Notes under the pieces: generated by a model | Told to the model about the DNA's origin: nothing | The model's input: only the letters and a program-made list of their open reading frames with translations | The model's database searches: none | Program-made: the position numbers and the translations under genes | Shown: in pieces, positions 1-64,000 of the stretch | Layout of the letters: each line of letters starts with the position of its first letter | Position numbering within the stretch: position 1 is the stretch's first letter | DNA from: Bernardetia sp. | Lineage (GTDB): Bacteria > Bacteroidota > Bacteroidia > Cytophagales > Bernardetiaceae | DNA: 64,000 nt | Reading direction: 5' to 3' | Assembly: GCA_020630575.1 (NCBI GenBank) | Contig: JAHDBD010000024.1 | Span: 1-64,000 of the forward strand

Positions 1-356
1 CAGAAAGTGGATCTTATTATGCTCTTGTGACATATTCAACAGGTTGTACTTTCCAAACTCGTACTGCATCTTTCAATATTCCAGAGGTGGTTACAGGTGA
101 AGAAGAAGAGTTCATCAAAGCTCTACGTATTTATCCAAACCCTAGTAATGGAACTTTCTTAATTGAACTAGGAGAAGTTAAAGATGCAGTTACAATTACA
201 GTAGTTGATGCTCTCGGACGTGTAGTTAAAACTGATATTATTCCAGCTAATACAAGTTCTTATAACTTGAATTTGGCAAGATTTACTTCAGGAGCTTATA
301 CTATTCAACTCAAAACAGATAAAGGTATAATTGTTAAAAAATTGATGAAAGAATAA
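1..356 (+). CDS. C-terminal end of a type IX-secreted protein (5' end outside window)
   Basis: The reading frame is open to the left edge of the window (first full codon at base 3), so only the last 117 residues are present. The first part ends in a stretch with SGSYY and STGCTF, like the end of an Ig-like repeat. The last ~75 residues form a type A Por/T9SS sorting domain with [18 protein letters not shown] and GAYTIQL, finishing on basic KKLMKE. Known for the family: this domain directs export across the outer membrane by the type IX system and is removed at the surface. The passenger function cannot be seen. A strong terminator follows 38 bases after the stop. Confidence 0.9.
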   Translation, partial: ESGSYYALVTYSTGCTFQTRTASFNIPEVVTGEEEEFIKALRIYPNPSNGTFLIELGEVKDAVTITVVDALGRVVKTDIIPANTSSYNLNLARFTSGAYTIQLKTDKGIIVKKLMKE

Positions 357-393
357 TTGTCAATTTTAATAATTTCTTTATTAGAATAAATTT

Positions 394-428
394 AAAAAAG
401 GAAAGTCTTAATTGACTTTCCTTTTTTT
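394..428 (+). terminator. Intrinsic, probably bidirectional terminator
   Basis: A perfect hairpin, AAGGAAAGTC / GACTTTCCTT around a TTAATT-type loop, is flanked by A and T runs, so it can end transcription of the secreted-protein gene on the plus strand. Confidence 0.85.
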
Positions 429-546
429 ATTCTATTATCAAATCAACAAGTATAAATTTTGTCAATCTCAAGTTTAGATAATCTTGCATCCAATTTTTAA
501 TTTAGTTGTGATTTTTATATTATGGTAAATTTCGTTGGGCTGTTCA

Positions 547-605
547 TTTTGTAGTGTACCCAAGGTTTTATCTATGAGTAGATAACATAATCATCAACTA
601 CAAAA
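547..605. repeat. Nested inverted repeat
   Basis: The outer arms TTTTGTAGT (547-555) and ACTACAAAA (597-605) are perfect complements. They enclose an inner perfect hairpin TTATCTA-TGAG-TAGATAA (568-585). The layout resembles a small mobile palindrome or a cruciform; its function is unknown. Confidence 0.6.
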
Positions 606-618
606 GAAACAAAAAAAA

Positions 619-695
619 TCTTCACTCCTTTCTTTGATTGGAATGAGGAATTTTTGGTTTTTATGAGATTTCTAGTGAAAGATTCTATCTTGTAC
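619..695 (-). repeat. Terminator-like repeat, copy 1
   Basis: Read on the minus strand, CTCATTCC and GGAGTGA pair and are followed by eight T, the form of an intrinsic terminator. The adjoining segment TTTCTAGTGnAAGATTCTAT is also shared with the second copy at 1203-1271. No minus-strand gene ends here, so this copy looks like a duplication rather than a working terminator. Confidence 0.6.
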
Positions 696-896
696 ATGTT
701 CTTTCGTCAGCATGCTAACAAAATAGTAGGCACAAGGTAAAAACTTGTGCTAAAGTAGATATAAATTACATTCATAGTGATTAAAAAGTAATTTTTATAA
801 CACAAATTTAGAAACAGGTGGTTTGTTTTTTTAGTAATATTTGTCTTAATTTGTATTTTAGTAAAAATATGTTACATCAGTTAATTAATTTCGTTG

Positions 897-1106
897 ATGA
901 AAAATCTAAAAAAGAAATTTGGAAAATTTGCTATTTCTACAAAAGAAGCTAATAGTGTTACAGGTGGGCAAGACTATGTTTGGTGTTGTAATCCTACTAG
1001 CAGTCCTGGAACTTGTTCTGCTGATTTTGCAACAGCCTACCAACAATGTGGTTGTCCTCCAAGACAATTCTGTGCAGATATAAATTTATATCAAATATTT
1101 AGATAA
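897..1106 (+). CDS. Orphan double-glycine-leader, cysteine-rich small peptide (putative RiPP/bacteriocin-like precursor)
   Basis: The product is 69 residues from ATG at 897; a TTG one codon upstream is a less likely start. Residues 1-24 look like a Bacteroidota GG leader: basic start MKNLKKKFGK, polar middle, and VTGG at 21-24, the expected cleavage point for a peptidase-containing ABC exporter. The 45-residue core has six cysteines (30, 31, 40, 51, 53, 59), two of them adjacent and two as CGC, plus several prolines and aromatics. That pattern suits disulfide or thioether cross-links. No exporter, LanB/LanM/LanC or radical-SAM enzyme lies within the window, so it is an orphan precursor. The precursor assignment is inferred from the leader; a non-RiPP secreted peptide is possible. 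It sits between repeats at 619-695 and 1117-1271. Confidence 0.7.
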   Translation: MKNLKKKFGKFAISTKEANSVTGGQDYVWCCNPTSSPGTCSADFATAYQQCGCPPRQFCADINLYQIFR

Positions 1107-1116
1107 ATTTATAACT

Positions 1117-1197
1117 AAAACTTTGTCAGTAGTTTTTTGGTAATCCAAAATAACTCTGACAATAGTTTACTTTACAATAGACTATTGACAAAGTTTT
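1117..1197. repeat. Small palindromic element with 12-bp terminal inverted repeats, copy 1
   Basis: The ends AAAACTTTGTCA (1117-1128) and TGACAAAGTTTT (1186-1197) are perfect 12-bp inverted repeats. Inside, CTGACAATAGTTT (1156-1168) can pair with the left end or with ACTATTGACA (1181-1190), and the middle holds a hairpin TTTTGG-TAAT-CCAAAA. Related copies lie at 10564-10605 and 28148-28254. The form fits a miniature mobile element or a structured repeat. It encodes nothing. Confidence 0.75.
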
Positions 1198-1202
1198 TAT
1201 AA

Positions 1203-1271
1203 AAAAAACTCCTCACTCCTTTTTTTGATTGGAATGAGGAATTTCTAGTGCAAGATTCTATCTTGCGCTAG
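1203..1271 (-). terminator. Terminator of the DUF1152 gene; copy 2 of the terminator-like repeat
   Basis: On the minus strand, beginning ten bases after the DUF1152 stop, there is a first hairpin CTAGCGCAAGAT / ATCTTGCACTAG (one wobble pair), then CCTCATTCC / GGAGTGAGG followed by a run of eight T. The second hairpin is a good intrinsic terminator. The sequence is repeated with changes at 619-695. Confidence 0.75.
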
Positions 1272-1280
1272 ATGTTTTTT

Positions 1281-2246
1281 TTAAATTGGTATTTGTTTTT
1301 TACCTCTTAATTTATCCAATTCTTCACGATATTTAAAAAGTTCTCCATTAAATTCACTAATACTATTAACATTTCTAATTTTGTCGAAATATTTAATTTT
1401 TTGAATTACTCGTCTTAAATCGAAACACCAATAAATTGTCATCAAAGGGTTTATCCATAATTCGCTTCCTTCAGTTCTATTTATTCGATGATGATTTCCA
1501 TATTCACCTTCTAATGCACTTACAATCGAATTAGAAACAATGCTTTCTTTTCCAATCATTTTTTCATTGGCAAATTTTATGGCTTCTATATATTTTTTAG
1601 ATTCTTCCATTTCTTGGATTATTTGGAACATGCCTAAATATCCACCATCCTTTGCTATTTGAGCCACATTTTCTAAGAACCTAAAATGTGAAACGCCATG
1701 AAAATGGTCAATTCCAAATCCAACACTCAAGAGAAATTGTTTTTTTATTCCACTTTTGTAAACTGCTGCCATTGAGCAAATATCTTCTTGAGGAGTTCCT
1801 AATCCGTCTTCATCTCCAAACATTAAGCTATCAGTTCCTCCATCAACTAATAAAACAGTATCTATTTTATGTTTCTTGATAAGGTATTTGTAAGCGTTTT
1901 TTAATGGATTTACACCCGTTTTTTCAAATGCATAAATTTCAGGATTCTCTCCTTGTAATCCCAACCACAATTTTAAATATCGTTCTGGAAAGTAATTTCT
2001 ACCTGATAAATCGCTGTCTCCACTTCTTATGTTGTAACAAAATGGAAAAACTTTCTCGGAAGTTGTTTGTGATAACCAAGTAAATGAATAATTTGCAAGT
2101 ATTACTTTTTTACCCTGTTTTTTCAAATTGAAATACAAAGGAATTCCACTAAATATATCAAATCCTCCTCCTGCACCTGCAAGTAGAATTGATTTACTTT
2201 CTTTTAATTCTTCAAAAATTGGTATTTGATTTATTGAGTAGCTCAT
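1281..2246 (-). CDS. DUF1152 domain-containing protein
   Basis: This 321-residue soluble protein matches the DUF1152 family by overall character. The N-terminus has a glycine-rich loop, SILLAGAGGGFDIFSGIPL (residues ~19-37), that resembles a nucleotide-binding turn. A second conserved acidic glycine stretch, LLVDGGTDSLMFGDEDGLGT, lies at ~132-151, followed by GFGIDHFHG. No signal peptide or membrane segment is present, so it is cytoplasmic. The biochemical role of the family is not established; a nucleotide- or sugar-nucleotide-related enzyme is only a guess. It is monocistronic, with its own terminator at 1203-1271, and stands next to accessory repeats. It could be part of a mobile accessory set. 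Confidence 0.8.
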   Translation of the reverse strand: MSYSINQIPIFEELKESKSILLAGAGGGFDIFSGIPLYFNLKKQGKKVILANYSFTWLSQTTSEKVFPFCYNIRSGDSDLSGRNYFPERYLKLWLGLQGENPEIYAFEKTGVNPLKNAYKYLIKKHKIDTVLLVDGGTDSLMFGDEDGLGTPQEDICSMAAVYKSGIKKQFLLSVGFGIDHFHGVSHFRFLENVAQIAKDGGYLGMFQIIQEMEESKKYIEAIKFANEKMIGKESIVSNSIVSALEGEYGNHHRINRTEGSELWINPLMTIYWCFDLRRVIQKIKYFDKIRNVNSISEFNGELFKYREELDKLRGKKQIPI

Positions 2247-2590
2247 TTAATTTGATGTACTGTTCTTTTTTTTCTGATGGCATGCAACTTGCGTATGCTA
2301 TGTGTAGTTTTTTGTTTTCTTAGAAGGCTTAAAGATAAAAATTATTTTTGAATCTGTGAAAATACAAAAACCACGGCTGGAAGCCGAATACATAGCCCTA
2401 ACTCGGCAGAGCCAAGCTAGAGCCTATTTTTTTATTTGTTTTTTGACAGCCGAGATGGAGCAGGGGAATAATTTATTGGACAAGCAATGCAGTAATAATT
2501 TGACAAAATACTACAAAATTGTCAGATAAAACACATTTATTTGTCTGATAAATACACTCTGTTATAAAATTTCTTTACATCTAAAAATTG
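2247..2590. other. Non-coding spacer containing the first 98-bp repeat
   Basis: No gene is seen here. The stretch carries an imperfect hairpin at about 2280-2305 (GCATGCAACTTGCGTATGC) and the first long direct repeat at 2367-2464. The 126 bases between the two repeat copies are AT-rich and hold no recognisable antitoxin gene. Confidence 0.5.
2367..2464. repeat. 98-bp direct repeat, copy 1
   Basis: The sequence from AAAACCACGG to GATGGAGCAGG recurs at 2591-2689 with one substitution (GACAGCC to GACAGAC) and one extra T in a T run. It contains a tight hairpin CGGCT-GGA-AGCCG and a second small one, GGC-AGA-GCC. Near identity indicates recent duplication or movement. Confidence 0.9.
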
Positions 2591-2689
2591 AAAACCACGG
2601 CTGGAAGCCGAATACATAGCCCTAACTCGGCAGAGCCAAGCTAGAGCCTATTTTTTTTATTTGTTTTTTGACAGACGAGATGGAGCAGG
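2591..2689. repeat. 98-bp direct repeat, copy 2, running into a truncated PIN gene
   Basis: This is a near-identical copy of 2367-2464. Its right end lies inside the open frame of the PIN-domain fragment: the frame is open through the whole repeat from 2592 and the repeat supplies the first residues of that fragment. The repeat has therefore replaced the normal start of the toxin gene. Confidence 0.9.
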
Positions 2690-2957
2690 AGAACTTTTAT
2701 TTGGTGCAAATAATTCTTCTCGTGTTGCTCAAAACATCGAAATTATCACAAATTTTATAAATGCTACTGAAATTTTGGCTGTTACGTATGAAGTAGCAGA
2801 AAAATATGCTTTGGTTAGAAATCAACTCAAAAAAATAGGAAGACCAATTCCAGAAAATGATATTTGGATTGCAGCAACCTGTTTGACTTATCAATTACCT
2901 GTGGCTACGTTTGATAAACATTTTGGATATGTAGAAGGAATAAACTTATTTTTATAA
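2661..2957 (+). pseudogene. 5'-truncated PIN-domain (VapC-like) toxin remnant
   Basis: About 88 residues downstream of the repeat match the C-terminal two thirds of a type II VapC ribonuclease: ELLFGA (helix with the conserved Glu), then GRPIPENDIWIAATCL with the conserved Asp, and PVATFDKHFGYVEGI ending the fold. The usual start, with the first catalytic Asp in a DTN-type motif and about 45 residues, is missing and replaced by repeat sequence (FFDRRDGAG). The only in-frame start is TTG at 2661. Without the first acidic residue it should be inactive. No VapB-like antitoxin is present. PIN-family membership is well supported; expression is not. Confidence 0.75.
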
Positions 2958-3009
2958 AGATAATGTAGGGAAAAGTCAAATCATTTTCCCTACAAAAAAC
3001 AAAAAAATC

Positions 3010-6000
3010 CTACAAAAACCCACCAGTATAATTCTCCTTCAATTTAGCCAATTCCTTTGGTGTTCCTTCAAAACAAAGATGTCCACCATTTTTTCCTCCT
3101 TCTTTTCCTAAATCAATCACCCAATCGGCTGCACGAATAACCTCTACATTGTGTTCGATGACGATGGCAGAATGTCCTTGTTCAATGAGTGCGTTGATAG
3201 AAGTAAGGAGTTTGGAAATGTCATGGAAATGCAAACCTGTTGTAGGTTCATCAAAAATAAATAAAATATGTTCTCGGTTGGCTCGGTCGCTGGCACTTTT
3301 GGTAAGAAAAGCAGCTAGTTTTACACGCTGCGCCTCTCCACCTGAAAGCGTATTGGAAGACTGCCCCAACTGAATATATCCCAAACCAACATCTTGCAAA
3401 GGCTGCAAACGTGCCATAATCGGTTTCGAATCTTTGAAGGTAATCAAGGCTTCATCAACCGTCATATCCAAAACATCAGCGATATTTTTTCCACCAAATT
3501 CTACCTCCAAAACTTCGGCTTGAAAACGCTTTCCTTTACACGACTCACAAGTCAAGTAAATATCAGCCATAAACTGCATTTCTATCTTAATTTTTCCTTC
3601 TCCTTGACACGTTTCACAGCGTCCACCTTCCACATTAAACGAAAAATAAGCAGGTGTAAAACCTCGCTGTTTTGAGATAGTTTGGTCTGCAAAAAGCGCA
3701 CGAATGTAGTCATACGCCTTCACATACGTAACTGGATTGGAACGAGAAGATTTACCAATTGGATTTTGATCAACCATTTCTACGCTCGTCACTTTCTTTA
3801 GATTTCCTGCTAGTTTATCCATTTTTCCACTCTCATCATTGTGGTTTCCCAAATGTTTGGCAAGAGCAGGATATAAAAGCTGACGCACCAAAGTAGATTT
3901 TCCAGAACCCGAAACTCCTGTAACTGTCGTCAAGATTCCCAAAGGAAATTTGACCGAAATATTCTTTAAATTATGTTCTCTTGCACCTACTACCTCAATA
4001 TATTCATTCCATTTTCTAGGCGTTTGAGGAACGATTACTTGCATTTCATCACGCAAATATTTTGCTGTATAACTATCCGAATCTTTTTCTAACTCTTCTA
4101 AAGTTCCTTGAAAAATCAAATGTCCACCATGCGCTCCTGCATCGGGTCCAATATCGATAATTTGGTCAGCAGCTCGCATAATTTCCTCTTCGTGTTCGAC
4201 TACAATAACTGTATTTCCCAAATCACGCAGTTTTTTTAATACTTTTATCAAGTTTTGTGTATCTCGTGGATGAAGTCCAATACTCGGCTCATCCAAAATA
4301 TACATTGAACCCACCAAAGCAGAACCGAGCGAAGTAGCCAATTTTATACGTTGAAATTCTCCACCTGAAAGCGTTGCTGTTTTTCTATTTAAAGTCAGAT
4401 ATTGCAAACCTACTTCATTGAGATATTGCAAACGGTTTCTAATTTCTATCAAAATTCGTTTCGAAACGCTTTCTTGATGCTCTGTAAGTTGTACTTCTTG
4501 AAAAAATTGAGTGAGTTCGTCTAAAGGAAGCAAAACCAATTCTTGAATCGATTTTTCGCCTATTTTCACATAACCTGCTTCTTTTCTGATGCGTGTTCCC
4601 AAACAATCTGGACAAATTCTTCTGCCTCTATATTTTGAAAGCATCACTCTATATTGAATTTTATAGCTTTCACTTTCTAAGTCTTTAAAAAACTCATCTA
4701 ATCCTTTAAAATATTTATTTCCTGTCCAAAGAAGTCGTTGCTGCTCTTCGGTCAAATCTTGAAAAGCACGATGAATAGGAAAATCAAAATCAATTCCTTT
4801 TTGGATAAGAGGAGTAAGCCATTTACTCATTTTTGGCGTTCTCCAAGGCGCAATCGCACCTTCATAAACGGACATCGTTTTGTCAGGAATAACCAAATCT
4901 TCATCAATTCCCAAAACAGTTCCAAAGCCTTCACAAGTACGACACGCACCGTAAGGACTATTAAAACTAAAAAAATTGATATTTGGCTCTTCAAATAATA
5001 TTCCATCGGCTTCGAAACGGTCTGAAAAACTCGTCGTTTCTACGTCTTTTCCTTTTTGATAAATCTCAACTACACAATCTCCTTTACTTTCATAAAATGA
5101 AGTTTGAACCGAATCAGCAATACGAAAACGGTTTTGCTCGTCGCCTTTTTTGATTACGCCTCTGTCAATTAAGATATAAAGTGTAAATTTTTGAAGGCGT
5201 TTGAGTTCCACTTGTTGTTCTTTTGTAAGTCTTGAAATTGGTTCTTTTGCTTTTGTTGCTTTCTTTGCTGGCTTTTTACCTGCTTTTTTTAATTTTTTCT
5301 TTTCTTCTAAATAATCCTTTTGATTTTCGCCTTTATGTTCTTCTAAAAAGTTCTCTAAATTTTGCTTGGTTTGGTCTTTCCCACTTTGTGTTTCTGGGTC
5401 AATTTCTTTTGGTAATAATTGTTCTATAAAAATGACTTCTTCTCCTGCTTTTATTCTCGTAAAACCTTGTTGCAAAAGAATATTTAATTGTTCTTCAAAA
5501 GTTCGCTCTTCAGGAATTACCAAAGGCGCAAGAATCATATATTTTGCGTTGCTTTCCTCCTCTTTATCTCCATAATTTTCAATAAAATCTACTACATCAG
5601 AAACATTATCTTTCTTGACTACTTCACCAGAAATAGGCGAATAGGTAATTCCAATTCTTGAAAAAAGAAGTTTTAGATAATCATAAATTTCCGTCGTAGT
5701 TCCTACCGTAGAACGTGGATTTCGTGTATTTACCTTTTGCTCAACAGCAATGGCAGGCGAAACACCACGAATCCAATCAACATCAGGCTTTTCCATTCTA
5801 CCCAAAAACTGACGAGCATAACTACTCAAACTCTCCACGTACATGCGCTGCCCTTCTGCAAAAAGCGTATCAAAAGCAAGTGACGACTTTCCAGAACCCG
5901 AAACGCCAGTAATAACAATCAGTTTATTTCTTGGAACGGCAAGACTAATATTTTTGAGATTGTTTACTCGTGCGCCTTTTATGACAATATTGTGTTTGGT

Positions 6001-6093
6001 ATCATAACCTTCTAACTCTTTTACTCGCTGTTCTTCTGCTTTTTTTGCTGCTATTTCTTCTTTTGTGAGGGCTTTTTCTGTGGTAGTGGGCAT
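3010..6093 (-). CDS. uvrA: Excinuclease ABC subunit A
   Basis: UvrA is the DNA-damage sensor of nucleotide excision repair; a dimer with UvrB finds lesions using ATP. The 1027-residue protein has two ABC ATPase halves: Walker [10 protein letters not shown] at ~63-71 and GVSGSGKST in the second half, and signatures [12 protein letters not shown] and [12 protein letters not shown]. The zinc-binding pairs CRTC/CPDC and CETC/CESC are all present. It is longer than the usual ~940 residues because of an Ala/Lys-rich N-terminal extension (~30 residues before [15 protein letters not shown]) and a Lys-rich low-complexity insert at about residues 245-300 ([14 protein letters not shown]). It is transcribed alone from a candidate promoter at 6208-6242. 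Confidence 0.98.
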
Positions 6094-6125
6094 TTTGGGA
6101 AAAATCTATATTTTGAAATTATGTA

Positions 6126-6190
6126 AAACAGACATCCCTGTCTGTTTGAATTTATATTTATCATTTTTTAGACAGTCTGGGAAGTCTGTC
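6126..6190. repeat. Pair of hairpins between divergent genes
   Basis: AAACAGACA-TCCC-TGTCTGTTT (6126-6147) is a perfect 9-bp stem. It is followed by GACAG...CTGTC (6171-6190), whose core uses the same letters in inverted form. Both flanking genes point away from this spot, so terminators are not expected; a dispersed palindromic repeat is more likely. Confidence 0.55.
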
Positions 6191-6207
6191 ATACAAAGTA
6201 CAATTAG

Positions 6208-6242
6208 CAAAAATAACCATTTTTAGCCAAAAAAGTTAGCAA
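6208..6242 (-). promoter_or_regulatory. Candidate promoter of uvrA
   Basis: On the minus strand TATTTTTG (6215-6208) matches the Bacteroidota -7 box TAnnTTTG, with TTG at 6242-6240 and a 24-base gap. The start of transcription would lie roughly 100 bases before the uvrA ATG. Confidence 0.45.
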
Positions 6243-6334
6243 GAATTTAGAATTTGTAAAAGGATAGTAAACTCAAAATAGAATTAGGTTATCTTTATAG
6301 GAAAATAATTTCCTTTTCTCTTTTAGATTCGTAT

Positions 6335-7531
6335 ATGAAATACATCACTCGTGCCGTTTGGATTTTGTCACTTATCAGTCTTTTTACAGATATGGCAAGT
6401 GAAATGCTCTATCCAATTATGCCTATTTACCTCAAAGAAATAGGTTTTTCTATTGTTTTAATAGGTATTTTGGAAGGGTTTGCTGAAGCGATTGCAGGAC
6501 TAAGCAAAGGATATTTTGGCAAACTTTCAGACAATTCTGGCAAACGTGCGCCTTTTGTTCAGATTGGTTATGCCTTTAGTGCCATTTCAAAACCATTGAT
6601 TGCACTTTTTGTATATCCGTTGTGGGTTTTTATGTGCAGAACGATTGATAGAGTAGGAAAAGGAGTTCGAACAGGCGCAAGAGATGCCCTACTTTCCGAC
6701 GAAGCAACCCCCGAAACGAAGGCAAAAGTTTTTGGTTTTCATCGTTCTATGGACACCACAGGCGCAGTTTTAGGGCCTGCATTTGCGCTAGTTTATCTTT
6801 ATTATTACCCAAAAGACTATCAAAATTTATTTTTTATTGCTTTTATCCCTGGGGTTTTGGCTGTTTTGGCTACTTTATTTTTAAAGGATAAAAAAGCAGA
6901 AAATCAAGTCTCAAATTTAAAAGAGAAACCAAAAGAAAAAATACCTACACCCTTTTTCTCTTTTCTAAATTATTGTTCGAAGCAAAGCCCTGAAAGTTAT
7001 AGAAAATTAGTTATCGGACTTTTAGCTTTTACGCTCTTCAATAGTTCTGATGTTTTTTTATTATTGAAAGCCAAAGATGCAGGAATTGATGATACCTATA
7101 TTATCGGAATTTATATTTTTTATAACTTGATTTATGCTCTTTTTGCCTTTCCTATTGGTATTTTGGCTGATAAAGTAGGTTTCAAAAAAATGATGCTTTT
7201 AGGATTTTCTATTTTTGCAATCGTTTATTTTGGAATGTCTTTTACAAATGATATAACTGTTTTTATTGGTCTGTTTTTCTTATATGGAATTTATGCAGCA
7301 GCCACAGAAGGCATTTCGAAGGCGTGGATAAGCAATATTTCAGATAAAAAAGATGTTGCTACTGCAATTGGTTCATATTCAGGTTTTCAAAGTGTTTTTT
7401 CGATGTTAGCGAGTTCTTTAGCAGGACTTATCTGGTACAATTTCGGTGCAATGGCTACTTTTTTAGTTTCGGCGATTGCTACAGTTTGTGTCATTTTTTA
7501 TTTCGTGTTTTTCGTTAAAAAACCTTCATAA
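6335..7531 (+). CDS. Major facilitator superfamily transporter
   Basis: The 398-residue inner-membrane protein has about 12 hydrophobic segments in two halves and MFS loop motifs such as GKLSDNSGKRAPFV after TM2 and GILADKVGFKKMMLL in the second half. After TM4, the conserved stretch RVGKGVRTGARDALLSDEA is characteristic of a Bacteroidota/proteobacterial MFS group. A basic cytoplasmic loop separates the halves at about residues 185-215. The substrate cannot be told from sequence; members of this group are often annotated as putative drug or sugar efflux carriers. ATG at 6335 is the first start and begins directly with the TM1 region. The stop codon lies inside the terminator stem. Confidence 0.9.
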   Translation: MKYITRAVWILSLISLFTDMASEMLYPIMPIYLKEIGFSIVLIGILEGFAEAIAGLSKGYFGKLSDNSGKRAPFVQIGYAFSAISKPLIALFVYPLWVFMCRTIDRVGKGVRTGARDALLSDEATPETKAKVFGFHRSMDTTGAVLGPAFALVYLYYYPKDYQNLFFIAFIPGVLAVLATLFLKDKKAENQVSNLKEKPKEKIPTPFFSFLNYCSKQSPESYRKLVIGLLAFTLFNSSDVFLLLKAKDAGIDDTYIIGIYIFYNLIYALFAFPIGILADKVGFKKMMLLGFSIFAIVYFGMSFTNDITVFIGLFFLYGIYAAATEGISKAWISNISDKKDVATAIGSYSGFQSVFSMLASSLAGLIWYNFGAMATFLVSAIATVCVIFYFVFFVKKPS

Positions 7532-7552
7532 TTAATGCAATTATGAAGGTTT
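7520..7552 (+). terminator. Terminator overlapping the MFS stop codon
   Basis: AACCTTCATAATT (7521-7533) and AATTATGAAGGTT (7539-7551) form a perfect 13-bp stem with a 5-base loop. It is preceded by an A run and followed by TTATGTTTTTTT. The TAA stop of the MFS gene (7529-7531) is part of the stem. Confidence 0.85.
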
Positions 7553-7600
7553 ATGTTTTTTTGATATTCTAATTTATAGAATTAGTTTCGGCTATTTTTA

Positions 7601-9241
7601 TTAATAAAAATATTCTAATTGAGCAATTCCACCCCACTCAGTAAAATGACGTTCTCCTTCTGTAAGAATAGTTTGATACGTCGGAATTTGTCCATTAGTT
7701 ATACGAGTATTTGGAAACACTAAATAAACTACATCACCAGATTGACCTCCATTTTTAGGATTATTATTGATTCCTAATAACTCGGCTGCTTTAATAGAGG
7801 CTTCTCCCAAATGGTTTGTAGGTCCTACATCGGCATAAATAGCATAACAATATTTACCATTTCTTTGATTATAAATTACTCCAAAATCGCCTAATTTTGC
7901 TCCCATTGCCTTACTTGCAGGTAAAACTAAGAAAGGAATTGTTTCAGAATTTGCATATCTACGAGGTTCACGGTCTGTATATCTGCCATCTACCATTGCC
8001 GTTGTAGAAACATAATAACCTGGTGCAGGTTCGAAAGAACGTTGAATATAAGGAGTTCCACTTGAATTAGTAGCAATTCCCCACCAATTACCTGGATAAC
8101 CTGCATTTGCTAAATAATCTAAACCAATATTTTGAGGATGATACGCATGTGGCGCACCATCAGCATTGATTGTCATTTCATTTTCAAAGAAAAAACCATT
8201 TCTACCTGATAGTTTCCAAACAGTTGTTCCTACTGCTACATCGTATTGTTGGCGAGAAGTAATTAAAACTACATCATCTTTGATGCTAATGGTTTTGTTT
8301 TGAGTAGTAACAAGTGTACTTCCATTATATCCTTCAATTTTCAATGCTCTATTTGTACCTATTCCATAAAAAGTATAACTAAATGAATAAGAATTGTTAG
8401 AAGGAGTAGCTGTATAAAGAGGATAACCATCTACAAAAAACTTAATAGAAGTAAGATTTGCAGCTTTTCCAGAGAAAGTAATTGCTTCTCCTTTTGTAGC
8501 AGGATTTGGATACGTAGAAGTAAGTCCAAACGTAACTAAATATGAATTCTCATAAGCAGGAGCTACGTTTTTGAACATCATCGCTCTATACAAAAGTGAA
8601 GTGGCATCGGCACGAGTTGCATTTTTATTTGGTTCTAATTTACGTTTATCAGGATGATTAATTACAAACTTATTCTGAACAGCATTAGCTATGGCTGTAC
8701 TTGCCCAAGCAGCTATTTGAGAAGAATCATCAAAATAAGCAGATAAAGAATTTGTATTTCCACCACTTACATTAAGTCCATTTGCGATAGAAACAAGGGT
8801 TTGTAATTTAGTAATATTGTCTTGTGGTTTAAAAGTTCCGTCTGGATAACCTGATAAATATCCTGCTTTTGCTGCTTTGAGAATATTTTGTTCTGCCCAA
8901 TGCCCACTAATATCTGAAAAACTGAGATTTGCATTTTCAGGTTTTGGGGCTGGATTCAAACAACTTACAATCATTGTCGCAAATTCGGCTCTTGTAACAT
9001 TATTAGCTGGTCTGAATGTTCCATCTGAATAACCTGACATGTAGCCATTTGTTGTCATGTAATTAATTTCAGTTTCTGCCCAATTTCCTGCCACATCAGT
9101 GCTACTCATTTGGGTTACTTGAATAGAAGAGGCAGATTTTTTAGCATAACGATTAGGCAAAAGGTCATTTTCATCTTCTTTTAGTTCACAACTGAACACT
9201 AAAATTGAAAGAATAAACAATAGCACACTTAACTTTTTCAT
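7601..9241 (-). CDS. Lipoprotein with three SLH domains and a GH75-like (chitosanase-type) domain
   Basis: The 546-residue protein starts with a lipoprotein signal (lipobox ending at Cys18). Three S-layer-homology repeats follow at ~46-97, 107-156 and 169-222, with typical GYSDGTFRP and GYPDGTFKP cores. A short Ig-like stretch (~230-320) comes next, then a C-terminal domain (~330-546) resembling glycoside hydrolase family 75. The key match is YADVGPTNHLGEASIKAA, where Asp471 and Glu480 are nine residues apart and GEAS is conserved, as at the catalytic site of fungal chitosanases. This would place a chitosan- or glycan-cleaving enzyme on the cell surface or in the periplasm. SLH domains normally bind cell-wall polymers of Gram-positive bacteria, so the combination is unusual here. 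The GH75 assignment is by eye. Confidence 0.75.
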   Translation of the reverse strand: MKKLSVLLFILSILVFSCELKEDENDLLPNRYAKKSASSIQVTQMSSTDVAGNWAETEINYMTTNGYMSGYSDGTFRPANNVTRAEFATMIVSCLNPAPKPENANLSFSDISGHWAEQNILKAAKAGYLSGYPDGTFKPQDNITKLQTLVSIANGLNVSGGNTNSLSAYFDDSSQIAAWASTAIANAVQNKFVINHPDKRKLEPNKNATRADATSLLYRAMMFKNVAPAYENSYLVTFGLTSTYPNPATKGEAITFSGKAANLTSIKFFVDGYPLYTATPSNNSYSFSYTFYGIGTNRALKIEGYNGSTLVTTQNKTISIKDDVVLITSRQQYDVAVGTTVWKLSGRNGFFFENEMTINADGAPHAYHPQNIGLDYLANAGYPGNWWGIATNSSGTPYIQRSFEPAPGYYVSTTAMVDGRYTDREPRRYANSETIPFLVLPASKAMGAKLGDFGVIYNQRNGKYCYAIYADVGPTNHLGEASIKAAELLGINNNPKNGGQSGDVVYLVFPNTRITNGQIPTYQTILTEGERHFTEWGGIAQLEYFY

Positions 9242-9579
9242 AATAAATTTTTATAAAAATAATAAGGGAATAAAAAATAATAGGTAGTAAAATTTATTAA
9301 TCTTGAGTTTTAAAGTTAATTTAATTAACTTATAATTCCTAACTATTTATTGAAATAATGCAAAGCAAGCGCTTTCACTCAAAATGAATTGGTATTTCCC
9401 TAGCGTTTTATTACATATACTAAAATTTGTTAATTATTTGTCGTTTTTAATTCAACTATAAAAAAATATGAATAATTTTATTTGGAATTAATTCAAAAAA
9501 TAATTCTAACAACTAAAAATAAGGGGAGAGCGTAAATTTTTAATCAATAATTTTTGTTTTATTAAATCTTACAATCTCA
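9242..9579. other. Divergent intergenic region
   Basis: This 338-base AT-rich spacer must hold promoters for both flanking lipoprotein genes, but no exact TAnnTTTG box was found on either strand; TAAAATTTG (9421-9429) is one base too long. A purine run AAGGGGAGAG lies at about 9521-9530, too far from the ATG at 9580 to be a ribosome binding site. Confidence 0.5.
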
Positions 9580-10521
9580 ATGCAATTATTTCATTTTTTT
9601 AAAATTTTATTTAAGAATAAACTTCATTTTATTGCCTTTTTAGGCATTTTTTTACTTCTTTTCGTTTCCTGTAATAAAAAAACAGAAGAAGTTGCTCCAA
9701 TAGAGATTCCTGAACGTTTGGAAATCTCTCCAACTTCTCAAAGCATAGCTATTGGTGAAACAGCCAATTTTACAGCTATTTTTTTTGATAATATGGGAAA
9801 TACAATTTCTACTCCTTCTGATATTGTTTGGACAAGTAGTGATTTGTCTATTGCAAGTATGACATCGCAAGGTACTGCAACAGGACTCTCAGCAGGACAA
9901 ACGACCATAAAAGCAACCTACCAAACCATAGAAGCAACAGCACTTTTGACTGTCGTAACTGATAACAATCAAGTAGCTACCGTAACAATTACTCCATCAA
10001 ATACAGAAATTACATTGACAGAAATGGCAAGTTTAGATTTTTCTGTAAAGAATAATTTGGGACAAGAAATTACAGGAAAAACAGCTACTTGGACAAGCAG
10101 TGACATAGAACTTATAACTGTAGAAAGTGGACAAGTTACAGCAGAGAGCTATGGAACAGCAAACGTTACAGCAACAGTGGATGGAATCAAAAGTAGCCCT
10201 GCAACAATACAAGTAATACGCAAAGGAACATTTACAAATAGAGGTTCGGGAAGTGTAAAACTTCGTATTGAGAACGACGTTTTGCAAGTAGTATTGGGAG
10301 ATGATTTTTCTACCTCATCTTCTCCTCCAGATTTGAGAGTATATTTAGGAGATACTAATAATAGTGTAAATGGTGCAGTAGAATTGGCTTCTTTACGCTC
10401 TTCTAGTGGCTCTCAAACTATAAATGTTTCTTCTGAAATTTCCATTACACAATATCGTTATGTGATTATCTGGTGTAAACAGTTTGGTGGCGTTTATGGT
10501 GTGGCTGATTTGGGAGAATAA
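9580..10521 (+). CDS. Lipoprotein with two BIG2 Ig-like domains and a DM13 domain
   Basis: The 313-residue protein begins with a hydrophobic signal ending in LLFVSC, a lipobox with Cys31. Two bacterial Ig-like group 2 domains follow at about 45-128 and 133-212, each with the motif WTSSD and the ending GTATGLSAG / GTANVTATVDG. The last ~95 residues are a DM13 domain: SGSVKLRIEN, FSTSSSPPDLRVYLGDT and YRYVIIWCKQFGGVYGVADL, with the single Cys typical of that fold. DM13 has been proposed to take part in redox or hydroxylation reactions, but its role in bacteria is unknown. The protein is probably anchored at the outer membrane, facing periplasm or surface. It is transcribed alone. Confidence 0.85.
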   Translation: MQLFHFFKILFKNKLHFIAFLGIFLLLFVSCNKKTEEVAPIEIPERLEISPTSQSIAIGETANFTAIFFDNMGNTISTPSDIVWTSSDLSIASMTSQGTATGLSAGQTTIKATYQTIEATALLTVVTDNNQVATVTITPSNTEITLTEMASLDFSVKNNLGQEITGKTATWTSSDIELITVESGQVTAESYGTANVTATVDGIKSSPATIQVIRKGTFTNRGSGSVKLRIENDVLQVVLGDDFSTSSSPPDLRVYLGDTNNSVNGAVELASLRSSSGSQTINVSSEISITQYRYVIIWCKQFGGVYGVADLGE

Positions 10522-10563
10522 TTTTAGTCTAAATTTTACCTAACTTTGATAGAAAAGTCGCTC

Positions 10564-10605
10564 AAACTTTGTCAGTAGTCTGTAATCAGACTCTGACAAT
10601 AGTTT
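10564..10605. repeat. Short copy of the terminal-inverted-repeat element, copy 2
   Basis: AAACTTTGTCAG (10564-10575) and CTGACAATAGTTT (10593-10605) are the same arms as in the 1117-1197 element. The middle is a perfect hairpin AGTCTG-TAAT-CAGACT: it keeps the TAAT loop of copy 1 while both stem sides differ together. Confidence 0.7.
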
Positions 10606-10626
10606 AGATTAAACTGACACACTGCC

Positions 10627-10660
10627 TTTGTTGGTGTTTTAGCGAAGCGACACCAACAAA
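10627..10660. repeat. GTTGGTG palindrome, copy A
   Basis: TTTGTTGGTG (10627-10636) and CACCAACAAA (10651-10660) form a perfect 10-bp stem. The loop contains GCGAAGC, a sequence known to form an unusually stable DNA mini-hairpin. Related palindromes are at 13932, 57028, 59136 and 62759. Here it lies just ahead of a start codon, not after a gene end. Confidence 0.7.
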
Positions 10661-10673
10661 AAAGAATTACAAA

Positions 10674-11405
10674 ATGAACTTCAAAACTCGTTCCTATAAA
10701 AAGGAATTAATGGACGACTTAAATCTGGCTTCTGAAGACCTCAAAAAAAACCTTGATGAATTAGAATTCATAAACACAACTTTGGGAGGATATAAAGTGT
10801 TAACTTCAGCTTTAGATACACTTTACAAAGAAAATAAAATTAAGAAGAATCAAGAAAATCAAAATCAAAAAACGGTAACTCTTGCCGACATTGGAAGTGG
10901 TGGAGGTGATACGCTGCGTCAGATTGCCAAATGGTTTGATAAAAAAAATATCAAAGCAAAATTGACAGGAATTGATGCCAATGATTTTATGATAAATTAT
11001 GCTCAAAATAAATCACAAAAATTTCCTCAAATCAATTACGAAAAGCTAAACGTTTTTGATATTGATTCTCAAAATGAAAATAGATACGATTGGGCTACGA
11101 TGTCACTTTTTTGTCATCATTTTACAGATGAAGAGCTTGTTTTGATTTTTAAAAATATTCAAAAACTCACTTCAAAAGGTTTTATCATCAATGATTTGCA
11201 TCGCAATCCAATTGCTTATTACAGTATTTATTTCTTAACTCGTCTTTTTAATGGTTCTTATTTAGTCAAAAATGACGCTCCTCTTTCTGTTTTGCGTGCC
11301 TTCAAAAAGCAAGATTTAATCAAAATTTTAGAAAAAGCTGAAATAAAAAACTACAGAATAAAATGGCAATGGGCATTTCGCTTTCAAGTCATTGTGGAGA
11401 AATAA
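10674..11405 (+). CDS. Class I SAM-dependent methyltransferase
   Basis: The 243-residue cytoplasmic protein has a Rossmann methyltransferase core. Motif I is LADIGSGGGDTLRQIA (residues ~73-88), the acidic end of strand 2 is LTGIDANDFM, and later come YDWATMSLFCHHF and the post-core segment FIINDLHRNPIAYYSI. The C-terminus (PLSVLRAFKKQDLIKILEKA) resembles methyltransferases found near type III polyketide synthase or ubiquinone-type genes in Bacteroidota. No such partner gene is present here, so the substrate is unknown. A palindrome sits 14 bases upstream of the ATG. The next gene, NADAR, begins about 120 bases downstream on the same strand and may be co-transcribed. Confidence 0.85.
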   Translation: MNFKTRSYKKELMDDLNLASEDLKKNLDELEFINTTLGGYKVLTSALDTLYKENKIKKNQENQNQKTVTLADIGSGGGDTLRQIAKWFDKKNIKAKLTGIDANDFMINYAQNKSQKFPQINYEKLNVFDIDSQNENRYDWATMSLFCHHFTDEELVLIFKNIQKLTSKGFIINDLHRNPIAYYSIYFLTRLFNGSYLVKNDAPLSVLRAFKKQDLIKILEKAEIKNYRIKWQWAFRFQVIVEK

Positions 11406-11525
11406 TTGAGAAACAGGAATTAGAGATTAAGAAATAGAAAAATACAAAATGCAAGAAACGATTTTAAAAATAGTGTGGTTCTGTATTTATTCTGTCAAAA
11501 TATTTTCACTAAAAAAAACAAAATT

Positions 11526-12089
11526 ATGGCTTACTCTCTCTCTTGGCTCATTTCAGAATACGAAAAACTACAAAAAAACGACAAAAACTTTGATTTTTTA
11601 TTCTTTTGGGGACACAAACCAACTAATGACGGAAGTCTTAGCAAAACTATTTTTAGTCAGTGGTGGCAAAAGGAATTTTCTGTAAATGGAATAATTTATC
11701 CCACAGCAGAACATTTTATGATGGCAGAAAAAGCTCGTTTATTCGATGACACAGCTACTTTAGAAGAAATTTTGAAAGCAAAAAGTCCAGCCGAAGCCAA
11801 AAAATTAGTTAGAAAAGTACAAAACTTCAATTATGAAATTTGGAAAGAAAATCGTTCTAAAATTGTCGTAGAAGGAAATTATCATAAATTTTCTGACCCA
11901 AAATATAAATCGTTTTTACTTGGAACAGGAAATAAAATTATTGTTGAAGCAAGTCCGATGGATACAATTTGGGGAATTGGTCTTTCTCAAAATTCTAACA
12001 AAATCTATAATCCAAATACGTGGCGAGGACTAAATTTATTAGGTTTTGCGCTGATGGAAGTGAGAGATAGATTGAGAAATGAGAATTAA
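11526..12089 (+). CDS. NADAR family protein (YbiA-like N-glycosidase)
   Basis: The predicted 187-residue protein starts at ATG 11526, after an A-rich leader; longer in-frame starts upstream add an unrelated extension. It matches the NADAR/YbiA family: FFWGHKP, FSQWW, YPTAEHFMMAEKARLF near residues 55-75, then LLGTGNKIIVEASPMDTIWGIGL and NTWRGLNLLGFALMEVRDRL. YbiA-type enzymes hydrolyse N-glycosidic bonds of reactive riboflavin intermediates. Other NADAR proteins remove ADP-ribose from guanine in DNA, so either damage control or antitoxin-like activity is possible. No ADP-ribosyltransferase toxin is adjacent. Length and motifs are complete. Confidence 0.9.
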   Translation: MAYSLSWLISEYEKLQKNDKNFDFLFFWGHKPTNDGSLSKTIFSQWWQKEFSVNGIIYPTAEHFMMAEKARLFDDTATLEEILKAKSPAEAKKLVRKVQNFNYEIWKENRSKIVVEGNYHKFSDPKYKSFLLGTGNKIIVEASPMDTIWGIGLSQNSNKIYNPNTWRGLNLLGFALMEVRDRLRNEN

Positions 12090-12100
12090 TTTTGAATTAT

Positions 12101-12133
12101 AAAAAAAGCCATCACAAAAATTATGATGGCTTT
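12101..12133. terminator. Bidirectional terminator between convergent genes
   Basis: AAAGCCATCA and TGATGGCTTT form a perfect stem, with an A run on the left and T-rich sequence on the right. It lies between the NADAR gene and the convergent secreted-protein gene. Confidence 0.8.
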
Positions 12134-12197
12134 ATAGATTCGCTACTACTACGTGTGCGAGTTATTTTTTATGTTTTTATAAAGCTTATGGTTTGAA

Positions 12198-13424
12198 TTA
12201 TTCATCATACCATTCTCTGAACTGCTTAAACCACTTTTCCATTTTGGCTGCTTTATAAACAAAGTTGATAGTTCCTTCTGCAATTTGAGCTTCGTTGTTT
12301 CCATCATTATTAGAATACATTTTTACAGTCATTTTGTAAGTTTGTCCTTCTTTAAACTCAGCTTTGTTTTGGTATAATGTGTACATAAAAGCATAATCAA
12401 TGATGTTTTCACGAGAAGAAATCATTTGATGACCATTATTGAAGCAGAAAATATTAGTTTTCTTTTTAGCAGAAATCATTTTGTTCCATTTTGCAGTAGA
12501 GTTACGAAGTGCTACACGATCGCCTTTTTTACCATTCATTTCATAAACAATATTTAGCTGGCAGTCAGAGCCACAACTTGTCCCAATTTTTTCTTTGAAG
12601 TAAGCACCTAAGAAAATATCATCTCCCATATCTCTTGTTTTGATGAAGTTACTAGGGTTTTCTGTTGGCTTATCTCCATATTTGTAATTGAAACGAGTGT
12701 AACTATCTACAAAAACTACTTTACCCACATTTTCTTTATAGGCTTTGTATTCCATCAGTTGCGCTCGTTTTTTCTCATCTTCTTTTGATTTGCCTTTGTT
12801 CATCATTTGCTCAAATTTTGCTTGACCAGTTTCCATGTCATACACTTCTAGCTTGGCAGCATCTTTAGCAAAAACGTCAGTTACTGTTTCACTACCATCT
12901 AGCTCATATCTATGTGTACTTTTGTTGTTCAAGCCTATTAGAACACCCTCTTCTACTTCTATAAGCCAAATAGATTGAAAGCTACCATAACGATATACAT
13001 TTGCTCCTAATTTTTTGGTTTCTTTATCGTTGAGTGTAAACTCGTACTTAGCTCCCTCTTTGTTATAGAAAACTTCTAGTTTGTTTACAAATTTATCGCC
13101 ATCACGTCCAGTAAATTTCATTTTTAATATTCTCTGACGACGTTTTGCACCCATTGCATTCTCAAATTCTACTCCGTCTAAGGCTGTGTATGTTCCTGAA
13201 GTTCCTGTATCATCTGAAAAATCTTCGCCATAAGGGTCACCTGCTTCTTTTGCTTTTTTTGCTTGCCCAGCAACTTGCCCACCACCTTCGGCTGCTGCTG
13301 CTGCTTTAGCTAATTTTTCTTTGAGTTTTTTTCCAAATTGTGCATTTGCATCATTTGAAATTCCGACTGCACAAAACATTGCTGTAGCAAGTGTAGCTGT
13401 TTTGAATAAATTGACTAGTTTCAT
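12198..13424 (-). CDS. Secreted protein of unknown function
   Basis: The 408-residue protein has a clear signal peptide (cleavage probably after ANA, about residue 28). An Ala/Lys/Gly-rich helix follows (~30-62), then a long soluble region with no family I recognise. Notable features are a Lys-rich coiled segment around 205-225 (MMNKGKSKEDEKKRAQ), a cysteine pair in SCGSDC that could form a disulfide, and a C-terminal half with Ig-like strand patterns. There is no T9SS sorting domain, so a periplasmic location is likely. It is the last of three same-strand secreted-protein genes (15361 to 12198), with gaps of 132 and 152 bases that argue for separate promoters. Confidence 0.8.
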   Translation of the reverse strand: MKLVNLFKTATLATAMFCAVGISNDANAQFGKKLKEKLAKAAAAAEGGGQVAGQAKKAKEAGDPYGEDFSDDTGTSGTYTALDGVEFENAMGAKRRQRILKMKFTGRDGDKFVNKLEVFYNKEGAKYEFTLNDKETKKLGANVYRYGSFQSIWLIEVEEGVLIGLNNKSTHRYELDGSETVTDVFAKDAAKLEVYDMETGQAKFEQMMNKGKSKEDEKKRAQLMEYKAYKENVGKVVFVDSYTRFNYKYGDKPTENPSNFIKTRDMGDDIFLGAYFKEKIGTSCGSDCQLNIVYEMNGKKGDRVALRNSTAKWNKMISAKKKTNIFCFNNGHQMISSRENIIDYAFMYTLYQNKAEFKEGQTYKMTVKMYSNNDGNNEAQIAEGTINFVYKAAKMEKWFKQFREWYDE

Positions 13425-13556
13425 AATAAGTTTTTTAAGTAGTACGATATAATTTAAAATGGTTTTTCTGATTAGATACAGAAATAAAATTGTTGTTATT
13501 GAAAAATAGGATTAAGTTGAAATTTGATGATTCTTTTATTTTTCAAGTTGATTTGA

Positions 13557-13889
13557 TTATAAATACTTTGAAAGTTTGACAGTTTTCCCACACATACTAT
13601 CATCTACTTCAAAGATAAACTCGTCTTTACTACCATTTGGAGCAGTATATATTTTTCTTCCATTATTGCAGCTAATACTTGTAGAGCTTCCATTATTCAA
13701 ACTCACTACACCAGAACCTGTATGAAGACGGATTTTGCTTCCTGTATCATTTACTAGTTTGAAAGAACTTGCATTTGGGGCAACAGTAGCTTCAATTTTG
13801 ATAGAATGATTTGTAGTTTTTACACTTTGATTACTATAAAAGCTCATCATGCATGCCATCATTAAAAGAGATAAAAAAAGAGTTTTCAT
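13557..13889 (-). CDS. Small secreted protein of unknown function
   Basis: The 110-residue product has a short N-terminal signal (MKTLFLSLLMMACMMSFYSN) and an ~80-residue mature part rich in Ser, Asn and Lys. Strands such as SSFKLVNDTGSKIRLHTGSG and a Cys pair (SCN near 73 and SMCGK near 99) suggest a small disulfide-linked beta fold. The cysteine in MMACMM does not make a convincing lipobox. No family is recognised. It lies between two other genes for secreted proteins on the same strand, so a shared envelope-related role is possible but unproven. Confidence 0.7.
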   Translation of the reverse strand: MKTLFLSLLMMACMMSFYSNQSVKTTNHSIKIEATVAPNASSFKLVNDTGSKIRLHTGSGVVSLNNGSSTSISCNNGRKIYTAPNGSKDEFIFEVDDSMCGKTVKLSKYL

Positions 13890-13931
13890 TTGATTTTTGA
13901 ATTAAATTGAGATAAATAAATTTAGTATGTC

Positions 13932-13988
13932 GTTGGTGAGGACACCAACAACGGCAAAAGTGTATCAGTATTGGTGAAACTACCAATA
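13932..13988. repeat. GTTGGTG palindrome, copy B, with a second hairpin
   Basis: GTTGGTG-AGGA-CACCAAC (13932-13949) is a perfect stem-loop of the same family as 10627-10660, and TATTGGT / ACCAATA (13969-13988) is a second 7-bp hairpin. They fill the space between two minus-strand secreted-protein genes and may end transcription of the upstream one, although no T run follows. Confidence 0.6.
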
Positions 13989-14041
13989 AGAGTGAAGTGA
14001 GATTGATATTTTTTGGCTTTCTTTTTAAAGGCTATTTTAGT

Positions 14042-15361
14042 TTACCAGCCAAAACTGACTGAAGAGCTACGAACGTTTACAGAGCCTTTTGAACCTTTTC
14101 TTCCATCATAAGGACTATGATTTTCGTGTTTTCCACCATTACCACCTTGATTATTGATGGTATAATTGAATGTTGTCACACTTGGGTCTTTGATGATAGT
14201 TACATCTCCACCATCTCCACCATTTCCTCCTCGTGTGCTATCTCTGCCATAACTTCCACTTCCACCTTGCAGATTGAGCGTAAGAGGAGCGTTGGGACTC
14301 ATTTTTAACTTTCTCAAAACTTGTCCTGAACTGGCATCTTTGATTTCTATTTGATTGACTTTTTCTCCATTTCCTGTTGTGGTTGCTTTTACAGAAACAA
14401 TTACATCTTTTCCATTTCCTCCTCTATATCCTGCCGAAACAGTTAGATGAACGACTCCACCACGCTCTCCAAAATAATTGACATGCAAACCCGTATTGTA
14501 ATGTACTGGAAGTTTTGCGATAGTTTTTATAGTTGATTGATATTTGGATTGAACACTCACAACAAGATTATCATTTGGAATTACATCTGCGTTTTCTGCT
14601 ATTGTGATAGTTTCTTCCCCAAATAATCCACCTTTTACAGTGATTTTGAAGTCGTCCCAAGGCATTTTCCCTCCTAGATTTTTTGTTTTGAGAATTTTTC
14701 CATCTGCTAGAGTTGCCTCAATTCCGTAATTTACTTTTACCAAATGCCCTGTTTCATTTTTATCGCTAATCCATTTTAGAGCGATACTTTTTACTTGTTT
14801 TCCTTTTAGAGAGTTAGCTAATGCTTCGGCTGCATCTATTTTGGCTTGATTGGCTGCAATTTCTGCACGGTCTTCAGATTGTGCTGCGACTGTTTTTTGG
14901 ATATAATTTTCTATTTTGCTGATATGTTCGTCGTGGTCTTTTCCAACACTTTCATTTTCTGACAAAATATATTTTATGGTTGCCTTTCCTCCAGACCATT
15001 TGATATAGTAAAAATTATCATCAATAAATACAACTCTGTGTTTGATGTCTTTAAAATAAGCAGGATGTTCTGCCAAATCAGGTTCATACGGCTCTTCTAT
15101 AATACCTGCTCGGTTGATGACAACTTTTGAAATAGCATCGCCATTTTTTTCAATGGTAATAGGCCAAGGTTTGGAGGCTTTTTCAAAAACGTATTTGTGA
15201 TATTTTGGCTCTGTGAGTTTAAAGACATTGAGGGAGGTAGCTGTAAAGTTTTTTAAGAGTTCGTTTTGGCTTTGTTGTGCAAAAACTGTATTGGAAAGCA
15301 AAACAGGATAAATACACAAGAATAGCAAAGCAATTTGGAAATTTTTTGTTAAAAGTCGCAT
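14042..15361 (-). CDS. Secreted protein with glycine-rich C-terminus, unknown function
   Basis: The 439-residue protein has a signal peptide ending near residue 28 (VFAQQ). The first ~160 residues carry a YFKDIKHRVVFIDDNFYYIK-type beta domain, followed by a short Ala-rich helix (~155-190). Two Ig-like stretches come next, and then a Gly-rich tail from ~305 with GERGGVVHLTVSAGYRGGNG, GGSGSYGRDSTRGGNGGDGG and GGNGGKHENH, like collagen- or glycine-loop surface proteins. No T9SS domain is visible. It is divergent from the LytS-type kinase gene, and its promoter region carries direct repeats resembling a LytTR operator (15466-15496), which suggests control by that system. Function is otherwise unknown. 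Confidence 0.8.
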   Translation of the reverse strand: MRLLTKNFQIALLFLCIYPVLLSNTVFAQQSQNELLKNFTATSLNVFKLTEPKYHKYVFEKASKPWPITIEKNGDAISKVVINRAGIIEEPYEPDLAEHPAYFKDIKHRVVFIDDNFYYIKWSGGKATIKYILSENESVGKDHDEHISKIENYIQKTVAAQSEDRAEIAANQAKIDAAEALANSLKGKQVKSIALKWISDKNETGHLVKVNYGIEATLADGKILKTKNLGGKMPWDDFKITVKGGLFGEETITIAENADVIPNDNLVVSVQSKYQSTIKTIAKLPVHYNTGLHVNYFGERGGVVHLTVSAGYRGGNGKDVIVSVKATTTGNGEKVNQIEIKDASSGQVLRKLKMSPNAPLTLNLQGGSGSYGRDSTRGGNGGDGGDVTIIKDPSVTTFNYTINNQGGNGGKHENHSPYDGRKGSKGSVNVRSSSVSFGW

Positions 15362-15425
15362 TGTACTAATTGTTTTAAGTTGATAGTTGTAGTAGTTTTT
15401 TGGCTTTTTCCGTTTGATTATGTTT

Positions 15426-15455
15426 CAAAACTACGCTATCACTAGGGAAGTACAA
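15426..15455 (-). promoter_or_regulatory. Candidate promoter of the secreted glycine-rich protein gene
   Basis: On the minus strand TAGTTTTG (15433-15426) matches TAnnTTTG and TTG lies at 15455-15453, a gap of 19. Transcription would start about 58 bases before the ATG at 15361. Confidence 0.5.
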
Positions 15456-15465
15456 TGTTTAGTTT

Positions 15466-15496
15466 CATAAATGGTTGGTTTCATTACATAAATGGT
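15466..15496. promoter_or_regulatory. Candidate LytTR operator: two direct repeats 21 bp apart
   Basis: CATAAATGGT occurs at 15466-15475 and again at 15487-15496, exactly 21 bp or two helical turns apart. Read on the minus strand, ACCATTTAT fits eight of nine positions of the general LytTR half-site [TA][AC][CA]GTTN[AG][TG]. The pair ends about ten bases upstream of the -33 box of the minus-strand secreted gene, the usual place for an activator, and also lies upstream of the kinase promoter on the other strand. Confidence 0.5.
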
Positions 15497-15502
15497 ACAA
15501 TA

Positions 15503-15537
15503 TTGCTATTAAGCTATTTTAAGAAATTGTATATTTG
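15503..15537 (+). promoter_or_regulatory. Candidate promoter of the LytS-type kinase gene
   Basis: TATATTTG (15530-15537) matches TAnnTTTG, with TTG at 15503-15505 and a gap of 24. The start would lie about 28 bases before the ATG at 15572, which supports that ATG over the longer upstream frame that starts at 15455. Confidence 0.5.
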
Positions 15538-15571
15538 TAAAAACTTACTTTTCTACTATAATTTTATTCTT

Positions 15572-17572
15572 ATGAAAAAGTTAATTTGCTTGCTTGTTTT
15601 TAGTTTTATTACTTCGTTGGTTTTGGCTCAAAATAAAGAAATAGATTCTTTAGAGTATTTAGTTACTCAAAGTGAAGGAAAAGAAAGAGTCAAACATCTA
15701 CAAGCTTTATTTGAGAAACAACTTTCCTATAAGCCAAAAGATGCTTTAAATACAGTATATCAAACATGGGAAATTGTAGAAAACCTAGAGAAAGGAAGAG
15801 AAAATACAAAACTAAAGGTAGATTTAGCTCAAATGTATATGACGGTGTATTCTAGTGTTTTGAAGAAACACGATAGCACAATTTATTGGTCAAAAAAAGC
15901 TATGAAATGGAGCGAAGAAATTAAAGATTCATTAGGAATATTAAACACGTACCGAAATATAGCACGTAGTTTTTATTATCAAAAAAAGATAGATAGTGCA
16001 TTTATCTATTACTCTAATGCCATGGAACTGTCAGAAAAAATAAAACAGCCACAAGAGTTAGTAAAATCGTACGATAATATGGCTATGATGTACAATATTA
16101 CAAGACAATTTGAGAAATCTTTGGAATTTAGAAAAAAAGCATATAATCTTGCTAAGAAACATAATTATGAAAAAGAATTATTAAAAATTTCGGTGAATTT
16201 GGGTGCATTATATCGTTCTATAGATTTAGATTCTGCTATTTTTTATACTAGAAATGCTGTGAAAATAGCAAAAAATATAAATTCAAATATCGGATTGCAT
16301 CGTGCTATGACTAGTCTAGCTAATTTTTTATATCTTAAAAAAGAAAATCAAGAGTCTTTGAGGGTTATAGAGCAAGTCATAAATATGCCTAAAGAAAAAA
16401 AAGATCCACATTATGAACTGATAACTTTAATTACATATTCTGGTATTTTGAAGCAAAATGGAAGGTATGAAGATGCTAAAAATAATATTTATAAAACACT
16501 CAAATTAACAGAAAGCCAAAGTAATGATATTCAAACAGCTGGTAGTTATACTTTATTAGGCGTTGTGTATGGATATTTGAATGAGCCTGATAGTACAGAT
16601 ATGTATATTAAAAAATCTATAGCTCTAAAAAATACAATTACACAACAAGAAATACTAGCTAAAACATCAGAACTCCAAACTAAATATGAAACTGAAAAAA
16701 AAGAACAACAAATAAAGGATTTAGAACAACAAAAAACGATTAATGAACTAAAAAGTAAAACTGAAATATCCTCTCTTCAAGCACAGCGTTCTATTTTAGG
16801 ATTAGTTCTTTTAGCTCCTATTTCTTTGCTTATTGGTGGTGGCTGGTACGTCAATCGTCGTCGTTTGTATTTAAAGTTGGAAGCCGAACAAAAAGAAAGA
16901 GCTAAACAACTCAGCGAACTTAAAGCCTTACGCTCTCAAATGAATCCTCATTTTATCTTTAATGCGCTCAATTCTATTCAAGATTTTATCATGCTTTCTG
17001 AAAAGGAAAATGCACAGCATTATTTAGGTAAATTTGCAACGCTGATGCGTGGATTTTTGGATTCTTCTTCTAAAGAAAAAATTAGTTTAGAGAAAGAGTT
17101 ACCTTTATTAAAATCGTATATCGAACTGGAAGGTTTGCGATTAGGAGAAGAGTTTAGTTATGAAATTATTTTTAATAATAAAATTGATGAAGAGCAGTTA
17201 GAGGAAATTGAAATTCCTCCACTTTTGATTCAGCCTTATTTAGAAAATGCTTTTAAACACGGACTTTTACATAAAATGGGAGAGAAAAAACTACTTTTAG
17301 AATTTGATAAAGTAGAAAAACAAAACGAGAATTTTCTTCAACTAAAAATCACAGACAACGGAGTAGGAAGACAAAAATCGACTGAAATAAATGCACGAAA
17401 AGCAAAAACACATCAATCTTTTGCCACTCAAGCCACAGAAGAACGACTAGAGCTTATGAAAAATCAGTCTGTTTCAAATAAGAACATCGAAGTAAAGATT
17501 AATGATTTGAAAGATGAACATGGAAATGCAAAAGGAACAGAAATTGTAATTTTGATTCCCATTAATGAATAA
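15572..17572 (+). CDS. LytS-type sensor histidine kinase with TPR sensor region
   Basis: The start is ATG 15572 (666 residues), which begins with a signal peptide (MKKLICLLVFSFITSLVLAQ). Tetratricopeptide-like helices fill about 60-360 and would lie in the periplasm. A coiled coil precedes a membrane segment at ~410-428 (GLVLLAPISLLIGGGWYV). The cytoplasmic part is a His_kinase domain, with the phospho-accepting His in SQMNPHFIFNALNSIQDF (~residue 459), followed by an HATPase with ENAFKHG and DNGVGRQ. This is the standard Bacteroidota TPR-LytS architecture; the signal is unknown. The partner is the LytTR regulator 95 bases downstream, with a large cruciform repeat in between. A LytTR-like operator lies upstream, so autoregulation is plausible. 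Confidence 0.93.
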   Translation: MKKLICLLVFSFITSLVLAQNKEIDSLEYLVTQSEGKERVKHLQALFEKQLSYKPKDALNTVYQTWEIVENLEKGRENTKLKVDLAQMYMTVYSSVLKKHDSTIYWSKKAMKWSEEIKDSLGILNTYRNIARSFYYQKKIDSAFIYYSNAMELSEKIKQPQELVKSYDNMAMMYNITRQFEKSLEFRKKAYNLAKKHNYEKELLKISVNLGALYRSIDLDSAIFYTRNAVKIAKNINSNIGLHRAMTSLANFLYLKKENQESLRVIEQVINMPKEKKDPHYELITLITYSGILKQNGRYEDAKNNIYKTLKLTESQSNDIQTAGSYTLLGVVYGYLNEPDSTDMYIKKSIALKNTITQQEILAKTSELQTKYETEKKEQQIKDLEQQKTINELKSKTEISSLQAQRSILGLVLLAPISLLIGGGWYVNRRRLYLKLEAEQKERAKQLSELKALRSQMNPHFIFNALNSIQDFIMLSEKENAQHYLGKFATLMRGFLDSSSKEKISLEKELPLLKSYIELEGLRLGEEFSYEIIFNNKIDEEQLEEIEIPPLLIQPYLENAFKHGLLHKMGEKKLLLEFDKVEKQNENFLQLKITDNGVGRQKSTEINARKAKTHQSFATQATEERLELMKNQSVSNKNIEVKINDLKDEHGNAKGTEIVILIPINE

Positions 17573-17578
17573 AATAAT

Positions 17579-17656
17579 GTAGGTTAAAGGCTCGCCTTTG
17601 ACTTATTTATCCAGTAATTTTTATAAATGCAGTCAAAGGCAAGCCTTTTGACCTAC
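17579..17656. repeat. Double-hairpin (cruciform) repeat between kinase and regulator
   Basis: The arms at 17579-17603 and 17631-17656 are near-perfect inverted repeats beginning GTAGGT and ending ACCTAC. Each arm is itself a hairpin (AAAGGC-TC-GCCTTT and AAAGGC-AA-GCCTTT). It lies inside an apparent two-gene operon, so it could attenuate or process the transcript, or simply be a dispersed palindrome. Confidence 0.65.
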
Positions 17657-17667
17657 CAACTGAATAT

Positions 17668-18411
17668 ATGAAAGCCATAATTATAGACGACGAACTCCGA
17701 GCAAGAAGAATTTTGAAAACTCTCTTGACAGAACATTGCCCTCAAATAAATATTGTTGGAGAAGCTGAAAATGTTCCTGATGCTGTTCAACTTATTCACA
17801 AAACAAATCCAGATATTGTTTTTTCAGATATTGAAATGCCTGAATATTCAGGTTTTGAGCTTCTCAAATTTATTACAAATATTGATTTTGCGCTGATTTT
17901 CGTGACAGCATATCAAGAGTATGCTATCCGTGCCTTTGAGGTTTCGGCAGTAGATTATTTATTGAAGCCTTTAGAAATAGATTTACTCAAAAAAGCTGTC
18001 GAAAAAGTAGAAAAACACCTTCAACTAACAGGAAATTCAGAAAACAATCAAAAAATGGAAACCCTAAGACAAAACTTAAAAGGTGAATATATTACTCGTT
18101 TTGCACTTCCAATGGCAGACGGATTGATGTTTGTCGAAGCTGATGATATTATGTATTTGATTGCAGAAGGTTCTTATACAGAAATTGTTTTTTCAGATAA
18201 AAAGCGAGTATTAGTTACCAAAAAAATAAAATATTTTGAAGAAAATTTAATAAATCCTTGTTTTTTTCGCTCGCATCGGTCGTATATTGTCAATCTAAAT
18301 AAAATTAGTCAGTATATCCGAACAGGAAATTATATTATCATGGATGATGGTTTTAAAGCAAGCCTAGCAAGAGATCGAAAAGATGAATTTTTGCAAATTT
18401 ATCAAGGTTAG
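17668..18411 (+). CDS. LytTR-family response regulator
   Basis: The 247-residue cytoplasmic regulator has a receiver domain (1-~120) with acidic residues Asp7/Asp8, phospho-acceptor Asp54 in VFSDIEMPEYSG, the Thr in FVTAY and Lys in YLLKPLE. A LytTR DNA-binding domain covers ~145-247: MYLIAEGSYTEIVF, then FFRSHRSYIVNLNKI, typical of the family. It is the cognate partner of the LytS-type kinase immediately upstream. The likely targets are the divergent secreted-protein gene and the kinase itself, because two LytTR-like direct repeats lie between them at 15466-15496. That link is inferred. Confidence 0.95.
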   Translation: MKAIIIDDELRARRILKTLLTEHCPQINIVGEAENVPDAVQLIHKTNPDIVFSDIEMPEYSGFELLKFITNIDFALIFVTAYQEYAIRAFEVSAVDYLLKPLEIDLLKKAVEKVEKHLQLTGNSENNQKMETLRQNLKGEYITRFALPMADGLMFVEADDIMYLIAEGSYTEIVFSDKKRVLVTKKIKYFEENLINPCFFRSHRSYIVNLNKISQYIRTGNYIIMDDGFKASLARDRKDEFLQIYQG

Positions 18412-18580
18412 AATAAATGTTATTACAGTCAATTTTTTATGTGTGGAGTTTCCAAAACTGAACTTTAATATTTGCTCACAAGTCTGATTGAAGCAAAACT
18501 TGAAATGTTTTTATAAATCTTTCAAAAACTCAAAACTTATTCTCCTTTTTTCTGTTCTACATCCATACTTATTACCGTAT

Positions 18581-21500
18581 ATGAAACAGATATTTTTTTA
18601 TTCTTTGTTCTTTACTTTTCTCGGTATCAGTATTTTCTGTTCTACACTTTCTTTTGCACAACAAAATGGTAAGCAAGACCAAAATACACAAAATGTTCCT
18701 AATGTGCCTTATCAAGAGGCAGGGTTACTTTTTGTGAAAAATTATTCTCCAAAAGAATACGATGCTTCCACTCAAAACTGGGCAATTGAACAAGACAAAA
18801 ATGGTGTAATCTATGTAGGAAATACAACTCATTTACTCTCCTTTGATGGCAAAACGTGGGAACGCATCAAAATTGGAGGTTCTGGTGTAGTGCGTTCATT
18901 AGGTTACTCTTCTATTACTGATAAAATGTACATTGGTGGTGTCAATGATTTAGGATATTCTTACATTGATTCTTTAGGAAAAACAAAATACATTTCACTT
19001 CTCAATCAAGTTCCAGAAAAATATAGAAAATTTAATGATGTTTGGAAGACAGTTGTTTTTAATGAAGAAGTATTTTTTCTCACAAAAAACTTTATATTAA
19101 AATATGCTGCTAATAGATTTGAAGTTATTCAGCCACGAGCAAATACATTTTTATCAGCCTTTGTAGCTAATGAAAGATTATATGTTCAGGAGTCAAAACT
19201 AGGCATTTTTGAATATAAAAATGACTTTCTCAATAGTATAGAAAACACACATTTTTTATATCAAGAACTCATTACAGGAATAATAAATTATACTGAAAAT
19301 GTGGTTTTGATAGCAACAAAAGAGGGTGATTTTTATACATATAATGTCATTAAAAATACTATTAGCAAATTTGAAGTAGAACGCAATAATTTTTTTAAGA
19401 AAGCTAAAATTCATCACCTTTCAGTTCTCAAAAATGATCAAATTGCAATTGCTACAGCTAGTGAAGGCATTGTATTGATAGATAAAAATGGAAGATGGAA
19501 AAATCAAATTTCAGAACTAAAAGGTTTACAAGATAAATCTGTTTGGAATCTTCACACAGACAAAAATGGTAATTTGTGGGCTGCACTCAGCCAAGGTATT
19601 TCTCATATTCAAACCTCATGGTCTTATACTTATTTTGGAGAACAAAGCAGGTTAAATAAAGTACATAAAGTAATCCGTTTTGATGATATTTTATATGCAG
19701 CTACCGAACAAGGAGTTTCTTATTATGATACTCAAAAACAAATTTGGCAAAATATAGACGGAATTTTAGGACAAGTATGGGATTTAGAAATTTATCACTA
19801 TAATGAAAAAAATTCAGCCTTACTTATTGCAGGGCAAGCAGGAATTTTTGTATTGAATCCACTTAGAAAAAAGATAGAAAAAGTAAGTGAGATAGAAACA
19901 AAACATTTTTTGGTTGATAAAACAGATAAACGAAGAGTATATATTTCTACGTCGGAAGGACTTAAAGTAATGATGTATTCTTATTATCAAATACAAGATA
20001 CTTTTTTGGAAGAACCCTTAAAGAGAATTGTACAAATAAAAGGTAATCAACTTTGGGCAGAAACACAGTATAAAGGAATAATCAAAATTGATGTAGATTC
20101 AAACAATGAAAAAGAGTACAAAATAACTTCGTATGATTCTCTAACTAACGTTCCGAATGTAGAAATAAAGCAGTTGGTGGCAAGTAACAATCAGCTTTTT
20201 GTAGCTACATCAAAAGGAATTTACTATTTAGATACACTCAAAAACGAGTTTGCGTCTGCTGTCGTTTTAGATAATACAAAAGAAAATACTAATTTTTCGG
20301 CAAATAATTTTGTCAATGCTGATATTTCTTTAATTCATAAATTTGTTCATTATTCAAATCAGAACAATGTAATTTCTAAATCTTATTGGGTGGTAAAAGA
20401 TAAACAACTTTTCTATTATAAGAATGATACATTAGTTGAAAGCGCACATCTTAATCTTCCCTCTGCTGAGGTTTACTCTATCTACGAAGATACAAAATAC
20501 ATTTTTGAAGAAAATAATATCAAAAAGCCTATTTTTACTTGGATAGCTACTTCAGAAGGGTTGTATAGATATGACAATACACAAACCCAAAAAATACAAC
20601 AAGACTCTTTACAAATTTTTTTACGTCATATACGAATTGGAGATTCATTAGTTTCTAATTTTGAAAAACACAAATTACGTACTGGTTTTAGTAGTTTTTC
20701 TGTTCAGATGGCAAGTCCTGCTTTTGGAAAGAATGAAGCATTGTTATATCGCTACCGTTTACTTCCTTCTACCACCAACTGGTCACCTTGGATGCCAAAA
20801 GATAAAATTGAATTTGCAATTCTACCTTCTGGACAATATACACTAGAGATTCAAGCACAAAACGAAGAGGGAGAACTAAGTAATACTTTTCTACTGGATT
20901 TTGAAGTCGAAACGGCTTGGTATCAACGTTGGTGGGCATACGTTATTTATATTGGACTTGTATTTTTGATAGCTGTTGGTTTTACTTATTTGCACGAAAA
21001 AAATCTAAAAAATAAAAATAAAGAATTAAACGCACTAATAACAGAACGTACACAGGAAATTAGCCAAAAAACAGAAGAGTTAGAAGCTCAACAACAAGAG
21101 CTACTGAACCAAAGTCAAGAAGTATATAATCAAAAAGAAGAATTAGCTTCTCAAGCTGAATATCTCAAGAAGGCAAACCGAGAAGTAATGAAGCAAAAGC
21201 GTGCTTTAGAAAATTCTAACAAACGTCTTAAAAAGTTAAGTAATATTACGCAAGAAATCACATCTATTCTTGATACAGAAGAACTAGTAGCGAAAGTCTT
21301 TGAGCGTGTAATTGGTCTTATGCCAGCAGAAGGTTTTGGAGTTGGTCTTCTAAATGAAAATAAAAATACGATTGAATTTAATGATTTTATAGAAAAAGGA
21401 ACTAAACTTGAGCCTCATGAAGACTCAATGAAAAAAACTCATCTTCCATCTGTGGAATGCTTAAAAACAGAAAACACAGTTGCTATAAATAATGTAGCAA

Positions 21501-22504
21501 AAGTTTGGAAACAAAAATTTGAAGAACAAAATATAAAAGTAGAAAAGGGTGATTTACCTTATGCGTTTATCTATGTTCCTCTAATTGCAGAAGGACATAA
21601 ATTTGGTGTAATGACTGTTCAGACATTCTATGAAATGGATTATTCAGAGCAAGACATTCTACTTTTGCAGTCTATTGGTTCTGCCACAGCCATTGCTCTT
21701 TCAAATATTAAGGCTTACAATTTAATCGAACAAAAAAATAAAGAAGTAACAGATTCTATCCGTTATGCACAAACTATTCAAGAATCAATTTTGCCAACTG
21801 AAAAAGAAATAAAACGCTCAATAGGAGACCATTATGTAGTTTATCAGCCTAAAGATATTGTAAGTGGAGATTTTTATTGGATTGGTTATAATGATGGCTA
21901 TCAATACGCAGCTGTTGCAGATTGTACAGGACATGGAGTTCCAGGAGCATTTATGTCAATGGTAGGAAGTTCACTTTTGAGAGAAATTCTGTATGAAAAA
22001 GAAATTACTTCGCCAGCCGATATGTTGGAACATTTAGATGATAGTATTCGTCTTTCACTTCGACAAACAGGAAAAGAAGGAAGCAATACAGACGGAATGG
22101 ATGTCGTTTTGATTCGCTACTTATATAGAGAAGATGGAAAAATAGAACTTGATTTTGCTGGTGCAAAACGACCACTTATTTATAAAGAAGTAGAAGGAGA
22201 AATTATACAGTTACGTGGAACTTCTCGTTCTATTGGAGGATTGCAGCGCAAGAAAAAACCTTTTGAAGAAAAACATTTGACACTTTCACCTCGCACAATG
22301 CTTTTCCTGACTTCTGATGGTTTAATAGATCAGCCAAATCAAAAGCGTAAAAAGTATGGTACAAAACGTTTCTTAGATAAAATTTCTGAATGGGGACATT
22401 TACCAATCTCTATGCAAAAGACCTCTTTATTAGAAGATGTAGAAAATTTTAGACAAGAAGAAGAACAGAGAGATGATATTACAATAATGGCAATTAATTT
22501 GTAA
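18581..22504 (+). CDS. Beta-propeller/Y_Y_Y/GAF/SpoIIE-type PP2C phosphatase sensor
   Basis: The chosen start is ATG 18581 (1307 residues), which opens with a signal peptide (MKQIFFYSLFFTFLGISIFC); the upstream TTG frame adds 31 residues and is less likely. A periplasmic two-component-regulator-type propeller covers ~40-710, with repeats like WNLHTDKNGNLWAALSQGIS, then a Y_Y_Y domain to ~778 and a membrane segment at ~783-803. A long coiled coil runs to ~880, followed by a GAF domain (~886-1050) and a SpoIIE/PP2C serine phosphatase (~1080-1307) with SGDFYWIG, VADCTGHGVPGAFMSM and DGLIDQ. Such proteins control anti-sigma-factor antagonists in partner-switching. No antagonist or RsbW-like kinase is adjacent. 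Unlike most propeller sensors it lacks a kinase domain. Confidence 0.92.
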   Translation: MKQIFFYSLFFTFLGISIFCSTLSFAQQNGKQDQNTQNVPNVPYQEAGLLFVKNYSPKEYDASTQNWAIEQDKNGVIYVGNTTHLLSFDGKTWERIKIGGSGVVRSLGYSSITDKMYIGGVNDLGYSYIDSLGKTKYISLLNQVPEKYRKFNDVWKTVVFNEEVFFLTKNFILKYAANRFEVIQPRANTFLSAFVANERLYVQESKLGIFEYKNDFLNSIENTHFLYQELITGIINYTENVVLIATKEGDFYTYNVIKNTISKFEVERNNFFKKAKIHHLSVLKNDQIAIATASEGIVLIDKNGRWKNQISELKGLQDKSVWNLHTDKNGNLWAALSQGISHIQTSWSYTYFGEQSRLNKVHKVIRFDDILYAATEQGVSYYDTQKQIWQNIDGILGQVWDLEIYHYNEKNSALLIAGQAGIFVLNPLRKKIEKVSEIETKHFLVDKTDKRRVYISTSEGLKVMMYSYYQIQDTFLEEPLKRIVQIKGNQLWAETQYKGIIKIDVDSNNEKEYKITSYDSLTNVPNVEIKQLVASNNQLFVATSKGIYYLDTLKNEFASAVVLDNTKENTNFSANNFVNADISLIHKFVHYSNQNNVISKSYWVVKDKQLFYYKNDTLVESAHLNLPSAEVYSIYEDTKYIFEENNIKKPIFTWIATSEGLYRYDNTQTQKIQQDSLQIFLRHIRIGDSLVSNFEKHKLRTGFSSFSVQMASPAFGKNEALLYRYRLLPSTTNWSPWMPKDKIEFAILPSGQYTLEIQAQNEEGELSNTFLLDFEVETAWYQRWWAYVIYIGLVFLIAVGFTYLHEKNLKNKNKELNALITERTQEISQKTEELEAQQQELLNQSQEVYNQKEELASQAEYLKKANREVMKQKRALENSNKRLKKLSNITQEITSILDTEELVAKVFERVIGLMPAEGFGVGLLNENKNTIEFNDFIEKGTKLEPHEDSMKKTHLPSVECLKTENTVAINNVAKVWKQKFEEQNIKVEKGDLPYAFIYVPLIAEGHKFGVMTVQTFYEMDYSEQDILLLQSIGSATAIALSNIKAYNLIEQKNKEVTDSIRYAQTIQESILPTEKEIKRSIGDHYVVYQPKDIVSGDFYWIGYNDGYQYAAVADCTGHGVPGAFMSMVGSSLLREILYEKEITSPADMLEHLDDSIRLSLRQTGKEGSNTDGMDVVLIRYLYREDGKIELDFAGAKRPLIYKEVEGEIIQLRGTSRSIGGLQRKKKPFEEKHLTLSPRTMLFLTSDGLIDQPNQKRKKYGTKRFLDKISEWGHLPISMQKTSLLEDVENFRQEEEQRDDITIMAINL

Positions 22505-22565
22505 TTTTGTAGCAAAACAACTCATTCACCAAAATCCTACCACTTTTAAAAAATAGGATTTAGAT

Positions 22566-23261
22566 ATGAAAATTATGCGTATAGATATTATTAGTTGCCT
22601 TCCTCAACTCATCGAAAGTTTTATTGGTCATTCTATTTTACAAAGAGCGCAAGAACGCAATATTGTAACTCTAAATCTTCACGACCTCAAAAAATATAGC
22701 CAAGACAAACACGGACGAATCGATGATTATGCCTTTGGAGGTGGCGCAGGAATGGTCATGACTCCAGAACCGTTAGCTGCCTGTATTGAAGAATTATTGA
22801 GCCATAGAAAATATGATGAAATAATTTATATGACACCTGACGGAATTACATTCAATCAGACAATGGCAAACTCATATTCTCTGAAAGAAAATATAATGAT
22901 AATCTGTGGACATTATAAAGGCATAGATGAAAGAATACGCCAAAAATACGTTACTAAAGAAATTTCAGTAGGCGATTTTGTAGTTTCTGGTGGAGAAATT
23001 CCTGCTGCTTTGGTAGCTGATGCTATTATTAGATTAGTTCCTCGTGTGATGAATGATGAAACCTCTGCCTTGACAGATTCTTTTCAAGATGATTTATTAG
23101 CTCCCCCTGTTTATACTCGTCCTGCCAACTGGGAAGGAATGGAAGTTCCTGAAGTGTTGCTCTCTGGACACGCTGCCAAAATTGAAGATTGGAGATTACA
23201 ACAAGCTATGGAAAGAACAAAAAAACGTCGTCCCGATTTATGGAAAAAATATAGTGAATAA
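22566..23261 (+). CDS. trmD: tRNA (guanine-N1)-methyltransferase
   Basis: TrmD methylates G37 at N1 in tRNAs reading CNN/CGG-type codons and prevents frameshifting. The 231-residue protein has the deep-knot SAM-binding motifs FGGGAGMVMTPEPL, ICGHYKGIDERI and EISVGDFVVSGGE. The catalytic-region acidic residue lies in the DDLLAPPVYTRP segment, and the C-terminal GHAAKIEDWRLQQA helix is standard. The start may be ATG 22566 or the internal ATG three codons on; length favours either. It lies 61 bases after the phosphatase gene and may be co-transcribed with it. Usual trmD neighbours (rimM, rplS) are absent, which is common in Bacteroidota. Confidence 0.97.
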   Translation: MKIMRIDIISCLPQLIESFIGHSILQRAQERNIVTLNLHDLKKYSQDKHGRIDDYAFGGGAGMVMTPEPLAACIEELLSHRKYDEIIYMTPDGITFNQTMANSYSLKENIMIICGHYKGIDERIRQKYVTKEISVGDFVVSGGEIPAALVADAIIRLVPRVMNDETSALTDSFQDDLLAPPVYTRPANWEGMEVPEVLLSGHAAKIEDWRLQQAMERTKKRRPDLWKKYSE

Positions 23262-23320
23262 TACTATTTTGTGATTGCTTTGTTTTTAATTAAATTGGGT
23301 ATATAACAAATACGATTTTA

Positions 23321-24289
23321 ATGAAAAAGCTATTCCATCCTCTTATTCCTTTATTTGTCTTGTTTCTTTTGGCAGGAAAATATGGCTATCATACTTTCTT
23401 TTCTGAAAAGTATGATGCAAAAACCTCAACTCTTTTATTCATAACTAAATCAGCAGGTGAAAGTGTAAGTATTGGTTATGAAGGTGTTATCGATAAGATT
23501 AAAAATAACATGGAGGATAATTTTGCAGAACAAGGAGTTATGAAAAATGACTCAAAACTTGTAATTATTCAATCAAAACTAGATACTTTAAAGGCTATTT
23601 ATCAAAAATATGAATATAAAATAGATTCAACAGAGGACATAAAAATCCTTCAAAGTGAATTGAAGAAAAATGTAACAGAAAAAGATTTTGATAATTTTGG
23701 CAATCAATATTATTCCATTCAAAATCTCAATTTGCAAACTCTTTTTAATGATTATTTGAAGGAAATAAAGGAAGTTGATAATTTTGTTTCTGACAAATAC
23801 AAAGATTATATTTTTGAAGAAAATCAGACAGATAAAGAATTAAAACATAAATATTTAAAAGGACGAAAAATAGAAATTTTGATTCATTTGGCTCGTTTTA
23901 AAGCAGAATTAGCACAGGTTTATGGACAAGCTGTTGATACTTTGGTAGAAGAATATTCTTATTTCCCAATTACTGATAAATACAATGATGTTATATTTCG
24001 TCCTATTATAGAAAAGGTTTCTTATTCGGATTGTGAAGCCTGCTATAAAATTGATATACAAGAAATTACACCTTTTACTACACACAGAGATACAACTGAG
24101 CTAAGAAAGCAAATAGAAACAAATGCAAAATATTACTTTGATGAAAAAGGGTTTTTAGTAATTGATGAAAAAGATTTTGAAATCAAAAATCTAAAACTCA
24201 AATGGTATATTTTTAAAGGTAAAAGATTCCATGATAAGTCAAAAACATTCCTAGAATATGGAAAGGAGGGATTTCAATATGAAAAATAA
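23321..24289 (+). CDS. Membrane-anchored protein of unknown function
   Basis: The 322-residue protein has an N-terminal hydrophobic anchor or signal (IPLFVLFLLAGKYGYHTFF, ~9-27) and a long, charged, mostly helical domain rich in Lys, Asp, Glu and Tyr. Two cysteines in SDCEACYKIDIQ (about residues 245-248) may form a disulfide. No family is recognised. It overlaps the next gene by 11 bases, and that gene also encodes an N-anchored protein of similar composition, so the two are probably translated together and act as a pair. The last codons contain a strong Shine-Dalgarno sequence for the next gene. Confidence 0.75.
   Translation: MKKLFHPLIPLFVLFLLAGKYGYHTFFSEKYDAKTSTLLFITKSAGESVSIGYEGVIDKIKNNMEDNFAEQGVMKNDSKLVIIQSKLDTLKAIYQKYEYKIDSTEDIKILQSELKKNVTEKDFDNFGNQYYSIQNLNLQTLFNDYLKEIKEVDNFVSDKYKDYIFEENQTDKELKHKYLKGRKIEILIHLARFKAELAQVYGQAVDTLVEEYSYFPITDKYNDVIFRPIIEKVSYSDCEACYKIDIQEITPFTTHRDTTELRKQIETNAKYYFDEKGFLVIDEKDFEIKNLKLKWYIFKGKRFHDKSKTFLEYGKEGFQYEK
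24262..24270 (+). promoter_or_regulatory. Strong Shine-Dalgarno sequence AAAGGAGGG
   Basis: The sequence lies eight bases ahead of ATG 24279, inside the end of the upstream gene. It supports 24279, rather than ATG 24258, as the start. A strong SD is notable because most genes in this window have only A-rich leaders, as is general in Bacteroidota. Confidence 0.6.
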
Positions 24290-25040
24290 AACATTTCTTT
24301 ATTTTCTTTCAGCTTTTTTGTGGCTTGGAGTAGCTTTTTCTTCATTCTTTATTTTTCAAAATTTACAACAAGAACAAGAACAAAAAATAACAGTTATTAA
24401 TTCTTCTAATAAAATAGATGATTTAGATAATGAATTTTATGCACTTTCAGATAAATGGTGGGAAAGAAGGAAACTAACAGAAATGATTTATATAGATAAA
24501 AGAGACCAAGAAGTGATTGATTACTTAGCAAATTCCAAGAAAAGTTTAGACAAAATCAAAAAACAAAATCTTTTGAATTTTGAAGAAACAAGTAAAATTT
24601 TTTCAAATTTCACATTAGATGAAAGGTATAGAAGTTTTCCGTTTCAGAATGAGAAATTAATTGCTAATGAGCAAAAATATTCGGAAAACCAATTTAGCAG
24701 AGAATTGTATAAAAATATTCTTCTGCAAAGTTTTAGAAAAGAGCGACAATCAGAAACATGGAAATTTGGTATACAATGTGGTTTTAGAGGAAAAAGCCAA
24801 TTAAAACTCTTAGGAGTCAATAAAATAGCGTTGTCTATAAGCGATTTTGACAATTATACATTTGGCTATTTTTCATTTCCAAAAAATGGAAATGGAATTT
24901 TTACTAATGGTACTGTTTTCAAATTTGAACTAACTTTTAAAAACTTAGGAAGAAACCCAAAAATCATAACCAAAAAATATAGAACATTACCAAAAGAAGG
25001 ACAAGAATTAAAGCCTTTTGATTACGAAGAAATAGAATAA
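24279..25040 (+). CDS. Membrane-anchored protein of unknown function, overlapping partner
   Basis: From ATG 24279 the product is 253 residues: a single N-terminal membrane anchor (FLYFLSAFLWLGVAFSSFFIF, ~5-25), then a charged periplasmic region. The first half is helical (WWERRKLTEMIYIDKRDQEV); the second half looks like beta strands (FGIQCGFRGKSQLKLLGVNK, FEFTFKNLG-type pattern). No known domain is recognised. It overlaps the upstream unknown gene by 11 bases and has a good Shine-Dalgarno, which implies coupled expression. The pairing suggests a two-component envelope complex, but there is no direct evidence of function. Confidence 0.72.
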   Translation: MKNKTFLYFLSAFLWLGVAFSSFFIFQNLQQEQEQKITVINSSNKIDDLDNEFYALSDKWWERRKLTEMIYIDKRDQEVIDYLANSKKSLDKIKKQNLLNFEETSKIFSNFTLDERYRSFPFQNEKLIANEQKYSENQFSRELYKNILLQSFRKERQSETWKFGIQCGFRGKSQLKLLGVNKIALSISDFDNYTFGYFSFPKNGNGIFTNGTVFKFELTFKNLGRNPKIITKKYRTLPKEGQELKPFDYEEIE

Positions 25041-25209
25041 AAAACGATACAATAAAGAATAATTTTTAATTCGTACAAAAAATGAATACATTTAGTGTAT
25101 TAAAGTTATTTCAACTATCTTTTTTACCTAAGATAATAATTTTATCAACGTAAATAGTTTTAAATTATAAGTTGCTAGTATTTAGTGAATTACATTCGTA
25201 ATTAACTGC

Positions 25210-25245
25210 GTTGTCTTTCAGTTCGTAATTTCTAATTCGTAATTA
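25210..25245. repeat. AATTCGTAATT repeat unit upstream of the peptidase gene
   Basis: Two copies of TTCGTAATT lie here (AGTTCGTAATTTC and AATTCGTAATTATC). The same phrase recurs in the inverted repeat at 52421-52503, including AATTCGTAATTAT at its right side, so this is a small dispersed AT-rich repeat. Confidence 0.5.
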
Positions 25246-25251
25246 TCCTCT

Positions 25252-27759
25252 ATGAAATCGGTTTCTACCTTCATTACTTTTTGTGTTCTTACTGCCGTTC
25301 TTATTATTTCGGCTGTTCAAATCATTCCTGTTGCACCACAAAATACAGATGTAAATTTTTCGGCTGATAGAGCTTTTACGTATGTACAAAGGATAGCCAA
25401 AACACCTCACCCAACAGGTTCGGCAGCCCATGATAGTGTTCGTAATTATATTGTTTCTCAGGCTAGAGCAATGGGCTATCAGACTGAGGTGCAATCTACT
25501 AGTTTTATTAATGATGGAAAAACACCTCAAATAGCTTTTTTAGAGAATATTTTAGTGCGAGTAAAAGGCAAAAATTCTATTGATAAAATAGAAAACTCTG
25601 TTTTATCAGATTCTATATTGTTAGATTCCACGATAGCAGATTCTACAATTAATTTGGTAGATGTAGCAACACCAAAAAATACGATTTTGATAGCTTGTCA
25701 TTATGATTCACGCAGCAATGCAGCAGGAGCAGCAGATGATGGAGCAGCTGTAGGAGCAATTTTGGAAATAATGGATATGCTCAAAACACAAGTAACTAAC
25801 CAGCCTTTCGAAAATGATATAATTTTTCTCTTTTCTGATGGAGAAGAAATAGACCTTCTAGGAGCAGAGGCATTTATGAAGCAACACCCTTGGGCAAAAG
25901 AGATTGGAGTCGCTTTTAATTTCGAAGCACGAGGAGCAGTAGGAATGTCAATACTTTTTGAAACATCTGACAAAAATCAAAATCTTCTTTATCATACACA
26001 AACAGCTTTCAAAAAATCTAAAAAAACAGGAAAACTAAGAGCCTTCGGAACTTCCTTTGCAAATATTGTTTATCAAAATATGCCCAACGGAACAGATGCA
26101 AGTGTTTTTGGAGAAAATGATATTCCCTTCCTAAACTTTGCTTTTATAGGAAAACATACACATTATCACACTCCATTAGACCGACCTGAAAACTTAGATA
26201 AACGCTCGTTACAACAACATGGCGATTATATGCTTTCACTCATTCGTTATTTTGGTGACTTAGAAAATCTTAAAACACAGATTACGTCTGATGAAAATGT
26301 TACGTTTTTAGGAATTCCATTTGGTAATATTTTAGTTATGGATATTAACCAAGAATACTTAGAATGGACAATTTATGGAATGATTATCTTTTTTGTTCTG
26401 CTATTTCTTTCTGGGTTGCGTTATTGGTCTTGGAAATTGGTTGCAGGTAGCTTATTTGGTTATTTGATTATCGTTTTATCTATTGGAGGACTTGCTACTC
26501 TTCTTTGGAAAGGAATTTTGATGACACATTCTGCTTACACTTGGATGCCTTATGGCACTACTTATTTTGCTTTTTGGTATCAAATTGCTTTTGCTCTTAT
26601 CTTTGTAGGTGTTTCTTTACTTGCTTACTCAATATTTTTTAGAAGCAAAAAACCTGCATCTGTTCTTTTGGGTGTTCTTCCTTTTTGGATTGGATTGAGT
26701 GCCCTGACTGTTTTTGGTCAAGATTGGATAGGAATGGATTTGCGCCCTGCTGCTTATCTTTTTGTGCTTCCTACTTTATCTATGCTTTTAGCTTGGTTTT
26801 ATTTATTGTTGCGTAATAATGCTAATTACCTTAATCCATTTGATACAATTCTTTTGTTACTTCTTTCTATTCCTACAATTTATATATTCTATCCTGTTTT
26901 GGCTATCGTTCCAGAAGCCCTAGAAGCTGTAAATGTAGGAGGTTTTGTTTTATATGGTTTCGCCCTAATGGCTTTAATTATTGCTCTTTTAGGAGGACTT
27001 TTAGTTCCTGTAATGCAACTTCTGACTCAAAGTTGGCGTTGGTCGCTTTCTTTATTTTGTATGATGGTGGGAATAGGAATTTTATTTTGGGGAGCTTTAG
27101 AAGCTAATTTTACAAAAGAAAAACCAAAACCGAATAGTATTTTTTATCTCTATAATCTAGATGAGAATAAACAAACTTGGATTTCTTATGATGAAGAAAG
27201 TGATGAGTTTACAAAACAATTTTTTAGTGATTCGGCTGCTTTTGATTCTATTCCAAAAGGTCTTTTTCCAAAAAGAACAAAAAATCTAAGTGGAAACTGG
27301 AATTTTCTACAAGAAAGCAAAATTATAGAATTAGACTCTTCATTTAATTTTGAAGCTCCTTTACTTTCTTTAGTTTCTGATTCAATGATAAATGACACTA
27401 CTTATCGTTATCAATTTTCTATAAAATCGGCTCGTAGTGGAGAATGGATTCAAATCCATAGTTCTGTCTTGGAAGCAATTTGGAGTGATACAACTAGAAT
27501 CCCTTTGATTGGGATTAATAAGTATTATAGAAATATAAGTATTTGGGCATTACCTGATTCGGGTGCAGTTATAGATATAGAAACGTCAAAGCCTAATCCA
27601 GAAATTTGGATAAGTGAGTTAAAATATGGTATATATGAAGTAAATAAACTTATAAAAACACCCAGAAAGGAATACGAAAATATGATGGCAGCTCCCTATC
27701 CATATAGTGAAAGCGTTATCATTCAGAAAAAATATAACTTGTTAAAGGAAGATAATTAA
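25252..27759 (+). CDS. M28-family zinc peptidase with multi-pass membrane domain
   Basis: The 835-residue protein has an N-terminal membrane anchor and an extracytoplasmic M28 aminopeptidase-like domain (~35-330). The metal-site residues are all visible: His150 in IACHYDSRSN, Asp162/163 in GAADDGAAVG, Glu198/199 in SDGEEIDLLGAEAF, Glu225 in FNFEARG and His306 in HYHTPLD. About eight hydrophobic segments follow (~350-630), then a C-terminal soluble beta domain (~640-835). The layout is that of the vacuolar-membrane-protease-like (Pff1-type) M28 proteins, which bacteria also carry. It probably trims peptides at the cell envelope. It is transcribed alone. Confidence 0.9.
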   Translation: MKSVSTFITFCVLTAVLIISAVQIIPVAPQNTDVNFSADRAFTYVQRIAKTPHPTGSAAHDSVRNYIVSQARAMGYQTEVQSTSFINDGKTPQIAFLENILVRVKGKNSIDKIENSVLSDSILLDSTIADSTINLVDVATPKNTILIACHYDSRSNAAGAADDGAAVGAILEIMDMLKTQVTNQPFENDIIFLFSDGEEIDLLGAEAFMKQHPWAKEIGVAFNFEARGAVGMSILFETSDKNQNLLYHTQTAFKKSKKTGKLRAFGTSFANIVYQNMPNGTDASVFGENDIPFLNFAFIGKHTHYHTPLDRPENLDKRSLQQHGDYMLSLIRYFGDLENLKTQITSDENVTFLGIPFGNILVMDINQEYLEWTIYGMIIFFVLLFLSGLRYWSWKLVAGSLFGYLIIVLSIGGLATLLWKGILMTHSAYTWMPYGTTYFAFWYQIAFALIFVGVSLLAYSIFFRSKKPASVLLGVLPFWIGLSALTVFGQDWIGMDLRPAAYLFVLPTLSMLLAWFYLLLRNNANYLNPFDTILLLLLSIPTIYIFYPVLAIVPEALEAVNVGGFVLYGFALMALIIALLGGLLVPVMQLLTQSWRWSLSLFCMMVGIGILFWGALEANFTKEKPKPNSIFYLYNLDENKQTWISYDEESDEFTKQFFSDSAAFDSIPKGLFPKRTKNLSGNWNFLQESKIIELDSSFNFEAPLLSLVSDSMINDTTYRYQFSIKSARSGEWIQIHSSVLEAIWSDTTRIPLIGINKYYRNISIWALPDSGAVIDIETSKPNPEIWISELKYGIYEVNKLIKTPRKEYENMMAAPYPYSESVIIQKKYNLLKEDN

Positions 27760-27967
27760 TTATAGCATAATATAAGTTTATTTGTGTTTTGCTATCATCA
27801 GTGGGTACGACACTGGCAGAATTATAAATTGAAAATGGTTTTAACCCTGCTTTTCTGAATCTAAAAATAAAAATGTTATTTTGAAATTGATACATCAAAC
27901 CTAATAAGTATGTATAAAAATCTAGAAAATAGAGTTTTAGAACAATGAAATTAGTAGTCTAGGCAGG

Positions 27968-28126
27968 AATATTCTACGCTTTACTACACACCAAATAGAA
28001 TCAGAATTGGAAAAATCCATTTCTCTAGTAAAAGATACCATCAATAAACTAGGAGGAGTTGTTTATACAGAAAATCCCCAAAGAACTAAGCGTTTTCCTA
28101 AAGATGATGGAGGGCTTTTTGGGTAG
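27968..28126 (+). pseudogene. Small gene relic, possibly of a DUF559-like protein
   Basis: A 52-codon stretch without a start codon reads NILRFTTHQIESELEKSIS and later NKLGGVVYTENPQRTKRFP before a stop. The phrase LRFT followed by an amphipathic helix resembles the end of DUF559-type very-short-patch-repair-like endonucleases, but the match is short. No intact upstream part is present; the frame is closed just before it. The rest of the 27760-28272 gap holds no other gene, only this relic and the repeat at 28148-28254. Confidence 0.35.
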
Positions 28127-28147
28127 GTAATGTGATTTTTTTACTAA

Positions 28148-28254
28148 AAAACTTTGTCAGAGTTATTTCAGATTACCAAAAAACTACTGACAATAGTTTG
28201 CATTTAGTTCGTATTTGAACTATTGACAGCCTTGTGAAAGGAGTGTCAAAGTCT
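28148..28254. repeat. Terminal-inverted-repeat element, copy 3, with inverted middle
   Basis: AAAACTTTGTCA (28148-28159) and CTGACAATAGTTT (28187-28199) match the arms of the 1117-1197 element. The 30-base segment between the arms is the reverse complement of copy 1 with only two changes. The right end is decayed (TGTCAAAGTCT, 28244-28254). Confidence 0.7.
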
Positions 28255-28272
28255 GAAAATAAAGATAGATGT

Positions 28273-30387
28273 TTACTTCTTTTGTATAATGTGTGATACA
28301 AAATTATAATTATTTCTATAACCCAAAATATCACCTAATCCAATCCATAAACTTGCTTTATGTTGTTCAAATTTTTTGTTGCAATACATTTTCAACATTT
28401 CATCTAATTCCCGTTTATTATTACAAACCATATAAGTGAATCCTATACCACTACGGGAATGAGTAAAAATAGAGGCATCATGTAACTGGTCATCAATTAA
28501 AAACATCTGCTTGCATCTGTTTATATTTTTGAGTAAATCATCAATGGAGTTCATATTAAAATCCATTAGCAAGCTCATTACAACAGTTCTAAATTTAAAA
28601 TCTCCTTTGTCTATACCTCTAAGTAATGTCAAAAAATCTTTCTGAAAGAATATTTTAGGTTTCTCAGTATAATTCTGCTTATGCTCAAACTTATACATGT
28701 AATAATCATTTATTTCATCTGTACCAGTATCTAAATATATCCAATCTAAACCTACCTCCTCATTATTAGTTAAACTGTTTATATCTAGTCTATTAGATAA
28801 ATAATATGATATCATGTCTAATTCTTCGTACGTAGATGTATTTTTTCTTTCTAAAAATTCTCGTCTTTTCTTTATATAGTCAATAAATAATACTGGAACA
28901 TCAAATAAATCCTTTATAACAACTAAATCATAAAGACTTATCAAAAAGGGGAAGTTTTCGCCTGAAAATAATTCTAAACCATTTTCTACTTTAATCATTG
29001 GAGTTAAATTTCCTACAGTTTCTAGTGATAAAGATATTATGATAACGTCGTCAAACATATCTTTGGTTATGTATTCTTTTTTATTTTTTACAGCTTTGAA
29101 TGTTGCATTATTCTTTTTGATATACTTCAAAGTTCTAATTCCTTGCTCATAGGAGTTTTTAATAATATCCTTCAGATGTTTTTCTGTCCTTATGGAGCTA
29201 CCTTCCCTTGCTTTATTCGTAATTTTATTTGCTTTTGCTTCTATAATGAATAGTGTTCTATCATATATTATTAAGCCATCAGTTTCATTTTTAATGTTAC
29301 CATCATAATAGTTAAGATTAGTACCTATTATTTTGCAACTTGGCATAATTTCTTTAAGATAAGTCATACATTTATCTAGTAAAAAATCATGTCTAATAGT
29401 AGTATATTTTCCTTGTAGTTTAGGAAGTTCTTTTATTCTATTTTCTATTTCATCTTCAACACACCAAAGTAAGAGTGGAAGTGAAGGAACTAAGTATCTG
29501 TCATTTCTCTTAATTATTGGATTGTGGGTAAGAATGGAGTTTGGAGTAAAAATATCAATATCCAATTCAACTTCTCCAAATTCAACAGAAAAAATAGTTA
29601 AAAATTTTTCTATTTTATTTAAGTCTACTTTACTAATAGTTGCTAGTTCCCTAGATGAAAAAGTATATACATCTGAAAAAGTAAGTATTGATTTAGCAAA
29701 TAGAATAATATAGATTGTTGTTGCTAAATCGACTGATTCATCAGCATAATGAGCAGTTAAATTTTTCAAGTTAATATCTTGCTCATCTAAATTATTTGCC
29801 ATATATACAGCTTTATCTTTAAGATTGTCTCTAAGTTCTTGACACTTACTGTTAATTAATTTTACAATAGACTTCCTTATTATAATTGATTCATCGATAT
29901 CAAAGCCAATAATTTTAATTACATCACTTTCAATTTTTTTAAAAATTTCTGAATAAAATATAAAATGATGGTCTGTCAATCCTCTATTTCTAATTATAGA
30001 GGATTCATTTTTTAAAGTTTGAGCTAAACTATCATAGCTAATCTCAAATGAAGTATTTTCTTTCCTATCTGTATGTGTTTTTAACAAGCAATACTTCAAA
30101 GTCATTTTTTGTATATTATCCAAAAAGGGAAGCACTGTATATTCATTAACTTCCTCATTATCTGTTAATTCTACATATCCCTTTTTTAAACAAAGAAGAG
30201 CTAAAGTTTCAGCTACAAAAAAAGCTCTATCCTCTCTATAGTCAGAGTATGTTTCAATATTATGCAAACTATTATAATATGAAACATAGGAAAGCAGGTC
30301 AAAACTATTCATTTTTGTAACATGGCTTTCTAAGGTTGAATATAAATTTTTAATATCTTCCGTAAAATTAAGGTTAAAGTCTTCCAT
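28273..30387 (-). CDS. Large protein with PD-(D/E)XK nuclease-like core, unknown function
   Basis: The 704-residue protein has no signal or membrane segment. The middle carries a nuclease-like signature: an acidic helix (FLLDKCMTYLKEIM), then NETDGLIIYDRTLFIIEAKA, where Asp370 and Glu383-Ala-Lys385 fit the D-x(n)-ExK motif of restriction-type nucleases. A helix with GIRTLKYIKKN follows. The N-terminal ~300 residues are mostly helical and the C-terminal ~250 mixed; I recognise no known domain in either. It follows, on the same strand and 113 bases apart, a small protein that also has a D-x10-ExK motif. The pair looks like a two-gene nuclease or defence module. That reading is inference; a repair or tRNA-cleaving role is equally open. 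Confidence 0.65.
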   Translation of the reverse strand: MEDFNLNFTEDIKNLYSTLESHVTKMNSFDLLSYVSYYNSLHNIETYSDYREDRAFFVAETLALLCLKKGYVELTDNEEVNEYTVLPFLDNIQKMTLKYCLLKTHTDRKENTSFEISYDSLAQTLKNESSIIRNRGLTDHHFIFYSEIFKKIESDVIKIIGFDIDESIIIRKSIVKLINSKCQELRDNLKDKAVYMANNLDEQDINLKNLTAHYADESVDLATTIYIILFAKSILTFSDVYTFSSRELATISKVDLNKIEKFLTIFSVEFGEVELDIDIFTPNSILTHNPIIKRNDRYLVPSLPLLLWCVEDEIENRIKELPKLQGKYTTIRHDFLLDKCMTYLKEIMPSCKIIGTNLNYYDGNIKNETDGLIIYDRTLFIIEAKANKITNKAREGSSIRTEKHLKDIIKNSYEQGIRTLKYIKKNNATFKAVKNKKEYITKDMFDDVIIISLSLETVGNLTPMIKVENGLELFSGENFPFLISLYDLVVIKDLFDVPVLFIDYIKKRREFLERKNTSTYEELDMISYYLSNRLDINSLTNNEEVGLDWIYLDTGTDEINDYYMYKFEHKQNYTEKPKIFFQKDFLTLLRGIDKGDFKFRTVVMSLLMDFNMNSIDDLLKNINRCKQMFLIDDQLHDASIFTHSRSGIGFTYMVCNNKRELDEMLKMYCNKKFEQHKASLWIGLGDILGYRNNYNFVSHIIQKK

Positions 30388-30500
30388 TGAATTATTTATT
30401 TAAGAATGAAACATTTTAATTTCTAAAGTCTAACATAACTAATTATGATAGTTGCTTATATTTCCAACTGCTGAGAGATAATAGATTTAGATCAATATTA

Positions 30501-31151
30501 CTATTCAAAGTTACCTTTTTCATAATATTTTAGCCAACTGTCTGCAAGTTCCATACATTTACTTTTCCTTCTTTGAGAAATAATGTTAGATTTTTCATCA
30601 GTTACAGAAATACAGACTTCATTCCTATTTCCTGTTACAGGGTTAATTGTTGAAAAATAAGGGGTGCATACAACAGCTCCATTAATAGAACTAAATTTAT
30701 GATCCATTGCATTTTTTGTCATCATAGCTATAATCATAGGATCAAGAGAACTCAATCCTGCTTGTACTACTATAACAAAGCCATCGACTTCATCATCATT
30801 TTCCCAGTAATACTGTGTTGTTTCCCTAAGTTGTCTGTTTGCATTTTTAAGAACTGCTTCAAGTGTTTCCTTATAGTCTTTGTCAGAAATTTTAAAAGTG
30901 TACTGTCCAGTTCCATCTTCATTAATATTTTCTGGCTGCAATATTACAGTATTTAAAGATGGTATAGTACCTCCTTTATCAAAAAACTCTTTATCAAGTA
31001 CCTTTAATTCAACAATGCTTTTCTCATGTTTATTAACATAATCTGCATTCTTAAAATTAGGAGATTCGCCCACATCTTCAGAAACTCTAGTGTAACCAAT
31101 ATTTTGCATAAATAAATCAAAGTCTTTTTCAATTTCTTCTGGTGTTTTCAT
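30501..31151 (-). CDS. Small PD-(D/E)XK nuclease-like protein
   Basis: ATG 31151 is chosen because the longer frame from 31205 would overlap the upstream giant gene; the product is then 216 residues. The N-terminus has NADYVNKHEKSIVELKVL with Asp37, Glu48 and Lys50 in the D-x10-ExK spacing of the PD-(D/E)XK fold, and a preceding acidic helix (EEIEKDFDLFMQNIGY). The rest shows an alternating helix/strand pattern with VDGFVIVVQAGLSS. No known family is recognised. It starts 31 bases after the stop of the 2514-residue secreted protein and is followed by the 704-residue nuclease-like gene. The two nuclease-like genes are probably one unit. Active nuclease status is not shown. Confidence 0.65.
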   Translation of the reverse strand: MKTPEEIEKDFDLFMQNIGYTRVSEDVGESPNFKNADYVNKHEKSIVELKVLDKEFFDKGGTIPSLNTVILQPENINEDGTGQYTFKISDKDYKETLEAVLKNANRQLRETTQYYWENDDEVDGFVIVVQAGLSSLDPMIIAMMTKNAMDHKFSSINGAVVCTPYFSTINPVTGNRNEVCISVTDEKSNIISQRRKSKCMELADSWLKYYEKGNFE

Positions 31152-31182
31152 TTTCAGTAATGTTTTTATTGATAAAATAATT

Positions 31183-34100
31183 TTAAAACCTAGCTCCCAC
31201 CACAACTCTCATCTTCAAATACTGCACATCGCCATTGAGATTATATTTTTCTACTAACAAAATATAATGTCCGATACGTACTTTTCTACCGTCGTCGGCT
31301 GTTCCGTCCCAACGAATAAAGGTGTTTTCTAAGGCTACCGACTGGTTTTGAACCAAATCACGAACTTTCCTTCCTTGTGTATCATAAATTTTGATAGTGA
31401 TAAGGTCGCCTATTTCGGCACAATCTAAATAGATTTGTGTAAAATCTTCAAAACTGTCGTTGTCTGGCGAAAAAACTTGTGGTTCTGCTCTCAAGCATTC
31501 ATCGGAACTTGGTGTAGAGTTCGATTTGCTTTGTGAGTTTTTGTAGGCAGGTGTTCCAAAACCAATAGATTCTGCTGCCGAATGCCAATTATTTCTGTCT
31601 TGCGTAGGTGCGTCTGCGCTGATTCGTTCCAAAGAAACGCCTTCATCATCTTTCAAAAGTCCTAAATGAAAATCTTCATCGTAAGCAAAACGGTCTAGTT
31701 CTGTATTCTGATTATCAAATAAAATTACTGTTCCTTCTGAATCTGCAAAAGTTGGTAATCTTGACTCAAAAAATCCTTCTTGATTTCCATTTGGATATTG
31801 AACCAAAAGCTGTTCATTTGAAGTAGAAATAGCAATATATTCGTAAGGTTTCAAAATCAAAACTTCTTCCGAAATTGCGTATTGTGTGCGTATCGTTCCG
31901 TCAGAATTTAGATTGGCTAAACTGAAATTTTGTAGGTTGATGTACTTATCCGAATTATTGAAAAGTTCGACAAAATCCGTTCCGTCAGTAGGTGGATTAA
32001 ATAAAATTTCATTCAAAATAATATCTCCAATTTCGGCAGCTTCTGGCAAAATAACCGTTGCAGTAGTGTTTTGAGCAATTAAATTTCCTGCACAATCTGT
32101 AATCGCTTCTACTTCTAAAGTATAAACCGTTTTGAACTCTAAAGGATTTGAAAGAGTAAGCGTTAAGATTTTACGAGTTGCATCTAGGTTTTTGTTTGTA
32201 ATGGTGATATTGCTATTCTGAATCAAAATTCTTGATTGAACGGCTTGTAAACTATCCAATTTTTCATCAAAAACAATGCGTACACTTGTAGGCGTTACGG
32301 CTTCTGCTCTCACTATTTTTGGCGCAATATTATCGCCACTTGTTCCATTTACAGAATTGATTTGCGCTGGTGTTCCTCCCAAATTAGAAACTGAAGAAGT
32401 CCAATTTTCACGCTCCAAACAAAAACTAGACAAGTCAATCATTTCTAAAGAATATCCTCCGTCTTTTTTGTCATTATCCGAATGCCATGCATCATCATAG
32501 GTAATTTCAAAAAGTAATTCTCCCAAATTATTTCTCAAAATAAGTCGTTCTCCACCATTATCAAGGCTTCTAAAACTACTCATTCCGATAGTTTTTCCAA
32601 ATCTTGCAAAAGAATTTACCGAACTTGTCGGACACAAAATAATTCTTTCGTTTGGCAATAATTGAAAAATTGGAAGGGCAGAAGTTCCTGTCGCATCTGT
32701 CAAAGTAACACCGTTTATACTCAAAATTTGATTCGTGTTATTGGTAAGTTCCAAAAACTCACTTTCAGGAAGTCCAACAACTGGCGCAGGGTCAGCCATA
32801 ATTTCAGTAATTAAAAGCTCTCCAAATTTTGGAACTGTTCCCTGTCCAAAAGGCAAACGCAAATTTGAAATCGTGTTATTCGAACAGTCTTTAATTCCAT
32901 TTACCAAAATTTCGTACAAAGTAGCCGTTTGAATAGCCGTTTGTAGATTGAGTTGAATGGATTTTGAAGTGATAAATTCTATACTTTCAATCGCAATAGA
33001 AGGCGAAATAGAATAATTTGAAAGCGTAACAGCCGAAAGAGAATCTACTTTTTCATCAAAAACTAAAATCAAAGTCTGATTATTTACGACCTGCAAATTC
33101 GTAACCTGTGGACTTTGCGTATCAGGATTTACTCCAAAAACTGAATTTTGTGTGCTTGGCGTCCCTCCTCGTGGGTCGTTTGAAGAAGTCCAATTGTTTT
33201 GCTCTGCACACGGATTATTTGTATCAATCATTTCTAACGAATAACCTCCATTTGCTTTTTGGCTATCTGAATGCCAACCTTTTTCATAAGAAATTTCAAA
33301 AACAAGCTGTTCGTTTGTGTTTGTCAAAATTAACGGTTCGCCTTCATTTCCCAAACTTGGAAAAGAAGTTACTCCCAAAACATTAACATTCGCATTTTGA
33401 AATTCTTGTGCTGCTGTAGTACTCGTTAAAGTCAAATATTCATTCGGTTGTAAGATTTTTGAAGGCAACGAAATTGTATTTGTGGCATCAGTCAAAGTCA
33501 GTTTTGATAAATCTAATCGCTTATCAGAATTATTGAAAATCTCAATGTATTCTCGGTTTGGAAGTCCGACGGCTGGGTCTGGGTCAGACATAATTTCAGT
33601 AATCAAAACCTCAAAACGCAAAGGCATTGCACCAATTCCTAACTCAAAAGTTTGACTTTCTGAAAGCGTATTTTGAGCGCAATCTTTTACATTACTTATC
33701 GTCAGAATTACGATTTGATTCGGTTCTAAGTTTGGCGAAAATTCAATCTCTATTTTATTATTTTCTTGCCAAATAAAACTTTGAATCGTCGTATTTTGAA
33801 GCGTATAATTTGACGGATTTATGATAGAAGAACTATCCATTTTTTCAGAAAAAGTAACGCTAATTCTATTATTTCCAATTAGCGACACTGTCGTAATTGT
33901 AGGCTGTGTATTGTCAGGATTTGAGGCACGAACTGAATTTTCTGCGCTTGGCGTTCCTCCTCTTGGGTCGTCGCTACCTTTCCAATTTTGCGCTTCTCCA
34001 CATAGATTTTCGGTATCAATCATTTCAAGCGAATAACCTCCATTTGATTTATTCGAATCTCTGTACCAAGAAGTCGAATAATTTACCTCGTGCAAAAGTT

Positions 34101-37100
34101 GTCCGTTTGTGTTTCTAAGTTGTAAAAGTTCGCCTCCATTATTCAAACTAACCATTGAAGGAACGCCCAAAACATCTATATTTCTAACCAAAAAAGAATC
34201 TACTTTTGAAGTCGTCGTAAGTGTCAAATAACTATTGGGACTAATGGCAACTTGTGGCAAAATTACACTACTTGTTGCATCAAAAAGACGAACTGTTCCC
34301 AAATTCAAAAGGTTATTTGTTGCATTATAAATTTCTAAATATTCACCTTTTGGAAGTCCTACGGTTGGGTCTTCGTCTGCCATTATTTCAGTAATTAAAA
34401 GTTCTCCATAAACAGGCATTCTTCCAATTCCGATAGTTTTTGTAGTTGAAATAATTACGTTTCCTGCACAATCTTTTACATTCTGAACGGTCAAAGTATA
34501 ACTATTTGCAGGATTCAGAGCAGCTGAAGTAATTATTTTAACCTCATTATTATTTGGTTGTGAAATGCTCGCAATTCCAATTCCTGAAATAGAATAATTT
34601 GCAGCATTAACAGCAGAAATAGAATCTAATTTTTCTGAAAAAGTCAAAAGAATTTCAGTAGTATTTATAATTCTAAATTCTACTAAAATAGGTTTTTCAG
34701 TATCAGGGTTTGATGCAAAAACAGAATTTTGCATCGCTGGCGTTCCTCCTCGTGGGTCATTTGAAGCTATCCAATTCGAAATTTCTCCACAAAAATTAGT
34801 AGGGTCAATTATTTCTAAAGAATAACCACCATTTGCTTTTGCAGCATCTTGATACCACGAAGTTTTAAAGTCTACGCTATGAATTTCTTGGTTTGTGCTA
34901 TCTCTCAAAACTAATTTCTCATCTGTGTTATTGAGTGACGGAAAAGAAGTAACTCCCAATACATTTTGGCGACCACCTGCAAAAATAGCCAAACTATCCA
35001 CTTTTGAAGTCGAAGTCAAGACTAAATATTTATTCGGTGCAAGTAAAACAGAAGGTAAATTAATGGTAGCCGTCGCATCAGATAATTTGACCGTTCCCAA
35101 ATTCAAAGGCGAATTTGTGGTGTTATAAATTTCAATATATTCAGCTTTTGGCAAACCGACTTGTGGGTCTTCATCTGCCATTATTTCGGTTATCAAAAGT
35201 TCAAAACGGTTCGGCATTCTTCCTCTTCCAAAAGTAGCAGTATTTCTAATTCCATTATTAATGCTATTTCCTGCACAATCTTCTAAGTTTTGAATGGTCA
35301 AAGTATAAATTGCCGTTGATTGAATGGCAGAAGAGAAAAATAAAATAACCTTTGTGTCATTCTTGTAAACAATTCTTGAAATAGAAAGACCATTATCAAC
35401 AGAATAAAAAGATGTATTTACTAAGTCTAAACTATCTAAAGATTCAGAAAAATTGACTTCTAAGCTGTCTGTATTTCCATTTTGTACTAAAAAAACATTT
35501 GTAATACTGGGTGGAATGGTGTCATTGACTGTTCCAAAAACAGAATTTTGAGTAGCAGGTGTTCCTCCTCGTGGGTCATTTGAAGCCTTCCAATTTGCAG
35601 GACTTTGACAATCTGAATTTATATCAATTCTTTCTAAGGTATAACCTCCGTCATCTTTTTGTGCATCTTGATACCACGCAGACGAGTAGGTAAGTTGTGT
35701 GATTTCTACATTATCAGCACCCACCAAACGCAGCGTTTCGCCTGTATTGGAAAGCGAAGGAAAAGACGTAACTGCAAGTGTATTTCCAAATTGTGAAAGA
35801 CTACTAAAAGCTGAGTTTCCACACAAAATCAAATACTCTCCTGCTGGTAAATCATAACTTCCCAAAGTAGCAAAAGAAGAAAATCCTGTTCCGTCATACA
35901 ATTTTGTTCCTTGTAATTGTTGTGTTGTATTGGAAGCATTATAAATTTCAATAAATTCATAGGTAGGAAGTCCGACTTGTGGGTCTTCATCAATCATTAA
36001 TTCTGTAATAACTAATGAATTTGGAGGAGGAGGAGTTGGAAGTGAAAAAGTAACAGTTTGAGAAGTAAGCGTATTTCCTAATAAATCTTGAATAGAGTTT
36101 ACAGTCAAAGAATAGGTTGTAGAAGGCTGAAAATCAGAATTAAATTCTAGTTCGACGGTAGTAGGAGAAGTCAAATTTGCATCAATCGGCTGTCCAAAAC
36201 CTGTTAGGTTGTAATGATTTAAGGCTTCGGCTGTTTGTTCTTCAATCGATTCTGAAAAAATCAATTCAATTTCTGTACTACTCAAAACTGTAACACTCAA
36301 GACACTCGGTGGCTGTGTATCTCTACGAAAAATATGGTCTGAAACTGGCGCAATTTCTTCATTTTGTAAATTGAAAAATCCTGCTGTGAGTGTATAATCA
36401 GTATTTGGAACGAAAACAGCACTGAAAGTCAAGCGTACTTTTGTAGGTTCTCCACTTACCAGTTGAGCCGAAACAGGATTTCCAATCGAATTATTGACAG
36501 AATATTTCGCTATATTTTGAGCATCGGCTGCCGTTGGTGGATAATCAAAACTTACTTCTAAAACAGTAGGCGAAAGAGCCAAAACAGTTGTAATTCTAGG
36601 TTGATAAACAAAATTTCTGGTTTGTGAAACAATGGCATTCGAATTTAGGTCTTGAACATTTTGTACAGAAAGTGTATAAGTTGCTGTTGCATTTAATTGA
36701 TTTGTAAAAGTCAGAGTAACTATATTTCCACCACTCAGAACGGCTGTTGTAGGATTTCCGATTCCATTATTTACGGTATAATTTATTGCCGTTTGCGCTG
36801 ATACTGTCTGTAAATCTTCTGAGAAAATGACTTGAATTTCTGTTTTTGAAAGAACATTTATTTTAGAAATACTTGGAGGAAGTGTATTAAAAACAAAGGT
36901 TTGAAGAGCTGACTGATTTCCTTGTAAATCTCTAACATTCTGAATAGTTAGTGCAAGATTTGCAAAATCATTTAAAGAACTCCCAAAAATCAATCGAACT
37001 CGTTTTGTATCAAAAGGCAATAAAATGGCACTTGTAGGGTTTCCAATGCCATTATCAAGAGAATAATTTACTGTATTTTGACTTGATGAACTCTCTACTA

Positions 37101-38727
37101 TTTCTGAAAAAGTAAGTTCGATTTGATTATTAGGCAAAAGAATAGCAGAAACAACTGAAGGAGAAAGAGGGTCATACGAAAAATCTCTTGTCCTTGTTGT
37201 CATTCCATTATTTTGTAAATCTTTTACATTTCGGATGCGAAGCTCATATATTTGTTGAGGCGTAAAAGCAACCGAAAAATTGAGTAAAACTGTACTTGAA
37301 GTTTCCAAAACGGCACTTGTAGGATTTCCAATCGTTCCCAAAACTTCGTAATTTCCTAAAATTTGTGCAGAAATTGGGTCTATATCCTCATCAAAAATCA
37401 CTCTCAATTGATTTGTAGAAATAGCCTGTACACAACCTAAAAAACATACATCTGGACGGTCTGTGTCATAATTAAAAGTAAGCGTTTGAGTAACTGGCAT
37501 TGCGTTTCCTGCTGGGTCTGCAATATTCGAAATATCTAAAGACAAAATTGTATTATCATCAAAAATATCAGAAAAGGTCAAATAAACCCGCTTAAAATCA
37601 CTATTGTCCCGAACGGCAGATAAAATGGTATTTCCTGCAAGATTGTAATTTGCTGTGTTTTGTGCTGTGGCAATTGTTACTTCTTCTATAAAATCTACTT
37701 GTAAAGTTGTCGGACTCAAAACTGTAAGAGTTTGTCCAAGTGGTGCAGCATTATCAGCAAAAATAAAAGGCGTAGAAGAAGGCACAATTATATTTCCAAA
37801 ACGGTCTTCTATTGTCTGAACATTTAATGAATAAGAAGTTCCAACTATGAAGTTGTTGGAAAAGGTAAGTCTAAAATTTTGTGCTTGATTAGGTTCGGCA
37901 GTGATTAATGTTGGATTTCCAAAACCTGCAACTGTAAAATCTGTATTTTGAAGAGAAGATAAATTTAATGCTTCATCAAAAGTAACTCGTAATTGATTTG
38001 GCGCAGCACCAAAAACCCCTATTATAATTGGAGGTGTATTATCAATGTAGGGCGCAATAGTTACATTATCAAAAATGAAATTATTACTTCTTGAATTGGC
38101 AGAGTAATTATACAAAACGCCAAAATGATTGGCTGCAAAAGTAGCTGTTTCGGTTGCTTCTCCTTGCAAAATATTGTTTACATAAACAAGCCAAGAACCT
38201 CCTGAACCCGAATCAGCAATATAAATAACACGAATATTTACACTTACAGGACTAGAAATAGGTGTAACTGTTCCGTTTGAAAGAGGCAAAATGCTTTCTG
38301 TTATTCCAACTTGTTTTTGTAGGGTTACTTGGTCAGCAATTTCTATAAAATAACCATTTAGAGAATTGGAGAGATTATTTTGGTCAGAAAAAAGATAGAT
38401 TTTGGCTTTATTTGTAGTATTTGGTGGATTTGGACTTGAAAAAGTGAGTTGTACTTCAAAATTCCATTCGTAATTTGTAGTTGCTAAATCTAATGTAATT
38501 GGAGTGGATAAATAGGCGAAACGAGTTCCACTTCCTCCACTTGGAATATCTGTTTGAAGGCGATTACTTCCATTTACGACAAAACCAGCTGTTGCATTGA
38601 CAGAATTTGCTCCTGTCCAAGTAGGATTTGCTGTAAAATCTCCATCTGAAAAATCATCGGTCAGTTGAGAAAAAGCAGGAATCAAAAAAGCAAAATAGAT
38701 AAAAAGGGAAAGTAGAAATGATTTCAT
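31183..38727 (-). CDS. Giant secreted protein: LamG-like, seven Ig-like and six lamin-tail domains
   Basis: The 2514-residue protein starts with a signal peptide (~1-20, ending IPAFSQ). A beta-sandwich domain resembling concanavalin/LamG follows (~21-225), then seven ~95-residue Ig-like (SwmB/Big_5-type) repeats to ~900. From ~906 come modules of about 265 residues, each made of a lamin-tail domain (ITEIMADEDPQVGLP and similar) plus one Ig-like domain; lamin-tail copies start near 906, 1179, 1444, 1709, 1972 and 2236. The C-terminus (~2409-2514) has FSPDNDSFEDF, IYDTQGRKVRDL and FIRWDGTADDGRKV, a FlgD-like/gliding-associated type B sorting domain for the type IX system. It is likely a surface adhesin or extracellular scaffold. 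The two nuclease-like genes follow on the same strand. Confidence 0.9.
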   Translation of the reverse strand: MKSFLLSLFIYFAFLIPAFSQLTDDFSDGDFTANPTWTGANSVNATAGFVVNGSNRLQTDIPSGGSGTRFAYLSTPITLDLATTNYEWNFEVQLTFSSPNPPNTTNKAKIYLFSDQNNLSNSLNGYFIEIADQVTLQKQVGITESILPLSNGTVTPISSPVSVNIRVIYIADSGSGGSWLVYVNNILQGEATETATFAANHFGVLYNYSANSRSNNFIFDNVTIAPYIDNTPPIIIGVFGAAPNQLRVTFDEALNLSSLQNTDFTVAGFGNPTLITAEPNQAQNFRLTFSNNFIVGTSYSLNVQTIEDRFGNIIVPSSTPFIFADNAAPLGQTLTVLSPTTLQVDFIEEVTIATAQNTANYNLAGNTILSAVRDNSDFKRVYLTFSDIFDDNTILSLDISNIADPAGNAMPVTQTLTFNYDTDRPDVCFLGCVQAISTNQLRVIFDEDIDPISAQILGNYEVLGTIGNPTSAVLETSSTVLLNFSVAFTPQQIYELRIRNVKDLQNNGMTTRTRDFSYDPLSPSVVSAILLPNNQIELTFSEIVESSSSQNTVNYSLDNGIGNPTSAILLPFDTKRVRLIFGSSLNDFANLALTIQNVRDLQGNQSALQTFVFNTLPPSISKINVLSKTEIQVIFSEDLQTVSAQTAINYTVNNGIGNPTTAVLSGGNIVTLTFTNQLNATATYTLSVQNVQDLNSNAIVSQTRNFVYQPRITTVLALSPTVLEVSFDYPPTAADAQNIAKYSVNNSIGNPVSAQLVSGEPTKVRLTFSAVFVPNTDYTLTAGFFNLQNEEIAPVSDHIFRRDTQPPSVLSVTVLSSTEIELIFSESIEEQTAEALNHYNLTGFGQPIDANLTSPTTVELEFNSDFQPSTTYSLTVNSIQDLLGNTLTSQTVTFSLPTPPPPNSLVITELMIDEDPQVGLPTYEFIEIYNASNTTQQLQGTKLYDGTGFSSFATLGSYDLPAGEYLILCGNSAFSSLSQFGNTLAVTSFPSLSNTGETLRLVGADNVEITQLTYSSAWYQDAQKDDGGYTLERIDINSDCQSPANWKASNDPRGGTPATQNSVFGTVNDTIPPSITNVFLVQNGNTDSLEVNFSESLDSLDLVNTSFYSVDNGLSISRIVYKNDTKVILFFSSAIQSTAIYTLTIQNLEDCAGNSINNGIRNTATFGRGRMPNRFELLITEIMADEDPQVGLPKAEYIEIYNTTNSPLNLGTVKLSDATATINLPSVLLAPNKYLVLTSTSKVDSLAIFAGGRQNVLGVTSFPSLNNTDEKLVLRDSTNQEIHSVDFKTSWYQDAAKANGGYSLEIIDPTNFCGEISNWIASNDPRGGTPAMQNSVFASNPDTEKPILVEFRIINTTEILLTFSEKLDSISAVNAANYSISGIGIASISQPNNNEVKIITSAALNPANSYTLTVQNVKDCAGNVIISTTKTIGIGRMPVYGELLITEIMADEDPTVGLPKGEYLEIYNATNNLLNLGTVRLFDATSSVILPQVAISPNSYLTLTTTSKVDSFLVRNIDVLGVPSMVSLNNGGELLQLRNTNGQLLHEVNYSTSWYRDSNKSNGGYSLEMIDTENLCGEAQNWKGSDDPRGGTPSAENSVRASNPDNTQPTITTVSLIGNNRISVTFSEKMDSSSIINPSNYTLQNTTIQSFIWQENNKIEIEFSPNLEPNQIVILTISNVKDCAQNTLSESQTFELGIGAMPLRFEVLITEIMSDPDPAVGLPNREYIEIFNNSDKRLDLSKLTLTDATNTISLPSKILQPNEYLTLTSTTAAQEFQNANVNVLGVTSFPSLGNEGEPLILTNTNEQLVFEISYEKGWHSDSQKANGGYSLEMIDTNNPCAEQNNWTSSNDPRGGTPSTQNSVFGVNPDTQSPQVTNLQVVNNQTLILVFDEKVDSLSAVTLSNYSISPSIAIESIEFITSKSIQLNLQTAIQTATLYEILVNGIKDCSNNTISNLRLPFGQGTVPKFGELLITEIMADPAPVVGLPESEFLELTNNTNQILSINGVTLTDATGTSALPIFQLLPNERIILCPTSSVNSFARFGKTIGMSSFRSLDNGGERLILRNNLGELLFEITYDDAWHSDNDKKDGGYSLEMIDLSSFCLERENWTSSVSNLGGTPAQINSVNGTSGDNIAPKIVRAEAVTPTSVRIVFDEKLDSLQAVQSRILIQNSNITITNKNLDATRKILTLTLSNPLEFKTVYTLEVEAITDCAGNLIAQNTTATVILPEAAEIGDIILNEILFNPPTDGTDFVELFNNSDKYINLQNFSLANLNSDGTIRTQYAISEEVLILKPYEYIAISTSNEQLLVQYPNGNQEGFFESRLPTFADSEGTVILFDNQNTELDRFAYDEDFHLGLLKDDEGVSLERISADAPTQDRNNWHSAAESIGFGTPAYKNSQSKSNSTPSSDECLRAEPQVFSPDNDSFEDFTQIYLDCAEIGDLITIKIYDTQGRKVRDLVQNQSVALENTFIRWDGTADDGRKVRIGHYILLVEKYNLNGDVQYLKMRVVVGARF

Positions 38728-38849
38728 TTTCTTATATAGTTTTAGGATAGATTTAGCAATTTTTTAGTTTTCCCTAAATTACAAGATTTTTTTGAAAGTG
38801 TGTTTCTTTGAAATTAAATTGTTTGAAGGAGAAGGGTTTGGGGATAAAA

Positions 38850-38885
38850 AAACTCTCTAACAAATATATTTTTGATAGAGAGTTT
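38850..38885 (-). terminator. Terminator of the DUF285-repeat gene
   Basis: AAACTCTCTA (38850-38859) and TAGAGAGTTT (38876-38885) form a perfect 10-bp stem, 24 bases past the stop of the minus-strand gene. On the minus strand it is followed by a T run. Confidence 0.75.
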
Positions 38886-38908
38886 GATAATTTTAAGAAA
38901 ACAAGTTA

Positions 38909-41900
38909 TTATTCAATAATAATCTGCTTAGAATATACTTTATCATTTTGATTGAAATGAATCAAATACATTCCTTTTGATTGATTTTTTACATCAATAA
39001 CAAACTCTTGATTTCCTTTTTCAAAAGTTTGTGTATGTATTTTTCTGCCAATTCCATCAAAAATGGTTACTTCTATATTTTCTGATAAAGTAGTTTCAAA
39101 CTGAACTTTGAATATTCCATTACTAGGATTTGGATAGATTTTGAAAGTACCTACTTTTAGGTCTTCTTCTCCTGTAATAATTTTAGCAGAAAAGTAAACT
39201 ACTCTTGTTTGGAAAATACAACCATTTTGATTGGTTACTTTTGCAGAATAATACCCTTTTTCTGTTGGTGTAATTTCTACATTATTGCCTAATTGAGTGT
39301 TTAATTCTCCTTCAAAATACCATTCTACATTTGTGATTTGACTTTGAGAGTTTGCTGTTTCTACAAAAATAGATTCTGTGTTTTGGTTTTTTCTCAGATA
39401 GACAACAAAATCGGCAAAATGACTGATTTGAATAGAATTAGAAACCGAATTACAAGAACTATTTTGAATAGAAATTGCTCTTACTGTATATTCTCCTTGT
39501 TGATTTGTGGTAATAGAAGAAGCATTTTGATATAAGTTTCTGCCATTTCTAAACCATTGATAAGTAATTCCATTTTCTATATTTTCAACAGAAATTGTAG
39601 TTTCATTATTTTTACAAATACTGTCTTTTGTAACTGCTAGAATTGGAATTTGTGGTTTTTCTGTAATGATTACTTCAATAGAAGTGCTATCTGTACAAGT
39701 TGCTGTACTAACAAAAAGTGTATAAGTTCCTTCTTCTAAAATCTCTAAATTAGAAGTTTGTCCTATAACTACATCATTAAATTTCCATTGATAGGTTGCA
39801 TTTAAGATGTTATTTTGAGAAGTTTGGATAGCATTTAGAATTCCATTAGCACAAAAAATAGTTGTTTGATTTTGCTCAATTTGTGCTTTAGGACTTTGAT
39901 TCAAAAGAACTTTTACTTCTTCCGACATATAGCTACAATTCCCTTTTGTGGTGCGTAATTGATAATTTCCTGAAAAAGAAGCTATTAATTCTCTTCCTGT
40001 GTTTACTTGTACTCCATTTCTAAACCATGTGTAAGAATCAGCATTTTCTACTAATTTAGCTTCTAAAAGTAGAGAGTTAGTACAACTATTCTGAGTATTC
40101 TCTCCCAAAATAACAGATTCAAAAGCAGCTCTTACCTCTACATTTACAGGAAGTCTTTTGCTTTCTTTTCTACTATTTCCTACAACAGAAACATAAAAAA
40201 TAGTATCTTGATTTGTAAAAGGTAAATCAAAATTATCATCAAAACTTTCTAAAAGCAAAGTTCCATTTATTAGCTGATTATAAACTCTATAAATACTCCC
40301 TGTTGCTGTTAGTTTTATATTGGGTTTACCACCGTTTCCACAAACAGAAGAAAGAGAAACTAAGATAGGTTGCTCTGGCAATGTCCATTCATTATCAGCA
40401 GAAGGTAAAGAGTTTATAGAATTAATTACAGCAATGAGTTTGTATTGATAGAATGTATCTGGAGTTAGATTTTCATCAAAATATGTATTTGTAGTTGATG
40501 AAATTTGTTCTACAAAACGTTCATTTCTATATAATAAATAAGAAGTAGCTTGTGTATTAAGAGTCCAATCCAAATTTATTTGTGTACTAGAAACAGCTAC
40601 TGCATTTAATTTTAAGTTTGCCTCTATTGGTGCTGGAGGTGGTGGTGGAGTTACATTTATTTTTGTTGCTTGAATAGCAAAATCATAAACAGACTCATCA
40701 CAATCAGTATTATTTATAGTAATGATAACAGAAGACAGCCCTAGATTAATTGATGAAAAAGTAACATCAAAACTAGAAGTAGAACCTGCTAAAACCGTAG
40801 TAGGAATTGTAGATACTACAAAATCTGTATTATCATTTGTAGAAGTTGTGGTAGAACCATAAAGTATTGAAACGGCATTTCCTAAAAGATTGATTTCTTT
40901 TGCATCTGAAATAGTTACAGTTTGTGTAGCTGTTGCTGTATTTCCATTTCCGTCATCTGCTGTCCAAATTACAGTTGTCGTTCCGATAGGAAAAACAGAA
41001 GGAGCATCATTTGTAAATGTGGGTGTTCCACAATTATCTGTTCCTGTTGGAGTTCCTAAAGTTATATTTGAAGCTGTACAAATTCCTAAATCTGTATTTG
41101 CTGTAATGTTTGAAGGTGGTGTAATTGTTGGAATTTGATTGTCTATTCCTATTGCTTGAATGGCAAAACGATAAGGGTTTTCATCGGCATCAGTATTTGT
41201 AATTTCGACGTTTGCTGTGCGAGTCCCTGTTATAGAAGCATTAAAAGTAACTGTAAAAGTTTGATTACTATTTGTTGCAATATCAAAAGGAAAAGCAGGA
41301 AGACCACTTATAGAAAAATCAGAAGCATGTGTTCCATTAATTATCAAATTACTAACCGTCAAAGGTGAAATTCCTATGTTTTGGATAGTAAATGTTTTGG
41401 CTATTGTATTTGAGTTACACGCTACAATACTTTCAAAATCTGTGTTATTAGTTGTAGTAATTGAAGTAGAGTTATTTGCAATATTATTTCCATTTCCTTG
41501 TATATTTATTTCTGCACAAGTTCCTCCTCTTCTATCTCTTGTTATATTCCATTGAGAATTAGTGATTAGTTGGTTACGAGCATTTGCACCTGCACAATAA
41601 GTAAGTGTAGAAGCTCCTAATGCTACATTTGGTTGTACTGTTTGTCCTGCCCAGCCTATTAGAGTTGCATCATAATTTGGTATGTTTATACCCGAACTAT
41701 CTAACATATTATACATATTAAGTACATTACTAATATCCCAGTCTCCAAGATCTTGATTAAAAGCAGTAGAATTCCAAAACATACCATACATACTAATAAC
41801 TTTTTCTGTATTCCAGTCTCCAATGTCTTGATTGAAAACAGAAGCTCCTTTGAACATATTACTCATACTGGTAATTTTTTCTGTATTCCAATTATTCATT

Positions 41901-42967
41901 GTTACATTACCCTCAAAAGAAATGCAATTTTCAAACATACTACCTAGATCTGTTACATTAGAAAGGTCAGGGGTATCAGTAGCATTATAAGTAAGATTTG
42001 TACAACCAATAAAAGCTCTATTCATGCTTCTCCAAGCTATATTTCCCCATTCTTCTATCGTTCGAATTTTATCTCTTTGTACTGCATTATTATTCATATA
42101 AAAATGAGGAAAGTTGCCACTAATAGCTATTTCGTAAATGCTATTGTTTTCTAATCCTGTAATGGTATAGTTTCCTGTTTGTGTTGTTGCAGAGCCATTT
42201 CCAACTCCTGTATTTGTTAGATTTGTCCAAGTAATATTATAATTATAACCTGTTCCTGTTGTAGGAATTGTAATTGTTCCATCAGTAGTAATCCATGTAG
42301 TACGGAAAGGTCTAGTCGAACAAACAAAATTATCTCCTGTAATAGTCCAATTATTGGGAGCAGAAGTAAGTGTGTTTCTAGCTGCTTCCCCTGCACAGTA
42401 AGTAAGTCCAGTTGCTCCTAAGTTTATATTTGGATTTACAGTTTGAGCTGCCCAGCCGATTAGAGTAGCATCGTAATTGGCTGTGTTTAGACCAGAATTA
42501 TCTAGCATATTACTCATATTTGTAACATTACTTATATTCCAGTTTCCAATATTTTGATTGAAATTAGTAGCTTGATAGAACATATAACTCATGTCTGTTA
42601 CTGCATCCGTATTCCAGTTTCCAATATTTTGATTGAAATTAGTAGCTTGATAGAACATATAATTCATATCTGTTACTGCATCTGTATTCCAGTTTCCAAT
42701 ATCTTGGTTGAAATTAGTAGCTAGAGCAAACATTTCAATCATATTTGTAACATTCTGTGTATTCCAGTTTCCAATATCTTGGTTGAAATTAGTGGCTAGA
42801 GCAAACATTTCAATCATATTTGTAACATTCTGCGTATTCCAGTTTCCAATATCTTGGTTGAAAGAAGTAGCATTAACAAACATAGAACTCATATCAGCAA
42901 CATTCTGCGTATTCCAGTTTCCAATATCTTGATTGAAAGAAGTAGCAACAGAAAACATAGAACTCAT
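38909..42967 (-). pseudogene. Downstream 1352-residue part of an amber-interrupted T9SS DUF285-repeat protein
   Basis: This part is in the same frame as the 42980-43828 part; only TAG at 42982-42980 and four more codons lie before its first ATG. On its own it has no signal peptide, so it could not reach the type IX system. It contains the remaining DUF285 (BspA-type) repeats, a second copy of the head domain ([10 protein letters not shown]...) with its own repeats (~41680-42300), choice-of-anchor/ASPM-like segments, an HYR-like domain, a fibronectin-like domain and Ig/PKD-like stretches. It ends in a type A sorting domain with [10 protein letters not shown] and VTIFDGIGR. Read through, the whole gene would encode about 1638 amino acids. 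Its promoter and terminator look intact. Confidence 0.8.
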
Positions 42968-43360
42968 ATTTGTAACATTCTATGTATTCCAGTTTCCAAT
43001 ATCTTGATTGAAATTGATAGCACGATTAAACATTATACTCATATCTGTAATATTCTGCGTATTCCAGTTTCCAATATCTCCATTAAAACTACTACAACCA
43101 TCGAATATTTCACTCATATTGTTAACATTTTGTGTATTCCAGTTCCCAATAGGTTGATTGAAATTATCTGCATAAAAAAACATAGAACTCATATTAGTAA
43201 CATTCTCTGTATTCCAGTTCCCAATAGGTTGGTTAAAGGAATTAGCATTTATAAACATTGCACTCATATCAGTAACATTCTGCGTATCCCAGCTTCCGAT
43301 ATCTCCATTAAAACTACTACAACCAGCGAACATAGCATACATATTCGTTACTGCACTAAG
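42480..43360 (-). repeat. Tandem 75-bp coding repeats (DUF285 / BspA-type)
   Basis: About twelve units of 25 codons follow the pattern [25 protein letters not shown]. Two neighbours around 42705-42857 differ at only about two bases in 75, and the pair at about 42553-42704 is also nearly identical, which shows recent duplication by slippage or recombination. The amber codon sits at the last position of one unit. Confidence 0.9.
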
Positions 43361-43828
43361 ATTTGGAATATCAGTTGCATTATAAGTAAGATTGATACAA
43401 CCAGTAAAAGCTCCCTCCATAGAAGTCCAAGAATTTGTTCCCCATTCTTCAATAGTTCTAATTTTTGTTCTTTCTGTCGTATTACTATTCATATAAAAAT
43501 GAGGGAAATCTCCACTAATAGCTATTTCATACGTACTATTGTTTTCTAATCCTGTAATCGTATAATCTGCTGTTTGTGCTGTTGCCGAGCCTTCATTTAC
43601 TCCTGCATTAGTTAGGTTTGTCCAAGTTATGTTATAGTTGTAAGTATAATTTGTCGTATTTGTAGGAGTCGTGATTGTACCATCTGTGGTTATCCATGTA
43701 GTACGGAAGGCTTGGCTATATGCTGTGTTTGTAATCAAACCAACAAAAAATAAAGTAAGAAAAAGCAGAGAAGTAAAAGCGAATGCTGCTTTTTGCTTAC
43801 CCAAAAATGAGATAAGTAAATTATTCAT
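42980..43828 (-). pseudogene. Upstream 282-residue part of an amber-interrupted T9SS DUF285-repeat protein
   Basis: This part has a signal peptide (cleavage near residue 39, AYSQA), a head domain ([14 protein letters not shown], with TDYTIT-like Ig strands) and the first DUF285 repeats, ending NQDIGNWNT. The next codon is TAG where every parallel unit has CAG (Gln); a single C-to-T change (G-to-A on the plus strand at 42982) explains it. The frame continues unbroken for 1352 more codons. If translated as is, a short secreted protein lacking a sorting domain would stay in the periplasm. A recent nonsense mutation, a sequencing error or low-level read-through are all possible. A good promoter lies upstream (43918-43948). 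Confidence 0.8.
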
Positions 43829-43917
43829 GAATATAGATGAGAATGGTGAGAGAAAATAAATATCGTCTGTAAATAATAATTTTGATAAGAGTGTAAAAAC
43901 AAACTTTTATGGATGAA

Positions 43918-43948
43918 CAAAGATAAGATTATACTTTTTGTTAAACAA
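43918..43948 (-). promoter_or_regulatory. Candidate promoter of the DUF285-repeat gene
   Basis: On the minus strand TATCTTTG (43925-43918) matches TAnnTTTG, and TTG lies at 43948-43946 with a gap of 20. Transcription would begin roughly 80 bases before the ATG at 43828. Confidence 0.5.
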
Positions 43949-44119
43949 AATATTTATATTTATTCGCTTAAATAGTACGTCTTTAAATAAAGATATTAGG
44001 TATTAATTTTTGATGTAAAAATGTTGTTTTGAGCTTTTATAGCCTTTTTGTGACAAGAGAGGATAAATTATATTACATCAATACAGAATAATAAAAATAA
44101 ATTATATCATAGTCTATAA

Positions 44120-44159
44120 AAAAACCTCTCTAAAATATACTATTTTTAGAGAGGTTTAA
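44120..44159 (-). terminator. Terminator of yebC
   Basis: AAACCTCTCTAAAA and TTTTTAGAGAGGTTT form a long stem about 50 bases after the yebC stop. A and T runs on the two sides fit an intrinsic terminator. Confidence 0.8.
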
Positions 44160-44210
44160 ATTTTTATTCTTTGTTCTTAATTTTATACGAATAAAATTCT
44201 TGTTATTACT

Positions 44211-44945
44211 TTACTCCAAATTATGATAAACTTCTTGAACATCATCTTCCTCTTCTAATCTGTCGATAAGTTTCATTACTTCTTCTTCTTGCTCATCAGT
44301 AAGTTTTTGAGTTGTTTTTGGAATACGCTGGATATTTGATTTTTTTGGTTCAATGCCTTTTTCATCTAAGAATTTTTGCATCTGTCCAAAGTCTTCAAAT
44401 TTGGTATGAATGACAATAATTTCTTGTTCTACACCTTCTTCTACTTCGATAGTTTCTGTTGAGATGTCTTCTGCACCTGCATCAATGAAGTCAAGTTCTA
44501 GCTCATCCATATCTACTTTGTCGGATTCAATTTCGAAAACTCCAGTTCTATCAAACATAAATTCTAATGAACCAGTCTTTCCTAAAGCTCCTCCACAACG
44601 ATTGAAGTGCATTCTTACCATAGCAACTGTTCTGTTTGAGTTGTTGGTAGCACATTCTACCACTACAGGAATTCCGTGCATAGCATAACCTTCATATACA
44701 ATTTCTTCAAAATCGCCATCTTCTTTTGAGGAAGCTCTTTTAATAGCAGCTTCTACTCTATCTTTTGGCATATTGAAGCCTTTTGCATTTTGCATTGCTG
44801 TTCTTAGGCGTGGATTCGTGTCTGGGTCTGCTCCTCCCTCTTTTACTGCTATGGCAATTTCTCTTCCTACTTTTGTAAAGTTACGAGCCATTGCGCCCCA
44901 ACGTGCAAATTTGGCTTTTTTGCGATATTCAAATGCTCTTCCCAT
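44211..44945 (-). CDS. yebC: YebC/PmpR family DNA-binding regulator (TACO1-like)
   Basis: The 244-residue cytoplasmic protein is full length for the family and opens with the typical MGRAFEYRKKAKFARWGAMA. The conserved NMPKDRVEAAIKRA and YEGYAMHGIPVVVECATNN segments are present, as is GGALGKTGSLEFMFDR. Members were described as transcription regulators, and more recently as translation factors that relieve ribosome stalling on proline-rich stretches. It is transcribed alone, with its own terminator. Two TAATTTTG boxes on the minus strand at 44993-44986 and 45005-44998 could be -7 elements. Confidence 0.95.
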   Translation of the reverse strand: MGRAFEYRKKAKFARWGAMARNFTKVGREIAIAVKEGGADPDTNPRLRTAMQNAKGFNMPKDRVEAAIKRASSKEDGDFEEIVYEGYAMHGIPVVVECATNNSNRTVAMVRMHFNRCGGALGKTGSLEFMFDRTGVFEIESDKVDMDELELDFIDAGAEDISTETIEVEEGVEQEIIVIHTKFEDFGQMQKFLDEKGIEPKKSNIQRIPKTTQKLTDEQEEEVMKLIDRLEEEDDVQEVYHNLE

Positions 44946-45065
44946 TTCTCTATTTTTTTATAAAAGTGTGTTCTAACTGATTAATCAAAATTATTTACAA
45001 AATTAAAAAAAATAGTTGAAGGCTGCTTATTTCTTAGAAATCTTTGTCGTAGAAAAAAACATAAA

Positions 45066-47351
45066 TTACTCCTCAACCACTCTCAACTTCGCAAAACTCA
45101 AAATAAGTGTTTTATCGCCTTCGGTATCAAAACCAATAATGGCACGTTTTCCACTTGTCGAAGAATCAATTTTTTTGACTGTTCCAAAACCAAATTTTGG
45201 GTGTTCTACTCGTATTCCTTCTACAATATCTTCCGATTTACTGGAAACAAAAGGTGTATTTTTTACAGAACTAATCGGTTTTAAATTACTGCCTGTTTTT
45301 GTTGTCTCTGTGTCTTTTTCCTTTTCTTTTGCAGCACGATGACGCATAAAATTGGTCATGTGATTTGGATTATTTCGTTGAATAGAACGAGAACGAGCAT
45401 TGAATAATTCTTGGTCAATCTCAAACAAAAAACGTGAAGGTTCACACGAATTAAAACTACCAAAACGGTAACGCTGCAAAGCATACGAAAGTGTCAGACG
45501 TTCTTTTGCACGAGTAACAGCAACATAAAACAAACGACGTTCTTCCTCCAAATCTTGCTGCGAAGTTATCATTCTTGAAGAAGGAAAAAGTTCTTCCTCC
45601 ATTCCGACCAAATAAACATACTCAAACTCTAATCCTTTGGCTGCGTGGATGGTCATCATGGTGACGGCATCTTCGTCTTCACTGGCTTGATCGACAGAAG
45701 ATAAAAGCGCAACTTCTTGTAAAAAAAGTGAAAGTGAAGTATCAGGTTCTTCTGTTGTGGCTTCACTGAGTTTGTTTTGTACAAATTCTTGTGTTGCGTT
45801 TAAAAGCTCTTGAATATTCTCATATCTTGCTCTTCCTTCTAAGGTTTCATCATCAAAAAGTGCTTTTACAATTCCTGAATGTTGAGCTATATATTTTGCT
45901 GCTGTGAAAGCATCATTTTCAGAGGCAATAATTCGGAATGCTTCGGCAAGTTCTCCAAATTTTTCTACACTTGTTCCTGCTCGTCCTTTTCCTAAATAAG
46001 CTGATGCGTGGCGAGCTACTTTCGAAAGAGGAACATTATTTTCTCTTGATGCCAAAAAGACTTTCAGGACGGTTGTGTTTCCGATTCCTCTTTTCGGATT
46101 GTTAATTGACCTTCTTAACGCTTCTTCGTCTTCTGGATTGACAGCCAAACGAAAATATGCCAACATATCTTTGATTTCTTTTCGTTGATAAAATGAAAGT
46201 CCACCAATGATTCTGTATTTTATATTTAATCGTCTTAATGCTTCCTCCATTGTTCTGGATTGTGCATTGGTACGGTACAGAATAGCAAAATCGTTTAGTC
46301 TAGCATTTTTTTGCGCTCTAGTTTCAAAAATATTTCCTGCTATTATTCGTCCTTCTTCTTGGTCTGATGTGGCTCTAATTAATTCTATTTTTTCTCCTGC
46401 TATATTTTCTGTCCAAACGTCTTTCGGAATTTGGTTTTTATTATTCTTTATAATCTTGTTGGCAGCTTCTACAATTGTTTTGGTAGAACGGTAATTTTGT
46501 TCTAATTTAATAATTTCTAAATCTGGATAATCTCTTTCAAAATTCAGAATATTACGAATATCTGCACCACGAAACGCATAAATACTCTGTGCATCATCTC
46601 CCACAACGCAAATATTGAGGTTTACGGCAGCTAATTTTTTGATAATTTTGTATTGAGCAATATTTGTATCTTGAAACTCATCAATCAAAATATACTTAAA
46701 ACGATGCTGATATTTGTGTAAAATATCTTTATGGTCACGAAAAAGCACGAAAGTTTGATACAATAAATCATCAAAATCCATTGCATTGGCTTTAAAACAG
46801 CGAGTTGAATACGTTTGATAAATTTTTCCAAAATGTGGACGTTTTGCCATTGCATCTTCCGACAAAAACTCTGCATTCTGATTGTATTCTTGGGGAGAAA
46901 TAAGAGAGTTTTTAAGGCTGCTAATTCGATTATACATGGCTGCTGCTGCATAAATTTTGTCATCCACTCCCATTTCTTTGACGATATTTTTTATCAAAGA
47001 TTTCGAATCATCTGTATCATAAATACTAAAACCTTGACGATAACCCAATCTATCGCCATCATGACGCAAAATACGAGCAAACATAGAGTGAAAAGTTCCC
47101 ATCCATAAATCTCTACCTGTCGTTCCTACCAAATTTTCGATACGCTCACGCATTTCTTTGGCTGCTTTATTGGTAAAAGTAAGAGCCAAGATTTGCCAAG
47201 GAGCAGTTCCGTTTTCTAATAAATTAGCTATTCTATACGTCAAGACACGAGTTTTCCCCGAACCTGCACCTGCAATCAACAGACATGCGCCTTCGGTTTT
47301 TAGTACGCCTAACTGCTGCTTTTCGTTTAAGTCTTTTATAAAATCTATCAT
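45066..47351 (-). CDS. uvrD: UvrD/PcrA/Rep-type superfamily 1A DNA helicase
   Basis: The 761-residue ATP-dependent 3'-5' helicase acts in excision and mismatch repair and in removing proteins from DNA. It shows the full SF1A motif set: Q motif LNEKQQLGV, Walker A AGAGSGKTRV, motif Ia LTFTNKAAKEM, Walker B LIDEFQDTN, motif III GDDAQSIYAFRGA, motif IV EQNYRST, motif V TIHAAKGLEFEYVYL and motif VI VAVTRAKERL. The C-terminal ~60 residues contain the PcrA/UvrD-type Tudor-like fold (VEHPKFGFGTVKKID), which contacts RNA polymerase in PcrA. Length is normal. TAACTTTG at 47400-47393 on the minus strand is a candidate -7 box. Confidence 0.96.
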   Translation of the reverse strand: MIDFIKDLNEKQQLGVLKTEGACLLIAGAGSGKTRVLTYRIANLLENGTAPWQILALTFTNKAAKEMRERIENLVGTTGRDLWMGTFHSMFARILRHDGDRLGYRQGFSIYDTDDSKSLIKNIVKEMGVDDKIYAAAAMYNRISSLKNSLISPQEYNQNAEFLSEDAMAKRPHFGKIYQTYSTRCFKANAMDFDDLLYQTFVLFRDHKDILHKYQHRFKYILIDEFQDTNIAQYKIIKKLAAVNLNICVVGDDAQSIYAFRGADIRNILNFERDYPDLEIIKLEQNYRSTKTIVEAANKIIKNNKNQIPKDVWTENIAGEKIELIRATSDQEEGRIIAGNIFETRAQKNARLNDFAILYRTNAQSRTMEEALRRLNIKYRIIGGLSFYQRKEIKDMLAYFRLAVNPEDEEALRRSINNPKRGIGNTTVLKVFLASRENNVPLSKVARHASAYLGKGRAGTSVEKFGELAEAFRIIASENDAFTAAKYIAQHSGIVKALFDDETLEGRARYENIQELLNATQEFVQNKLSEATTEEPDTSLSLFLQEVALLSSVDQASEDEDAVTMMTIHAAKGLEFEYVYLVGMEEELFPSSRMITSQQDLEEERRLFYVAVTRAKERLTLSYALQRYRFGSFNSCEPSRFLFEIDQELFNARSRSIQRNNPNHMTNFMRHRAAKEKEKDTETTKTGSNLKPISSVKNTPFVSSKSEDIVEGIRVEHPKFGFGTVKKIDSSTSGKRAIIGFDTEGDKTLILSFAKLRVVEE

Positions 47352-47433
47352 GCTGTAATTCTACTGTTTTGATGGTTTTCTATCCTACTAAGCAAAGTTA
47401 CAGAAAAATTAGCAAGTCATGATTTTATCCTTT

Positions 47434-47775
47434 CTATTTCTTGTACTTATCAATTAGATTTTCTTTGGTTATAAAATATTTTCCTTTAAACCCATCCCCT
47501 TGCATCTGATATGCTGTTCCATTTGTGTATAATGTATCAATTGTATTATCTGTTTTGTAAATCAAAAATTGATGTGTTTTCATAAATTTCACAACTTTTG
47601 CTTTCTTTACTTCTACCATAAACTTCTCTTTGAAATCATCTTGCATTTCAATTTTAGTAGATGATTGATAAACTTCTATCTTTTCAATTTTATCTAGTCT
47701 AGAAATAATTTGCTTGTTTTTAGAAGAGCAAGAAATTAAAAGTAGAGAAGAAATTAGGAAAATGATGGTTTTCAT
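47434..47775 (-). CDS. Small lipoprotein of unknown function
   Basis: The 113-residue product has a short signal with lipobox LLLISCSS (Cys16), so it should be a lipoprotein. The mature part, about 97 residues, begins with a basic linker (KNKQIISRLDKIEKIEV). It then looks like a single beta-rich domain with strands such as HQFLIYKTDNTIDTLYTNG and GKYFITKENLI. The composition recalls small periplasmic lipoproteins of Bacteroidota, but no family is recognised. The neighbouring gene for a zinc-ribbon membrane protein starts 41 bases upstream on the same strand, so they may form an operon. Confidence 0.75.
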   Translation of the reverse strand: MKTIIFLISSLLLISCSSKNKQIISRLDKIEKIEVYQSSTKIEMQDDFKEKFMVEVKKAKVVKFMKTHQFLIYKTDNTIDTLYTNGTAYQMQGDGFKGKYFITKENLIDKYKK

Positions 47776-47816
47776 AGCAGTTGGTTATGAGAGTTATTGA
47801 GTGAAAAGAACAAGAA

Positions 47817-48785
47817 TCAAATATTTTCCAAATGAATATGTTTGCTTTCCTTTCTTATATTATTTAGCGAATAAAACATTTGAGTACTTGGTTCAACTCT
47901 AAATGTTATTAATGTCTTTTTAGAGTTTTCATAAATCAACTTGGTAATAATTCTTGTTTTTTTTAATAAAGTCTTTCTCTCTATCTCGTAATCTTGTAGA
48001 GCGAAAGAGAGAAAATAATTATCTTGAGTAACTATTTCTATTTTGTAGAACATGTTTCTAGTTCCCTTATAATACAATCTAATTATAGAAATATCTTTGT
48101 AATCTACATAATACTGTTTTTGACCATTCTCAAAATACAAACACAGTTTATCCTTTTCAAAAAACAACATAGGGGGATAGAACATATTTCCAACAATTAC
48201 TTTGTTTATATCAAAGAATAATTCAGGTCGGAAATAACCTAGAATAAAAGGATAGACAAAAATTCCTACTGCTATCGTTAGAACAATATACTCTTCTTTG
48301 TTTGTTAAATTAGCTGTGAAATAAATCAAAATAGATACTATAAAAGATATAATAAGAGTAATGTTTTGTAAAGGTGTTTTATCTATATTAAAATTGTTTA
48401 AGTTAACTTTTGATTTTCTATGATTTGTTGCTTCTTCTGGTAATTTCATAGCTCTTTTTTCTTCTTTCCAGTAATTTCCAAATCGCTTGGTTAATTTCTT
48501 TTTAGCTCTGGAAAAAGAATCCGAAATAATAAAATAGGGATAATCAGTAGGTAACAGTTTGGCTATTCTAATATTTTTTGATTGAGGAAATTTAGAAAGA
48601 GTTTTATCAGAATTACAATGCCATTTATTAATATATTCCCAACTAGATTTCATAAATGCAGATTTGCAGTTTGCACAAAAAACAACTTCATCTCCTTCCA
48701 AAATCAAATCTCCAGTAATTGGGTCTTTGCGTTCTTCTCTTAGAAAATGAATATGTTTTTGATTTGAAATTTTGTGAGTGTGCAT
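47817..48785 (-). CDS. Membrane protein with N-terminal zinc-ribbon-like segment, unknown function
   Basis: The 322-residue protein begins with a cytoplasmic stretch holding VFCANCKSAF and, 23 residues later, KWHCN, a possible zinc-binding cluster (CxxC...HC). Two adjacent membrane segments follow at ~139-157 and ~164-182 (NITLIISFIVSILIYFTANL and ILTIAVGIFVYPFI-like). The C-terminal ~130 residues look like a PH-like beta domain (KLCLYFENGQKQYYVDYKDI, FYKIEIVTQDNYFLSFALQD). No family is recognised. The zinc ribbon plus bacterial PH-like domain recalls membrane-associated regulators or quality-control proteins, but that is only suggestive. Confidence 0.75.
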   Translation of the reverse strand: MHTHKISNQKHIHFLREERKDPITGDLILEGDEVVFCANCKSAFMKSSWEYINKWHCNSDKTLSKFPQSKNIRIAKLLPTDYPYFIISDSFSRAKKKLTKRFGNYWKEEKRAMKLPEEATNHRKSKVNLNNFNIDKTPLQNITLIISFIVSILIYFTANLTNKEEYIVLTIAVGIFVYPFILGYFRPELFFDINKVIVGNMFYPPMLFFEKDKLCLYFENGQKQYYVDYKDISIIRLYYKGTRNMFYKIEIVTQDNYFLSFALQDYEIERKTLLKKTRIITKLIYENSKKTLITFRVEPSTQMFYSLNNIRKESKHIHLENI

Positions 48786-48884
48786 TTAATTACCAATTAA
48801 ATCAGGTAGAAATAGTTTGGATGGGCTATTTTTGATACTATAAACAACCTGTTTGTGCTTTATTTTAGTGTAGGTTTATTTTTC

Positions 48885-48917
48885 TATAAAGTAGGATTTA
48901 TGAAACCCTACTTTATA
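48885..48917 (-). terminator. Hairpin downstream of tpiA
   Basis: TATAAAGTAGG (48885-48895) and CCTACTTTATA (48907-48917) form a perfect 11-bp stem with an 11-base loop. It lies 58 bases after the tpiA stop and is the likely terminator, although the following T run is interrupted. Confidence 0.6.
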
Positions 48918-48975
48918 AAAAAGTGGTGTTTATTGGTGCTTTAACATACCAGTAAAAAACAATTACTTACTATAT

Positions 48976-49746
48976 TTAAAAAGACTTAGCAATCTCTATA
49001 AAATCTCTTGATGCTAGTGCAGCACCTCCAATAAGTCCACCATCTACATCAGGACAAGCAAAAAGTTCTTTTGCATTACTTGGTTTGCAACTTCCACCAT
49101 ACAAAATTGGTGTTTTGTCTGCAATCTCTTTTCCGTATTTTGTCGAAATATGTTTTCTTATTTCTCCATGAATTTCTTGTGCTTGTTCACTAGAAGCAGT
49201 CTTACCTGTTCCGATTGCCCAAATAGGTTCATAAGCAACTACTACTTTTTCAAAATCAGAAGATGATAGATGAAAAAGACTTTCTGAAATTTGTGTTTTT
49301 ATAAAATCAATATGATTTCCTGCTTCTCTAAGTTCTAATGTCTCACCACAACAAAAAATTGGAAGCATTTTATTAGAAAAAATTAAATCAATTTTTTGAG
49401 CAATCTCTTGATTTGTTTCTTTAAAATATTGTCTTCTTTCGCTATGTCCAATAATTACATATTCCACTTGATAGGAAGAAAGCATAGTAGCCGAAACTTC
49501 TCCTGTATAAGCTCCCTTTTCTTGAGAAGCTACATTTTGCGCTCCCAAATGGATGTTTTTTGAGTTTTTGAAAAGAGATTTTATAGTAGAAACATGGATA
49601 AAAGGAGGACAAAGAATAAGTTTTACATCTTTTTGATTTGTTCCTAGCTCGTCATTACTCATCCCTACAATTTCAGAAGTAAGGCTTTGTGCCTCTTCTT
49701 TAGTAAGATTCATTTTCCAGTTTCCTGCCACAATTTTTTGACGCAT
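48976..49746 (-). CDS. tpiA: Triosephosphate isomerase
   Basis: This cytoplasmic glycolytic enzyme interconverts dihydroxyacetone phosphate and glyceraldehyde 3-phosphate. The 256-residue TIM barrel has every catalytic element: Asn9 and Lys11 in VAGNWKMN, His101 in IIGHSERR, Glu173 in AYEPIWAIGTG (which also begins loop 6), and the phosphate-binding ILYGGSCKP and GLIGGAAL. Length is typical. It is divergent from yaaA; the gap holds a 16-bp palindrome with two back-to-back -7 boxes, so the two genes may compete for the same promoter zone. Confidence 0.98.
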   Translation of the reverse strand: MRQKIVAGNWKMNLTKEEAQSLTSEIVGMSNDELGTNQKDVKLILCPPFIHVSTIKSLFKNSKNIHLGAQNVASQEKGAYTGEVSATMLSSYQVEYVIIGHSERRQYFKETNQEIAQKIDLIFSNKMLPIFCCGETLELREAGNHIDFIKTQISESLFHLSSSDFEKVVVAYEPIWAIGTGKTASSEQAQEIHGEIRKHISTKYGKEIADKTPILYGGSCKPSNAKELFACPDVDGGLIGGAALASRDFIEIAKSF

Positions 49747-49879
49747 AATAATTTGGATTAAGTTTGGTGTATATTTTGAATATAAAATTATTTTCTACTT
49801 TTTTGTTAAAAAAGATCAATAAATACTAATTAAATCATCTGATTTTTTGTGTAAAACAAATTACAGTTTAGAAATTATG

Positions 49880-49895
49880 TATTTTTGCAAAAATA
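49880..49895. promoter_or_regulatory. Palindromic double -7 box between tpiA and yaaA
   Basis: TATTTTTGCAAAAATA is a perfect 16-bp palindrome made of two TAnnTTTG boxes abutting head to head, one for each strand. TTG/CAA triplets lie symmetrically 30 bases away on each side (49847-49849 and 49926-49928), wider than the usual gap. It may be a shared divergent promoter or a binding site for a dimeric regulator. Confidence 0.45.
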
Positions 49896-49939
49896 AGAAA
49901 ACTAAATTTCCCTTCTTACTACTCACAAAATAAATACGT

Positions 49940-50788
49940 ATGATTGTTATACTTTCGCCTTCGAAAACACAAGAATTTGAAAATGAAAATCGGACTGATA
50001 TGCAGACTCAGCCTGAGTTTATGTTAGACACAAAGGAACTTTTAGATGCGATTAAACAAAAGGAAATTGATGAATTGCAAGAGGTAATGCAAGTTAGTGA
50101 ACGACTAGCTTTTTTAAACTACAATCGTTTTCAAGACATACAATTTCCATTTGATCCAAAGTATGATAGGCAAGCAATTGTAGCATTTCGTGGAGATGTT
50201 TATGCAGGCTTAGATTCGGATACACTTACAGATGAAGAGTTACATTTTGCACAAGAAAATTTGCGTATTATTTCAGGTTTTTATGGTATTTTGCGTCCTT
50301 TTGATTTGATTCAACCTTACCGTTTGGAAATGAAAACGCCTTTGAAGACACCAAGAGGAAAAAACTTATATGAGTTTTGGGGAAAATTTTTGACAGATTA
50401 TTTCAATACTCGTTATCCAGATGATGTTATGATTAATTTGGCTTCTCAAGAATATGCTAAAGCAATTATCAATAGGCATTTTAAACTAAAAACTATAACA
50501 CCTGTTTTTAAAGAAGAAAAGGATGGAGAGTTAAAAACAGTGGCTATCTATGCCAAGAAAGCAAGAGGAACGATGGCTCGTTATATTATTCAAAACAAAA
50601 TCAAACAACCTAACAAATTAAAATTATACAATGAAGATGGGTATAAATTTGATGCAGAAATATCTACAGATAAAGAATGGGTTTTTACTAGACTAAAACC
50701 AAAAAAAGTAGTAGAAAAAGAAACTAAAGTAGCAAAAAAAAGAGGTAGAAAACCAAAAAATATAGCTTCTGAAACAGAAGAAGAATAA
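49940..50788 (+). CDS. yaaA: YaaA-family peroxide stress protein
   Basis: The 282-residue protein belongs to the DUF328/YaaA family, which in E. coli limits intracellular unincorporated iron and DNA damage under hydrogen peroxide stress. The family pattern is clear: MIVILSPSKTQEFE at the start, FRGDVYAGLDSDTL, ISGFYGILRPFDLIQPYRLEM, then INLASQEYAKAI and KKARGTMARYIIQNKI. It is about 25 residues longer than E. coli YaaA because of a basic C-terminal tail with KKRGRKPKN, an AT-hook-like sequence, which would suit DNA contact. It is divergent from tpiA across a palindromic promoter zone. Confidence 0.93.
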   Translation: MIVILSPSKTQEFENENRTDMQTQPEFMLDTKELLDAIKQKEIDELQEVMQVSERLAFLNYNRFQDIQFPFDPKYDRQAIVAFRGDVYAGLDSDTLTDEELHFAQENLRIISGFYGILRPFDLIQPYRLEMKTPLKTPRGKNLYEFWGKFLTDYFNTRYPDDVMINLASQEYAKAIINRHFKLKTITPVFKEEKDGELKTVAIYAKKARGTMARYIIQNKIKQPNKLKLYNEDGYKFDAEISTDKEWVFTRLKPKKVVEKETKVAKKRGRKPKNIASETEEE

Positions 50789-51017
50789 GTACAAGTAGAG
50801 CAAATTATACAAACCAAGATTTGAGTAATAAAAAAGTATTCAGAATTTAACCTATTAAATTTCTTTTGTTTTAGATTTCTTTTTTGAAAACAAACATAAA
50901 ATTGCTATTTTGGTATCTTAGATTACATCTTACTTTGTTTCATTATATTTAGTAATAAAAATATAATTATCTGTTTTTTCTTTTGTACTAATACAAGTCT
51001 TTTTAAATATCTCTGCT

Positions 51018-51563
51018 ATGATTCATCACATAAATAACGAATTTGGTTCTGTTTGTCTAACCGTAGAATATGACGAAAAATCACAATGGGTTTTTTATCA
51101 ATGGAAAGGTTTTATTCGTATGCAAGACATCAAGCTAGGATATAATAAAATTATTGAACAAGTAGCAGAAAATAATGCCATTGCTGTTTTGGCAGACCAT
51201 AGTCAGATTGTAGGACCTTGGAATGAAGCAAATGACTGGCTTACTAATGACTGGACTCCTCGTGCAATAGAAGCAGGAGTGTTTTACTGGGCAATCAATA
51301 CAGGAAATGATCTTTTTTCAAATATTTCTTTAGAAATGTTTTTGAATAAAAATAGCCAAGGTCAATATAAAGTACAAGTTTTTGAACAATTATCAGATGC
51401 AAGTAAATGGTTGGCAAATAGAGTAATGTTAGACCCAACTCCTAAAAAGGTCTCTCAAATTCAGAATTCTGTAAAAAAAGAATTGCCTAATCTAGCAAAA
51501 CAAATAGAAGCTAAAAAAGAAAAAGCAGTTATAGATACAAAAACAAGTGGAAAAAGATTATAA
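51018..51563 (+). CDS. SpoIIAA/STAS-like protein
   Basis: The 181-residue cytoplasmic protein has a ~125-residue N-terminal domain with the strand/helix order of the SpoIIAA-like (STAS) fold often seen in Bacteroidota: WVFYQWKGFIRMQDIKLGYN, then AIAVLADHSQIVGPW, and FSNISLEMFLNKN followed by YKVQVFEQLSDASKWL. No typical phospho-serine motif (DSS) is visible. The last ~45 residues are a Lys-rich tail (KKVSQIQNSVKKELPN...KKEKAV). Function is unknown. STAS proteins are partners of SpoIIE phosphatases such as the one at 18581-22504, but nothing in the context links them. A terminator follows. Confidence 0.6.
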   Translation: MIHHINNEFGSVCLTVEYDEKSQWVFYQWKGFIRMQDIKLGYNKIIEQVAENNAIAVLADHSQIVGPWNEANDWLTNDWTPRAIEAGVFYWAINTGNDLFSNISLEMFLNKNSQGQYKVQVFEQLSDASKWLANRVMLDPTPKKVSQIQNSVKKELPNLAKQIEAKKEKAVIDTKTSGKRL

Positions 51564-51579
51564 AATAAATACAATTAAA

Positions 51580-51625
51580 AAACCTTCTCAAAATCACTTA
51601 TCAAAAAATGAAGTTAGGAAGGTTT
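51580..51625 (+). terminator. Hairpin and T run after the STAS-like gene
   Basis: AAACCTTC (51580-51587) and GAAGGTTT (51618-51625) form an 8-bp stem enclosing a smaller ACTT/AAGT hairpin. TATTTTTT follows, in keeping with termination on the plus strand. Confidence 0.6.
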
Positions 51626-51701
51626 ATTTTTTATAAAATTTGAAGCAATCAAAATCTCTTTTGTATAGCTGTTTTTCATAGAATTATTTTAGAGAAATGG
51701 T

Positions 51702-52205
51702 TTAGGCATGTTGTAAAAATGGTTTCCAATTTTCATCTCCCATTCTAGAAAACTCACGTAAGAACATCACAAAGGTAGGTCTGAAAGGCTTGTAAGGCAA
51801 TGTCATACCTACATCTTCAAGACTAAAATCGCTTTTCTTTGAATTACAATGCTGACAAGCACTTACCAGATTTGTCCAAGATGTTTTACCTCCTTGTGAG
51901 CGTGGAACAACGTGGTCTAAAGTAAGATTTTTTGTGCTTTTGCAGTACACACATTGATTTGCGTCTCGTTTGAAGATATTTTGGCGTGTAAGCATCACTC
52001 CTCTGTAAGGAATATTAACGTAAGAATTCAGACGAATAACAGAAGGAGCTGCAAAAGATTTGTTTACTGTTTGGATAAAACCATCAGGGACAGAGTTTAC
52101 CATTTCAGCTTTTTGTAGATAAACAAGCAAAAATGCTTTGGCTACACTACAAACAGAAATTGCACGATAATCTGCATTCAATATTAATACTTTCCGACCA
52201 ATCAT
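51702..52205 (-). CDS. HNH endonuclease family protein
   Basis: The 167-residue protein has an N-terminal region (KVLILNADYRAISVCSVAKA) shared by a widespread family of HNH proteins, then the HNH/zinc motif CVYC...LTLDHVVPRSQGG...NLVSACQHCNSKK with all four zinc cysteines and the catalytic His in LDHV. The C-terminus (PYKPFRPTFVMFLREFS) is also conserved in the family. These single genes are common in Bacteroidota and Actinobacteria; their target is unknown, and they are not part of a mobile element here. TAATTTTG at 52301-52294 on the minus strand is a candidate -7 box. Confidence 0.9.
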   Translation of the reverse strand: MIGRKVLILNADYRAISVCSVAKAFLLVYLQKAEMVNSVPDGFIQTVNKSFAAPSVIRLNSYVNIPYRGVMLTRQNIFKRDANQCVYCKSTKNLTLDHVVPRSQGGKTSWTNLVSACQHCNSKKSDFSLEDVGMTLPYKPFRPTFVMFLREFSRMGDENWKPFLQHA

Positions 52206-52512
52206 GATTTTAGAGTTTTGGATTAATGGACAATAAATAAAAGAAAAATCTAATACTACAACTTAAATTGTGTTTATTAAATTTTGTATATGCCAAAATT
52301 ATGCAAATTAAGTTTGCTATAATATTAATTTCACGTAAAATTAATATTAATAATGCGTATTATGCCTAATTTTTATTATATACTTACCCAAAACCAAAAA
52401 CTCAATAATAAAGTTCAAAATTCAATTACAAATTACGAAATGAATATTCAGCGCAGCTAATTAAAAATTATTTAAGCAATTCAATTCGTAATTTGTAATT
52501 GAAAATTCGTAA
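52206..52512. other. Intergenic region with perfect inverted repeat
   Basis: There is no gene. A 19-bp inverted repeat (52421-52503) fills the half next to the DUF1573 gene; the other half carries a candidate -7 box for the HNH gene and otherwise plain AT-rich sequence. Confidence 0.6.
52421..52503. repeat. 19-bp perfect inverted repeat
   Basis: TTCAATTACAAATTACGAA (52421-52439) is the exact complement of TTCGTAATTTGTAATTGAA (52485-52503), separated by 45 bases. The AATTCGTAATT phrase also occurs at 25210-25245. It ends ten bases from the DUF1573 stop and could end transcription or be a small mobile palindrome. Confidence 0.75.
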
Positions 52513-52893
52513 TTATTCAACTACTTCTCCATTAAAACGAAGTACAACAGGCTCATTATCTCCAGCCATTGTAACGGTTACCGTTTTGCTGAAAGCTCCA
52601 ATTTTGGCAGCATTGAAAGTTGCCTTTATGTTGCTTGATTGTCCTGCTGGAATAGCTTCTTTCGAAAATTCTACGCCTGTACAACCACAAGAACCTTTTG
52701 CAGATTGAATGACAATTGGCGTTTTACCTGTATTGACAAACTCATAGGTTGCTGTTACTGGTTTGTTATGTTGAATTTTTCCAAACTCAATACTGGTTTG
52801 TTTCCAATTGATAGAATTGTAAGCAGGAGAAAAAGCGAATAAAAAAGAAAGTGTAACTAATGTAAAAAGAAAACCAAAAAATTGCTTTTGCAT
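52513..52893 (-). CDS. DUF1573 secreted protein
   Basis: ATG 52893 gives 126 residues beginning with a signal peptide (MQKQFFGFLFTLVTLSFLFAF); a longer upstream frame from 52977 adds 28 unlikely residues. The mature part is one DUF1573 Ig-like (ASPM/SPD-2-related) domain: IEFGKIQHNKPVTATYEFVN, TPIVIQSAKGSCGCTGVEFS with the conserved SCGCT, and SNIKATFNAAKIGAFSKTVTV. Its role is unknown, but it is very common in Bacteroidota envelopes. TACATTTG at 52971-52964 on the minus strand would be a -7 box about 65 bases from the ATG, which supports the shorter start. Confidence 0.88.
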   Translation of the reverse strand: MQKQFFGFLFTLVTLSFLFAFSPAYNSINWKQTSIEFGKIQHNKPVTATYEFVNTGKTPIVIQSAKGSCGCTGVEFSKEAIPAGQSSNIKATFNAAKIGAFSKTVTVTMAGDNEPVVLRFNGEVVE

Positions 52894-53152
52894 AATTTTT
52901 AAAAATTTAAAGTGTAAATAACGATTTGATAAAATTAAGTCGTCGTTGCAACAAGAACTTATACAAATGTACGTCAAAACACCTTTGCTCGCTGTTAATG
53001 ACTTTCAAAGGTTTGTTAATGGGATGTTAATGGAATAAATTTAGATTTTAGAAGTCAGAATTTAGAAGTAAATTCAAAATAAAAAGGAACTAAAAATGTG
53101 TTTTATTTTCTCTTTTATCTCTTTATTTCTCTGTGGTTAAAATGTATTCTCT

Positions 53153-54469
53153 ATGAACAAACGAACAATTACCCTCCTTCTAGTTTTTGCTTTACTTTCT
53201 ATTTTTGGAATTATCTCTATTCAAATATATTGGGTACGACGAGCATTTGATGCAAATAGGAAGCAAAACGAACAAAAAATACAAGTTGCTTTACAAAATA
53301 TAGCCGAAAAAATTGCTGAGTATAGCAAGACAACTTTACCTTCTCAAAGTCCTATCAATCAGCTTTCTAGTGATTACTATACAGTTAGTGTAAACTGTGA
53401 AATTGATGCAGCAATTTTAGAGTATTTTCTCAAAAGTGAGTTTTCAAAGCGAAATATTCAAACAGATTTTGAATATGGTATTTATGATTGTGATAGCGAA
53501 AAAATGGTATATGGAAGTTATATTTCATTAAATCAAAAAAATAATGCCTCTAAAAATATCAAAAAAGAGCTTCCAAAATGGGAAGGACAGAATTATTATT
53601 TTGGGGTTCGTTTTCCTTCTGTTTCCTCTCAGCTTGTTTCAGAAATGGATATTTGGATATTTTTATCTGTCATTTTACTATTAGTAATTTTCTTTTTAGT
53701 CTATGGAATGTTTTTTATTATTACACAAAGACAGTTTTCACAAGCTCAAAAACAGTTTATCAATAACATTACTCATGAACTCAAAACTCCTATTTCTATT
53801 TTGGGAATTGCTGCAAAGGTTTTGATAAATAATGATTTAGATAGTAATAAGTTAGAAAAAAAACAAAACCAAGAAAGAAAAAATCAATATGCCATTATTG
53901 TAAAAGAACAAACGGAAAGATTGAATTCTCAAGTAGAAAAACTAGTCGAACTTTTGATGTTAGAGCGAAGTAGTTATGTTCCTCTATCTTTAGAAAAAAT
54001 CAATCTCCAAAAAACTATTCAAGAAACAATACAGAGTTTTGAATTAGAAATTTTGGCAAAACAGGATTTTCAACATCCAACATTCAAAATTCAATTTGAA
54101 GATATAGAAAATGAAATTTTTATAAAAGCCGATAAAGTTCATTTTCAGAACATGATACATAACCTTTTAGAAAATGCTTTTAAATACAATCAAAAACAAC
54201 CTTTTATAAATATTTCTATTTTAAAACTATCAAAAAACAAACTCATTCTTTCCATAAAAGATAACGGAGTAGGAATTGATAAAAAATTCCAAAAACGTGT
54301 TTTTGATAAGTTTTTTAGAATCCAAAGTAACGATATTCATACGACAAAAGGGTTTGGATTAGGACTCAGTTATATTAAGCAAGTAGTAAAAGCGCATAAT
54401 TGGAAGATAAATTTGGAAAGCAAAGTAAATGAAGGTTCAACTTTTTCTATTCATATCCTCTATTCTTAA
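53153..54469 (+). CDS. Sensor histidine kinase (orphan)
   Basis: The 438-residue membrane kinase has TM1 at ~6-27, a ~135-residue periplasmic sensor with no known family, and TM2 at ~167-190 (IWIFLSVILLLVIFFLVYGM). A HisKA domain follows, with the phospho-His in NNITHELKTPISIL (about residue 207), then an HATPase with NLLENAFKYNQ (N box), DNGVGIDKKF (G1) and GFGLGLSYIKQ (G2). No response regulator is adjacent on either side, so the partner is elsewhere. It is transcribed convergently with gltA and separated from it by a strong terminator. Confidence 0.92.
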   Translation: MNKRTITLLLVFALLSIFGIISIQIYWVRRAFDANRKQNEQKIQVALQNIAEKIAEYSKTTLPSQSPINQLSSDYYTVSVNCEIDAAILEYFLKSEFSKRNIQTDFEYGIYDCDSEKMVYGSYISLNQKNNASKNIKKELPKWEGQNYYFGVRFPSVSSQLVSEMDIWIFLSVILLLVIFFLVYGMFFIITQRQFSQAQKQFINNITHELKTPISILGIAAKVLINNDLDSNKLEKKQNQERKNQYAIIVKEQTERLNSQVEKLVELLMLERSSYVPLSLEKINLQKTIQETIQSFELEILAKQDFQHPTFKIQFEDIENEIFIKADKVHFQNMIHNLLENAFKYNQKQPFINISILKLSKNKLILSIKDNGVGIDKKFQKRVFDKFFRIQSNDIHTTKGFGLGLSYIKQVVKAHNWKINLESKVNEGSTFSIHILYS

Positions 54470-54493
54470 AATTTTGTTTTAAGAACACTAAAA

Positions 54494-54536
54494 AAAGCCT
54501 AAGTAAAATTGAATATTTCAATCTTACTTAGGCTTT
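54494..54536. terminator. Bidirectional terminator between the kinase gene and gltA
   Basis: AAAGCCTAAGTAAAATTGAA and TTCAATCTTACTTAGGCTTT form a stem of about 20 bp with one mismatch and a 3-base loop, between convergent genes. Confidence 0.9.
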
Positions 54537-54570
54537 ATCTTTCTTTATCTTATTCTAAAAAATTAGCTTC

Positions 54571-55902
54571 TTAAACGAAATCTTCTTGAATAATGTCAGC
54601 GTGATCTACTTTTTTACGGTCAGACATAGGAACAAAAGCTCTTTCGTTTTCGCCAATATAAATCTGACGAGGACGACCAATAGGATGTTTCATTTCTAAC
54701 ATTTCTTTCCATTGAGCAATCCAACCTGGTAAACGTCCCATAGCAAACATTACCGTAAACATATCTGTTGGTAAGTTCATGGCACGATAAATAATTCCAG
54801 AATAAAAATCTACATTAGGATATAATTTTCTTTCAATAAAGAACTCATCTTCTAATGCAATTTTTTCTAATTGTTTAGCAATATCTAACAATGGATCTTC
54901 AATACCCATTTTAGATAAAATATCATCACATGCTTTTTTCAAGATTTTAGCTCGTGGATCAAAGTTTTTATATACACGGTGTCCGAATCCCATCAAACGC
55001 ATTTCACGATTTTTTACTTTGGTCATAAACTCTTCAATCGTTGCTCCACTGCTATGGATAGCTTCTAACATTTCGATAACTTCTTGATTTGCTCCACCAT
55101 GAAGAGGACCACTCAAAGCATTTGTTGCAGAAGCAACAGAAGCATAAATATTAGCTAATGAAGAACCTACAATACGAATTGTTGATGTAGAACAGTTTTG
55201 CTCATGGTCTGCATGAAGAATCAAAATCTTATTCAATGCACTTACCATTACAGGGTCAATTTCATATTCTTGTGTAGGCAAAGCAAACATCATTTTCAAG
55301 AAACGTGCGCCATAATTCAAGCTATTGTCTGGATAATTAACAGGGTGTCCCATTTCGTTTTTGTAAGACCAAGCTGCAATAGTTGGAACTTTAGCAATCA
55401 AACGAACGATAGACATATATACTTCTTCTGGAGAACGATTAGATTTCATCGACTCAGGATAGAATGTACTCAAAACCGAGATAAGTGAAGACAACACAAC
55501 CATCGGGTGCGAAGTAGTTGGGAAGCCATCAAATATTTTACGCATATCTTCATGGATAAGCGTATGATTAGTAACATCATTTTGGAATTTTGTAAGCGAA
55601 GCTTGGTCTGGAAGCTCTCCAAAGATAATAAGATAAGCTACTTCCAAAAAACTTGCTTTCTCTGCTAGTTCTTCTATATTATAACCACGATAACGCAAAA
55701 TTCCTTTTTCGCCATCTAAAAATGTAATTGCGCTCGTTGTTGAACCTGTATTTTTATAACCAGGGTCAAGTGTAACAAGTCCTGTTGTAGCTCTTAATGT
55801 TCCGATATCTATACCTACTTCTCCTTCTGTTCCTTCCACAAGAGGGAGTTCATATTCTTTTCCTTCGTAGTTAAGTGTAATTGTCTTTCCGTTCTGTGAC
55901 AT
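54571..55902 (-). CDS. gltA: Citrate synthase
   Basis: This enzyme condenses oxaloacetate and acetyl-CoA to citrate, the entry step of the TCA cycle. The 443-residue protein is of the long, hexameric type II form (E. coli GltA is 427), with an N-terminal beta domain (~1-60). Catalytic His268 (GPLHGGANQEV) and His308 (MGFGHRVYKNFDPRA) are clear; HADHEQNCSTSTIRIVGSS is also typical. The C-terminus has GRPRQIYIGENERAFVP. No other TCA gene is adjacent. Confidence 0.97.
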   Translation of the reverse strand: MSQNGKTITLNYEGKEYELPLVEGTEGEVGIDIGTLRATTGLVTLDPGYKNTGSTTSAITFLDGEKGILRYRGYNIEELAEKASFLEVAYLIIFGELPDQASLTKFQNDVTNHTLIHEDMRKIFDGFPTTSHPMVVLSSLISVLSTFYPESMKSNRSPEEVYMSIVRLIAKVPTIAAWSYKNEMGHPVNYPDNSLNYGARFLKMMFALPTQEYEIDPVMVSALNKILILHADHEQNCSTSTIRIVGSSLANIYASVASATNALSGPLHGGANQEVIEMLEAIHSSGATIEEFMTKVKNREMRLMGFGHRVYKNFDPRAKILKKACDDILSKMGIEDPLLDIAKQLEKIALEDEFFIERKLYPNVDFYSGIIYRAMNLPTDMFTVMFAMGRLPGWIAQWKEMLEMKHPIGRPRQIYIGENERAFVPMSDRKKVDHADIIQEDFV

Positions 55903-56224
55903 ACGTAATATAGGGTTTGTTCTGAAAGTTGTGTTCTAAAATATTCTTACTTATTAGAAGGTGTATTATAATAAAATGCCTTTACTAATATAAGATGAAA
56001 TAAGTTGTTTTTACAGTTCTGTGAATAAGTTCACAATTTAACCAAAAAAAAGGCACAAAAACAAGTTTGAATGGTTTTTGTAGCTAAAAAATAATAACTA
56101 ATTAGACAATAAAAATAAATCATGGTAGGTGATAGAGCAGTAAAACAAATTTTTAATTAAAAATGTTTTCTTTTTTTATAAATAGATTATACAATAAATG
56201 AAACAGATTTTTACTGAAAATAAA
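55903..56224. other. Intergenic region upstream of gltA
   Basis: This AT-rich spacer between divergent gltA and rplU has no gene. The promoter for rplU lies at its right edge (56225-56260). No exact -7 box for gltA was found. Confidence 0.5.
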
Positions 56225-56260
56225 TTGGGTTTTAAGTCAAAAAACATCTTCTTATCTTTG
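56225..56260 (+). promoter_or_regulatory. Candidate promoter of rplU-rpmA
   Basis: TATCTTTG (56253-56260) matches TAnnTTTG, with TTG at 56225-56227 and a gap of 25. Transcription would start about 55 bases before ATG 56322, leaving a leader long enough for control elements. Confidence 0.5.
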
Positions 56261-56321
56261 GAGTTCTGAATAAAAAGTGATAAGTTTGCACTCTATTTGT
56301 AATTTAAACAAAGTTTATCTC

Positions 56322-56633
56322 ATGTACGCAATCGTAGAAATAGCCGGACAACAGTTCAAGGTTGAAAAAGATCGTTTTATCTATACACACCGTCTTCAAG
56401 GAAATGAAGGCGACGAAGTAACTTTTGACAAAGTTCTTTTGGTAGAAGATAACGGCACTGTTAGTATTGGCGAGCCTCAATTATCTGGGGCTTCAGTGAG
56501 TGGAGAAGTTCTTGCTCAAGTAAAAGGCGACAAAGTAATCGTTTTTAAGAAAAAACGTCGTAAAGGCTATAAAACAAAAAACGGACACCGTCAGCAATTC
56601 ACTAAAGTCTTGATTAAAGACATTCTAATTTAG
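56322..56633 (+). CDS. rplU: 50S ribosomal protein L21 (bL21)
   Basis: ATG 56322 gives the normal 103 residues; an upstream in-frame start from 56277 would overlap the predicted transcription start region and is rejected. The sequence is typical: MYAIVEIAGQQFKVEKD, then VLLVEDNG, and the basic KVIVFKKKRRKGYKTKNGHRQ. It binds 23S rRNA in the large subunit. It forms the standard pair with rpmA 102 bases downstream. Confidence 0.97.
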   Translation: MYAIVEIAGQQFKVEKDRFIYTHRLQGNEGDEVTFDKVLLVEDNGTVSIGEPQLSGASVSGEVLAQVKGDKVIVFKKKRRKGYKTKNGHRQQFTKVLIKDILI

Positions 56634-56735
56634 TTTTAATTTATTTATTTACAATTTTTTTATTTTATCTAGTTCGTTTTTTAGAATAAGCGTATAAAAG
56701 AAAAAATAAAATCCAAACTTTAAAACAATACAGAT

Positions 56736-57008
56736 ATGGCTCACAAGAAAGGTGTCGGTAGTTCACGAAATGGACGAGATTCGGAAAGTAAACGTCTAGG
56801 TGTAAAAATTTGGGGAGGGCAAGTAGCCAAACCAGGTAGCATCATCGTACGTCAACGTGGAACAAAATTTCACGTAGGTGAAAATGTAGGAATTGGTAAA
56901 GACCATACTATTTTTTCTCTTATTGATGGCGAAGTAACGTTTCACAAAGGATACAAAAAACGTTCTTTCGTTTCAGTAGTTGCTAAATCAGAAACTGCCG
57001 AAGCATAA
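56736..57008 (+). CDS. rpmA: 50S ribosomal protein L27 (bL27)
   Basis: The 90-residue protein has the family start [20 protein letters not shown] and the body [20 protein letters not shown]. The N-terminus lacks the cleavable extension of Firmicutes, so the Ala-His-Lys tail that reaches the peptidyl-transferase centre is formed directly after Met removal. It is translated downstream of rplU as the usual operon. A palindrome (57028-57045) and a terminator (57065-57099) follow. Confidence 0.97.
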
Positions 57009-57027
57009 ATTTATTTTGTGTTATCTC

Positions 57028-57045
57028 GTTGGTAAGAATACCAAC
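57028..57045. repeat. GTTGGTG-type palindrome, copy C
   Basis: GTTGGTA-AGAA-TACCAAC is a perfect 7-bp stem-loop with the same frame as copies at 10627 and 13932; the changed base pair is compensated on both sides. Confidence 0.65.
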
Positions 57046-57064
57046 AACAAAAAGATTAACATAC

Positions 57065-57099
57065 AAAAAACCTATACTAGAAATGGTATAGGTTTTTTT
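57065..57099. terminator. Terminator after rpmA
   Basis: AAAAAACCTATAC and GGTATAGGTTTTTTT form a strong hairpin with A and T runs between the convergent rpmA and protease genes. Confidence 0.88.
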
Positions 57100-57139
57100 A
57101 GGTGTTAGAGTTTGTAAAACTAATGATAATCTTTTCGAA

Positions 57140-58852
57140 TTAGTCTTTCAAAATTTTGATTGTTCCTTGGTAATTTTGTCCTTCTACTTTTATGATATAC
57201 ATCCCTTTAGGCACAAGAGGAAAGCCAATTTCTTTTTTACTTGTAGTTAAGACATCAGTCAAAATTAATTTTCCTTGTAGATTATATATTTGAAGATTTA
57301 ATGTTTGGTTAGAGATAAATAATGTTTCATCTACTTCTATATTCAAACTATTTGCTACTGGGTTAGGAAAAACACGAATTTGAGATTCTTTACTCGTTAA
57401 ATCTTCATTTTCTTGTCCTAGAATAATTTCAATTTGATTTAACCTTTGAAAGTTAGGAATACCATAACCATATTCTTCAGTTGGATTAAAGTAACTGTCT
57501 CCAGCTCGGCGCATAGCAAACATAATTTGTTTTTGAGTGAGATTAGGATTTTTCTGCATAAAACCTGCTACTAAACCACTTATTAATGGTGCTGCATACG
57601 AAGTTCCATTACCAGAACTCAGTTGGTCTCTTGTATCCCAAAGTACAACTCCTTGTCCCATTGCCATTATATCAGGTTTTACTCTTCCATCTACCGTATA
57701 TCCAAAGGAAGAGCTATTAGCTCTTTGTTGATTTCTATCTACTGAACCAATGGCTAAAACAGAAGGTGCATCAGCAGGAAAAGATGTTTTTTGCCAAGCA
57801 CTACTTCCTGCATTTCCAGCACTTGTAATGACTACAATTCCTTTTTGAGTAGCTATTTCGGCAGCTTTAGAAATAAGAGCTGTTTTTCCATCTAAATCTT
57901 CCTGACTATAATTATACCCTGCATCATCAAAATCATAATATCCTAAAGAAGATTGAATGATATCTACTCCCAAACTATCCGCTTTTTCTGCTCCTACTGC
58001 CCAAAATGCTTCTTCAATAGGCAATTCTCGGCTTAAATCTTCTGTTCTGAATAAGTAATAAGTGGCTTCTGGGGCAGCACCTATAATTTGTCCTTCTTGT
58101 TTTGAAAGCATTAAAGAAAGAACTTTTGTTCCATGATCAGAAACTTGATATACATTTCTTCCATTTCCAACTACATCATACACAAAAGCAATATCAGCAT
58201 GAGAGAAAGCAGAAAGTGTATTTGCATTAATAAACCCCCCATCCAAAACAGCGATATGAATTCCTTGTCCTAAATATCCTTGTTCGTGCATCTTATCTAC
58301 ACCTAACATCTGAATTTGAGCTAAAGAATTACCGTAATCAAAATTTTCTTCTGTGTTGTTTATTTCTGCTATTTTATTTATGTCAAGTTCTTGACAAATT
58401 TCTTCTTCTTCATTTAAAGATTCTACCTCACAAGTTGCCGAAATTCTACCTCTTTGGTTTGGCTCGTTGTGAATAGCTATTTTATTTATTTTCTCTACAA
58501 AAGAAAGATTTTGAATTTCTGCAAAAGTAGATTCATCTGCTGTTACGATAGCTGCATTAAACCATTTTATGCCATGACTTACAGTTGCACCCAAATCTTT
58601 TATCTGATTGATATAATCAATATTAACAGGTAAATCTTGCTCAGTAATAGAAATTCCTTGTTTATTTCGTCTATCAATTGCTTTTTGTGTAAGAAATTCT
58701 AAAGGACGGCTAATTGAAAAAGATGTTCCATTTTTATCTTTAAAATAAACTAATCTTTCTTCACTAGTTTGAGAAAAAACGGGATGAAAAAATCCTGTAC
58801 TAAAGAAAATAACAGTGATTAATTTTACAAATAGTAATTGTTTTAGTTTCAT
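57140..58852 (-). CDS. Type IX-secreted subtilisin-like (S8) serine protease
   Basis: The 570-residue protease has a signal peptide (1-28, VFSQ), a propeptide-like region to ~170 and an S8 catalytic domain at ~180-470. The triad is complete: Asp204 (IAVLDGG), His240 (VSDHGTKV) and Ser418 (NGTSYAAPLISG), with oxyanion Asn347 (TSAGNAGS). The last ~75 residues form a type A T9SS sorting domain (IRVFPNPVANSL, LQIYNLQGKLI, GMYIIKVEGQ). It is therefore an exported degradative protease, as often found in gliding Bacteroidota. A good promoter lies at 58946-58980. Confidence 0.95.
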   Translation of the reverse strand: MKLKQLLFVKLITVIFFSTGFFHPVFSQTSEERLVYFKDKNGTSFSISRPLEFLTQKAIDRRNKQGISITEQDLPVNIDYINQIKDLGATVSHGIKWFNAAIVTADESTFAEIQNLSFVEKINKIAIHNEPNQRGRISATCEVESLNEEEEICQELDINKIAEINNTEENFDYGNSLAQIQMLGVDKMHEQGYLGQGIHIAVLDGGFINANTLSAFSHADIAFVYDVVGNGRNVYQVSDHGTKVLSLMLSKQEGQIIGAAPEATYYLFRTEDLSRELPIEEAFWAVGAEKADSLGVDIIQSSLGYYDFDDAGYNYSQEDLDGKTALISKAAEIATQKGIVVITSAGNAGSSAWQKTSFPADAPSVLAIGSVDRNQQRANSSSFGYTVDGRVKPDIMAMGQGVVLWDTRDQLSSGNGTSYAAPLISGLVAGFMQKNPNLTQKQIMFAMRRAGDSYFNPTEEYGYGIPNFQRLNQIEIILGQENEDLTSKESQIRVFPNPVANSLNIEVDETLFISNQTLNLQIYNLQGKLILTDVLTTSKKEIGFPLVPKGMYIIKVEGQNYQGTIKILKD

Positions 58853-58945
58853 ATATAATATATCGTTAGTTTGAGCTACTTTTTTTTAAGTATAAATAAT
58901 ATTCGGAAGAATATAGTATTTACCAAAGGCTAAATTGCATAATTA

Positions 58946-58980
58946 CAAATATAGCATTTATTTATTTTTAAATAACTCAA
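58946..58980 (-). promoter_or_regulatory. Candidate promoter of the S8 protease gene
   Basis: On the minus strand TATATTTG (58953-58946) is an exact -7 box, and TTTG ends at 58978 with a gap of 24 bases. The start lies about 85 bases before the ATG. Confidence 0.55.
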
Positions 58981-59135
58981 AGCCCTTCTAACATCTTCTT
59001 TATTCCCGTCTTTGTCTGATTTATTTTAGACTATTTAACCTTTCTTTTAGCAAAAGATAATTTTTTAGCTTCTTAATAGATTTTGGACTGCTCACAATGA
59101 AATTGTTTAAGAATAGGTTTTGTGCATGTATTTGT

Positions 59136-59161
59136 TTGGTGTCGCTCCGCTAAAACACCAA
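59136..59161. repeat. GTTGGTG-type palindrome, copy D (reverse orientation)
   Basis: TTGGTGT and ACACCAA enclose CGCTCCGCTAAA, the reverse complement of the loop of copy A with one change. Confidence 0.65.
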
Positions 59162-59217
59162 TAAAGGCTGTAATAATGGGTTTTGTCGAAACTTTAAAGA
59201 AAGCTATAAACATAAAA

Positions 59218-59246
59218 CAGCTAACCTTTCCTAGAAAAATTAGCTG
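59218..59246 (-). terminator. Terminator after the TraB/GumN-like gene
   Basis: CAGCTAA (59218-59224) and TTAGCTG (59240-59246) form a 7-bp stem, with TTTTATG following on the minus strand. Confidence 0.55.
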
Positions 59247-59272
59247 CTTGTTATTAGACTTTAACTTCTAAA

Positions 59273-60187
59273 TTATTGAACAGGAGTGAGCGTATAACCA
59301 GCATTTTTCAGAAGTTGAATGACACCTTTTTCGCCTCCTAAGTGTCCTGCTCCAACAGCAAAAAATGTAGATTTTTCTTCTGCCATTTTCTTCATTACAG
59401 GTATCCAATTTTCGTTTCTTGTAATCAAAAGATCTTGCTCAAAATTTTTGTATTCTTCTGAACCCTCTTTTATCATTGCGTATGTATCATCTACACTTTG
59501 TGATTTGTAAGCAGCCATAAGTTTGTTAAATACTTCCTTTCCTTCATTAAACTTAACAATACCATCATAAAGCATTTTTGCCTGCTCTTTGAAAGAGGTT
59601 TTGTCAAAGGCATCAAATTGGTCTTTAATACTTTCTACTCCCACCACTTCTTTTTTCATCTCAGTAGCTTTTGTTACTATTTCTGTTTCATACGTTTTAG
59701 TTGTAGAACAAGTAATAACTTTTTGGACAGTCATAGAAGAAAGTATCATAGGTTTGATTACTCCCATCATCTCAAACTGCTGCTTAGGAATACCTAAAGA
59801 ATCTATAAAAAATTGAGCGACTATATTATATTCCTCTTCACTTAATAATTTTTTAAGGTGCATTCCACTTGGCATTACAGAAAGTTGTTGCATAGATGTC
59901 ATTAGATTAGGATCATCCATATCTATCTCTAATGCAATTTGTTGTGCTTCTTGTAGTGCTTCATCAAACCCTTTTGGAACAAAATAATCTTCTGAGCAAA
60001 TTATGTGTATAGTTCCAAATAAATAAGATGACTTTTGTAGCCCATTACCCGATATTTTCCAAAGTAAAGTATTAGGTTCTTTTTTTACATCTTCAACAGA
60101 ATTAGTAAAGCTAGAAAGTGCAAAAATGAGTGCAAGAAAAGTAATACCAATTGTGCTAGAAATAAATTTGAATTGTTGATTTTTCAT
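59273..60187 (-). CDS. TraB/GumN family protein
   Basis: The 304-residue protein has an N-terminal signal or anchor (FISSTIGITFLALIFALSSF). The TraB/GumN (Tiki-like) core is evident: LLWKISGNGLQKSSYLFGTIHI with the GxIH motif near residue 55, ALQEAQQIALEIDMDDP with the conserved Glu, and near the C-terminus STFFAVGAGHLGGEKGVIQLL with the GxxH motif. Family members such as Tiki are metalloproteases, and the two His/Glu motifs fit a metal site. Its substrate is unknown. The gene is transcribed alone, followed by a terminator. Confidence 0.92.
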   Translation of the reverse strand: MKNQQFKFISSTIGITFLALIFALSSFTNSVEDVKKEPNTLLWKISGNGLQKSSYLFGTIHIICSEDYFVPKGFDEALQEAQQIALEIDMDDPNLMTSMQQLSVMPSGMHLKKLLSEEEYNIVAQFFIDSLGIPKQQFEMMGVIKPMILSSMTVQKVITCSTTKTYETEIVTKATEMKKEVVGVESIKDQFDAFDKTSFKEQAKMLYDGIVKFNEGKEVFNKLMAAYKSQSVDDTYAMIKEGSEEYKNFEQDLLITRNENWIPVMKKMAEEKSTFFAVGAGHLGGEKGVIQLLKNAGYTLTPVQ

Positions 60188-60343
60188 TTTTTTGATTGAG
60201 TTAATTGATAAATAAATTGAATTTGTAAAATTGATTGAGAACGATTTTTAATAGAAAATGATGCCTTTGAAGCTATTGTTTTCTTGATTTTGGGCAATAG
60301 AAAAACAGCATCTTTTCCGTAGAAATAAAATTTTGACTAAGTC

Positions 60344-60997
60344 TTATTCTGAAAGCTGAGTCTTTAGAGTATTGAGTTGCTCTAAATATTTTCCATAGGT
60401 TTTTTTGATATAACAGTGACCAGTTTTTCTTGTTAAATAGGCTGCAACTACAGCATGAATAAGAGCTATTACACTAAGAAATATTAGTTTAACCTGATTT
60501 TCATCTTGAATTAACTCTTGAAAATACATATACGGAACATCTCCCTTTTTTAATGGAATAATTATAAAAAAGACAATAGGAGTAACAGTAGCAGCTAAAA
60601 TAATATTTACTTTCGTATAGATACTAATAAACTCTTTTGCCATTCGAATTTGTGCTTGCACTGAATCGTATAAATTAAATTCTATATTATTTTGACTAGA
60701 GAACTTCTGCAAATGATTAGCAAGCCAAACACAACCTACTACATAAATGAGTGTAAGTACACTACATAACCATCTTAAAAAACCTTGATTTGTAAATGCT
60801 ACAACTATAAAACAGACTGTAAGTGTAACTGCTATTAAAGTTTCTATAAGGAACATCCTCTTGAAACGCTGACTAATCTGTTTCGAATCTTTTTTAAGCA
60901 TTTGTTCTATTTGATTTTTAGTATGTATTTCTTTGTCTTGAGATACTTTCTTAAAAGCACTCCAACCATTTTTTAAATTATCTAAATCTGAATTCAT
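60344..60997 (-). CDS. Four-TM membrane protein, putative anti-sigma factor
   Basis: The 217-residue protein has a soluble N-terminal helix (MNSDLDNLKNGWSAFKKVSQ, ~1-45). Four hydrophobic segments follow, at ~48-68, ~74-94, ~130-150 and ~170-190 (IAVTLTVCFIVVAF, LRWLCSVLTLIYVVGCVWLA). Its ATG overlaps the stop of the ECF sigma gene by four bases (ATGA), so the two are translationally coupled. Position suggests that the N-terminal domain holds the sigma factor at the membrane. No zinc-binding anti-sigma (HxxxCxxC) or DUF4974/FecR motif is present, so this is context-based. Confidence 0.7.
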   Translation of the reverse strand: MNSDLDNLKNGWSAFKKVSQDKEIHTKNQIEQMLKKDSKQISQRFKRMFLIETLIAVTLTVCFIVVAFTNQGFLRWLCSVLTLIYVVGCVWLANHLQKFSSQNNIEFNLYDSVQAQIRMAKEFISIYTKVNIILAATVTPIVFFIIIPLKKGDVPYMYFQELIQDENQVKLIFLSVIALIHAVVAAYLTRKTGHCYIKKTYGKYLEQLNTLKTQLSE

Positions 60998-61497
60998 GAG
61001 GGTATAGGGTTTAGGCGTTTACGAAGTATGTTACGAACTCGGCTAAGTTTAGCACCTACATTAGAAACACTAATTCCCAATATTTCACTAATCTCTTCAT
61101 AACTTTTGTCTTCTAGGTAAAGAATGACTAGGGCTTTTTCGATTTTATTGAGTTGAGCAATCGCCTTATAAAGACTTTCTATTTGTTCTTTTTCCTCTTC
61201 ATTCTCTTCTGATTTTATTTGTAATATCGTAGAAATTGAAAGAGAGTTTTTCTCCACCCTTCGTTTGTCTTTTTTGAGATAGGTAATGGCTGTATTCAGT
61301 GCTACTCTATACAACCATGTTGAGAACTTAGAATCTCCCCGAAAACGTCCGAATGCTTTCCACGCCTGCAAAACTATTTCTTGAAAGAGGTCTTCCTGAA
61401 ATACAACATCATCTTCATACAGTTTACAGATTCTGTAAATGATGCCACGATTGGACTCTATACTTTCTAAAAAGATTTGTTGTTTCTGGACTGCCAT
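60994..61497 (-). CDS. ECF-type RNA polymerase sigma factor
   Basis: The 167-residue sigma-70-family protein has region 2 with FQEIVLQAWKAFGRFRGDSK and FSTWLYRVALNTAITYLKKD (promoter -10 contact) and region 4 with LNKIEKALVILYLEDKSYEE and ISEILGISVSNVGAKLSRVR (helix-turn-helix for the -35 element). Length and absence of region 3 are typical of the ECF group. The next gene overlaps it by four bases and encodes a membrane protein, likely its regulator. No TonB/FecR system is adjacent, so this is not the common iron-uptake type. Confidence 0.95.
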   Translation of the reverse strand: MAVQKQQIFLESIESNRGIIYRICKLYEDDVVFQEDLFQEIVLQAWKAFGRFRGDSKFSTWLYRVALNTAITYLKKDKRRVEKNSLSISTILQIKSEENEEEKEQIESLYKAIAQLNKIEKALVILYLEDKSYEEISEILGISVSNVGAKLSRVRNILRKRLNPIPS

Positions 61498-61593
61498 AGT
61501 ATTATTTAACTAATTTTGACCCATAGGTACGAAGGCAGAATATTTCCTTACAGTCTTAACGATTATTAACTTTTAATAGATTAAACTCTCTTT

Positions 61594-62745
61594 CTATTGT
61601 ATTTCCTCATAAAGCTCCAAAATCTTTTTCGCTAGATTTTCCCACGAATATTTTTCCTTAAAAATACGTAGATTTTTACCATAATCTATATCTTTCTTTT
61701 TATCAAAAAGTTCTTCTATGGCATTTTGGATAGCTTTTGGAGTGGCGTTTTCGGCTATTGTTCCTGCATTGTAAGGCTCTATCAAATCACGAAGTCCACC
61801 CACATCAGTAACTACAGAAGGGACTTCAAAATGAAAGGCAATTGCTGAAACTCCACTTTGAGTAGCGTGTCTATAGGGCAAAACATTGGCATCAGCAGCC
61901 GAAAAAAGTAAATTTACTTCACTATCTGAAACATAACGCAGACGAGTATCAATATTTTGTTTTTTAGGATGATTATCTAAAATACTTTGAAGTTCTTTAT
62001 TTTCATTATCTGATAAATAAGATTCTCCTGCAATAATCAGAAAATAGCTGTCATCAAGGTTTTTAAATGCCTCTAAAAGCAAATCTAATCCTTTATATTT
62101 TCTGACAAATCCAAAGTAAAGCAATATTTTCTTGTTCTCAATTCCTTCAATTTTTGAGAGTTCTAATTTTTGTAGAGCTTCTTTTCTAGCTATTTTTTCT
62201 CCAAAATGTTCATAAATTGGATGTGGGTGGAAAATATATTTTGCATTTGGTTTTCGTTCTAAAAGATCTTTTTCAACAGACTTACTCATAACGATATAGG
62301 CATCAGTATTTTTTAAAAAATACTTTGTAAAGACTTCATCAAAAAAACGCTTTTCGTGAGGAATCATATTATCTACAATGACAATAGATTTTGTTCCTTT
62401 TTTCTTTAGTTTTTTGGCAACTGTTGCTAAAGCAGGTGCAAAAAAAGGCAACCAGTAGCGCATCAAAAGTAGAGTAGGCTCTTCTTTTGACATTTTGGAA
62501 GCTGTTTGTAAATAGGAAATAGGATTTATGCTACTGATTGTTCTTTGTGAAGGAATTTGGTCAGCATTGTCTTTCGAAGTAGAATATTGGGTCTGACCTG
62601 GAAAAAGAAACTCAGGATATTGTGTAGTAAAATTATAGGCAGAAACTGGGATATTCAGTTTTTCAAAATTGCGATATAAAAGTGCATTGAACTGTGCAAT
62701 TCCACCACGGAATGGATAAAAAGTAGATAAATAAGCTATTTTCAT
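61594..62745 (-). CDS. Glycosyltransferase, GT4 family
   Basis: The 383-residue GT-B enzyme shows a Rossmann-like N-half opening with STFYPFRGGIAQFNALLYRN and a C-half with KILLYFGFVRKYKGLDLLLEAF, followed by LPYRHATQSGVSAIAFHFEVP (donor-binding E/G region) and SVVTDVGGLRDLI. The family transfers sugars from nucleotide donors, usually to glycans or lipids at the inner membrane. Neither donor nor acceptor can be told here; no other sugar genes are adjacent, so it may act in a separate glycan pathway. Confidence 0.92.
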   Translation of the reverse strand: MKIAYLSTFYPFRGGIAQFNALLYRNFEKLNIPVSAYNFTTQYPEFLFPGQTQYSTSKDNADQIPSQRTISSINPISYLQTASKMSKEEPTLLLMRYWLPFFAPALATVAKKLKKKGTKSIVIVDNMIPHEKRFFDEVFTKYFLKNTDAYIVMSKSVEKDLLERKPNAKYIFHPHPIYEHFGEKIARKEALQKLELSKIEGIENKKILLYFGFVRKYKGLDLLLEAFKNLDDSYFLIIAGESYLSDNENKELQSILDNHPKKQNIDTRLRYVSDSEVNLLFSAADANVLPYRHATQSGVSAIAFHFEVPSVVTDVGGLRDLIEPYNAGTIAENATPKAIQNAIEELFDKKKDIDYGKNLRIFKEKYSWENLAKKILELYEEIQ

Positions 62746-62758
62746 TGTACATTATTTT

Positions 62759-62787
62759 GTTGGTCTCGCTTCGCCAAAACACCCAAT
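62759..62787. repeat. GTTGGTG-type palindrome, copy E (degenerate)
   Basis: GTTGGTCTCGCTTCGCCAAA and the following ACACCCAA repeat the copy D sequence with changes that weaken the stem. It lies just upstream of the glycosyltransferase start codon. Confidence 0.5.
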
Positions 62788-62827
62788 AAGGAATTTTTTT
62801 TAGTTTGCGAAATGTAATAAAAACAAA

Positions 62828-62859
62828 AACCATCAACTAGAAAATGCTAATTGATGGTT
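62828..62859 (-). terminator. Terminator of the small membrane protein gene
   Basis: AACCATCAA (62828-62836) and TTGATGGTT (62851-62859) form a 9-bp stem, extended by TAG/CTA, and are followed on the minus strand by TTTTGTTTTTAT. Confidence 0.75.
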
Positions 62860-62934
62860 CAAAGGACGGTATTTTTTGTTTTAAAGTAAAGTTTTATTCG
62901 TATTATTTGTTCTCTTTATTTTTCTATGATTAGA

Positions 62935-63138
62935 TTATAGGGCAGGTAAAAAATGAGGTACTTCTGTGCGATTAGATGGAGTTAATTTAGCCTTGCTTGT
63001 TGTAGTATTTGGATATTGTGAGCTTTGTTTGTCTTTGTTATATTGCAAACGCATCATTACAAAAGTCATAACTATCAGTAACATTAATGCCCCAATCGTG
63101 ACATTCTCTTTTTGTTGTAGAAAGATGTATTTTTTCAT
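62935..63138 (-). CDS. Small single-pass membrane protein
   Basis: The 67-residue product has a basic/polar start (MKKYIFLQQKEN), one membrane segment (VTIGALMLLIVMTFVMMRLQY, ~13-33) and a Ser/Thr/Asn-rich tail ending in PHFLPAL. No family is recognised. A clear terminator follows, which supports a real gene, but the short length leaves doubt. The next gene upstream on the same strand is fhs, about 300 bases away. Confidence 0.55.
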   Translation of the reverse strand: MKKYIFLQQKENVTIGALMLLIVMTFVMMRLQYNKDKQSSQYPNTTTSKAKLTPSNRTEVPHFLPAL

Positions 63139-63438
63139 TAGGCTGTAAGTTGTTAAAAATAAAGTAGTTAATAGTAATATTAGATTGTTAGATTTTTTTT
63201 CAAGTTTATAACTATAAAAATTTTACTGTAGCACTTTGTTCTACGAAAATAAAAAATAGTTGTTGCTGCAACTGTGTGTTTTTTTAAAATTCATTTTAAA
63301 AAAAAATATAAAACAATCTTATTTATCTTTATTATTCTACAAAATAACATCTTAATGATTACTCATAGGTTACATTAATTAGACTGATTGATTAAGTTAT
63401 TGATTTACTAGTCTGTGAGTGGAAATTTCACAATTTTT
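63139..63438. other. AT-rich intergenic region, nothing recognised
   Basis: The 300 bases between fhs and the small membrane protein gene are strongly AT-rich. No gene, RNA or palindrome was recognised, and no exact -7 box was seen. Confidence 0.4.
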
Positions 63439-64000
63439 CTAACTCAAACCTTCTACATATCCATCTTTTATATCTATTTGTAATGCTTGTGGCTCTTTTG
63501 GTAACCCTGGCATTCTCATAATTGTACCCGAAACAGCTACAATAAAACCAGCTCCACTGTTGATAACTAAATCTTCAATATTCAAAGTAAAATTTGTAGC
63601 TACTCCTAATTTCTGTGCATCATCAGAGAAAGAATATTGAGTTTTGGCAATACAAACAGGAAAGTTTGAGAAACCTAGATTATTTATTTTAGAAATCATT
63701 TTTTGAGCTTTATCAGAAAGTGAAATGCCATTTGCACCATAAATTTTTTGAGCCACTTTTTTGATTTTAGTTTCTATATTGTCTTCATTTGCATAGGTAA
63801 ACGCTAAGGGTTTTGATGGATTATTCTGACACACTTCTATCACCGTTTTAGCTAACTCTTCTGCTCCTTTTCCTCCTTCTAAAAACCCATTATTGATAGC
63901 AAATTTTACATTTTTAGAATTACAAAATTCTTTTAGGAACTCAATTTCTTCATCAGTATCAAAATCATATTTATTAAAAGCAACTACTACAGACTGACCA
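63439..64000 (-). CDS. fhs: Formate-tetrahydrofolate ligase, C-terminal part (start beyond window)
   Basis: The frame is open to the right edge of the window, so only the last ~187 residues are present. They match Fhs: VVVAFNKYDFDTDEEIEF, NGFLEGGKGAEELAKTV, KIYGANGISLSDKAQ, FPVCIAKTQYSFSDDAQKLG and INSGAGFIVAVSGTIMRMPG, all characteristic of the family. The enzyme makes 10-formyl-tetrahydrofolate from formate, ATP and tetrahydrofolate, for purine and formyl-Met synthesis. ATP-binding motifs lie outside the window. Confidence 0.96.
   Translation of the reverse strand, partial: GQSVVVAFNKYDFDTDEEIEFLKEFCNSKNVKFAINNGFLEGGKGAEELAKTVIEVCQNNPSKPLAFTYANEDNIETKIKKVAQKIYGANGISLSDKAQKMISKINNLGFSNFPVCIAKTQYSFSDDAQKLGVATNFTLNIEDLVINSGAGFIVAVSGTIMRMPGLPKEPQALQIDIKDGYVEGLS

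Follow-up and report, generated by a model that had tools for sequence, protein, structure and literature searches.

Two neighbouring genes on a contig of Bernardetia sp. each encode a protein with a PD-(D/E)XK nuclease motif, raising the question of whether they form a system of their own or are separate nucleases sharing a site. The window, i.e., the whole stretch of 64,000 nucleotides analysed here, had received an initial annotation that proposed them as one undescribed module for defence or nucleic-acid processing. Each protein was followed to its relatives and their gene neighbourhoods, and the site itself was compared among sister species.

Arrangement of the two genes

The genes lie next to each other in the same orientation, as first described, separated by a gap of 113 bp.

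28273-30387, minus strand: large gene, an ORF with an ATG start encoding a predicted NERD-type PD-(D/E)XK nuclease of 704 aa (basis: PF08378, 27-member alignment and predicted model)
30501-31151, minus strand: small gene, encoding a 216-aa protein, counted from ATG, of a rare PD-(D/E)XK-type family (basis: ORF call and two relatives)

The mechanical ORF of the small protein begins further upstream, at a TTG at 31205, 18 codons before the ATG. The host genome (5.3 Mb in 94 contigs) holds no second copy of the large gene. Both motifs read from the DNA were recovered, as D370 and E383-A-K385 in the large protein and as D37 and E48-L-K50 in the small one. A PD-(D/E)XK motif by itself is cheap, while its conservation in relatives, as judged from alignments, is not; here, the catalytic residues are kept in homologues of both proteins (27-member and 3-member alignments), which answers the question raised with the motifs of whether the ExK residues persist.

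Base composition was considered as proof of transfer and set aside, as the GC content of the large gene (26.6%) is low yet not extreme and that of the small gene (31.0%) is ordinary compared with the other genes of the window (mean 32.4%, sd 3.2). Sigma-70 and Bacteroidota-type promoter patterns were sought between the genes, and none settled whether they have a shared or separate transcripts. Across the window, the Bacteroidota-type pattern TTTG-N17-23-TAnnTTTG occurs at 19 sites, compared with 7.4 expected from shuffling.

The large protein belongs to the NERD family

The initial annotation had seen no other known domain in the large protein and regarded it as undescribed, a view that gives way to a family assignment. 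Its sole Pfam match is to NERD (PF08378; residues 342-427, E 2.2e-4) with a score of 22.1 bits, exactly at the gathering cut-off of 22.1 bits, and one of its relatives (L033) matches the same model at 2.5e-7. Searches against NCBIfam, PADLOC (2.0) and PHROGs gave zero matches. The protein and its predicted active site can be outlined as follows.

N-terminal part: helical, with a possible winged helix at about 163-309, followed by the nuclease core at about 331-455
29023-29397, minus strand: nuclease core, residues 331-455 (basis: predicted secondary structure and fold matches)
29278-29280, minus strand: D370, predicted catalytic Asp, conserved in 27/27 members
29233-29241, minus strand: E383-A-K385, with K385 conserved in 27/27 members
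C-terminal domain with invariant R508 and E522 (basis: 27-member alignment)

Only six columns are invariant in all 27 aligned members (P290, D370, K385, Q415, R508 and E522), and three of them fall in the nuclease core. The column of E383 holds 20 Glu and 7 Gln, and position 337, a Glu before the core in 23 of the 27 members, carries Leu in the window's protein and in the two relatives nearest to it. The full-length structural model is poor (mean pLDDT 42) and better in the core (about 340-455, many residues 70-85), where the modelled elements (H331-347, E352-362, E365-375, E378-384, H398-425, E428-431, E447-454) follow the order alpha-beta-beta-beta-alpha-beta. Among the best fold matches of this core (VIA-align) are the C-terminal domain of Nt.BspD6I (Z about 9-10) and FokI (Z 8.6). 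Z values of 8.6-10 can reflect merely a common arrangement, and in this case the modelled fold agrees with the motif. A winged helix at residues 163-309 was also considered, and its fold matches (Z about 6) are too weak to claim it. Of the two folds proposed for confirmation by structure prediction, a restriction endonuclease (REase)-type core was modelled in the large protein, whereas the single-sequence model of the small protein (mean pLDDT 34) is too low for use. The conserved residues, together with the Pfam match, make the large protein a probable PD-(D/E)XK nuclease.

The NERD domain occurs in PglW of type 2 BREX and in some DndF proteins, and stand-alone NERD REases are known near Dnd loci (PMC12839542, PMC10853773). 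Like NERD proteins, the large protein combines a PD-(D/E)XK core, with D, (E/Q)xK and a following Gln, with defence-linked contexts. Unlike in NERD proteins of the PglW or DndF type, the core lies in the middle of the 704 residues between N- and C-terminal parts of its own, and no kinase, helicase or ATPase is recognised. Shedu (SduA, DUF4263) offers a second comparison, being likewise a single-gene PD-(D/E)XK nuclease with a variable N-terminal part. This likeness is one of working principle only: the large protein is unmatched by the PADLOC SduA models and by DUF4263 in Pfam, and the SduA fold match is weak (Z about 6) and one among many REase folds. The likeness to the type II restriction enzymes Nt.BspD6I/R.BspD6I and FokI, in turn, lies in the fold of the nuclease core, and a search for a sequence relation to them found none.

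Relatives of the large protein and their neighbourhoods

Profile searches, suggested at the outset for both proteins, placed the large one in a broad family. Scanning genome contigs yielded two relatives of full length, one in a Bacteroidetes MAG (L059, 42%) and one in Mucilaginibacter aquariorum (L060, 37%). A profile built from these and the window's protein then recovered a third in genome G753 (L081, E 1.2e-107) along with many remoter relatives, so that the family is present in 18/395 genomes of the phylum, counting that of the window. Distant homologues are encoded on 13 plasmid records, several of them annotated as SEC-C proteins, and SEC-C was confirmed by Pfam in all three plasmid homologues checked. 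Taken together, by sequence comparison the large protein is a NERD protein from a broad, mostly single-gene family, whose settings are plasmids, integrative elements and defence islands.

Such settings can be seen around individual relatives. The gene of M. aquariorum adjoins genes for a NACHT protein, an AbiJ_NTD5 protein with a TIR-effector match and PADLOC PDC-S54, as well as, by eye, a DUF262-like gene, while inspection of the G753 locus places the NERD gene amid relaxase-, RadC-, SSB- and DUF932-like genes, an apparent integrative element. An identified neighbour from the defence library occurs at 6 of the 18 NERD loci.

L041: Avs2
L043: Dam-type methylase (MTase)
L045: HsdR
L046: PDC-S20 and a DUF262-type gene
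L086: type I M
L088: HNH effector-like

Within 3.5 kb of the 18 loci, 105 neighbouring proteins match 179 PADLOC models (E<=1e-15), compared with 14 models for 103 proteins from random regions of the same relatives' genomes; as PADLOC models are redundant, these figures count models rather than loci and serve as an indication only. The family adds a widespread, mostly stand-alone group of NERD nucleases near known defence genes for which PADLOC 2.0 has no model match.

These neighbourhoods bear on two other roles for the large protein. It could be the restriction arm of an arrangement resembling restriction-modification, with its methylase missing or supplied in trans. Such an arrangement may exist at L043, where the NERD gene (7755-9662, minus strand) shares 4 bases with a Dam-type adenine methylase gene (6874-7758, minus strand) whose product matches PADLOC MTase_II at 1.5e-108, making L043:6874-9662 a candidate NERD-based restriction-modification pair. 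Yet inspection of the ORFs neighbouring the window's genes showed no cognate methyltransferase gene of the kind that accompanies type II restriction enzymes, and right beside the other relatives examined none was recognised save the type I M gene at L086, leaving this role rather unlikely in the window. Alternatively, the two genes may encode DNA repair or recombination nucleases instead of defence proteins, in keeping with the title of the paper that first proposed NERD, as a DNA-processing domain (Grynberg and Godzik 2004, cited in PMC10865869). The patchy presence of the family (7/395 genomes of the class), its mobile-element locations and its defence-gene neighbours speak against such a role, which we consider improbable.

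The small protein represents a very rare family

For the small protein, profile searches against Pfam, NCBIfam, PADLOC, PHROGs and the PDB returned nothing above noise, and searches of plasmids, genome contigs and viral contigs turned up zero relatives. Two relatives emerged by other routes, both keeping D37 and E48-L-K50. The first, found by tblastn, is XJP47001.1 of Acinetobacter phage AbIPP1 (28% over 141 aa, E 1e-7), whose gene adjoins an unrelated hypothetical gene near a tRNA. A profile of these two sequences led to the second, a 339-aa protein in genome G562 (locus L063, E 2.7e-9), which was the only find among 395 genomes of the phylum and 179 genomes of the G562 family.

31002-31043, minus strand: D37 to E48-L49-K50 motif of the small protein, invariant in 3/3 known members

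The three members share 23-24% identity and 25 invariant columns, among them D37, E48, L49 and K50. With 25 of 216 positions invariant, the chance that three given positions are all invariant is about 0.0016 by our own arithmetic, a value that depends on the alignment. The small protein is therefore a probable PD-(D/E)XK nuclease with conserved catalytic residues, as far as sequence comparison can tell, from a very rare family common to a phage and bacterial chromosomes. What is new at this locus, going by these sequence assignments, is a further member of the NERD nuclease family, itself already known, together with a member of this rare PD-(D/E)XK-type family.

In G562, the 339-aa gene comes third, after genes for an AAA/STAND-type protein (1081 aa) and a 581-aa protein, and downstream of it lie HEPN/Toprim, type IIG restriction and GajB (Gabija) genes. 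The three genes at L063:1939-7946 form an apparent operon and, beside these defence genes, a candidate undescribed defence operon.

Two independent nucleases or one system

The pairing proposed in the initial annotation can be examined from both sides. The small gene is absent beside L059, L060 and L081, which are full-length relatives of the large protein, and beside more than 20 remoter ones, and a NERD neighbour is absent at both relatives of the small protein, the phage gene and that of G562. In everything searched, the two genes never occur together elsewhere, which for the small protein rests on two known relatives, and the claim of one paired module is not borne out. The phage gene is like the window's small gene in keeping D and ELK and unlike it in lacking a NERD neighbour.

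It could still be speculated that the genes encode a two-component nuclease system peculiar to this lineage, e.g., a small sensor or nicking subunit and a large cleaving subunit. Adjacent and on the same strand with so short a gap, they could share a transcript; both motifs are intact and conserved, and nuclease subunits of unequal size are known in nature from R.BspD6I, which is among the structural matches. Against this, no relative of the one gene adjoins the other, those of the large gene stand alone or beside other defence genes, and the G562 relative of the small gene sits in a different operon. Such a system is unlikely, and its more specific form, a lineage-specific two-subunit nuclease defence in which the large NERD protein would cooperate with its rare small neighbour, is quite unlikely.

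Instead, given this mutual absence among the relatives found, the genes are best read as functionally independent nuclease genes, separately acquired into a variable chromosomal spot that is bounded by the conserved lamin-tail gene on one side and by a decayed gene of restriction-endonuclease type on the other. We give this reading, in which activity, separate acquisition, target and role are all inferred, a probability of about 0.6. The large gene would encode a self-contained NERD nuclease. Its variable N-terminal part, which is helical and may include a winged helix, would most likely serve to recognise a nucleic-acid feature associated with invaders, and its central PD-(D/E)XK core (D370, E383, K385 and Q415) would use a divalent metal to cut DNA. 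The small gene would encode a minimal PD-(D/E)XK endonuclease. Its domain may act as an effector elsewhere, since the G562 relative is last in the apparent operon with the AAA/STAND-type ATPase.

Considering the genomic context and the published NERD cases of PglW and DndF, both genes probably act against invading DNA, with an anti-phage or anti-plasmid role. Of the module first proposed, the two probable nucleases stand, with defence or processing of invader DNA as their likeliest task, while the paired system does not. Each gene is a single-gene defence candidate open to experiment.

A variable site downstream of a conserved gene

On one side of the two genes lies the gene for a secreted protein that serves as an anchor for comparison, and on the other the mobile-type repeat and gene relic that had been noted as flanking the two genes and were confirmed.

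31183-38727, minus strand: gene for a 2514-aa lamin-tail/Ig-like secreted protein (Pfam LTD, Big_5), the anchor
28140-28265 (about), no strand assigned: interspersed repeat with dozens of partial copies in its own genome and in sister species
27941-28126, plus strand: relic, the last 61 codons and stop of an endonuclease gene of REase_MTES_1575/DUF559 type

Four sister species have orthologues of the lamin-tail gene (85-92%), followed there by other genes, and their nucleotide homology to the window stops at, or within about 12 bases of, the lamin-tail stop codon. Downstream of it, one species carries a T5orf172 GIY-YIG gene (L105), another mutS, by inspection (L104), and two carry copies of the window's repeat together with a transposase-like gene and another that is PemK-like or similar (L103 and L106). 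The relic is 89% identical to L103:5539-5724, and the gene is intact at the corresponding place in that sister genome (G397), where its full product matches PF18741 (1.2e-9) and PF04480 (2.6e-9). On the side of the M28 peptidase gene, synteny was looked for in the sister species and is not kept. From the differing contents in sister species and the restriction-type relic, the two genes are read, on sequence comparison, as occupying a variable spot downstream of a conserved secreted-protein gene, one that has been home to several genes resembling those of nucleases or toxins.

A second, different interspersed repeat lies at 27765-27870, just downstream of the M28 peptidase gene, with many copies in its own genome and none among the listed sister-genome matches. 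The transposase-like gene of the sister species (L103:3668-4375 and L106:3214-3870), situated amid copies of the window's repeat, has no Pfam match at 0.01 and carries a GNHFHLLVR motif, resembling the REP-associated Y1 type by eye. It is possibly the mover of the window's repeat family.
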